Shown: piece by piece, positions 1-39,421 of the stretch
Layout of the letters: the number at the start of each line of letters is the position of its first letter
How positions within the stretch are numbered: position 1 is the first letter of the stretch
Assembly: GCA_022340385.1 (NCBI GenBank)
Contig: JAJDOB010000200.1
Coordinates: 1 to 39,421, forward strand
Length of the DNA stretch: 39,421 nt
DNA from: Rhodobacter sp.
GTDB lineage: Bacteria; Pseudomonadota; Alphaproteobacteria; Rhodobacterales; Rhodobacteraceae
Reading direction: 5' to 3'
Notes under the pieces: model-generated
What the model was told of the DNA's origin: nothing
Databases searched by the model: none
The model's input: the letters and a program-made list of their open reading frames with translations, nothing else
Position numbers and translations under genes: made by a program

Positions 1-13
1 AAGGATACCCCCG

Positions 14-334
14 ATGATCTACGACCACCGCACCTATTCATGCCACCCCGGCAAGATCAGATCGCAGCTGGCGCTTTACCACGAGTTCGGCTGGCCGGCT
101 CAGACCCGCCATCTTGGGCAGCCGGTGGTCTTTGCCGCCACCGAAACCGGCGACGTCAATTCTTATGTGCATATCTGGGTCTATAAAGACGCCGCCGATC
201 GCGCCGAAAAACGCGCCGGGATGATGGCTGACCCGGACTGGATCGACTATCTGCGCCGCAGTTCCGAAGCCGGTTATCTGCTATCGCAGAAAAACGCGAT
301 CCTGACGCCGGTTCCGTTCTTTGAAGGCACCTGA
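14..334 (+). CDS. NIPSNAP family protein
   Basis: ORF 106 aa; MIYDHRTYSCHPGKIRSQLALYHEFG and HIWVYKDAADRAEKRAGMMADPDW resemble NIPSNAP domains. Confidence 0.75.
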   Translation: MIYDHRTYSCHPGKIRSQLALYHEFGWPAQTRHLGQPVVFAATETGDVNSYVHIWVYKDAADRAEKRAGMMADPDWIDYLRRSSEAGYLLSQKNAILTPVPFFEGT

Positions 335-350
335 GAAAAGGGAAACCAGG

Positions 351-1253
351 ATGGCAGATACCTCTGGCACGGCGAAGGTCGGCGTGATCGGGCTGGGCAT
401 CATGGGGCACGCCTATGTCAGCCATCTGCGCAGGGCCGATATGGACGTCGCCTGTTTCGATCTCGATCAGGCAGCATTGAAGGCCGCCGCCGATCTGGGT
501 TGCCAAGCCTGCACCACCCCGGCCGATGTTGCCGCGAAGGCCGATGTCATCCTGCTGGCGCTGCCGTCCGAAGCCGCGCTTGATGCCGTGGTTACCGGCA
601 GTGACGGCATTGTCTCTGCCCTGCGCCCTGGCGCGGTTGTCGCCGAAATGGGTACATTTGCGATTCCGGCAAAGGAACGCGCGGCTGACGCGATTGCGGC
701 AGCGGGCGGCACCTTGCTGGACTGCCCCGTCAGCGGCACCGGCGCGCAGGCAGCGGTCGGCGACCTTGTGGTCTACACCAGCGGCGACGAGACTGCGGCG
801 GAAGCCGCGCGCCCGGTGTTCGAAGCATTGGCACGCGACGTGCGCCATGTCGGTGAATTCGGCGCGGGCATGAAGATGAAATACGTCGCCAACCTGCTGG
901 TCACCATCCACAATCTGGCCACCGCAGAGGCGCTGCTGCTGGCAGAGCGTTCGGGTCTCGATCTGCAACTGACGTTCGATGCGATTACCGCCGGCGCCGG
1001 GAATTCGCGGATGTTCGAGGTGCGCGGCCCGCTGATGATCGCCGACACCTACGAGCCGGCAACGATGAAACACGACGTCTATGTCAAGGATCTGGCGCTG
1101 ATAATGGATCACGCGCGGGCAACCCGCTGTCCCACGCCGCTGATGGCGGCGGCCCTGCCGTTCTACTATGCCGCGCTGGCAGAGGGACGCGACAAGGAAG
1201 ATACCGCCTCGCTTTTCGCCGTGCTGAAGGGCATGACCAAACCGGCCGTCTAG
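351..1253 (+). CDS. NAD(P)-dependent oxidoreductase, 3-hydroxyisobutyrate dehydrogenase family
   Basis: VGVIGLGIMGHAYVSHL Rossmann motif, LLDCPVSGTGAQA, GAGMKMKYVANLL; ATG at 351 is more likely than 321. Confidence 0.9.
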   Translation: MADTSGTAKVGVIGLGIMGHAYVSHLRRADMDVACFDLDQAALKAAADLGCQACTTPADVAAKADVILLALPSEAALDAVVTGSDGIVSALRPGAVVAEMGTFAIPAKERAADAIAAAGGTLLDCPVSGTGAQAAVGDLVVYTSGDETAAEAARPVFEALARDVRHVGEFGAGMKMKYVANLLVTIHNLATAEALLLAERSGLDLQLTFDAITAGAGNSRMFEVRGPLMIADTYEPATMKHDVYVKDLALIMDHARATRCPTPLMAAALPFYYAALAEGRDKEDTASLFAVLKGMTKPAV

Positions 1254-2134
1254 ACCCTGAGCTGGTAAGTGGCCGGCACCCAGCGATAACTGTCACCGGC
1301 CCGTTCGACATAGCCAACGGACGGAAACGGCATGTGATGGCCGATCACCAGCGTGCCGCCATCGGCGACCATGTTCAGCACCCGTTTGCGCGTCGAAATC
1401 GCCTGTTCGGGATCGTCGTCAAACGCGACGCGGTTTTCCGGGTATTGCACTGAAAAGACATAGTGATTGGCGACATCGCCCCAGATCAGAACCGATTTTC
1501 CGGCGCTTTCCACGCGATACATCATATGACCCAACGAGTGGCCATAGGCCGCCTCGGCGGTGATTCCGGCGGCAACGGCCTGGCCGTCATCGACGAATTC
1601 CAGCCGGTCGGCCAGCGGCGTGATCAGCCGCAGGAACATCTCGCGGTTCTGCTGACGCTGCACGGGAATATTCTCGCCGCTCGACCATTCGTCGAACTCG
1701 TGCCGCCCGATCACATGTCGCGCATTGGGGAAGGCCAGCGCATCGCCTTCCATCACACCCGCGATGTGATCGGGGTGCATGTGGGTGAAGGCGACGATGT
1801 CGACATCTTCGGGCGCATAGCCGGCGTCCGCCAGTCGGGCGCGCAGGTTACCGGCCCCCTTGTCGCGGCCAAACCCGCCAAAACCGACGTCGAACAGCAC
1901 CAGCGCGCTGCCGGTATTCACCAGAGTCGGGGTAAAGGTGTTTTCGACCCTGTCATCGGGCAGCCGGTTGGCCGCGGCGATGGCCTGCATCCGTCCGGGC
2001 CTCATATCCATCGCAAACGGTGGTGACACCGCGGGCAAGGTCATCGCTCCGTCCAGAATCGTCGTCACCTCGGCTTCTCCCAGAACGAAGCGATGGACGC
2101 AGGGGCGAATTTCGCCAAGCAGTGGCGCAGTCAT
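1250..2134 (-). CDS. MBL-fold metallo-hydrolase
   Basis: THMHPDHIAG (HxHxDH), AYGHSLGHMMY and IWGDVANH motifs. Confidence 0.92.
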   Translation of the reverse strand: MTAPLLGEIRPCVHRFVLGEAEVTTILDGAMTLPAVSPPFAMDMRPGRMQAIAAANRLPDDRVENTFTPTLVNTGSALVLFDVGFGGFGRDKGAGNLRARLADAGYAPEDVDIVAFTHMHPDHIAGVMEGDALAFPNARHVIGRHEFDEWSSGENIPVQRQQNREMFLRLITPLADRLEFVDDGQAVAAGITAEAAYGHSLGHMMYRVESAGKSVLIWGDVANHYVFSVQYPENRVAFDDDPEQAISTRKRVLNMVADGGTLVIGHHMPFPSVGYVERAGDSYRWVPATYQLRV

Positions 2135-2152
2135 ATCGGTCGCCTTCCGCGA

Positions 2153-2791
2153 TCAGGGCATCGGCACGTCGGTGACGTATTTCGGCACCTGATAGCCGCG
2201 CTGTACTGCCGGACGTTCGACGATGCGCAGATACCAGTCGCGCACGTTGGGATAGTCGGCCAGATCAATCTGTTGCCATTCAAACCGCGAGATCCACGGC
2301 CAGCAGGCCATATCGGCAATGGTATAGTCGCCGCGCGCCTCGCCCGCGATGTAGTCTCGCCCGTCCAGCCTTGTGTTCAGCACCCGGTACAGGCGCCGCG
2401 CCTCTTTCGCATAGCGTTCTTCCGCATAGGGGGCCTTTCCCGGATTGTATTTCACGAAGTGATGCACCTGCCCCAGCATCGGGCCCAGGCCGCCCATCTG
2501 CCACATCAGCCATTCGATCATGCGCCAGTACTCTGCGCCCTTGCACTGAAACCGGTCATGCTTGTCGGCGAGATACATCATGATCGCACCCGTCTCCATC
2601 AGGGTCTGGCCGGTGTCACCATCGACAATTGCCGGAATCCGGTTGTTCGGCGCGATCTTCAGGAAATCCGGCGCGAACTGCTCGTCCTTGGAGATGTCGA
2701 TGGCATGCACGGTGTAGTCGACGCCCAGTTCTTCCAGCAGGATCGAAACCTTGCGGCCGTTCGGGGTAGTCCAGGTGTAGAGGTCGATCAT
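2153..2791 (-). CDS. Glutathione S-transferase family protein
   Basis: MIDLYTWTTPNGRKVSILLEELGVDYTVHAIDI, NNRIPAIVD, GAIMMYLADKH; start trimmed to ATG at 2791. Confidence 0.93.
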   Translation of the reverse strand: MIDLYTWTTPNGRKVSILLEELGVDYTVHAIDISKDEQFAPDFLKIAPNNRIPAIVDGDTGQTLMETGAIMMYLADKHDRFQCKGAEYWRMIEWLMWQMGGLGPMLGQVHHFVKYNPGKAPYAEERYAKEARRLYRVLNTRLDGRDYIAGEARGDYTIADMACWPWISRFEWQQIDLADYPNVRDWYLRIVERPAVQRGYQVPKYVTDVPMP

Positions 2792-2848
2792 GTCATGTCC
2801 TTTGTGCTGCATGTTTGTGCGGGGCATGGCCCGCGGATATCCGGACTC

Positions 2849-3526
2849 TCAGTTTGCTTCCGTCATCGTGCCGAGTGTCGATTGCAGATGCGCGCGCATC
2901 GCGTCGCGCGCGCTTGCCCGGTCGCGGTTTTCAAGAGCCGCGACAATGGCGTCATGTTCATCGAACGAATGATAGGCGGGTGGCGGCCCGTCTGCGGGCA
3001 GCGACAGGCGAACCCATACCACCGCCTGTCGCACGCTGTTCACAATGCGGTGCAATTCGTGCAGCAGCGCGTTGTTGGCGCTTTCGGCGATCAGATCGTG
3101 AAATTGCGAATCGAGCGCCTCATATTCGGCCCAGTCGATTGCCGCGCGCATACCTTCGGCCAGCCGCCGCGCCTTTGACACCTGCCGCGGTGTGGCATGC
3201 AATGCGGCCAGATGCGCCAACTGCGGTTCCAGCGCAAGCCGCGCAATCATCGCTTCGTGCGGGCTGGTCCGCTCGGCCAGCGCCGCCAGGGCTTCGATGC
3301 CGACAACGCCGCCACCGTGCACGGCGGGCCGGGTCAGATAGGTGCCGCGCCCAACCTTGCGCGCCAGCCGCCCTTCGATCTCAAGCACCAGCAGCGCCTT
3401 GCGCAGTTCCGCCCGGCTGACCGCCAGATCCTCGGCCAACTGGCGTTCCGCCGGAAGGCGCGTTCCATCGGGATAATCCGAAACGCTTAGCCATCGGCGC
3501 AGCTTGGTCAGCGTTTGGTCGCTCAT
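2849..3526 (-). CDS. GntR family transcriptional regulator, FCD subfamily
   Basis: N-terminal wHTH (LPAERQLAEDLAVSRAELRKALLVLE) plus FCD-like C-terminal helices. Confidence 0.92.
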   Translation of the reverse strand: MSDQTLTKLRRWLSVSDYPDGTRLPAERQLAEDLAVSRAELRKALLVLEIEGRLARKVGRGTYLTRPAVHGGGVVGIEALAALAERTSPHEAMIARLALEPQLAHLAALHATPRQVSKARRLAEGMRAAIDWAEYEALDSQFHDLIAESANNALLHELHRIVNSVRQAVVWVRLSLPADGPPPAYHSFDEHDAIVAALENRDRASARDAMRAHLQSTLGTMTEAN

Positions 3527-3538
3527 TGGTAAACCATT
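3525..3538. promoter_or_regulatory. Candidate FCD/GntR operator overlapping the gntR start codon
   Basis: ATTGGT-AA-ACCATT, near-perfect inverted repeat related to the 3665-3680 site. Confidence 0.55.
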
Positions 3539-3664
3539 AGCGGCGCAATCCCCATGCAGTTATTGGATGATTTCAGCAGATATCCGCCATATTTCCGGGG
3601 CGCGGATTCATACTATACAGATTTTCATCCAGTCTCTATGCTGAACTGGTTGCATGTGCGGTGT

Positions 3665-3680
3665 AATTGGTCAACCAATT
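3665..3680. promoter_or_regulatory. Candidate FCD/GntR operator upstream of the dehydrogenase operon
   Basis: AATTGGT-CA-ACCAATT, perfect 7-bp inverted repeat; resembles the UxuR-type ATTGGTATACCAAT operator. Confidence 0.65.
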
Positions 3681-3703
3681 TTTGACGGATCCTGCGGGGG
3701 ACT

Positions 3704-4891
3704 ATGACAACAGCGAAGGCTCAGCGCGGCGCGGAATGGCACAGTGTGACCACGTCACCCGACATGCCCGTGCCCGACGCAATGCAGGCCTGGGTTCTGG
3801 GCGATCCGGAACAATTGTCGCTGATTTCCAAACCCGTGCCCGCCCCCGGCAGGGCAGAGGCGCTGGTGCGCATCGATGCCGTCGCTATCTGCGCAACCGA
3901 TCTGGAAATCCTGAAATATGGCACGCCCGCGCTGATCGAGGGCGGTGCGCCGTTCAACAAGAACTTCACACCCGGCCATGAATACATGGGGACCATCGCG
4001 GCGCTTGGCCCCGGCGTGGATGAATTCGGCATCGGTGACCGGGTGACGGTGGAAATTCATGCCGGGTGCGGACAGTGCAAACGCTGCCGGGCGGGCATGT
4101 ACACGTCCTGTCACAATTACGGGCTGAACTACGGCGACAGGAACAAAGGCCACCGCGCCAACGGATTTACCACCGACGGCGGTTTCGCCGAATACGCGGT
4201 CAACAACATCAACACCATGATCAAGGTGCCCGACACCATGTCGGATGAAGAGGCGACGCTGGTCGTCACCGCCGGCACCTCGATGTACGGGCTGACCGAA
4301 CTGGGCGGGCTGGTTGCGGGTGAAAGCGTTGTTGTGATCGGGCCCGGTCCGATCGGGTTGCTGGCGGTCGCCGTGGCCAAGGCGCTGGGCGCCTCGCCCG
4401 TGGTGCTGGTCGGCACGCGCGAGAACCGCAATGCGATCGGCCTGAAACTCGGCGCGGATCACGTGATCGACGCCCGCAGCGAGGATCCGGTGGAACGCGT
4501 CAGGGCGCTGACCGGCAATGGCGCAGACTATGTCATCGACTGCGCCGGGACCGAGATCACCTCTAATCAGGCCGTGCACATGACCAATCGCGGCGGGCGC
4601 ATCTGACTGGCGGCTTTCCCCAAAAAGCCGGTGCAGTTCGATCTTGGCTATCTCGCCGTCAACAACATCTACCTTTATGGCATCCGTGGCGAAGGGCGCA
4701 GCGCCACCCATCGCGCGATGGCATTCATGGCCGAAAAGCGGTTTGACGCCAGCCTTGTGCACACCCACACATTCGCGATGACGGATCTGCCAGAGGCGCT
4801 GCGCTATGCGCGCGACCGCATCGACGATGCGATCAAGGTGGTGGTGACGACGCGCGCCGGGAAATCCGCCTCGAAAGCAGCCGCAGAATGA
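3704..4891 (+). pseudogene. Zinc-binding alcohol dehydrogenase family protein interrupted by an in-frame TGA at 4604-4606 (pseudogene, sequence error or recoding)
   Basis: ORFs 3704-4606 and 4631-4891 are in the same frame; GHEYMG, GCGQCKRCRAGMYTSC structural-Zn motif, GPGPIGLLA; homologous reading continues after TGA (LAAFPKKPVQFDLGYLAVNNIYLYGIRGEG). Confidence 0.85.
4607..4636 (+). other. Hairpin immediately 3' of the in-frame TGA
   Basis: CTG-G-CGGCTTT-CCCCAA-AAAGCCG-GTG-CAG: 7-bp perfect stem plus outer CTG/CAG pairing. Confidence 0.5.
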
Positions 4892-4910
4892 TCAACCACA
4901 GGATTCTGAC

Positions 4911-5840
4911 ATGACAAAGGCCCGGCGCGGCATCTATGCCGCCGCAGTTTCACCGTTTGCCGCCGATGGCACGCTCGACGCCTCCAAACTGATCGCCTAT
5001 TGTCAGCATCTTTTGTCGCCCGCCGGGGGCTGCGACGGCGTCGCACCGACCGGCACCACCGGCGAGGGCACGTCGAATTCGATGACCGACCGCCTGGCGC
5101 TGCCATCGGCTTTCGCCACGGCCGGGATCGAGCGTGACCGGGTGATCTTCGGCACCGGCGCGCCTGCCGCGGGCGATTGTGTCGCGCTGACACGCGCCGC
5201 CGTCGAGGCAGGGTACAACAACGTTCTGGTTCTGCCGCCCTATTACTACAAGAACCCGTCCGATGACGGGCTGTTCGCCTACTACGCCAATCGGGTCGAC
5301 AAGATCGGGCGCGATGATCTGCGCGCCTACCTGTACCACTTCCCGCAAATGTCGGCGGTGCCGCTGTCGCCCACGCTGGTGATGCGCCTGCGTGACGCCT
5401 TTGGCGAGATCATTGCCGGACTCAAGGACAGCAGCGGAGATTTCGAACAGTCGCGCGCCATCATAGAGGCCACCGGCGGCGTACCGGAAGGTTTCGACGT
5501 CTACCCCAGTTCCGAGGCGATGCTGTGGGACGGGCTTGATATCGGCGCGGCCGGCATCATCTCGGGCTCGACCAATGCGTTTGGCGCATTGGCGCAAAAG
5601 GCATTGCAGGCCCCGGAAGGCGCGCAGCGCGACACCGCAATGGCTGCTGTCAAGGCGGCCCGTGCGATGGCATCGAAATACCCGCTTATGGCCGCGATGA
5701 AACAGATAGAGGCGTGGCGCAGCGGCGACGATAGCTGGACCAGAATGGCGCCACCGCTGGTGCCGCTGAGCGATGACCAGCGCGCCGGGCTGCGCGCCGA
5801 TCTGGAGGCATTGAGCCCGCAACTGGAAACGGCGGGCTAG
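4911..5840 (+). CDS. Dihydrodipicolinate synthase / N-acetylneuraminate lyase family protein
   Basis: GTTGEGTSNS, NVLVLPPYYYK, YLYHFPQ, IIAGLKDSSGD (Schiff-base Lys). Confidence 0.92.
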   Translation: MTKARRGIYAAAVSPFAADGTLDASKLIAYCQHLLSPAGGCDGVAPTGTTGEGTSNSMTDRLALPSAFATAGIERDRVIFGTGAPAAGDCVALTRAAVEAGYNNVLVLPPYYYKNPSDDGLFAYYANRVDKIGRDDLRAYLYHFPQMSAVPLSPTLVMRLRDAFGEIIAGLKDSSGDFEQSRAIIEATGGVPEGFDVYPSSEAMLWDGLDIGAAGIISGSTNAFGALAQKALQAPEGAQRDTAMAAVKAARAMASKYPLMAAMKQIEAWRSGDDSWTRMAPPLVPLSDDQRAGLRADLEALSPQLETAG

Positions 5841-5853
5841 GACAAAAGGAGGC

Positions 5854-6327
5854 ATGACGATGACCGACGAAACGATCCACGGTCCGGACCATATCGAAAC
5901 CGCCACCGACCCGGCGGCCTTCGCCCATTGGCCCGCAGACATCTACCAGGACATGATCCGCAACAGCTATAGCGGCTGTGTCGGGTCGGTGCTGGTGTCG
6001 GAAACCGACCGCGTGCGCGTCTGGCATCTGCACATCGCGCCCGGCACGCGCTGCGCCTTTCACCGCCATGTGAACCCCTATTTCTGGTCGGCGCTCAAGG
6101 CCGGCAAGGCACGGGGCTATTTCTCGTCCGGAGAGATCCGCGACACCGAACATTACGTCGGCGAGACCAAGCACTTTTACTACGGTCCGGGTGACTACAT
6201 GCTGCATTCCGTCGAGAATATCGGCGACACCGAGCTGTCATTCACAACAGTCGAGTTTCTGGACGGAACCAACCAAGCACTCGAAATACCGCAGGAAATG
6301 CGGCTTGCCGCAGTCGCGGCGGAATGA
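5854..6327 (+). CDS. Cupin-domain protein
   Basis: HIAPGTRCAFHRHVNPYFW and YYGPGDYMLHSVENIGDTELSFTTVEF cupin-like motifs. Confidence 0.75.
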   Translation: MTMTDETIHGPDHIETATDPAAFAHWPADIYQDMIRNSYSGCVGSVLVSETDRVRVWHLHIAPGTRCAFHRHVNPYFWSALKAGKARGYFSSGEIRDTEHYVGETKHFYYGPGDYMLHSVENIGDTELSFTTVEFLDGTNQALEIPQEMRLAAVAAE

Positions 6328-6425
6328 TCCTTTCTGCAATCGGAATTGAACCGATCCGGCATTCGAGACCGGCGAAGGACATCTAATCGGCCACCAGATC
6401 AGGGGCCACCCAAGGGAGGACTGAA

Positions 6426-7487
6426 ATGAAACGTCTCTTACAACGCACGGCTGCCGCCATCGGCATCTCGACAATGGCAACGGTGGCTGTTGCCGACGAC
6501 ATCACCCTGCGCATCGGGTCCGGCCACCCGCCGGGCGTGGTCTATGCCGGGCTGATGATCAACTATTTTCAGGCAGAACTGAAAAAGCGCGTCGAGGAAC
6601 GCACCGATCACACCATCAACTTTGTCGAGGGCTATTCCGGCTCTATCGTCAAGGTCACCGAGGTGCTGGAAGGTGTGCAGGACGGCATCATCGACATCGG
6701 CGGCATGTGTTTCTGCTTTGAGCCGTCGAATCTGCCGCTGCACGCGTTTCAGGTGATGCTGCCCTTCGGCACGATGGATCCCGAGACATCGCTGAGGATC
6801 GCGCAGGAGGTCTATGCCGAAGTGCCGTATCTGTCGGACGTGTTCGAGGACAAGTTCAACCAGGTGCTGCTGGCCCGGATCGCCGATGGTGGCTACAACC
6901 TTGGCACGTCGTTCCCCTGGGAAGATCTTGCAGACCTGCAAGGCCAGAAGATCGCCGGCGCGGGCCTGAACCTGAACTGGCTAAAACTCGCCGGTGTGTC
7001 GGAAGTGCAGTCGTCGCTGGCAACCGCCTATACCGAGATGAAGACCCACGTCTACGAGGGCTGGATCATGTTCCCTTCCGCCTGGGTTAACCTCAAGCTG
7101 TACGAACCCGGCCCGTATTACACGCTGATCGGTTTCGGCTCGATGACCTGGCACGGGCTGACCATCAACAAGGACACGTTCGACGAACTGCCCGATGACG
7201 TGAAGCCGATCCTGATGGAGGTTGCCGCGGATTTCGAACAGCAGACCGGATCGGTCAATGCGTCAGAATATGACCGGCTGGTGGACGTTCTGCGCGAAAC
7301 CATCACGGTCAGCGAAATCTCTCCGGACGTGCGCAAGGCATGGGCGGAATCGCTTGCCGCCTGGCCGCAGTCGCTGGCCAGCGAACTGGATGGTCAGGGC
7401 CTGCCCGCCAGCCAGGTGCTGAACCTCGTGCTCGACCGGGCAGAGGCCAACGGCTACGAATGGCCGGTGCGTTACGAGATCAAGTGA
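6426..7487 (+). CDS. TRAP transporter substrate-binding protein (DctP family), Sec signal peptide
   Basis: N-terminal signal; DctP-like sequence; followed by DctQ and DctM genes. Confidence 0.9.
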   Translation: MKRLLQRTAAAIGISTMATVAVADDITLRIGSGHPPGVVYAGLMINYFQAELKKRVEERTDHTINFVEGYSGSIVKVTEVLEGVQDGIIDIGGMCFCFEPSNLPLHAFQVMLPFGTMDPETSLRIAQEVYAEVPYLSDVFEDKFNQVLLARIADGGYNLGTSFPWEDLADLQGQKIAGAGLNLNWLKLAGVSEVQSSLATAYTEMKTHVYEGWIMFPSAWVNLKLYEPGPYYTLIGFGSMTWHGLTINKDTFDELPDDVKPILMEVAADFEQQTGSVNASEYDRLVDVLRETITVSEISPDVRKAWAESLAAWPQSLASELDGQGLPASQVLNLVLDRAEANGYEWPVRYEIK

Positions 7488-7494
7488 GCCACCG

Positions 7495-7527
7495 GGCGCA
7501 CCGGACGGCCAATACCGCCGGTGCGCC
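7495..7527 (+). other. Intercistronic hairpin between TRAP P and Q genes
   Basis: GGCGCACCGG ... CCGGTGCGCC, 10-bp perfect stem with inner CGG/CCG. Confidence 0.75.
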
Positions 7528-7554
7528 ACACGCATTCAACAGCACGAGGCCTTG

Positions 7555-8055
7555 ATGCCGCTTATCCGCCTGACCGACTGGCTGACCAAGATTCTGATGA
7601 TTTTCGGGGCCGTCTGGGCGTTCGTGCTTTGCTTTTTCATTCTGGCCGACATCATCTTTCGGGCCCTGAATATTCCGATCTCGGGCACCAAGGAAATCGT
7701 CGCGAATTCCGTGGTGATGATCGTGTTCATGCAGGTCGGTTTCGCCGTGCGCAGCCAGTCGATGCTGCGCGCCGATTTCCTTGTGGTGATGATGCCAAAT
7801 GTGATCCAGAAACTGCTGCTGGTCTTTGCGCTGCTGCTTGGGGCTGCGTTTTTCCTGCTGTTGCTGAAGGCCGGAATCAAGCCGGCGCTGCGCAGCTTTG
7901 CCAATGGCGAGTTCGACGGCGAGGGCGCGCTGCGCGTTCCGGTCTGGCCGACGCGCTTCGCGATTCTGCTGGGCGGCGGAATGGCCGGGCTGAACTATCT
8001 GCTGCTGTCGCTGGTCGAAATCTTCGATCTGCGGGTCGAGCGCATGGATCTTTAG
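7555..8055 (+). CDS. TRAP transporter small permease (DctQ family)
   Basis: 4-TM-like hydrophobic pattern, ADIIFRALNIPISGTKEIVANS, position between P and M genes. Confidence 0.88.
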   Translation: MPLIRLTDWLTKILMIFGAVWAFVLCFFILADIIFRALNIPISGTKEIVANSVVMIVFMQVGFAVRSQSMLRADFLVVMMPNVIQKLLLVFALLLGAAFFLLLLKAGIKPALRSFANGEFDGEGALRVPVWPTRFAILLGGGMAGLNYLLLSLVEIFDLRVERMDL

Positions 8056-8071
8056 ATGATCGGAGATCCCC

Positions 8072-9421
8072 TTGTTTGATGTCTCGACCGCCGGTCTGAT
8101 CATCGTCCTGTTGCTGGGGCTGGTGATGCTGGGCGTGCATGTCGCCGTCGCGCTGGGTGTGACCAGCGCCATCGGAATCTACATGGTCACCGGAAAGATG
8201 CGAATCGTCGAGGCGACGCTGGCCTCGACCAGCGCCGAGGCGTTGCGTGATTTCACCTTCGCGGTGATCCCGCTGTTCATGCTGATGGGTGAATTCATCG
8301 GCCGGTCCGGCGCGATTACCGATATCTATGTCGCCATCAACAAGGGCCTGCGCCACATTCCCGCGCGGCTGGCCATCGCGACGGTGTTGGGAAACACGGT
8401 GTTTTCCTTCGTCACCGGGGTTTCCATCGCCTCTGCCGCCGCCTTCAGCCGGATCGCCTATCCGGAAATGAAGGCGCATAATTACGACCGCGGTTTTGCG
8501 CTGGGTACGATTGCCGGATCCAGTTGTCTGGGCATGCTGATCCCGCCATCGGTGCTGATGATCGTCTGGGGCATCCTGACCGAACAATCCATCGGGCGGC
8601 TGTTCCTGGCCGGCGTCCTTCCCGGGGCGCTGCTGGCGAGCATGTTCATCCTGTATATCATCGTCGTCGCGATCCTGCGCCCCGAAATGGTCGGCGAGGG
8701 TGCCGCGCATGTCGATGCGGTCAAGGTCGAGGGCGGCATCGACACCGAAAAGGCCGAATTGCCGACCGGGCAGTTCATGGTCTCGCTGGCCGGGGTCGGA
8801 GGTATCATCGGCGCGGTGCTGGGTGGCATCTGGTGGGGCATTTTCACGCCCACCGAAGGCGCCGGGGCCGGGGCCGCCCTGGCGCTGATCCTGGCCTTCA
8901 TCAAGGGCATGACCTGGCGCGGCTTTGTCGACGCGATCTATTCGGTCGGCAAGACCGCCGCACCGATCCTGATCCTGTTGCTGTTGGCCGCGCTTTATTC
9001 ACGGACCCTGGCGATGACCGGCGTCACCTCGGCGATCCGCGGTTTCTTTGTCGAGTCCGGCTTCTCGGCCTTCACCGTGCTGGCAATCATCATTGCGATC
9101 TGGTTCGTGCTGGGCATGATCATCGATTCCATCTCGATCATGCTACTGACGGTGCCCATCGTGGAGCCGGTGGCGATGGCCTTCGGGTTCGACCAGCTTA
9201 GCTTTGCCGTCGTTGGCATCGTCGCGATAGAGGCCGGGTTGCTGACGCCGCCGTTCGGGCTGTTGATCTACACCGTAAAGGCGGCGATTCAGGACGATGA
9301 TGTCGGGGTGCAAAGAATATTCATGTCATCGGTCCCCTATTGGGGAATCATGCTGGCCGCCGCGATCCTGATCGTCGCCTTCCCGCAAATCGCCAACCTG
9401 CTGCCCGATGCGTTGATGTAA
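8072..9421 (+). CDS. TRAP transporter large permease (DctM family), TTG start
   Basis: Multi-TM; LGMLIPPSVLMIVWGILTEQSIGRLFLAGVLPG; FTPTEGAGAGA; LLTPPFGLLIYTVK. Confidence 0.95.
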   Translation: MFDVSTAGLIIVLLLGLVMLGVHVAVALGVTSAIGIYMVTGKMRIVEATLASTSAEALRDFTFAVIPLFMLMGEFIGRSGAITDIYVAINKGLRHIPARLAIATVLGNTVFSFVTGVSIASAAAFSRIAYPEMKAHNYDRGFALGTIAGSSCLGMLIPPSVLMIVWGILTEQSIGRLFLAGVLPGALLASMFILYIIVVAILRPEMVGEGAAHVDAVKVEGGIDTEKAELPTGQFMVSLAGVGGIIGAVLGGIWWGIFTPTEGAGAGAALALILAFIKGMTWRGFVDAIYSVGKTAAPILILLLLAALYSRTLAMTGVTSAIRGFFVESGFSAFTVLAIIIAIWFVLGMIIDSISIMLLTVPIVEPVAMAFGFDQLSFAVVGIVAIEAGLLTPPFGLLIYTVKAAIQDDDVGVQRIFMSSVPYWGIMLAAAILIVAFPQIANLLPDALM

Positions 9422-9447
9422 TGGCCACAGCCCCCGGAGGATTGCCA

Positions 9448-9753
9448 ATGCCCGCCTACTGGATCGCCCGTTCCCGGATCAACGATCCCGTCGCCTACAA
9501 ACGCTACACCGATCTTGTGCCCGGGATCATTGCCCGGCACGGTGGCAAGGTTCTGGCGCGCGGCGGCAAGTATCAGATCATGGAGGGGCCGGAAAAATTC
9601 CAACGCTTCGTGATCATCGAGTTTCCGACGCTGGAGGCCGGCGTGGCCTGTTTCCAGTCAGAGGAATATGACGCGGCCGCCCGGCATCGCCGCGAAAATG
9701 GCGCCGGCGAGGTCGAGACCGTGATGCTGGAAGCCGGCGAATTCACCAAATAA
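9448..9753 (+). CDS. DUF1330 domain-containing protein
   Basis: MPAYWIARSRINDPVAYKRYTDLVPGIIARHGGKVLARGGKYQIMEG; RBS ggagg upstream of ATG 9448. Confidence 0.88.
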   Translation: MPAYWIARSRINDPVAYKRYTDLVPGIIARHGGKVLARGGKYQIMEGPEKFQRFVIIEFPTLEAGVACFQSEEYDAAARHRRENGAGEVETVMLEAGEFTK

Positions 9754-9776
9754 ACCCACGTTTCAAGGACAAGCAG

Positions 9777-10751
9777 ATGAAAACCACGCGCGTTGTGATG
9801 CACACCCAGGGCGGGCCGGAGGTCATGCAGCTGGAAGACTTCGATCTGCCCGCACCCGGCCCCGGCGAGGCGCAGATCGAGCAGACCGCCATCGGGCTGA
9901 ACTACATGGATATCTACCAGCGATCGGGTGCCTACAAGATGGCCCTGCCCAGCCCCCTGGGGCTGGAGGCCGCGGGTCGGGTAACAGCAGTCGGGGACGG
10001 CGTGACCGAAGTCGCGGTTGGCGACCGGGTTGCTTATGGGGCCGTGCTGGGCGCCTATGCCGACAGGCGCAACGCACCGGTGGCGCGGCTGATCAAACTG
10101 CCCGACAATATTTCGGACGACATCGCCGCCGCCGTTCTGATGAAGGGTTTCACCGTCGAATACCTGCTGAACCGCTGTTACAAGGTTCAGCCCGGGCAAG
10201 ACGTGCTGTTCTGGGCCGCGTCGGGCGGTGTCGGACAACTGGCGGGGCAATGGGGCGCGCATCTGGGCGCGCGGATGATCGGCGTGACATCGGGCGCGGA
10301 AAACTGCGCGGCGATCAAAAGGCTCGGTTATGCCGAAGCGATTGACCGCACCACACAGGACGTGGCTGCGCGGGTCCGGGAACTGACCGACGGCAAAGGC
10401 GTGCCCGTAGTCTACGACAGCGTCGGTGCCGCCAGCTTTGACGCGTCGATTGCCAGCCTCGGCCAGTACGGCCTGTTCGTGTCCTACGGCGCGACAACCG
10501 GCGAGGCGCCGGCGGTGAAACCCAGCCTGCTGCAACACGGCGGGTCGCTGTATTTCACCCGGCCGACCCTGGCCGACTATGTCAAGGCGCGCGCCGATCT
10601 GGAACATTCCGCATCCGAGATCTTCCGCCTGATCGGCGACGGCGTGCTGAGCGTCAACATCAATCAGCACCTGCCATTGTCGCAGGTGGCCCAGGCACAT
10701 GAGGCGCTGGAAAGCGGCACCACGACCGGCTCGACAGTCCTGATCCCCTGA
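9777..10751 (+). CDS. NADPH:quinone oxidoreductase-like (zinc-independent MDR family)
   Basis: GLNYMDIYQRSGAYKMALPSPLGLEAAGRV, LFWAASGGVGQLAGQWG, VVYDSVG. Confidence 0.92.
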   Translation: MKTTRVVMHTQGGPEVMQLEDFDLPAPGPGEAQIEQTAIGLNYMDIYQRSGAYKMALPSPLGLEAAGRVTAVGDGVTEVAVGDRVAYGAVLGAYADRRNAPVARLIKLPDNISDDIAAAVLMKGFTVEYLLNRCYKVQPGQDVLFWAASGGVGQLAGQWGAHLGARMIGVTSGAENCAAIKRLGYAEAIDRTTQDVAARVRELTDGKGVPVVYDSVGAASFDASIASLGQYGLFVSYGATTGEAPAVKPSLLQHGGSLYFTRPTLADYVKARADLEHSASEIFRLIGDGVLSVNINQHLPLSQVAQAHEALESGTTTGSTVLIP

Positions 10752-10931
10752 TTGCCGGTCAACGCGCTGGACTTTGCGGTCTTGATTGTGCCGCCGCTGA
10801 TCTTTGCCATCGCGCTGGCGCAGCTCCCGACTGCGGCCCTGACCCGGATCTGCCTGATCCTGGCCCTGGCAGTCGCCGTTCCTGGCATTCCGATGACCTA
10901 TGTCTGGTGGCGCGTTATCGGGGCGCTTTAG
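10752..10931 (+). CDS. Small two-TM hydrophobic protein (59 aa, TTG start, abutting the upstream stop)
   Basis: Manual translation: LPVNALDFAVLIVPPLIFAIALAQLPTAALTRICLILALAVAVPGIPMTYVWWRVIGAL*; absent from the supplied ORF track. Confidence 0.5.
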   Translation: MPVNALDFAVLIVPPLIFAIALAQLPTAALTRICLILALAVAVPGIPMTYVWWRVIGAL

Positions 10932-10996
10932 GCTGATTTCGAACAATGGGCCGTCAGCCGTAACAGGCAACCCGGATCCGGCCGGTTCTTCAGAAT

Positions 10997-11074
10997 GATT
11001 GTATACAGAAATCTGGCTACACCACTGACACACCCGGCGAATCGGCGCATCCTTCCCGTTTCCGTATACAATCC
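10997..11074. promoter_or_regulatory. Paired inverted GTATAC elements (candidate GntR-type operators)
   Basis: GATTGTATAC at 10997-11006 and its exact reverse complement GTATACAATC at 11065-11074. Confidence 0.45.
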
Positions 11075-11249
11075 CCCCTTGTCCCGGCGGACCAGTACAC
11101 GTCACTAGGATGTCTCCGGTCGACCCTGTGCGAATTGCAGTTTTTTTCCGCAGAACCGGCCGCGATGACACCGCACAATCGCACGCAAGACTGATTGCGC
11201 TATCATTTTAGACAAACTCAGCAAACACAATTACTTAACAGAAACCGCC

Positions 11250-11286
11250 GGCGATTGCGCAGCTTTGCTGCGTTGCAGCAGTCGCC
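11250..11286 (+). other. Structured leader element 1
   Basis: GGCGATTGC/GCAGTCGCC 9-bp stem (one G-T pair) enclosing CGCAGC-TTT-GCTGCG; alternative TGCTGC-GTT-GCAGCA. Confidence 0.5.
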
Positions 11287-11300
11287 CCAAATCGGCAAAT

Positions 11301-11335
11301 TGGACAGGTTTCCTGTCCAGATTCCACTGGACAGG
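11301..11335. repeat. Three-arm inverted/direct repeat TGGACAGG-TTT-CCTGTCCA ... TGGACAGG
   Basis: Perfect 8-bp arms at 11301-11308, 11312-11319 and 11328-11335; arms 2 and 3 extend to a 9-bp stem. Confidence 0.75.
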
Positions 11336-11479
11336 ATGGCTCGCCGCACAGTACCCAAAACTGGGAGGGACTTGCGGAACACGACCAGAGACCGGGCCAT
11401 ACAGCGCCGGGTTAATACGGGTTCGACGATATCCGCATAACCATCTTGTCTCGGTCAACATTTGGGAGGAACCACAACA

Positions 11480-12574
11480 ATGACAACCACCTTGAACCGC
11501 AGAAAGTTCCTGCGCGGCACCGCCATCGCCGGCGCTGCAACGCTTGCCACACCGGCGATTGCTGCCAGCCACGGCACGACGCTGAAGATGCAGGCTGCCT
11601 GGGGCGGCGGCATTTTCCTTGAGAATGCGCAATCTTACGTCAACCGCGTCAACGAGATGTCGGGTGGCGCGCTGACCATCGACCTGCTGCCGGTGGATTC
11701 GGTCGTCAAGACCAGCCAGATGCAGGACGCCGTGCACCGCGGCGTGCTTGATGCGGCCCACTACGTGCCGGCCTACTGGTATTCCAAATCCAAAGCGGCG
11801 TCACTGTTCGGCACCGGCCCCTGCTTTGGCTGGTCGAGCCAGGAAGTGCTGGGCTGGGTCCACTACGGTGGCGGTCAGGAGCTTTTCGACGAGTTGATGG
11901 CTGAATTGCGCCTGAACGTCGTTTCGTTCTTCAACTCGCCGATGCCTGCCCAGCCACTGGGCTGGTTCAAAGAGCAAATCACGGATGCCAGCCAGATGAA
12001 GGGCCTGAAGTACCGGACCGTCGGTCTGGCAGCCGACGTTCTGCTGGAAATGGGCATGTCGGTTGTGCAGCTTCCCGGTGGCGAAATTCAGCCCGCAATG
12101 AAATCGGGCCTGATCGACGCGGCCGAATTCAACAACCCGACCTCGGACCGTGACTTTGGTATGCAGGACGTGTCCAAGCATTACCACCTTGCCTCGTTCC
12201 ACCAGTCCCAGGAATTCTTTGAAGTGACCTTCAACAAGGACACGTTCAATGGTCTGGCACCGGAGCTTCAGGCGATCCTGAAATATGCGTCGGAAGCGGA
12301 AAACTCCAACTTCTACTGGAACAACACCAAGCGCTATGCGGACGACCTGAACAAACTGCGCGACGAGCAGGGCGTGAACGTCTATCGCACACCCGACAGT
12401 GTGATGGCGGCGCAACTTGATGCATGGGACGTCGTTGTCGACCGTATCTCGGGCGAGGATCCGTTCTTTGCGAAAGTGGTGGAAAGCCAGAAGGCCTATG
12501 CCAAGAACGTCATGGGCTATTTGAACCTGAACCAGCCGGATTACAAACTGGCCTACGGTCACTATTTCGGCTGA
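11480..12574 (+). CDS. TRAP transporter substrate-binding protein with Tat signal
   Basis: MTTTLNRRKFLRGTAIAGAATLATPAIA Tat signal; TRAP SBP sequence; RBS gggagga. Confidence 0.92.
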   Translation: MTTTLNRRKFLRGTAIAGAATLATPAIAASHGTTLKMQAAWGGGIFLENAQSYVNRVNEMSGGALTIDLLPVDSVVKTSQMQDAVHRGVLDAAHYVPAYWYSKSKAASLFGTGPCFGWSSQEVLGWVHYGGGQELFDELMAELRLNVVSFFNSPMPAQPLGWFKEQITDASQMKGLKYRTVGLAADVLLEMGMSVVQLPGGEIQPAMKSGLIDAAEFNNPTSDRDFGMQDVSKHYHLASFHQSQEFFEVTFNKDTFNGLAPELQAILKYASEAENSNFYWNNTKRYADDLNKLRDEQGVNVYRTPDSVMAAQLDAWDVVVDRISGEDPFFAKVVESQKAYAKNVMGYLNLNQPDYKLAYGHYFG

Positions 12575-12597
12575 TTCAGGCCGCGGTAAACGTATCG

Positions 12598-12626
12598 ACC
12601 GGGAGCCGCATCACGCGGCTCCCGGT
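12598..12626 (+). other. Intercistronic hairpin between TRAP P and Q genes
   Basis: ACCGGGAGCCGC-ATCAC-GCGGCTCCCGGT, 12-bp perfect stem with a 5-nt loop, followed by TTTG. Confidence 0.8.
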
Positions 12627-12634
12627 TTGCAGTA

Positions 12635-13249
12635 ATGACACGTGAGGGGAAGAGCGTGGTCAAATTCATCCATTCCATCGAGGGTCTAAGCCAGTGGGTC
12701 GGACGCGCCTTTGGCTGGTGCATCCTTATCCTGACCTTGTCGGTCAGCTATGAGGTGTTCGTGCGCTATGTGCTGAACTCGCCCACGGTCTGGGCCTTTG
12801 ACATGATGGTGCAGATGTATGGCGCGTTGTTCCTGATGGCGGGATCATACGCACTGGCGCAGGATGCGCATGTGCGCGGCGATGTGCTGTACCGCCTGTT
12901 TTCGGTACGTTGGCAGGCGCGGGTGGATTTCACCCTGTATATCCTGTTCTTCTTTCCCGGAATGCTGGCGCTGTTCTGGTACGGTTGGGAAATCGCCTCT
13001 GACAGCTGGCGCTACAAAGAGGTCAGCTGGAACAGCCCCGCCCGCATCCAGATCTATTTCTTCAAGACGCTGATCCCGGTCGCCGGAGCCTTGCTGATGT
13101 TGCAGGGGTTGGCCGAGATGATGCGCTGCTGGATGGCGATGAGATCTGGCAAATGGCTCGACCGGCTGGATGATGTCCGCGAAACCGAAGACATGCTGAT
13201 GCACATGGACGACGCGTCGATCCCTGTGATCAAACCGGCAAAAAAATAA
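12635..13249 (+). CDS. TRAP transporter small permease (DctQ family); start may be GTG 12656
   Basis: 4-TM hydrophobic pattern, SYEVFVRYVLNSPTVWAFDMMVQMYGALFLMAGSYALAQDAHVRGDVLY. Confidence 0.92.
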   Translation: MTREGKSVVKFIHSIEGLSQWVGRAFGWCILILTLSVSYEVFVRYVLNSPTVWAFDMMVQMYGALFLMAGSYALAQDAHVRGDVLYRLFSVRWQARVDFTLYILFFFPGMLALFWYGWEIASDSWRYKEVSWNSPARIQIYFFKTLIPVAGALLMLQGLAEMMRCWMAMRSGKWLDRLDDVRETEDMLMHMDDASIPVIKPAKK

Positions 13250-13277
13250 TCAGAACAAGTACAGAAGAGAGCCCGAA

Positions 13278-14645
13278 ATGTTGACGGATCCGCAAGTCGC
13301 CATCGTAATGCTGTGCCTGTTCATCCTGCTGGTGCTGCTGGGCTTTCCCATCGCCTTCACGCTGCTGGCGATGGGTGTCGGCTTTGGCTATTACGCCTAT
13401 TTCAAACATGCGCCGGAAAGCTTTGGCGACATATTCGACAACAACATCTTCTACCTGCTGAACCAGAACACCTATTCGGTGATGGAGAACGACACGCTGG
13501 TCGCGATCCCGCTGTTCCTGTTCATGGGCTATGTGGTGGAACGTGCCAATATCGTCGATCGGCTGTTCTTTTCGCTTTACATGGCAGCGCGCAATCTGCC
13601 CGGATCGCTGGCAATCGCGGCATTGCTGACCTGTGCGGTGTTTTCCACCGCCTCTGGCATCGTCGGCGCGGTCGTCACCCTGATGGGCCTGCTGGCCTAT
13701 CCGGCGATGGCAAATGCCAATTACGACAAATCCTTCGCCTCTGGCGTGATCTGTGCCGGCGGCACGCTGGGCATCCTGATTCCGCCGTCGATCATGCTGA
13801 TCGTCTATGCCGCCATCGCCGAATTGTCGCCATTGCGGCTTTATGCGGCGGCGGTATTCCCGGGCCTGCTGCTGGCCGGGCTATACATCGCCTACGTGAT
13901 GATCCGGGTAACGATCAACCCGTCGATTGCGCCGAAACCCAATCTGCAAGACGTACCGCCGCCAAAGAAGATCTACCTTGATCTGCTGGTGTCTTTCGTA
14001 CCGCTGACGGTGCTTATCTTTCTGGTTCTGGGGTCGATCCTGGGCGGGCTTGCCACTCCGGCAGAGGCCGCGGCAATGGGCGCATTGGGCGGTCTTGTAC
14101 TGGCCGTTGTGTATCGCTCTCTGACCTGGCAGAAGGTGAAGGAAAGCGTGTTCCTGACGGCCAAGGCCACCGCCATGGTGTGCTGGCTGTTCGTCGGATC
14201 TTGGACTTTTGCCTCGGTCTTCTCGGTGCTGGGCGGACATGACGTGATCGAGCACTGGTTCGTCTCGATGAACCTGGAGCCCTGGCAGTTTCTGGTGCTG
14301 GCGCAGCTGATCATCTTCCTTCTGGGCTGGCCGCTGGAATGGTCGGAAATCCTGATCATCTTCGTGCCGATCTTCCTGCCGATGCTGGATACGTTCGGGG
14401 TGAACCCGTATTTCTTTGCCATGCTGGTCGCGCTGAACCTGCAGACCTCGTTCCTGACGCCGCCAATGGCGATGTCGGCCTACTATCTGAAGGGCGTGCT
14501 GAAAAAGCAGATCGAGCTGATGGAAATCTTCCGCGGGCTGATGCCGTATCTTGGCATCGTGCTGTTGTGCATGGTGCTGATGTACCAGTTCCCCGGCATC
14601 GCGCTGTGGTTCCCCGATTACCTGTTCGGCGAATATATCCCCTGA
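13278..14645 (+). CDS. TRAP transporter large permease (DctM family)
   Basis: LGFPIAFTLLAMGVGFGYY, GGTLGILIPPSIMLIVYAAIAELSPLRLYAAAVFPG, SFLTPPMAMSAYYLKG. Confidence 0.95.
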   Translation: MLTDPQVAIVMLCLFILLVLLGFPIAFTLLAMGVGFGYYAYFKHAPESFGDIFDNNIFYLLNQNTYSVMENDTLVAIPLFLFMGYVVERANIVDRLFFSLYMAARNLPGSLAIAALLTCAVFSTASGIVGAVVTLMGLLAYPAMANANYDKSFASGVICAGGTLGILIPPSIMLIVYAAIAELSPLRLYAAAVFPGLLLAGLYIAYVMIRVTINPSIAPKPNLQDVPPPKKIYLDLLVSFVPLTVLIFLVLGSILGGLATPAEAAAMGALGGLVLAVVYRSLTWQKVKESVFLTAKATAMVCWLFVGSWTFASVFSVLGGHDVIEHWFVSMNLEPWQFLVLAQLIIFLLGWPLEWSEILIIFVPIFLPMLDTFGVNPYFFAMLVALNLQTSFLTPPMAMSAYYLKGVLKKQIELMEIFRGLMPYLGIVLLCMVLMYQFPGIALWFPDYLFGEYIP

Positions 14646-15982
14646 TGAAGGGAAACCTGCATATGCTCTCGGCGGTGGATGCCGCCGCGGCGATCCGGGC
14701 CGGGCATCTTTCGTCAGAGGCGCTGGTGCAGGCTTGCCTGGATCAGATCGCGGCGACGGACGAGGCGATAAAGGCCTGGGCCTTTCTGGATCCCGAACTG
14801 GCGCTGGTGCAGGCCCGCGAAATGGATCGCATCCGCAAGGCCGGCCACGCCACCGGTGCGCTGCACGGGGTGCCCGTGGGTCTGAAGGACATCATTGATA
14901 CGCGGTTCATGCCCACCCAGCGCGGAACGCCGATCTTCGCCGGGCGCAAACCGGATGCCGACGCGACCATCGTCAACCGCCTGCGCGAGGCCGGCGCCGT
15001 GATCATGGGCAAGACCAAGACCACCGAACTGGCCTTTGTGCATGGCACCGACACCACCAACCCGCATGATGCAAGCCGCACGCCCGGCGGTTCGTCCAGC
15101 GGATCCGCCGCCGCCGTCGCCGCACATCACGTACCGCTTGCGATCGGCACCCAGACCAACGGATCGGTGATCCGCCCGGCATCGTTCTGCGGTATTTACG
15201 GGTTCAAACCGACGCGCGGCGTGATCGCCCGCACCGGGGTGCTGCAAACTTCTGTTTCTCTCGATCAGGTCGGTTGTTTTGGCCGTACACTGAACGATGT
15301 CGCGTTGCTGGCCGATGTCATCGGCAGCTTTGATCCGCGCGACCCCGCCAGCTTTGCCCGTCCGCGCCCGGCCATGCTGGCAGGCGCAGGCGCCGCTGTT
15401 CCGGTCGAGCCTGACATTGCCTGGTTCGATCTGTCGTTCAACGACCGTCTGGATGACGACGCCCGCGCCGGGCTCGAGGCGGTGATGGACACATTGGGCG
15501 CCCGCGTCGAACGCTTTCCCACAGCGTCGAAGCTTGACAATCTGATCGCGGTGCAGGCGACGATCCACGAGTATGAATTCTGCCAGCACCTTGCCGCAAC
15601 CATCGAGGCGCACTGGGATCAGCTAAGCGAAACCCTGCAACCCGTCATCACCCGGGGTCGCAGGATCAGCAAGGACCAGTACGAGGACGCATTGGCGGTC
15701 AAGGCCTCTGCCGATGCGTTCTTCACCAGGCATTTCAACGATTTCGACGCCATTCTTGCCCCCGCCGCCACCGGCGAAGCGCCCGCGTTCGGCACCGCCA
15801 CCGGCGACCCGGTCTTTTGCACGATCTGGACACTGGCCGGCTTGCCGTCGGTAACATTGCCGCTGCTGGTCGGCGAAAATGACCTTCCTGTTGGTGTTCA
15901 GCTGATCGGCGCGGTAGAAAAGGATGATCGCCTGATGCGTACCGCAAACTGGATGCAGACAACCCTGGCCGCAGAGGCCTGA
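14645..15982 (+). CDS. Amidase (amidase signature family); start ATG 14645 or 14663
   Basis: GALHGVPVGLKDIIDT, DASRTPGGSSSGSAAAVAA; start overlaps the DctM stop (TGATG). Confidence 0.95.
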   Translation: MKGNLHMLSAVDAAAAIRAGHLSSEALVQACLDQIAATDEAIKAWAFLDPELALVQAREMDRIRKAGHATGALHGVPVGLKDIIDTRFMPTQRGTPIFAGRKPDADATIVNRLREAGAVIMGKTKTTELAFVHGTDTTNPHDASRTPGGSSSGSAAAVAAHHVPLAIGTQTNGSVIRPASFCGIYGFKPTRGVIARTGVLQTSVSLDQVGCFGRTLNDVALLADVIGSFDPRDPASFARPRPAMLAGAGAAVPVEPDIAWFDLSFNDRLDDDARAGLEAVMDTLGARVERFPTASKLDNLIAVQATIHEYEFCQHLAATIEAHWDQLSETLQPVITRGRRISKDQYEDALAVKASADAFFTRHFNDFDAILAPAATGEAPAFGTATGDPVFCTIWTLAGLPSVTLPLLVGENDLPVGVQLIGAVEKDDRLMRTANWMQTTLAAEA

Positions 15983-15996
15983 GAAAGGAACCACCC

Positions 15997-16194
15997 ATGT
16001 CCCGCAATGTCACCATCCTTGTTGCCCTGATCGGCACAGCCCTGATGATGACTTTCGTCATCGGCCTGTCGCATTCGATCTCGACCGGGTTCGCGGGATT
16101 CTGGGGCGGGTTGCCCTTCATGATCATCGCCGCATTTGTGATCATCCTGGCGCTTTATGACTTCTGGGAAGAGGCCATAAAGAAGAAGGACTGA
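15997..16194 (+). CDS. Small two-TM membrane protein (65 aa), unknown function
   Basis: MSRNVTILVALIGTALMMTFVIGLSHSISTGFAGFWGGLPFMIIAAFVIILALYDFWEEAIKKKD; 14-nt gap after the amidase. Confidence 0.75.
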   Translation: MSRNVTILVALIGTALMMTFVIGLSHSISTGFAGFWGGLPFMIIAAFVIILALYDFWEEAIKKKD

Positions 16195-16269
16195 GAGGCG
16201 CAGTCCGGGCCGGGTTTGGCCCGCAACCCGACCGGCGCAATAGCCGAAGGCGGCAGTCAGCTGGTTACT

Positions 16270-17430
16270 TCAGCTGCGCTCCAGCACTTCGACCGCAAGG
16301 ATGGTCGGCAGGTGTCGTGCAATCTCTTGCCAGTTGTCACCCTCGTCCGCGCTGGCGAACACCGATCCGCTGTTGGTGCCGAAATAAATCCCCGCCGGAT
16401 CGCGCGTATCGCCTGCCATCGCCTGACGCAGCACGGTGAAGAAGCAGGCCTTTTGCGGCAATCCGTTGCGCATGTCCTGCCAAGTCTTGCCGCCATCGCG
16501 GGACCGCCACACCGCCGCCGCCGCATCCGGCGGATAGCGCCCGGCACTGTCGCCGTTCAAAGGCAGTGTCCACAGCGTGTCGGGGTCGCGCGGATGCACC
16601 CGGATCGGAAACCCGAATGTCGATGGCAGCCCTGCGGTGATATCGTCCCAGCTGCGCCCGCCATCCGCCGACCGCCAGACACCGTGATGGTTCTGCTGGT
16701 ACAACAGATCATCCGAACCCGGCGCGCGCATCATGTTGTGCACGCAATGCCCGGTCTCGCCGTCCCGCGGCGCGGCAGGGTGATCGTGGTGCTCGCAGGC
16801 TTCGGCATTCGAAAGCCGGTTGCGCCGCTCCCAGGTCGTTCCGCCATCCTCGGTTGCGAAAACGCCAGCGGCGGATATCCCGACCCAAAGCTTTTTCGCG
16901 TCGGACGGATCAGGCACGATGGTATGCAGCACCAGTCCCGCCGCGCCCGGGCTCCAGTTTTCCGCCGACGGATGGTCGGTCAGGCCATTCCGTTTTTCCC
17001 AGCTCCTGCCACCATCCGTGCTGGCCAGCAGGCTTGCCGGTTTGGTGCCCGCATAAAGCGTGCCATCGACATGGCACAGCGACCATATCTGCGCGAAAGT
17101 GTCACCAAAGGGCAGCGGCGCATCGTTCCAGCCGATCATCGCGGCAAAATCGGCGTCATTGGCCGCCCAGTCGTCCATCGTGCCCCTGGTAAGCCGAGTG
17201 ACCTCCCAGGTCTTGCCCGCGTCGGCGGATCGCCAGACACCCGCACCGTGCCAGTCGCCGCCGCCGCCAGCCCAAAGCGTGCCGGTCGCCGGGTCGCCCA
17301 CGACATGGTTGATCGGCCAGCCATCGCAGAACGGTCCGTCGATTGACCAGGCGCTGCGATCCCCGTCGCCCGACACCAGAAAGGCACCCTTGGTGGTGCC
17401 AACAAGGACCGTGATTCCGCCAGAAGTCAT
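16270..17430 (-). CDS. BNR/sialidase-like beta-propeller repeat protein
   Basis: Repeated Asp-box-like S(A/T)DGGxxW motifs (RSADAGKTWE, STDGGRSWE, ATEDGGTTWE, RSADGGRSWD, RSRDGGKTWQ). Confidence 0.88.
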   Translation of the reverse strand: MTSGGITVLVGTTKGAFLVSGDGDRSAWSIDGPFCDGWPINHVVGDPATGTLWAGGGGDWHGAGVWRSADAGKTWEVTRLTRGTMDDWAANDADFAAMIGWNDAPLPFGDTFAQIWSLCHVDGTLYAGTKPASLLASTDGGRSWEKRNGLTDHPSAENWSPGAAGLVLHTIVPDPSDAKKLWVGISAAGVFATEDGGTTWERRNRLSNAEACEHHDHPAAPRDGETGHCVHNMMRAPGSDDLLYQQNHHGVWRSADGGRSWDDITAGLPSTFGFPIRVHPRDPDTLWTLPLNGDSAGRYPPDAAAAVWRSRDGGKTWQDMRNGLPQKACFFTVLRQAMAGDTRDPAGIYFGTNSGSVFASADEGDNWQEIARHLPTILAVEVLERS

Positions 17431-17577
17431 GACGCGCACCTTTCCTGTTGCGCGGCGAATTTAGCACAGGATCAAAAACCCGCATAGACCCTCCACAGCG
17501 CCGCCCCGGGGCGTTCCGTCGGCTTCAATTCGCAATGGGACGAGTCTGCCGGGGGATCTCGTACAGGGTTTCTCCGG

Positions 17578-18243
17578 TCAAAGCAGGGCGGTGGCCACAC
17601 CGATACATCCGACGATCACAAGGCTCGAAGCCCAGAGCACATCCAGATTGAACCAGCTGCGCGACAGGAATCTGAGGCCCAGCCAGAAATAGACGCCCAC
17701 GGCAATCGCACCGCCGGCAAGGCTCATCGCGGCGGTATGCACAACCGCGACCAGCAGCGCGGCCCGGATGTTGCCGGCCATCAACGTACCCGCCGCCTGA
17801 TGACCGGCGTCCAGCGTCGCCGGATCGCCGCACAGTCCAAGATAGATCGGCACCAGCATTAGCCCCGCACCGTGCGCCATGGCCGCCAGAAAGGACCACA
17901 GGGCAAGCCGGCCCGGCGGCACCCGGGCAAGGAAACGGGGATGGCGGCGGTAGACAAGCAGGAAAAGCCCCATCACCAGCACCAGCAACCCGGCGCCAAT
18001 CCGCAGTTCACGCTCCCAGATCGCCAGCGTCGCCATCATCGAGAACGGCAGCAGGATCGCCGTCATTGCAAGGAAATGCCCGCCGGCCAGCGCCACCAGG
18101 GCTGCGGGCAGGGCCACAGGGCGACGTTCCATCAACGCGGCCGAAACCGCCAGCGGCCACCCCATCCCGGGGTTGACCCCATGATACAGGCCGGAAAAAA
18201 TGACGGCCCACCAAAGGGCCGTCACCGTCGTCGGATCGCTCAA
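17578..18243 (-). CDS. Polytopic membrane protein of unknown function
   Basis: About six hydrophobic segments; GLYHGVNPGMGWPLAVSAALMERRP; starts 3 nt after the SBP56 gene ends. Confidence 0.8.
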   Translation of the reverse strand: MSDPTTVTALWWAVIFSGLYHGVNPGMGWPLAVSAALMERRPVALPAALVALAGGHFLAMTAILLPFSMMATLAIWERELRIGAGLLVLVMGLFLLVYRRHPRFLARVPPGRLALWSFLAAMAHGAGLMLVPIYLGLCGDPATLDAGHQAAGTLMAGNIRAALLVAVVHTAAMSLAGGAIAVGVYFWLGLRFLSRSWFNLDVLWASSLVIVGCIGVATALL

Positions 18244-18246
18244 GGT

Positions 18247-19647
18247 CTATACGTTCGGATAACAGAAGCTGTCGGTCGAACAATCGCCGCCTTCGAGCCT
18301 GATCTGATGGCTGCGATATCCGGCAGGGAAGTCGACCCAGAAGTCCTTGTTCAGCGTCAGCCCGCCATTTTCGCCGACATCGGCGCACACCATCGCCGCC
18401 CCGCGATCGCCCGGATAGAACTGGTCGTCCCACGTCGAGTAAAGCGAATTGGTCCAGTAGACGCGCTTGCCGTCGCGGCTGATCTCGACCATCTGCGGAC
18501 CATAGCCAAAGCTTTTGCCGTTGGGATGCGGGGTTTTGTTGACGATACCGCCGATGCTGACCTTGCCCGCCAGAACCGGGTTCATCGGGTCGGACACATC
18601 GTATTGATGCATCTCGCCCTGTCCCCAGCAGGCGACGTACAGGTATTTGTCATCCAGCGACAGGTCGATATCGGTGACCAGCGCCGGCACCGCGCCAAAG
18701 CCCTTCAGCAGGTCGGGCAGATCGTCGGCATCGGCGGGCACGGGGTCGATGGTGATGGTCTTTTTCGCCTGCCATTCGCCATTTTCATCGCGCCACCAGG
18801 TAAAGATCGCGCCTTGCAGGTTGGTGGTGTCGACGACGACGCCACAGAACCCGTATTCCTTGACCGGGTCATGCGCCGGGCGGATTTCCAGCGCCATCTG
18901 GTGGTTTGCCCCCAGATCGATGGTCTTGGTCACCTTACGGGCGCGCAAGTCCCAGAAATGGATGGAATGGCCGTATTTGTTGGACAGCAGATCCTCTGGC
19001 ACGATGCCGTTTTCAAACTGCGGCGGCAGGCCCCATTCTGAACTGACCATGTAATCGCGCGGCAGGTTCCACCAGAAGTCATAATGCTTGTCCTGCGCAC
19101 CGCGATCCATCTCGTAGCGGCCAAGGATCTCGAAGGTCTCGCAATCCATGATGAAGATACCCGGAGGCCCGTCGGTGCCATCCTTACCGCCACCGCCAAG
19201 GGTGCTGACATAGATACCTTCCGGGCCGCAGTGAATCGTATGCGGGCGCGAATACCCGGTCTTGGCAAACAGCTCTTCGGGCTCGATGATCTTGTGGATC
19301 TTTGCGTTCAGCGGGTCTTTGACATCGACAACGTAGATTCGGCTGGACCGGATGCCCGGAATGATCAGATAGCGGCGCTCCAGAAACGCATGGCCGGTCA
19401 GTGGCGACAGGGCCGACGAACAGGCGTTCCAGCCGAAATGGTGAAACTCATCACCCTTGTTCGGCATGAAAAGGCTGTGGACGATCTGGCCGTATGTGGT
19501 GGAGGCCGGGTCAACGTCGACGACCGCCAACCCGTCCGGCTGAGACCCGTCCGGGCTTAGCAAAAGGGTGAAGGCCAGCGTTTCGACCGGGGCCTGCATG
19601 GCCATTTTCGCTGTCGGATGAAACGTTGGATCTGGTCTAAGGTTCAT
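18247..19647 (-). CDS. Selenium-binding protein SBP56 family / methanethiol oxidase-like
   Basis: LERRYLIIPGIRSSRIYVVDVKD, FFHHFGWNACSS-like GDEFHHFGWNACSSAL, TLGGGGKDGTDGPPGIFIMD, DISLDDKYLYVACWGQGEMHQYDVSDP; RBS present. Confidence 0.92.
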   Translation of the reverse strand: MNLRPDPTFHPTAKMAMQAPVETLAFTLLLSPDGSQPDGLAVVDVDPASTTYGQIVHSLFMPNKGDEFHHFGWNACSSALSPLTGHAFLERRYLIIPGIRSSRIYVVDVKDPLNAKIHKIIEPEELFAKTGYSRPHTIHCGPEGIYVSTLGGGGKDGTDGPPGIFIMDCETFEILGRYEMDRGAQDKHYDFWWNLPRDYMVSSEWGLPPQFENGIVPEDLLSNKYGHSIHFWDLRARKVTKTIDLGANHQMALEIRPAHDPVKEYGFCGVVVDTTNLQGAIFTWWRDENGEWQAKKTITIDPVPADADDLPDLLKGFGAVPALVTDIDLSLDDKYLYVACWGQGEMHQYDVSDPMNPVLAGKVSIGGIVNKTPHPNGKSFGYGPQMVEISRDGKRVYWTNSLYSTWDDQFYPGDRGAAMVCADVGENGGLTLNKDFWVDFPAGYRSHQIRLEGGDCSTDSFCYPNV

Positions 19648-20173
19648 TTGGTGGTCCTCCCGTCGTTAACGATTTTTGAATCCGTGTTGGTCGCCGCATG
19701 ATTTCAAGGAACGCGTTCACCCGAGACTGCCGTACAATGGCGATTTTGTCTGTCGTGATTGGATGGACATCCTTCAATCAGCGAATCTTTTTTCTGAATA
19801 TTCGAGACGTAACGAGCCTCTTGTATCACAATTTTGGCTTGTCCGCACAGCGCCTTGGCGCGGCGGAACGGGCGCCCGTCGCGAAAGTTCCGTTTATCCT
19901 TGAGGTTCGATGATTTCGGGTATCAATCGGGCGCCTGAACCGGACAGGCCGACCCTGCCCCGGTAATTGAAAGCCGCCGGTTCCCGCGCGGACCGAAAAA
20001 TATTGATTGTCGAATGCCGGTCACGCTGCCACAGATTCCGGGATTTCTCGCGATATTGCCAATCCGCAAGCGTCCGACCAATTGACGCCGAACTGCACTG
20101 TGCCACCGGACACGGCAAGACCTTCGCAACGCCGGCTTTTCCGAATGCCTGCGGGCCAGCAAGAATGGGGAAG

Positions 20174-20249
20174 TGGTGCCGCTGAAGGGACTCGAACCCC
20201 CGACCCCATCATTACGAATGACGTGCTCTACCAGCTGAGCTACAGCGGC
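20174..20249 (-). tRNA. tRNA-Thr (anticodon CGT), CCA encoded
   Basis: Reverse strand GCCGCTGTAGCTCAGCTGGTAGAGCACGTCATTCGTAATGATGGGGTCGGGGGTTCGAGTCCCTTCAGCGGCACCA; loop TTCGTAA. Confidence 0.97.
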
Positions 20250-20299
20250 CCAATGGCGGCTCGTTTAGCATTGTGACCGGGCGCTGGGTAGCCCAAAAA

Positions 20300-21778
20300 T
20301 CATACTTTCTCGGGCGCGTCGTCTTCCAGGATTTCGCCATCCGGCGCTGCGTCGATCTCGCCGTCTTCGCTGCTTTCCACGATCTCGGCCAGTGGCGGTT
20401 TCGGCTGGCCGACGATCAGCGGCAGCATTTCCGTCGAGCCCGGCATCGCCACTTCGCCCTCGGCCGGAACCCGCCAGCTAAGCGTGTCGAACCCGTCGCA
20501 ATTGCTGCAGACCGGTGCCCAGGCGCCGTGGATGTTCTGGCAATTGTCGCACACCCATTGTGGCCCGCGCGATGCGGTCAGCGCCCGGGTCAGCCAGCCG
20601 CGAACCACGGTATCGGCGGCGCCTTCACCCCGTTCGACTGCGGCCATAATGGTCAGCGACCGCGCCGTGGGCGCACTGGTGGCAAGCTCGCCGATGGCCT
20701 TGCGCGCGGCGGGGAAATCCTCTGCCGCTATGTAAAGTTCCGCCAACAGCATACGGGTTTCGGGCTCGTCCGGGGTCAGCTTGGTCAACGCTCGGAAACG
20801 CTTGATCCGCGCTTCGGGAAGTTCGTCGGGCACGATGGCGGCAAAGGCGGCGGCCAGATCGGGGTGCGGCTGCGCCTCCCACGCCTTCTTGATGACCCGC
20901 GTCGCATAGCGCGGCTTGTTCTGCGCGATATAGCTTTGCGCCGCCATGACCGCCGCCGGGATCAGATCGGGCGACAACCGGTTGGCTTCGATCGTTTCCA
21001 TCTGCGCCTCGATCGAGGTGTCGTCCTGCAGCAGTTCCCGGGCCTCGGACAGCGCCAGCACGGCGTCGCGACGGCGATGCACGTCGCGCGGCAGCGCGCC
21101 AGAACCCAGCTTGGCGTTCAGCGTCCTGCGCGCCCCGGCCCAGTCGGACTTGCCGGCCTGAAGTTTCAGCAGGATATCCTGGGTTTCCTCGTGCCTTGGC
21201 TTCAGCGCGAACGCCTTTTCGGCCAGCTTCAGCGCGGTTTCCGTGTCGCCCTCGGACAGGCGCTGTTTCATGATCCCGCGCACACCGACAAAGCGGGTGC
21301 GATCATCGCCCAGCAACTGTTTATAGACGGTTTCCGCCGTCTTGCGGTCGCCGGTCATTTCCGCCGCCTGAGCGGTGATCAGATTGGTCAGTTCCGGCTT
21401 GTTCAGATAGCGTTCCGCGCGGTTCGCCTTTTTCATCGCCTCGCGCCCCTCGCCAGAGGCCAGCGCCATCAGTCCGTCGGCCAATGCCTGATAGCCCTTG
21501 CGTTCGCGATTGCGGTCGAACCAGCGCGATATCGCGGTTTCGTCGCCGTTCAGAAACCGGATCGTGGCCATCAGAAGGCTGAAAATCTTGAGGAACAGCC
21601 AGACAGCCACCACCAGCACGATCCCCGCGATCACCGCCTGAAGCGGGCCGAGATTGTACTCGGTACCACCCATCGACACGCGGATGCCGCCGCCGGTTTC
21701 CATCAGATAGCCTGCGCCCAGCGTCAGCGCCGCGACAAGCGCGATGAAGAGGACGATTTTTATCAAAGACCAAAGCAT
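20300..21778 (-). CDS. hemY: HemY-type TPR membrane protein
   Basis: N-terminal two TM, FLNGDETAISRWFDRNRERKGYQALADGLMALASGEGREAMKKANRAERYL; upstream Mic60-like and hemD genes. Confidence 0.88.
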   Translation of the reverse strand: MLWSLIKIVLFIALVAALTLGAGYLMETGGGIRVSMGGTEYNLGPLQAVIAGIVLVVAVWLFLKIFSLLMATIRFLNGDETAISRWFDRNRERKGYQALADGLMALASGEGREAMKKANRAERYLNKPELTNLITAQAAEMTGDRKTAETVYKQLLGDDRTRFVGVRGIMKQRLSEGDTETALKLAEKAFALKPRHEETQDILLKLQAGKSDWAGARRTLNAKLGSGALPRDVHRRRDAVLALSEARELLQDDTSIEAQMETIEANRLSPDLIPAAVMAAQSYIAQNKPRYATRVIKKAWEAQPHPDLAAAFAAIVPDELPEARIKRFRALTKLTPDEPETRMLLAELYIAAEDFPAARKAIGELATSAPTARSLTIMAAVERGEGAADTVVRGWLTRALTASRGPQWVCDNCQNIHGAWAPVCSNCDGFDTLSWRVPAEGEVAMPGSTEMLPLIVGQPKPPLAEIVESSEDGEIDAAPDGEILEDDAPEKV

Positions 21779-21791
21779 TTTACGGGCGTCC

Positions 21792-23192
21792 TCAGTTATT
21801 CAGTTGTGCCGAAATCTCGGCAGCGGCGCGCAAAGCGGCGCGGCGGGTCTGGGCTGCGGCCACCCAATCGGCCAGGGGTTCCTGCCCCGGTGCCGGCAGT
21901 GTCGCAATCTCTGTCAGGGCCGTGTCCAGATCGCCCTTGGCCACCGCTGCCTCGGCACGCGACAGCACGGCGTCGGGATCGGTGCCTTGACGCGGTTCCA
22001 GCGATCGCGCGCCCAGTTGGGTTCGGAAAAACGCGGTCAGCGGGCTTACGGTTCCGTCGCTTGCCGCCGCATCGATCGACGCCTTCAACGCGGCGCGCGC
22101 GGCAGCGGGAAAATCCGAGGCCAATGCGGCAATTGTCGGCACGCCGGTCACGGCGGGATCGGCAAGGGCGGCGGGCACATCGGTGCCGGCTTTTTCAGCG
22201 ACAAGGCCCAGCTGTTCGGCATATCCCACGCCGCTGTCCAACGCGGCCACCACCTGCGACATCGCCGCCCGCGCGGCGGCGGCATCGGCGGCCCTGACGG
22301 CATCCTGTTCCGAAGTGACGGCGGCGGCCTGCGCAGCCTCGATCGCGGCCAGTTTGGAGTCCAGCGCCGCCTGCACTGCGGTGAACCGTGTATCCACCGC
22401 CGCAAGAACGTCGCCCAATTGCGCCTCGTAGGCCGCGACGACTTCGGCGGGCAGTTCGGCCTTGGGGATCGGTTGGGTTTCGACATCCTCGATCCGCGTG
22501 CGCAGCGCCGCCACGGTTTCGCCCAGTGCGTTGATTTCCGCCCGCGCACCATCGCTTGCGGTGCTCAGCGCGCTCAGCGACTGATCTATCGCCGCGCCAT
22601 CAGGCTGCGTCGATTTCAGCGTTTCAATCTGCGCCAATGCGCCGTCGAGCGCGGCCTTCAATCCAGAGATCTCGCCGGTTTGCCCGTCAATCCGGGCCTG
22701 CAGGTCTGCCGTACCGCTGCCCAGATCGACCCAGCCGCGGTTCTGTGCCAGGAACAGCGCCCCGGCGCCCAGGCCGGCGGCAATCACGCCGCCCAGAACA
22801 ACCCGGAAAAATCCGACTCGCTGCGGCGGCGGCATTTGCACCACCGGAACCGGCGGCTGTTCGGTCACAGAACGCGGCGCTTCATCTTCTTTGGATTCGC
22901 CCGCGCCGCCATCGACGGATTCGCCTGCGCCACTGTCGGCAGGATCGGTCTGATCGGGGGCCGGATCATCCACCAGAACCGCCTGTGTGCCTGTCTGGGG
23001 GGCGTCCGGCGCTTCTGGCGTATCTTCCGCCGCTTCGACTTCGACCGCCCCGGCAGTGGTTTCCTCTACCACTTCCGCATCTTCAATCGTGGCATCCGCC
23101 TGCGACCCGGCAGTGGCATCCTTTGACCCTGTGGATTTGGGCTTTGCTGATTTTGCCACGGTGCCGAGACCTTTCGAATCGTTGCTGTACAT
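21792..23192 (-). CDS. Mitofilin/Mic60-like (COG4223-type) membrane protein
   Basis: Acidic/Pro/Ala-rich N-terminus, single TM, coiled coil, C-terminal LGARSLEPRQGTDPDAVLSRAEAAVAKGDLDTALTEIATLP; between hemD and hemY. Confidence 0.82.
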   Translation of the reverse strand: MYSNDSKGLGTVAKSAKPKSTGSKDATAGSQADATIEDAEVVEETTAGAVEVEAAEDTPEAPDAPQTGTQAVLVDDPAPDQTDPADSGAGESVDGGAGESKEDEAPRSVTEQPPVPVVQMPPPQRVGFFRVVLGGVIAAGLGAGALFLAQNRGWVDLGSGTADLQARIDGQTGEISGLKAALDGALAQIETLKSTQPDGAAIDQSLSALSTASDGARAEINALGETVAALRTRIEDVETQPIPKAELPAEVVAAYEAQLGDVLAAVDTRFTAVQAALDSKLAAIEAAQAAAVTSEQDAVRAADAAAARAAMSQVVAALDSGVGYAEQLGLVAEKAGTDVPAALADPAVTGVPTIAALASDFPAAARAALKASIDAAASDGTVSPLTAFFRTQLGARSLEPRQGTDPDAVLSRAEAAVAKGDLDTALTEIATLPAPGQEPLADWVAAAQTRRAALRAAAEISAQLNN

Positions 23193-23239
23193 GCGCGGTT
23201 GCGCGCCGGATCAAAGCTTAGACCGCGCCGGGGCATGCC

Positions 23240-23944
23240 TCAAGGCGGCAGATCAGCCCATATCGTCGCGATGGCCGCTTTCATATGGTCGGCAGTGGGG
23301 GCAATTGTAACGGTGACACTTTCTGGTTCCGGCCCCGCCCAGGCGCTCGCAACCGCATCGCTCAGCGCCACAATCGCAAGCGGCGCGCGGGCATTCTTGG
23401 CCTGGGCCGCGACCAGACGTGCCGAGCGGGGCGAAAACAGCGGCAAGATCACCCTGCCGGACCCGGCCAGCAACGCCATCGCCTGACCGTTCAGCGCAAT
23501 CTCGACCTGATCATAGACCACCACCGCGCGCGCATCGAACCCACGGGCCACAAGCTTTTTCACCACATCGCCCCGAGTCTCGGCCCCGCGCGCATGCAAC
23601 AGCCGGGCTTTCGGGTCGTGTCGCGCCACCAGTGCCACCAACGCGTCCGCCGATCCGTCCGCCGCAATCGCCTGCATTCCCAGTTCGGTCGCGGCGCGCG
23701 CCGTCCGCCCGCCAATGCAGAATGCCGTCAGTTCGGCAACATCCGCCAATTCGGCCAACGCGCGCGCACCGTTTTCCGATGTCAGAATGACCGCCCCGAC
23801 ACCGCCCAGATCAACCGCCGACCTGCGCGTTACGATCTCCATGACGGGCGCAATCACAACCGGGTAGGTTGCGGGCAGAGACGCCGCAAACCGCTGTGCC
23901 TGCGCGCTTGGGCGGGTCAGCAATACGGTGGCCTTGGATGACAC
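23240..23944 (-). CDS. hemD: Uroporphyrinogen-III synthase
   Basis: [50 protein letters not shown]. Confidence 0.9.
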
Positions 23945-24020
23945 CTGCGCGCCCCTCGGGATTGTACGAAAGCCATGCAGGTGTTACCTGCACGATCACC
24001 CTTCCACAAGCGGCGCGGCG

Positions 24021-25118
24021 ATGACAACGGCACTGACGATCCTGGGGCTGGAAAGCAGCTGCGACGATACCGCCGCTGCGGTGGTGCGGCAAACCGGCGC
24101 CTCGGCTGGGGATATTCTGTCGTCCGTCGTCTTCGGTCAGGTCGAACTGCATGCGGCCTTTGGCGGAGTCGTTCCTGAACTTGCCGCGCGTGCGCACACC
24201 GAAAAGCTGGATCATGCAGTCGAGGCGGCCCTGGACAAAGCCGGTGTTTCGCTGGCGGAAATTGATGCCATTGCCGTCACCGCCGGCCCCGGCCTGATCG
24301 GTGGCGTTCTTTCCGGCGTGATGTGCGCCAAGGGGCTGGCGGCCGCCACCGGCAAGCCGCTGATCGGGGTCAATCATCTGGCGGGGCATGCGCTGACCCC
24401 GCGCCTGACCGAAAGGCTGGAGTTTCCGTATCTGATGCTGCTGGTTTCTGGCGGGCATTGCCAGTTTCTGATCGCACATGGACCGGATGACTTCATCCGT
24501 CTTGGCGGCACAATCGACGACGCCCCGGGCGAGGCGTTCGACAAGACCGCGAAACTGCTGGGCCTGCCACAGCCGGGCGGTCCATCGGTTGAAATGGCGG
24601 CGTTGCGGGGCGATGCCACGGCCTTTTCTTTCCCGCGCCCGCTGCTGGATCGTGCCGGGTGCGATATGTCCTTCTCGGGGCTGAAGACCGCGCTGTTGCG
24701 CGCCCGCGACGCGGTCGTGGCCGAAAACGGCGGGCTCGGCGAACAGGCGCGCGCCGATCTTTGCGCCAGCTTTCAGGCGGCCGTCGCCGACGTTCTGGCC
24801 GAAAAATCGCGCCGCGCGCTGACCGAATATCTTGCCGGCAACCCCACCCGGGCCGCCTTTGCCGTTGCCGGCGGCGTGGCGGCCAACCAGACCATCCGCG
24901 CCGCGCTGCAAGCCGTCGCAACAGAGGCGGGCGCGGAATTCAGTGCGCCACCGCTTGCCCTGTGCACGGACAATGCCGCGATGATCGCCTGGGCGGGGAT
25001 CGAGCTTTTCCGGTTGGGTCATCGCAGCGACATGACCCTGTCGGCCCGCCCGCGCTGGCCGCTGGACCGTTCCAGTCCGGCGATGCTGGGCAGCGGCAAA
25101 CGCGGGGCAAAGGCGTGA
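24021..25118 (+). CDS. tsaD: tRNA N6-adenosine threonylcarbamoyltransferase
   Basis: [53 protein letters not shown]. Confidence 0.97.
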
Positions 25119-26077
25119 TCGGGGTTCTGGGGGCAGGCGCATTTGGCACCGGGCTGGCGATATCGTTAGCGCGCGACGGGCAAGCGGTGACGCTGTGGGC
25201 GCGCAATCCCGAGCACGCCGACGCGATGCGCACAAATGGCGAAAACACCGCCCGGTTGCCGGGCGTCTCGTTTCCGCGCGATCTGGGTGTGACTTCCGAC
25301 ATCGCCGAGCTGAGCGGTGCCCGGATTGTCCTGCTGGCGGTGCCCACACAGACATTGGCACGGGTTCTGCAGGAATTCGCCGATCAACTGGCCGGGAAAT
25401 CCCTTGTAGCTGCCTGCAAGGGCATCGACCTGACCACCGGCCTTGGACCCACCGCGACCATCGCGCAATTGGTGCCCAGCGCCACCCCGGCAATCCTTTC
25501 GGGGCCCAGTTTCGCCGTCGATATCGCCGCCGGCCTGCCAACCGCGCTGACACTGGCCGCAGCTTCTGCCGAGACCGCCACAGCCCTGCAATCCAGCCTG
25601 TCGACCGCCAATCTGCGCCTTTATCGCAGCACGGACATGGCCGGCGTCGAAGTGGGCGGCGCTTTGAAAAACGTCATCGCCATCGCCTGCGGCATCGCCA
25701 TGGGCGCGGGCCTTGGGGAAAGCGCGCGCGCCGCGCTGATGACGCGCGGCTATGCCGAAATGGTACGGTTCGCTGTCGCGCGTGGCGCACGGGCGGAAAC
25801 GCTGGCCGGGCTGTCTGGCTTTGGCGATCTGGCCCTGACCTGCACCTGCGAAAAATCCCGCAACTACGCCTATGGCCTGCAACTGGGGCTGGCCGGGCAG
25901 GCGACGACCACCGCCACAACCGAAGGTATTGCAACCGCCCGGGCCGTCGCGGCCCTTGCGGGCAGACAGAAGCTGGAAATGCCGATCACCGCCACCATGG
26001 CGCAGGTTCTTGAAGGCGAAATCGCTGTTGGCGACGCGGTCGCTGCGCTGATGGCGCGGCCGCTGCGGCCAGAGTAG
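25115..26077 (+). CDS. gpsA: NAD(P)H-dependent glycerol-3-phosphate dehydrogenase, GTG start overlapping the tsaD stop
   Basis: [69 protein letters not shown]. Confidence 0.96.
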
Positions 26078-26133
26078 GCCTTGCCTCTGCCCGTTGATCC
26101 GTTAGCCTGACGACCCGCAGCAGGAGACACGCC

Positions 26134-26553
26134 ATGGCCTATTGGCTTTTCAAATCCGAACCTTCGACCTGGAGCTGGGACGATCAGACCGCCAAGGGCG
26201 ACGCGGGCGAGGAATGGGACGGCGTGCGCAATTATCAGGCGCGCAACAACATGCGGCTGATGAAGGTCGGGGATCTGGGGTTCTTCTACCATTCGCAGGC
26301 GGAAAAGGCGGTGGTCGGTATCGTCGAGGTCATCGCAGAGGCGCATCCCGACAGCACGACCGATGACGCGCGTTGGGAATGCGTCGATATCAAAGCGGTG
26401 AAACCCGTGACCCGGCCGGTGACCTTGCAGATGTGCAAGGACGATCCACGCCTTGCCGACATGGCGCTGGTCAGGAACACACGGCTTTCAGTGCAACCCG
26501 TGCGCGACGAGGAATGGCGCGTGGTCTGCGAAATGGCGGGTACGACGCCCTAG
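26134..26553 (+). CDS. EVE domain-containing protein
   Basis: MAYWLFKSEPSTWSWDDQTA, WDGVRNYQARNNMRLMKVGDLGFFYHS. Confidence 0.95.
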   Translation: MAYWLFKSEPSTWSWDDQTAKGDAGEEWDGVRNYQARNNMRLMKVGDLGFFYHSQAEKAVVGIVEVIAEAHPDSTTDDARWECVDIKAVKPVTRPVTLQMCKDDPRLADMALVRNTRLSVQPVRDEEWRVVCEMAGTTP

Positions 26554-26681
26554 CCGGGCATTGCTTTTCGGGCCCTTGCTGGCCCGCCTCACGATCTGCG
26601 ATCCTGGCGAATTCTGTGGAAACCTCTTGAAATCAGTGCCAGGATCTTGCCCAGAAAACCCTAGGCAGGAAGGCAAACCGA

Positions 26682-27065
26682 ATGGAATACATCAACGTGA
26701 TCGCCGCCGGTGTCGCGGCCTGGATATTCGGCGCGGTCTGGTACATGACCATCGCCAAGACCTGGATGCAGGCCTCTGGCCTGACGGAAGAGGACATAAA
26801 GGAAACCAACGCGTTGCCCTATGTCGTCAGCCTGATCGGCGCCATTGTCGTTGCCGGCATGATGCGCCATATCCTGGCCGGCGCCGGGATCGACTCCATA
26901 GGCAAGGCCATACTGACCGGGGTTGGCATGGGGGCATTCATCGTCAGCCCCTGGATGATCAACAACGTGCTTTACAGCAATCGCGACCGCCAGCTGATCT
27001 GGATGGATTGCGGTTATCCGGTGATCGGCATGGGCATCATCGGATTTGTCCTGGCGCTGTTCTGA
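26682..27065 (+). CDS. DUF1761-like small membrane protein
   Basis: VIAAGVAAWIFGAVWYMTIAKTWMQASG pattern, four hydrophobic segments. Confidence 0.75.
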   Translation: MEYINVIAAGVAAWIFGAVWYMTIAKTWMQASGLTEEDIKETNALPYVVSLIGAIVVAGMMRHILAGAGIDSIGKAILTGVGMGAFIVSPWMINNVLYSNRDRQLIWMDCGYPVIGMGIIGFVLALF

Positions 27066-27092
27066 TCCGCAATGGCGCCGCAGTAGAATCGA

Positions 27093-27124
27093 ATGGAGGG
27101 TTCCGACCCCTCGGAACCCTCCAT
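27093..27124. terminator. Strong hairpin downstream of the DUF1761-like gene (terminator-like, no T-run)
   Basis: ATGGAGGGTTCCGA-CCCC-TCGGAACCCTCCAT, 14-bp perfect stem with a 4-nt loop. Confidence 0.55.
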
Positions 27125-27280
27125 CACCCCACGTGCTCCCTCAGCACCACACGCGTATATGAAAAGGTCCCGACCATCCTGGTCTTGCATTGACCCTAGC
27201 CGGAAGCCTGGCAACGCGCAATCAGTTGTTTCCTAAAATATATTTAGAATCAATTGGATAGAAGAAAGGATCTGTTAACG

Positions 27281-27309
27281 CAAAACGCCCGCCTGAAAGC
27301 AGACGGGCG
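27281..27309 (-). terminator. Rho-independent terminator of the DUF2853 gene
   Basis: On the minus strand CGCCCG-T-CTG-CTTT-CAG-G-CGGGCG followed by TTTTG. Confidence 0.75.
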
Positions 27310-27333
27310 CAGCATCGAATTGTTAGCCAAAGC

Positions 27334-27675
27334 TTAGCCGTAGATCGACTCTTTGCCGAAATGCTTGGTCAGCATGTAGTAGACCACGGCGCGGTATTTG
27401 TTACGCTCTGACCGGCCATAGGTGTCGATCGCCTTGTTGATGGCGTCCATCAGTTCCGGCCCGTCCCGCAGCGCCAGTTTCTTGATCAGGAAGTTGTCCT
27501 TGACCGTTTCCAGCTCGCTCGCCTGGCCGGCGGCAACAGTCGAAGCGTCGGCATTGTAGATCGCCGGGCCGCAGCCGATGGTGACTTTGGTCAACAGGTC
27601 CATATCCGGCGTCATGCCGCATTTGTTCTTCAGATCGTCAGCATATTTCGCGATAAGTTCGTCTCTTTTTCCCAT
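27334..27675 (-). CDS. DUF2853 family protein
   Basis: MGKRDELIAKYADDLKNKCGMTPDMDLLTKVTIGCGPAIYNADASTVA; start trimmed to ATG at 27675. Confidence 0.9.
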   Translation of the reverse strand: MGKRDELIAKYADDLKNKCGMTPDMDLLTKVTIGCGPAIYNADASTVAAGQASELETVKDNFLIKKLALRDGPELMDAINKAIDTYGRSERNKYRAVVYYMLTKHFGKESIYG

Positions 27676-27906
27676 GAGTCCCTCTCCTGTATTCATTGTT
27701 GGGCAACGGCTGATCCGGAATGAAAGTAGCAGCCTCACGCGCCGCACACTATCCACGTTTTGGAACCGCTCAAAGGGGGAAATTACGGCGCAAAGCGTCA
27801 CACCTGAAAGATCTGTACAACCTGCGCAAGAATCTGCCGTCGGAATTTCCGCGACAGGGCCGGGGATACGGGGCCGGAAATACGCTGCGTTTTCGTGCGC
27901 AACAAG

Positions 27907-28728
27907 CTAATTCGGCCCGTGCATCCCTGAAAATTCAATCACCAGTTCAGGCCGGCCCGGCCGGCACGGACGGTCCAGCGGATGCGGCAGTTTCAACGGT
28001 TTGCTTGCGTCGGCCGGCTGCCGCGTAAAGCTGCATTCAATGACGATCGGCGTTCCGTCATCCAGCACGACGGAATAATTGTTGCCGTGCACGTGGCACA
28101 GGGTCAGCGGGAACGCATCGACAAAGGCCAGGATGCGCTTCATGTTCCGGTCGACATCGTGGAACTCGATGGTCGCCCCCTCGATACGGTCGGCGCAGGC
28201 CAGCAGCGCATCGAGAAGGTGATATTCGCTGCCCTCGATATCTATCTTGAAAAAGATGTTCCGGCGGGTCTCGCCCACGTCGTCGTTCAGGATCGTATCC
28301 AGCGAAATATGGCGCATGCCGTCGTCCCGGCTGACGAAGTTGCAGCGGTGCACCCGTGTCGTCTGGTTGAAGAACCGCCTGAAACCGGCGAACCGCTGCC
28401 AGGCAAGGCGCGCATTCCGGGGCTCGAACAGCGCAAGTCTGGTGTAGAACTCGACGAAGAAATCCCGCGCGGAAACCGACCCGTCATAGGCGAATAGTTG
28501 CACTTCGCGCTGTGCCAGAAACTGTTCCTCGAAGCTCCAGTCGGTGTTGATACCCATGCTGATCAGCAGGTCGGCCCGCTCAAGATTGCGGCGATCCACC
28601 AGATATCCGCCGTCGTGCCCGCGCCCTATCCGGACAAGCGGCACACCTGGCTGGGGTTTCAGCCCGGCGGGCAGCAGGGCGCGGACAAAATCTGGCTCTT
28701 GTTCCACGCCTTGCCGCCTTTCAACCAA
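27907..28728 (-). CDS. FkbM-like methyltransferase-fold protein (TTG start)
   Basis: NIFFKIDIEGSEYHLLDALLA (FkbM-type KIDIEGxE), ISMGINTDWSFEEQF. Confidence 0.7.
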   Translation of the reverse strand: MVERRQGVEQEPDFVRALLPAGLKPQPGVPLVRIGRGHDGGYLVDRRNLERADLLISMGINTDWSFEEQFLAQREVQLFAYDGSVSARDFFVEFYTRLALFEPRNARLAWQRFAGFRRFFNQTTRVHRCNFVSRDDGMRHISLDTILNDDVGETRRNIFFKIDIEGSEYHLLDALLACADRIEGATIEFHDVDRNMKRILAFVDAFPLTLCHVHGNNYSVVLDDGTPIVIECSFTRQPADASKPLKLPHPLDRPCRPGRPELVIEFSGMHGPN

Positions 28729-28739
28729 TACCGGGCAAT

Positions 28740-30131
28740 CTAGTACCTGTAGTGTTCCGGCTTGAACGGCCCCTCGGGCGGAACACCGATATAGGCCGCC
28801 TGCTCTTTGCTAAGCTCGGTCAGCCTGACGCCGATTTTCGCCAGATGCAGCCGCGCGACCTTTTCGTCCAGATGCTTGGGCAGGATATAGACGCCGGGCT
28901 TGTATTCATCCGGTTTGGTGAACAGCTCGATCTGCGCCAGCACCTGGTTTGTGAAAGACGCAGACATCACGAAACTCGGGTGCCCTGTGGCGTTGCCAAG
29001 GTTCAGCAGCCGGCCCTCGCTTAGCAGAATGATCCGGTTGCCTGACGGCATCTCGATCATATCCACCTGTTCCTTGATGTTGGTCCATTTGTGGTTCTTC
29101 AGCGCGGCAACCTGAATTTCATTGTCGAAATGGCCGATGTTGCCGACGATGGCCATGTCCTTCATCTCGCGCACATGCTCGATGCGGATCACGTCCTTGT
29201 TTCCGGTGGTGGTGATGAAGATATCTGCCGTGGCCAGCGCATCTTCCAGCAATACAACCTCGAACCCGTCCATCGCTGCCTGCAACGCGCAGATCGGGTC
29301 GACTTCGGTCACTTTCACACGGGCGCCTGCGCCGCGCAAAGAAGCGGCAGAGCCCTTGCCGACATCGCCATACCCCAAGACCACGGCGGTCTTGCCGGCC
29401 ATCATCGTATCGGTGGCGCGGCGGATCCCGTCGACCAGCGATTCCTTGCAGCCATATTTGTTGTCGAATTTCGACTTGGTGACAGAGTCGTTGACGTTGA
29501 TCGCCGGGAACGGCAACTGCCCCTTCTTGAACAGGTCATACAGGCGGTGCACGCCTGTCGTCGTCTCTTCAGAGACGCCAATGATGGCTTCGCGGGTCTT
29601 GGTGAACCAGCCGGGGCTTTCGGCCATGCGTTTCTTGATCTGCGCGAAAATCGCCTCTTCCTCTTCAGAGGTCGGTACCTCGATCAGGTCGGTTTCGCCC
29701 GCTTCGACCCGTGCACCCAGCAGAACGTACAACGTCGCGTCGCCGCCATCGTCCAGAATCATGTTGGGGCCTTCCGGGAAAAGGAAAGACTTGTCCAGAT
29801 AATCCCAATGTTCGACCAGCGACTGGCCCTTGATGGCAAAGACCGGCGTTCCGCCGGCGGCAATCGCGGCTGCGGCGTGATCCTGCGTGGAAAAGATGTT
29901 GCACGAGGCCCAGCGCACATCGGCACCCAAAGCAACCAGCGTTTCAATCAACACGGCAGTCTGGATCGTCATGTGCAGCGAACCGACGATGCGGGCGCCT
30001 TTCAGTGGCTGGCTTGCGCCATATTCTTCGCGCAGCGCCATCAGCCCGGGCATCTCCGTCTCGGCGATGGTCAGTTCCTTGCGGCCAAATTCTGCCAGTG
30101 CGATATCTCTTACGATGTAGTCCTTCGGCAT
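28740..30131 (-). CDS. ahcY: Adenosylhomocysteinase
   Basis: [75 protein letters not shown]-terminal KPEHYRY; start trimmed to 30131. Confidence 0.98.
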
Positions 30132-30539
30132 GCCGCCCGCGCTCCTGAATTGGGAAGTGTCGCCGTGCATTATCACCCGCTGCCTGCCCAAGCAACCACC
30201 TGATCTGCCGCCAATTTTGACGTAACATCCGGCGACGGCGGGCGAATATCGGTGAACAGGTCAATGCCGGAATCTTGCAGACGGCCGGCCATTTTCCACC
30301 GCTTGAACATCCGGGAGTTCTGCGCGTCTGCCTCGGCTATCTGACTGGAACTCGCCCGACAGGACGTTGCATGCCCCCGCCGGTCGAAATATCGTGATCC
30401 CGGTGCGCCGCTTGAAAATATGTTTCATCGCTGGCACGGCGGCAGCGGCGATCACAGACAGGACAGGGTTTGCCTGCAAGGCGACCGCAGCGCTGCGCTT
30501 TGACCAAGGCGTGGCGACGAAAACGAAAGAGGCGATCAA

Positions 30540-31133
30540 ATGGCAACACCCCCCCGCGCATGGCAACGGATGCTTTCGGGCCGCAGGCTTGACCTGCTGG
30601 ATCCGACGCCGTTGGATATCGAGATCGAGGATATCGCCCATGGTCTTGCCTTTGTCGCGCGGTGGAACGGGCAGACGCATGGCGATTACCCCTATTCGGT
30701 GGCCGAACATTCGTTGTTGGTCGAAGAGATATTCACCCGCCAGCACCCCGATGTCCCCGCCAGATGGCGGCTGGCCGCCCTGCTGCATGACGCGCCGGAA
30801 TATGTGATCGGCGACATGATATCACCGGTCAAGGCCGCCGTCGGCCCGGGCTATGGCGAGCTTGACGAGCGTCTTGCCGCGGCCATCCACCTGCGGTTCG
30901 GCCTGCCCGCGCAACTGCCGAAGTGGATCAAGACCAAGATCAAACGCGCCGACAAACTGTCGGCCTGGCTTGAGGCCGTCCAGATTGCGGGCTTCACCGA
31001 AGCAGAGGCCAACCGGTTCTTTGGCAAACCGGGCCCCGAAGACATCGAACCCCTGACCATCCGCCTGCGCGAACCGCTTGCGGCCCGTGCCGCCTACACT
31101 GCCCGCCACGCCGCGCTGCTGGCGCAGATTTAG
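30540..31133 (+). CDS. HD-domain hydrolase (YfbR-like)
   Basis: YSVAEHSLLVEE, LAALLHDAPEYVIGDMISPVK. Confidence 0.92.
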   Translation: MATPPRAWQRMLSGRRLDLLDPTPLDIEIEDIAHGLAFVARWNGQTHGDYPYSVAEHSLLVEEIFTRQHPDVPARWRLAALLHDAPEYVIGDMISPVKAAVGPGYGELDERLAAAIHLRFGLPAQLPKWIKTKIKRADKLSAWLEAVQIAGFTEAEANRFFGKPGPEDIEPLTIRLREPLAARAAYTARHAALLAQI

Positions 31134-31218
31134 GCATGACCGGCCTCGCCCGCCGTGTCAGCATCGCCGTTTGAAAGCGGCGCATTCATCTGCCAGAACT
31201 GCAAATTCGTGCAAACCA

Positions 31219-31725
31219 ATGATCGAGCGTTCTGTGCCCCCAGTCATCCGCCCCGCCAATTCAAATGACGCCGATGCAATGGCCGGCTTGCTGAATGATA
31301 TCATCAGGATCGGCGGCACAACCGCCCACACCGATCCGGTCGACGCGAAAACACTGTTGAAATGGATGGCCGCCTGGCCCGGTCGATCAAATTGGCATGT
31401 CGCAGTCGCGGAAGATGGCGCGCTTATGGGTTTCCAGTTCGCCGAGCCGCATCCGCTGCTTTCCGCCGACACCGCCGATGTCGCAACCTTCGTCCGGGTC
31501 GGTGCCACCGGTCGTGGCATCGGCAGCCAGTTGTTCGCCGCCACCCGTTCCGCGACCTTGGCGCTTGGATACGCCGCCATGGTCGCCGTGATCCGGGCCG
31601 ACAATACCGGCGGGCTGGCCTATTACCGCGGGCGCGGCTTTCGGGAAATCGACCGCCTGCGCGGGGTCACACTTGGCAACGGGCTGGTTGTCGACAAGAT
31701 CGTTGCGCGCTTTGATCTGCGCTGA
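31219..31725 (+). CDS. GNAT family N-acetyltransferase
   Basis: IRPANSNDADAMAGLLNDII, VRVGATGRGIGSQLFAATRSATLALGY, ADNTGGLAYYRGRGFREIDR. Confidence 0.9.
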   Translation: MIERSVPPVIRPANSNDADAMAGLLNDIIRIGGTTAHTDPVDAKTLLKWMAAWPGRSNWHVAVAEDGALMGFQFAEPHPLLSADTADVATFVRVGATGRGIGSQLFAATRSATLALGYAAMVAVIRADNTGGLAYYRGRGFREIDRLRGVTLGNGLVVDKIVARFDLR

Positions 31726-31817
31726 TCGACAGCGCCGCGATCTCTGATGTCCCAAGGCGATGCGGTCTTGCCCACTGGCGCATCGGGAATTTCCGCACCA
31801 GCCGGAAAACAACCGTC

Positions 31818-32165
31818 TCAGCTTTCCCCGCCCGGCGCGAAACAGCCCGGTTTCGTTCCCGCCCGCCCGTTGTCTTGCGCCCAGCCGACAAAATCACCTT
31901 CAACGAAAAACAGCGTCAGCCCGTCCGACCACGCTGCCACCTCGCCACAACCTTGTAGGGTTTCGCGGCGCGTCGGGGGTGCGCCCTTCAACCGCGAGAC
32001 AGCTGTGATCACACCGGCCCGGTCGCGTCCGAAATCTATCCGCAGAACGGTTCCGTGGGGCTGCAATCCGCCCGCGTCAGGGGTCAACCCAACGGGCGGC
32101 GGCGCCGGACTGATTGGCGTGCAACCTGCCGCAAACAATAGAAGAACTGCCGTCGCCCGTATCAC
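31818..32165 (-). CDS. Putative lipoprotein, unknown function
   Basis: MIRATAVLLLFAAGC lipobox; start overlaps the regA stop by 4 nt. Confidence 0.75.
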   Translation of the reverse strand: MIRATAVLLLFAAGCTPISPAPPPVGLTPDAGGLQPHGTVLRIDFGRDRAGVITAVSRLKGAPPTRRETLQGCGEVAAWSDGLTLFFVEGDFVGWAQDNGRAGTKPGCFAPGGES

Positions 32166-32716
32166 CGGGGCGAGCGTTTTGCCAAAATGCGCTGCAAGGT
32201 CCGGCGGTGCATGTTCAGCCGCCGCGCGGTTTCGCTGACGTTGCGATCACACAATTCATAAACCCGCTGGATATGTTCCCAACGCACACGGTCCGCGCTC
32301 ATCGGGTTTTCCGGCGGCGGGGGCAATTCATCGCCCCGCACCAGCAACGCGTTGGTGATGTCATTGGCATCCGCCGGCTTGGACAAATAATCCGTCGCCC
32401 CGATCTTCACTGCCGCCACAGCCGTGGCGATGGCACCATATCCGGTCAGTACGACGACGCGGCAGTCGGGCCTGCGTTCGCGCAGAACCTCGACGATATC
32501 AAGGCCATTGCCGTCCTCCAGCCGCAAATCGCAAACCGCGTAGGCGGGCGGTCGCGCGGTCGCAATCGCCTTGCCGGCGGCCACGGACCCGGCGCATTCA
32601 ACCTCGAATCCGCGCTTTTCCATCGCGCGCGCCAGGCGCCGCAGGAACGGTTCGTCATCATCGACCAGCAACAGCGATTTGTCATCGCCCAGTTGTTGCG
32701 CTTCCCGCTCGGCCAT
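32162..32716 (-). CDS. regA: ActR/PrrA/RegA family redox response regulator
   Basis: LLVDDDEPFLRRLARAMEKRGFEV, CDLRLEDGNGLD, LTGYGAIATAVAAVKIGATDYLSKPAD, C-terminal Fis-type HTH NVSETARRLNMHRRTLQRILAKRSPR. Confidence 0.97.
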   Translation of the reverse strand: MAEREAQQLGDDKSLLLVDDDEPFLRRLARAMEKRGFEVECAGSVAAGKAIATARPPAYAVCDLRLEDGNGLDIVEVLRERRPDCRVVVLTGYGAIATAVAAVKIGATDYLSKPADANDITNALLVRGDELPPPPENPMSADRVRWEHIQRVYELCDRNVSETARRLNMHRRTLQRILAKRSPR

Positions 32717-32778
32717 GGCTGCCCCTTCCGCCTGCTTCTTTTGCTTTCCGCCAACCCTAGAACGCCGGCGCAGCGCGG

Positions 32779-33408
32779 TCAATTTGCCCGGACGTTGTCA
32801 ATGAAGCAGGCTGTTCTTTTTGCCATATCCTCGGGCGTGGTCTCGCGGCGGAAAAATTCGACGAAACCCACCTCTGGCAACACCAGGTAGGTGAACACCG
32901 AATGGCTCATCAGATAGAATTCATCGTCGGTTTCCTGCTTGCTGTACAGCGTCCGGTACGCGCGCGACGCCTTGGCTACCTGTTCTGGCGACCCGGTCAG
33001 CCCGATCATGTTTTCGTGCATGTAACCGGCATATTCGCCAACAACCTCTGGCGTGTCGCGTTCGGGGTCGATCGAAATGAAGGCGCCCTGAACGTCGTGG
33101 CCCATCTCTGCCAGCAGATCCATCGCTTCAGCGTTGCGCGCGGCATCGACCGGGCAGACATCGGGGCAGAACGTATAACCAAAATAGATCAGCGTCGGCT
33201 TTGTGATCACATCCTTGTCGGTAACCGTCTGCCCCTGTCCGTTGACCAGCGTGAACGGGCCGCCAATGCTGCCGGCGCCGCCGGCGATGGCGGTTTCGCG
33301 GCAATCGGCAAAAGCTTCGCCAGACCCGCGGCCGACAGTCATCCACCATGTCGCACCCAACAGCGCGACGACTGCGACTCCGGATGCTATTACGGAAATC
33401 CTGAACAT
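32779..33408 (-). CDS. senC: SCO1/SenC/PrrC family protein
   Basis: LIYFGYTFCPDVCPVDAARNAEAMDLL (CxxxC), ISIDPERDTPEVVGEYAGY. Confidence 0.95.
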   Translation of the reverse strand: MFRISVIASGVAVVALLGATWWMTVGRGSGEAFADCRETAIAGGAGSIGGPFTLVNGQGQTVTDKDVITKPTLIYFGYTFCPDVCPVDAARNAEAMDLLAEMGHDVQGAFISIDPERDTPEVVGEYAGYMHENMIGLTGSPEQVAKASRAYRTLYSKQETDDEFYLMSHSVFTYLVLPEVGFVEFFRRETTPEDMAKRTACFIDNVRAN

Positions 33409-33465
33409 GGTCAGCCTCCATTGCCAAACGCGCGCATTGATCCGTCACCGGGCTCCGGCATACAA

Positions 33466-33480
33466 GTGTCGCAATGACGC
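33466..33480 (-). promoter_or_regulatory. Candidate RegA/RegR-type binding site in the senC/regB divergent region
   Basis: Minus strand GCGTCATTGCGACAC, close to a RegR-like GNGRCRTTNNGNCGC consensus recalled from memory. Confidence 0.4.
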
Positions 33481-33501
33481 ATTCCCCATCTAGGCATCCC
33501 G

Positions 33502-34896
33502 ATGGCTGAACAAAACCCCGGGCTTCTGGCGCAGGAGCCTCGCAGCAACTGGGTCAGGCTGCGCACGCTGATCGTGCTGCGCTGGATGGCCATCGCCGGA
33601 CAGCTTGCCGCCATCACCGTGGCGCAACGGTATTTCAACCTGACCCTGGAGCTCGGGATATGCTACGCCGCCATTGGCGCGTCGATCATTGCCAATCTGG
33701 TGGCGATCTTCGTCTACCCGGAAAACAAGCGCCTCAGCGAAGGCGAAGTGTTCCTGATGCTGCTGTTCGATATCAGCCAGTTGGCGGTCTTGCTGTTTCT
33801 TGCCGGGGGGCTGCACAATCCCTTTGCGCTGCTGATCCTGGCCCCGGTCACCATTTCCGCCACCGCCCTGAAAGCTCGATCCACGGTTCTGCTGGGCGCG
33901 GTTGCCATCGCCTTGATCACCATGCTGGTGTTCTTCCACATCCCGCTGCGCACCCAGCAGGGGTTTGTCATGCGTATGCCGGATATCTTCTTGTTCGGCT
34001 TCTGGGCCGCCATAACCATCGGGATCGTGTTCGAGGCGATCTATGCGCGGCGCGTGACGCAGGAAATCCACTCGATGGGTCAGGCGCTGCTGGCCACCCA
34101 GATGGCGCTGGATCGCGAACAGAAGCTGACCGATCTGGGCGGCGTGGTGGCGGCGGCGGCGCATGAATTGGGCACGCCGCTGGCCACGATCAAGCTGGTC
34201 AGCGCCGAATTGATGGAAGATCTGGCCGACCTGCCCGAACAGTATGACGATGTGGTGCTGATCCGCGATCAGGCCGACCGCTGCCGCGATATCCTGCGGT
34301 CCATGGGGCGGGCGGGGAAGGACGACCTGCTGCTGCGCCACGCACCGTTGGGCACCGTCATCCGCGAGGCCGCCGAACCGCATTCCGAGCGTGGCAAGAA
34401 AGTGGAAATCGACCTGCGGCCCGCCGATGGCGCCGACCCGGGGCAGCCGAATATTGCGCGCCGGCCAGAGATCATTCACGGATTGCGCAATCTGGTGCAG
34501 AACGCCGTCGACTTTGCCGAAACCACCGTCTGGATCGATGCCGTCTGGACGAATACCACCATCGAAATCCGAATCATCGACGATGGGGCCGGCTTTCCGC
34601 CGCACCTTCTGGGGCGTATCGGTGATCCGTTTGTGCGCCGCCGGCGCACTTCGGAAGAACGTCGCAAACGGCCCGGCTACGAAGGCATGGGGCTGGGGCT
34701 GTTCATCGCCAAAACGCTGCTGGAGCGCTCCGGTGCGGAGCTCGGGTTTGCCAATGCAAGCGATCCGTTGAGCCCGCGCAAGCCCGGTATCCGCAGCGGG
34801 GCGATTGTCGAACTTGCTTGGCCGCGCCGGATGATCACCCAAGCCGAGGAAAATCTGGGACGCGGGTTGGGCGAGAACCTTCCGATAGAGGCGTGA
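33502..34896 (+). CDS. regB: ActS/PrrB/RegB family redox-sensing histidine kinase
   Basis: Six-TM region, GGLHNPF quinone box, AAAHELGTPLATIKLVSAELMEDL H-box, DRCRDILRSMG, GMGLGLFIAKTLLERSGA. Confidence 0.97.
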   Translation: MAEQNPGLLAQEPRSNWVRLRTLIVLRWMAIAGQLAAITVAQRYFNLTLELGICYAAIGASIIANLVAIFVYPENKRLSEGEVFLMLLFDISQLAVLLFLAGGLHNPFALLILAPVTISATALKARSTVLLGAVAIALITMLVFFHIPLRTQQGFVMRMPDIFLFGFWAAITIGIVFEAIYARRVTQEIHSMGQALLATQMALDREQKLTDLGGVVAAAAHELGTPLATIKLVSAELMEDLADLPEQYDDVVLIRDQADRCRDILRSMGRAGKDDLLLRHAPLGTVIREAAEPHSERGKKVEIDLRPADGADPGQPNIARRPEIIHGLRNLVQNAVDFAETTVWIDAVWTNTTIEIRIIDDGAGFPPHLLGRIGDPFVRRRRTSEERRKRPGYEGMGLGLFIAKTLLERSGAELGFANASDPLSPRKPGIRSGAIVELAWPRRMITQAEENLGRGLGENLPIEA

Positions 34897-34904
34897 GCCG
34901 CAGC

Positions 34905-34920
34905 TTAACCCATCATTAAC
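34905..34920 (+). promoter_or_regulatory. CtrA-type binding site
   Basis: TTAA-CCCATCA-TTAAC matches TTAA-N7-TTAAC exactly; 42-57 nt upstream of the multi-PAS gene start. Confidence 0.6.
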
Positions 34921-34961
34921 CCGCGAAAAGCTATCGTGACCCGGGGTAGCCTTATGCGGAC

Positions 34962-36542
34962 ATGGCTGTGAAGGAACTGGGATCGGAACTGGTATTTTTG
35001 ACGCAGGCCGCGGGCCTGATCATCGCGGCTTTCGCGGTTGCGGTTGCGGCGCTTGTCGCCATGGCGCTGCGCCCGGACCGCGCGGCAGGCAAAGCTCCGC
35101 AATCCAGTTTGCCAAAGAGTGTCTTTATTTTCGACGGTGATGCGCTGGTCGATGCCACCGACGCCGCGCGCCGCCTGCTGGAACTGACACCGCCCTGCGA
35201 ATCCGACATTCAGCGTCTGGTAAGCTTTCTGGCACCGCGTTTTCCGGAACTGCCCGACAGCGTGATGCAAAGCAGCGAACGGCGGACAATTGTCATGACC
35301 TCGGCCGATGGGCTGTCCCGGTTGCACCTTCAGGTCGGGCCATCCCGCCTGCGCCTGACGCTGACCGATCTGGACGCCACGGCCCCGGGGCTGGACCAGC
35401 ACGGTCTGGCGGCACTCACGCAGGAATTGCAGATGCACCGCGCCGTGGCCGACCATACGCCGTTTCCGGTCTGGCGGCAGTCGGGCGACGGGCGCATCGT
35501 CTGGGCCAATGCCCAGTACTGCGCCTTGGCGGCCAAGCTGGGCTGGACCAGCCGCACGGCCCCGACCCCGCCGCGCATTTTCCCGACGGACCCGATTGCA
35601 GAGACTTCCTGCAAATCAATTCAGCGCACCCGCCTGGAACTGCCCGACGAGGACGAGCCTAGATGGTTCGAATATCAGGTGACCCAGATCGGCTCGGACG
35701 CCCTTGTTGCCGCATTTCCTGTCGATCGGGTGGTACAGGCCGAACGCAACCTGGGCGATTTCACCCAGACGCTGACGCAGACATTCGCGCATCTCAGCGT
35801 CGGACTTGCGATCTTCAACCGTAGCCGCGAACTTGCGGTTTTCAATCCGGCGCTGACCGATCTTCTGGGGCTTTCACCGGAATACCTGATCACCCGGCCG
35901 ACCCTGTTCCAGATGTTCGACCGGCTGCGCGAACACCGGCTGATGCCGGAGCCGAAGAATTACAAGACCTGGCGGCAGAAAATGTCGGAAATCGAAGCGG
36001 CAGCGGCTGACGGCGTGCATTCCGAAACCTGGTCGCTGGCCGACGGGCGCACCTATCGTGTGACCGGGCGCCCGCATCCCGCCGGCGCGGTCGCCTTCGT
36101 GTTCGAGGATATCAGCGCCGGTATCTCGCAGGAACGCCGGCTTCGCAGCGATCTGCAACTGGGACAGGCCGTTATCGACGGGCTGGACGAGGCGATGGCG
36201 GTATTCACACCATCAGGCGAACTGGCGATGTCCAATCGTGCCTATGCGAAACTTTGGGATGGGGCGTGCGATGCCGATGGCACCGCGACAAGATTTCTTG
36301 ATGCCTCCAGAATCTGGCAGAATGCCACCGTCCCGACGCCGGTATGGGGCGATGTCCGCGACTTTGCCGTCACCCTGACAGAGCGGACCAACTGGACCGC
36401 CGAGGTGCGTCTGCGCGACGGACGGCGGCTGAACTGCCGGTTCGACACCATGCCGGGTCGCTGCACCCTCGTCGGATTTTCCATCGGCCAGGATACCGCG
36501 CAGGCGCCGCGCTCGGACTTGCGCGAATCCGCATCGGCGTAA
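34962..36542 (+). CDS. Membrane-anchored multi-PAS-domain protein without a kinase or other output domain
   Basis: N-terminal TM; PAS-like segments (FPVWRQSGDGRIVWANAQYC; LSVGLAIFNRSRELAVFNPALTDLLGL; LDEAMAVFTPSGELAMSNRAYAKLW); no H-box or ATPase motifs. Confidence 0.85.
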   Translation: MAVKELGSELVFLTQAAGLIIAAFAVAVAALVAMALRPDRAAGKAPQSSLPKSVFIFDGDALVDATDAARRLLELTPPCESDIQRLVSFLAPRFPELPDSVMQSSERRTIVMTSADGLSRLHLQVGPSRLRLTLTDLDATAPGLDQHGLAALTQELQMHRAVADHTPFPVWRQSGDGRIVWANAQYCALAAKLGWTSRTAPTPPRIFPTDPIAETSCKSIQRTRLELPDEDEPRWFEYQVTQIGSDALVAAFPVDRVVQAERNLGDFTQTLTQTFAHLSVGLAIFNRSRELAVFNPALTDLLGLSPEYLITRPTLFQMFDRLREHRLMPEPKNYKTWRQKMSEIEAAAADGVHSETWSLADGRTYRVTGRPHPAGAVAFVFEDISAGISQERRLRSDLQLGQAVIDGLDEAMAVFTPSGELAMSNRAYAKLWDGACDADGTATRFLDASRIWQNATVPTPVWGDVRDFAVTLTERTNWTAEVRLRDGRRLNCRFDTMPGRCTLVGFSIGQDTAQAPRSDLRESASA

Positions 36543-36638
36543 CGCTGCGCAAATGCTCCTTCAATTCCGGCCGCGCGATGTTTCAATTGGCGACCGCTTC
36601 CTGTATGACGCCCTGCAATCTTTTGCGGAGACGCGACA

Positions 36639-37826
36639 ATGACCGCCCCGGCCCCGATCACTCAGGACGTCCACACCATCCCGCGGATGCTGCCCAGGAC
36701 AGACCGTGTCAATCTGCTTGGCCTGACACGCGACAATCTGCGCGATGTGCTGATCGCCGCCGGCACGCCGGAAAAACAGGCACGCATGCGTGTCGGACAG
36801 ATCTGGCAGTGGATCTACCAGAAGGGCGTGCGCGACTTCGACGCGATGACCAACCTTGCCAAGCCATATCGGGAAATGCTGGCCGCCCAATTCGAGATCG
36901 CGCTTCCCGAAGTGGTCACCCGCGAAGTCTCTGCCGATGGAACCCGGAAATACCTGGTGCGCATCGCCGGCGGACACGAGGTGGAAACCGTCTATATACC
37001 CGAAACCGACCGCGGTACGTTGTGCATTTCAAGCCAGGTCGGCTGCACTTTGACCTGTTCGTTCTGCCATACCGGCACCCAGAAACTGGTGCGCAACCTG
37101 ACGGCGGGTGAAATCATCGGCCAGGTGATGCTGGCGCGCGACGATCTGGGCGAATGGCCCGAACCCGGGCGCGCGCCCAAGAATGAATCGCGCCTGCTGT
37201 CGAATATCGTTCTGATGGGTATGGGCGAGCCGCTTTACAATTTCGAAGCCGTGCGTGACGCGATGAAGATCGCAATGGATCCGGAAGGCATTCAGCTGTC
37301 GCGCCGCCGCATCACCCTGTCGACAAGCGGCGTCGTGCCCGAAATCGCCCGGACCGCGCAGGAAATCGGCTGTTTGCTGGCCGTGTCGTTTCACGGCACC
37401 ACCGACGAGATTCGCGACAAACTTGTGCCGATCAACAAGAAATGGAACATCGCCACGTTGCTGGACGCGCTGCGCGCCTATCCGAAAGCCTCTAATTCGG
37501 AGCGCATCACGTTCGAATACGTGATGCTGAAGGGGGTCAATGACAGCGACGAGGACGCACGCCGCCTGGTCAACCTGATCAAGGGCATTCCCGCCAAGAT
37601 CAACCTGATCCCGTTCAACGAATGGCCGAATGCGCCCTATGAGCGGTCAGACTGGAACCGGATAGAGGCCTTTGCCGACATCGTCTACAAGGCCGGATAC
37701 GCCAGCCCGGTGCGCACCCCGAGGGGCGAGGATATCATGGCGGCCTGCGGCCAGTTGAAATCGGCAACCGAACGGACCCGGAAATCGCGCGCGCAGATCG
37801 CCACCGAGGCCGGACTGGCAGAGTGA
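36639..37826 (+). CDS. rlmN: 23S rRNA (adenine2503-C2)-methyltransferase
   Basis: [28 protein letters not shown] (CxxxCxxC), [37 protein letters not shown]. Confidence 0.98.
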
Positions 37827-37887
37827 CCGGCGACGCGGCGGCATTTGACCGCGCCGCAGGCAGGTTCGGCTTTGCCCGTCCTGAAGG

Positions 37888-38715
37888 TCAGGCGCGCGTC
37901 TGGATGTCCGGCCAGTTGTCGATCACCTCGATTGCCTGATCGGCGGTTTCGACAAATCTGAACAGGTCCAGATCGTCAGCCGAAATCGTGCCGGCATCGG
38001 CCAATGCGTCCCAGTTGACGATGCTGCGCCAGAATCCTTCGCCAAAAAGCAGAAACGGAATGCGGTTCATCCGTCCGGTCTGGATCAGCGTCAGCGATTC
38101 AAACAGCTCGTCCAGCGTGCCGAATCCGCCCGGAAAGGTGGCAATGGCGCGGGCACGCAGCAGGAAATGCATCTTGCGGATACCGAAATAGTGAAAGTTG
38201 AAACACAGTTCCGGCGTCACGTATTCATTCGGCGCCTGCTCATGCGGCAGCACGATGTTCAGCCCGATCGAACGCCCGCCGGCATCGACGGCGCCGCGAT
38301 TTCCGGCCTCCATCACGCCCGGTCCGCCACCGGTCACGATCACGTCCCTGTGGCCGCCATCGGCCATCGAGCGTTCCGTCACAAGACGCGCGAACCTGCG
38401 GGCCTCTTCGTAATACTTGCTAAGCTGGGCCAGCGTTTCGGTGCGCGCGGTGTCCCTTTTGCCCGTTTCGGGAATGCGCGCGCCGCCAAACAGCACAATT
38501 GTCGATTCAATCCCATATTCGGTCAGCAGCAACTCCGGTTTCAGAAGCTCGAGTTGCAGGCGCACCGGGCGCAATTCGTCCCGGCACATGAAATCGTCAT
38601 CGTTGAACGCCAGACGGTATGCGGGGGCACGGGTTTGCGGTGTATCGGGAATTCCCCTGGCGGTCACGATATCCTGATGCGCGTCCGGGAACGGTGCCTG
38701 GCGGTGATCTTTCAT
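37888..38715 (-). CDS. TIGR00730/LOG family Rossmann-fold protein
   Basis: [64 protein letters not shown]. Confidence 0.95.
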
Positions 38716-38807
38716 TTGCGTCTCCTGTCCGGGTTGCATTGCGCAGGTTTCCGACAGGCACTATAGCCTGCCCGCAACCAAAACCAGTCACGATGTGGAA
38801 TGCCCGG

Positions 38808-39421
38808 ATGTCGAACGCCCAACTTGAAGCCGCCATCGAAGCCGCCTGGGAGGCGCGCGACACCATCACGCCCGCCACCACCGGCGAGACCCGCGAGGCG
38901 ATCGAGGAGACGCTGAATGCGCTGGACGGCGGCAAGCTGCGCGTGGCCGAGAAACAGGCCGACGGCAACTGGCACGTGAACCAATGGGCCAAGAAGGCGG
39001 TGCTTCTGGGGTTCCGGATCAAGGACATGGAACAGCAGCCCGGCGGCCCGCAGGGCGGCGGCTGGTGGGACAAGGTCGACAGCAAGTTCCTGGGCTGGGG
39101 CGACAACCAGTGGCGCGCGGCGGGCTTTCGCGCGGTTCCGAACTGTATCGTACGCAAATCCGCCTTCATCGCGCCGGGCGTGGTGCTGATGCCATCTTTC
39201 GTGAACCTTGGCGCCTATGTGGACGAGGGAACCATGGTCGATACCTGGGCCACGGTCGGCAGCTGCGCCCAGATCGGCAAGAACGTGCATCTGTCCGGCG
39301 GCGTCGGCATCGGCGGCGTGCTGGAACCGATGCAGGCCGGACCGACGATCATCGAAGACAATTGTTTCATCGGGGCCCGGTCCGAAGTGGTCGAGGGCTG
39401 CATCATTCGTGAAGGGTCGGT
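38808..39421 (+). CDS. dapD: 2,3,4,5-tetrahydropyridine-2,6-dicarboxylate N-succinyltransferase, truncated by window end
   Basis: Manual translation [49 protein letters not shown]...[69 protein letters not shown]; open to the window edge. Confidence 0.96.

What the first reader, a model, noticed from the sequence alone, without database searches (positions are those of the whole stretch)
34905..36542. Exact CtrA box before a kinase-less multi-PAS membrane protein next to regB
TTAACCCATCATTAAC matches TTAA-N7-TTAAC in the 65-nt regB/PAS-gene gap, with a TATCGT -10-like hexamer downstream (34932-34937). The 526-aa product has a TM and several PAS-like segments but no H-box, ATPase, GGDEF or EAL motif. 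This suggests a sensory adaptor that may link the RegB/RegA redox system to the CtrA (motility/GTA/cell-cycle) network.
Basis: partly seen in the sequence, partly recalled or inferred. Interest (0 to 1): 0.6.

Follow-up and report, generated by a model that had tools for sequence, protein, structure and literature searches.

The report
CtrA-controlled short DivL beside regB
The gene is the short, kinase-less form of the cell-cycle regulator DivL found throughout the Rhodobacteraceae, preceded by a CtrA-binding site that nearly all its relatives share, so it is a well conserved but already described feedback loop rather than a new sensor.

Summary
The exact TTAA-N7-TTAAC box at 34905-34920 lies in the 65-nt regB/PAS-gene gap. 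In one genome from each of 110 Rhodobacteraceae genera, the same gap holds an exact box in 99 and a box with at most one mismatch in 109; other spacings occur in 0-3 loci and shuffles give 0.3. regB is directly upstream in 106. The 526-aa protein (one TM helix plus four PAS folds, no kinase) is not an unknown adaptor. It is the short DivL of Rhodobacterales. Its family contains the published R. capsulatus divL primer site. Dinoroseobacter shibae and R. sphaeroides carry it in the same place. Full-length homologues in other Alphaproteobacteria carry the DivL pseudo-kinase with Tyr at the phospho-acceptor. CckA (also with a box), ChpT and CtrA are in the same genome. CtrA control of kinase-less divL in Rhodobacterales was predicted in 2010, and divL transcript falls in D. 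shibae ctrA, cckA and chpT mutants. Best reading: CtrA~P activates divL, and DivL promotes CckA kinase activity, a feedback loop. The proposed link to RegB/RegA rests on conserved adjacency only. Already known; low interest.

The parts
33502..34896 (+). regB, redox sensor histidine kinase; neighbour, not part of the CtrA circuit
   Evidence: NCBIfam NF045988 RegB equivalog, E 2e-236
34905..34920 (+). CtrA full site TTAACCCATCATTAAC (TTAA-N7-TTAAC)
   Evidence: conserved in 99/110 genera exactly, 109/110 with <=1 mismatch
34930..34937 (+). -10-like element GCTATCGT at the offset where relatives show a weak conserved pattern
   Evidence: sequence; positional composition of 98 aligned promoters; weak
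34962..36542 (+). divL, short kinase-less form, 526 aa: TM helix plus four PAS folds
   Evidence: PAS only; model; orthology
34965..35066 (+). N-terminal TM-length helix, residues 2-35
   Evidence: AlphaFold2 helix H2-35 and hydrophobic sequence
35733..36146 (+). most conserved core, residues 258-395 (third PAS and its flanking helices); holds 40 of 53 invariant columns
   Evidence: alignment A1; Pfam PAS_7 276-391

Best explanation
The gene is divL in its Rhodobacterales short form: a membrane-anchored array of four PAS folds that has lost the pseudo-kinase (DHp plus ATPase) end. Phosphorylated CtrA binds the box just upstream of the divL start, near the -35 region, and activates divL. DivL then acts on the hybrid kinase CckA to favour its kinase mode, feeding phosphate through ChpT back to CtrA. 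Since cckA in this genome has its own exact box, the circuit is a CtrA-driven positive feedback through both CckA and DivL. Shown here: identity, domain content, box and its conservation, presence of CckA, ChpT and CtrA. Shown by others in relatives: divL transcript depends on the CtrA relay; R. capsulatus DivL promotes CtrA phosphorylation. Inferred: direct CtrA binding here, contact of DivL PAS domains with CckA, and the sign of the loop in this species.
For: Box. Protein family: homologues in 138 of 150 high-quality Rhodobacteraceae genomes. Class-wide hits are mostly 780-950-aa ORFs; those scanned carry HisKA and HATPase, Tyr is at the phospho-acceptor in 22 of 26 fetched, and the one compared with solved structures (L122) has C. 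crescentus DivL 4q20 as best match, E 2e-54. Deep Rhodobacteraceae carry longer DivL (661-858 aa) with degenerate or missing kinase parts, again beside regB in most, linking long and short forms. The R. capsulatus divL qPCR primer printed in PMC9143464 matches exactly inside this family at PTLYAFL. G030 is D. shibae by its replicon lengths 190506, 152970, 126304, 86208 and 72296 (sizes in PMC9426580): one homologue only, beside regB, box TTAAGCGGGTATTAAC. Own genome: CckA with exact box upstream, ChpT, CtrA. Literature: PMC2877005 (Rhodobacterales: CtrA controls cckA and divL, DivL lacks kinase domain), PMC4046655 (site in divL promoter, divL down in ctrA/cckA/chpT mutants), PMC9430884 (short DivL), PMC9143464 (DivL promotes CtrA phosphorylation).
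Against: No binding or expression data exist for this organism. In R. capsulatus the co-expression module holding rcc00042 fell in the ctrA but not the cckA mutant (PMC4158056), so phosphorylation dependence may vary. PMC6473078 labels a second gene (Dshi_3346, with kinase and receiver domains) as divL, so the literature name is not clean. ctrA itself showed no box in the stretch scanned upstream of its open frame.
Confidence: 0.88

Rival explanations
1. A distinct PAS adaptor that couples RegB/RegA redox signalling to the CtrA network.
For: regB adjacency in 106/110 genera and 79/80 named loci, persisting beside long DivL; RegA loss lowers the CtrA regulon in R. capsulatus and FnrL sites are predicted beside divL (PMC7232146).
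Against: The protein is DivL by orthology, so no new adaptor is needed. The neighbourhood may have been inherited: outside the Rhodobacteraceae divL sits beside ahcY, and ahcY is also near the reg genes in this family. CtrA-relay mutants do not change regA/regB (PMC7232146). regB and divL are separated by the CtrA promoter.
Confidence: 0.08
2. The gene is DivL but CtrA represses rather than activates it, or the site is a relic.
For: CtrA sites can repress; no mutant data here.
Against: divL falls in ctrA, cckA and chpT mutants of D. shibae (PMC4046655), divL1 falls in ctrA and cckA mutants of P. inhibens (PMC11974857), and rcc00042 falls in the R. capsulatus ctrA mutant (PMC4158056). Repressor sites reported in Caulobacter overlap the -10 region (PMC6180460), whereas this box lies upstream of it. 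A relic would not be kept in 109/110 genera with variable N7.
Confidence: 0.04
3. Chance match to a short AT-rich motif.
For: Genome-wide the exact motif is only about twice as frequent as its reversed control (23 v 13 hits).
Against: Same gap in 99/110 genera exactly, shuffles 0.29, other spacers 0-3; one box per 11.5 kb, always here, in 79/80 loci.
Confidence: 0.005

Closest known systems
Short DivL of Rhodobacterales (R. capsulatus rcc00042; D. shibae divL, probably Dshi_3433)
   Same: PAS-only product, no kinase part, CtrA site in its promoter, place beside regB in D. shibae and R. sphaeroides
   Different: Nothing of substance; sequence about 40% identical, and rlmN rather than another gene lies downstream in the window's close relatives
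Full-length DivL of Caulobacter and other Alphaproteobacteria (PDB 4q20)
   Same: Homologous tandem PAS region; regulator of CckA
   Different: Pseudo-kinase DHp and ATPase region missing; a CtrA box upstream is rare outside the family (3 of 26 fetched loci); sits beside ahcY rather than regB
RegB/RegA redox system
   Same: Direct neighbour, conserved
   Different: Separate promoter; no shared domain beyond regB itself; no evidence of joint function here

Membership tests
Short (kinase-less) DivL of Rhodobacterales | Homologous to the PAS region of DivL pseudo-kinases | tested here: met
   profile of this family finds long DivL-type ORFs class-wide; one of these has DivL 4q20 as best solved relative
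Short (kinase-less) DivL of Rhodobacterales | No HisKA/HATPase in the protein | tested here: met
   Pfam; alignment ends after the last PAS, before the DHp
Short (kinase-less) DivL of Rhodobacterales | Same family as characterised divL of R. capsulatus / D. shibae | tested here: met
   Published R. capsulatus divL primer falls in the family; unique D. shibae homologue. The locus-tag equation with Dshi_3433 is by position, not by a record
Short (kinase-less) DivL of Rhodobacterales | Genome has CckA, ChpT and CtrA | tested here: met
Short (kinase-less) DivL of Rhodobacterales | DivK absent | not tested
   Reported for Rhodobacterales (PMC9430884, PMC2877005)
Short (kinase-less) DivL of Rhodobacterales | Acts on CckA activity | not testable with these tools
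   Reported for R. capsulatus DivL (PMC9143464)
Full-length DivL pseudo-kinase | DHp with Tyr at the phospho-acceptor plus ATPase domain | tested here: not met
   Absent in the window protein; present in other orders
CtrA-activated promoter | Full site TTAA-N7-TTAA upstream of the gene | tested here: met
CtrA-activated promoter | Site near -35 of a mapped start | tested here: inconclusive
   Weak -10-like pattern at fixed offset; start not mapped, no sigma-70 consensus hit
CtrA-activated promoter | CtrA binding | not testable with these tools
   Needs ChIP or footprint

The most novel reading that the evidence does not exclude
The near-universal regB-divL pairing is functional: DivL's PAS array reads a redox or respiratory signal shared with RegB, so that membrane redox state sets CckA and hence CtrA output, replacing the lost DivK input.
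Probability: 0.1. Interest if true: 0.6.

Novelty: already known. Interest (0 to 1): 0.2.

Why it matters
It gives a gene annotated only by PAS domains its proper name, and shows at large scale (110 genera) that CtrA control of divL is a near-fixed feature of Rhodobacteraceae, as predicted from few genomes in 2010. The regB-divL-ahcY neighbourhood and the series long, degenerate, short DivL give a clear path for how the kinase part was lost in place. The unexplained point is why regB stays next to divL.

Tried and rejected
R. capsulatus itself was not identified among the held genomes; the second primer (CCTGTTCCAGTTCCGTCATCT) was searched only in the one-genome genus of G416 and not found, so the R. 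capsulatus link rests on the first primer and on the matching peptide PTLYAFL. The Westbye 2018 paper is not held. A plasmid search with a meaningless query was a wasted call. NCBIfam has no DivL model that hits. An exact CtrA peptide pattern missed CtrA because it has GADDYLTKPF; allowing three mismatches found it. The Foldseek search gives only other PAS arrays (PpsR, DosP, FixL) and the model's pTM is low (0.38), so no ligand was inferred. Chance and relic explanations for the box were rejected.

Full report
Observation. The window holds regB (33502-34896), a 65-nt gap and a 526-aa ORF (34962-36542). The gap holds TTAACCCATCATTAAC at 34905-34920 and TATCGT at 34932-34937. It is the only TTAA-N7-TTAA in the window, against 0.04 expected. 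The reading frames are right: RegB is a clear equivalog and the next protein has PAS domains only.

Conservation of the box. I took the homologue from one genome of each of 110 Rhodobacteraceae genera and asked what lies between regB and it. regB is directly upstream in 106; in the other four no upstream RegB match was found in the stretch fetched. The gap holds an exact TTAA-N7-TTAA in 99 and one with at most one mismatch in 109. Other spacers from 3 to 13 occur in 0-3 loci, and base shuffles give 0.29 loci on average. The seven spacer bases vary, so this is a selected site and not general sequence similarity. In 80 named loci, mostly 11.5 kb, an exact box lies right before this gene in 79, and only one of those has a further box elsewhere. 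Aligned promoters show T/C-rich bases after the box and a weak pattern at +27/+28 (A) and +31/+32 (T). The window's -10-like hexamer falls there, but I would not call it proven.

What the protein is. The family profile, run class-wide, finds matches in 122 of 193 genomes, mostly in long open frames. Of 26 fetched from other families most are 780-950 aa; the four of these that I scanned in Pfam carry HisKA and HATPase, and 22 of 26 have Tyr where a kinase has its phospho-acceptor His. The one I compared with solved structures has C. crescentus DivL (4q20) as best match, E 2e-54. Many sit beside ahcY, and in this family ahcY also lies near the reg genes (window 28740-30191). Deep Rhodobacteraceae carry longer DivL of 661-858 aa, beside regB in most, with weakened or missing kinase parts. 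The window protein ends after the last PAS. AlphaFold2 gives a TM-length helix and four PAS folds (domain-level confidence good, arrangement uncertain with pTM 0.38). This is the short DivL described for Rhodobacterales (PMC9430884, PMC2877005).

Anchors to studied species. The R. capsulatus divL qPCR primer in PMC9143464 matches exactly in genome G416 at PTLYAFL inside this family; that locus also has the box. G030 is D. shibae: its contigs are 3789584, 190506, 152970, 126304, 86208 and 72296 bases, fitting the 191, 153, 126, 86 and 72-kb replicons in PMC9426580. It has one homologue, beside regB, with box TTAAGCGGGTATTAAC. G046 has the replicon lengths that I recall for R. sphaeroides 2.4.1 (from memory), with box TTAACGGCCCCTTAAC.

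The circuit in this genome. CckA is on contig 15 with the exact box TTAACCAGCGATTAAC just upstream. ChpT is on contig 124 and CtrA on contig 174. Other exact boxes lie at a sigma-70-family (RpoH-like) gene and before a LuxR-type gene, like the rpoH1 and luxR2 sites reported in D. shibae (PMC4046655).

Mechanism. Published results carry the functional steps. CtrA sites lie before cckA and divL in Rhodobacterales without DivK (PMC2877005). divL transcript falls in D. shibae ctrA, cckA and chpT mutants (PMC4046655), divL1 falls in P. inhibens ctrA and cckA mutants (PMC11974857), and rcc00042 falls in the R. capsulatus ctrA mutant (PMC4158056). DivL promotes CtrA phosphorylation through CckA (PMC9143464, citing Westbye 2018). 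The simplest reading is positive feedback from CtrA through DivL and CckA.

RegB link. The pairing of regB and divL is very old, but it is position only. In R. capsulatus the CtrA relay does not affect regA or regB, while loss of RegA lowers the CtrA regulon, with chpT as the most affected relay gene (PMC7232146). The idea stays open and testable, at low probability.

Verdict.

Noticed in passing
Genome G000, contigs 17, 40, 169, 275 and ten further sites: A perfect 20-bp palindrome ATGTTTCGCGCGCGAAACAT occurs at 14 places in this genome (reversed control 0), four of them within about 40 bp of a TTAA-N7-TTAAC box; likely the operator of some regulator.
   Followed up: partly
L224, L227 (deep Rhodobacteraceae): Long DivL beside regB with His (SHRLRTPL) at the phospho-acceptor, where DivL of other orders has Tyr, while the ATPase domain is degenerate or undetected.
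   Followed up: partly
L115-L140: Full-length divL lies directly downstream of ahcY in most other Alphaproteobacteria fetched; in Rhodobacteraceae regA, senC and regB lie between ahcY and divL.
   Followed up: partly
window 36639-37826: rlmN follows divL only in the window's close relatives (4 of 80 named loci).
   Followed up: no
L144 (G122): The only one of 110 genera with no box, even with one mismatch, in the regB-divL gap.
   Followed up: no
G000 contig 15, L274: cckA of the same genome has an exact CtrA box just before its start.
   Followed up: yes
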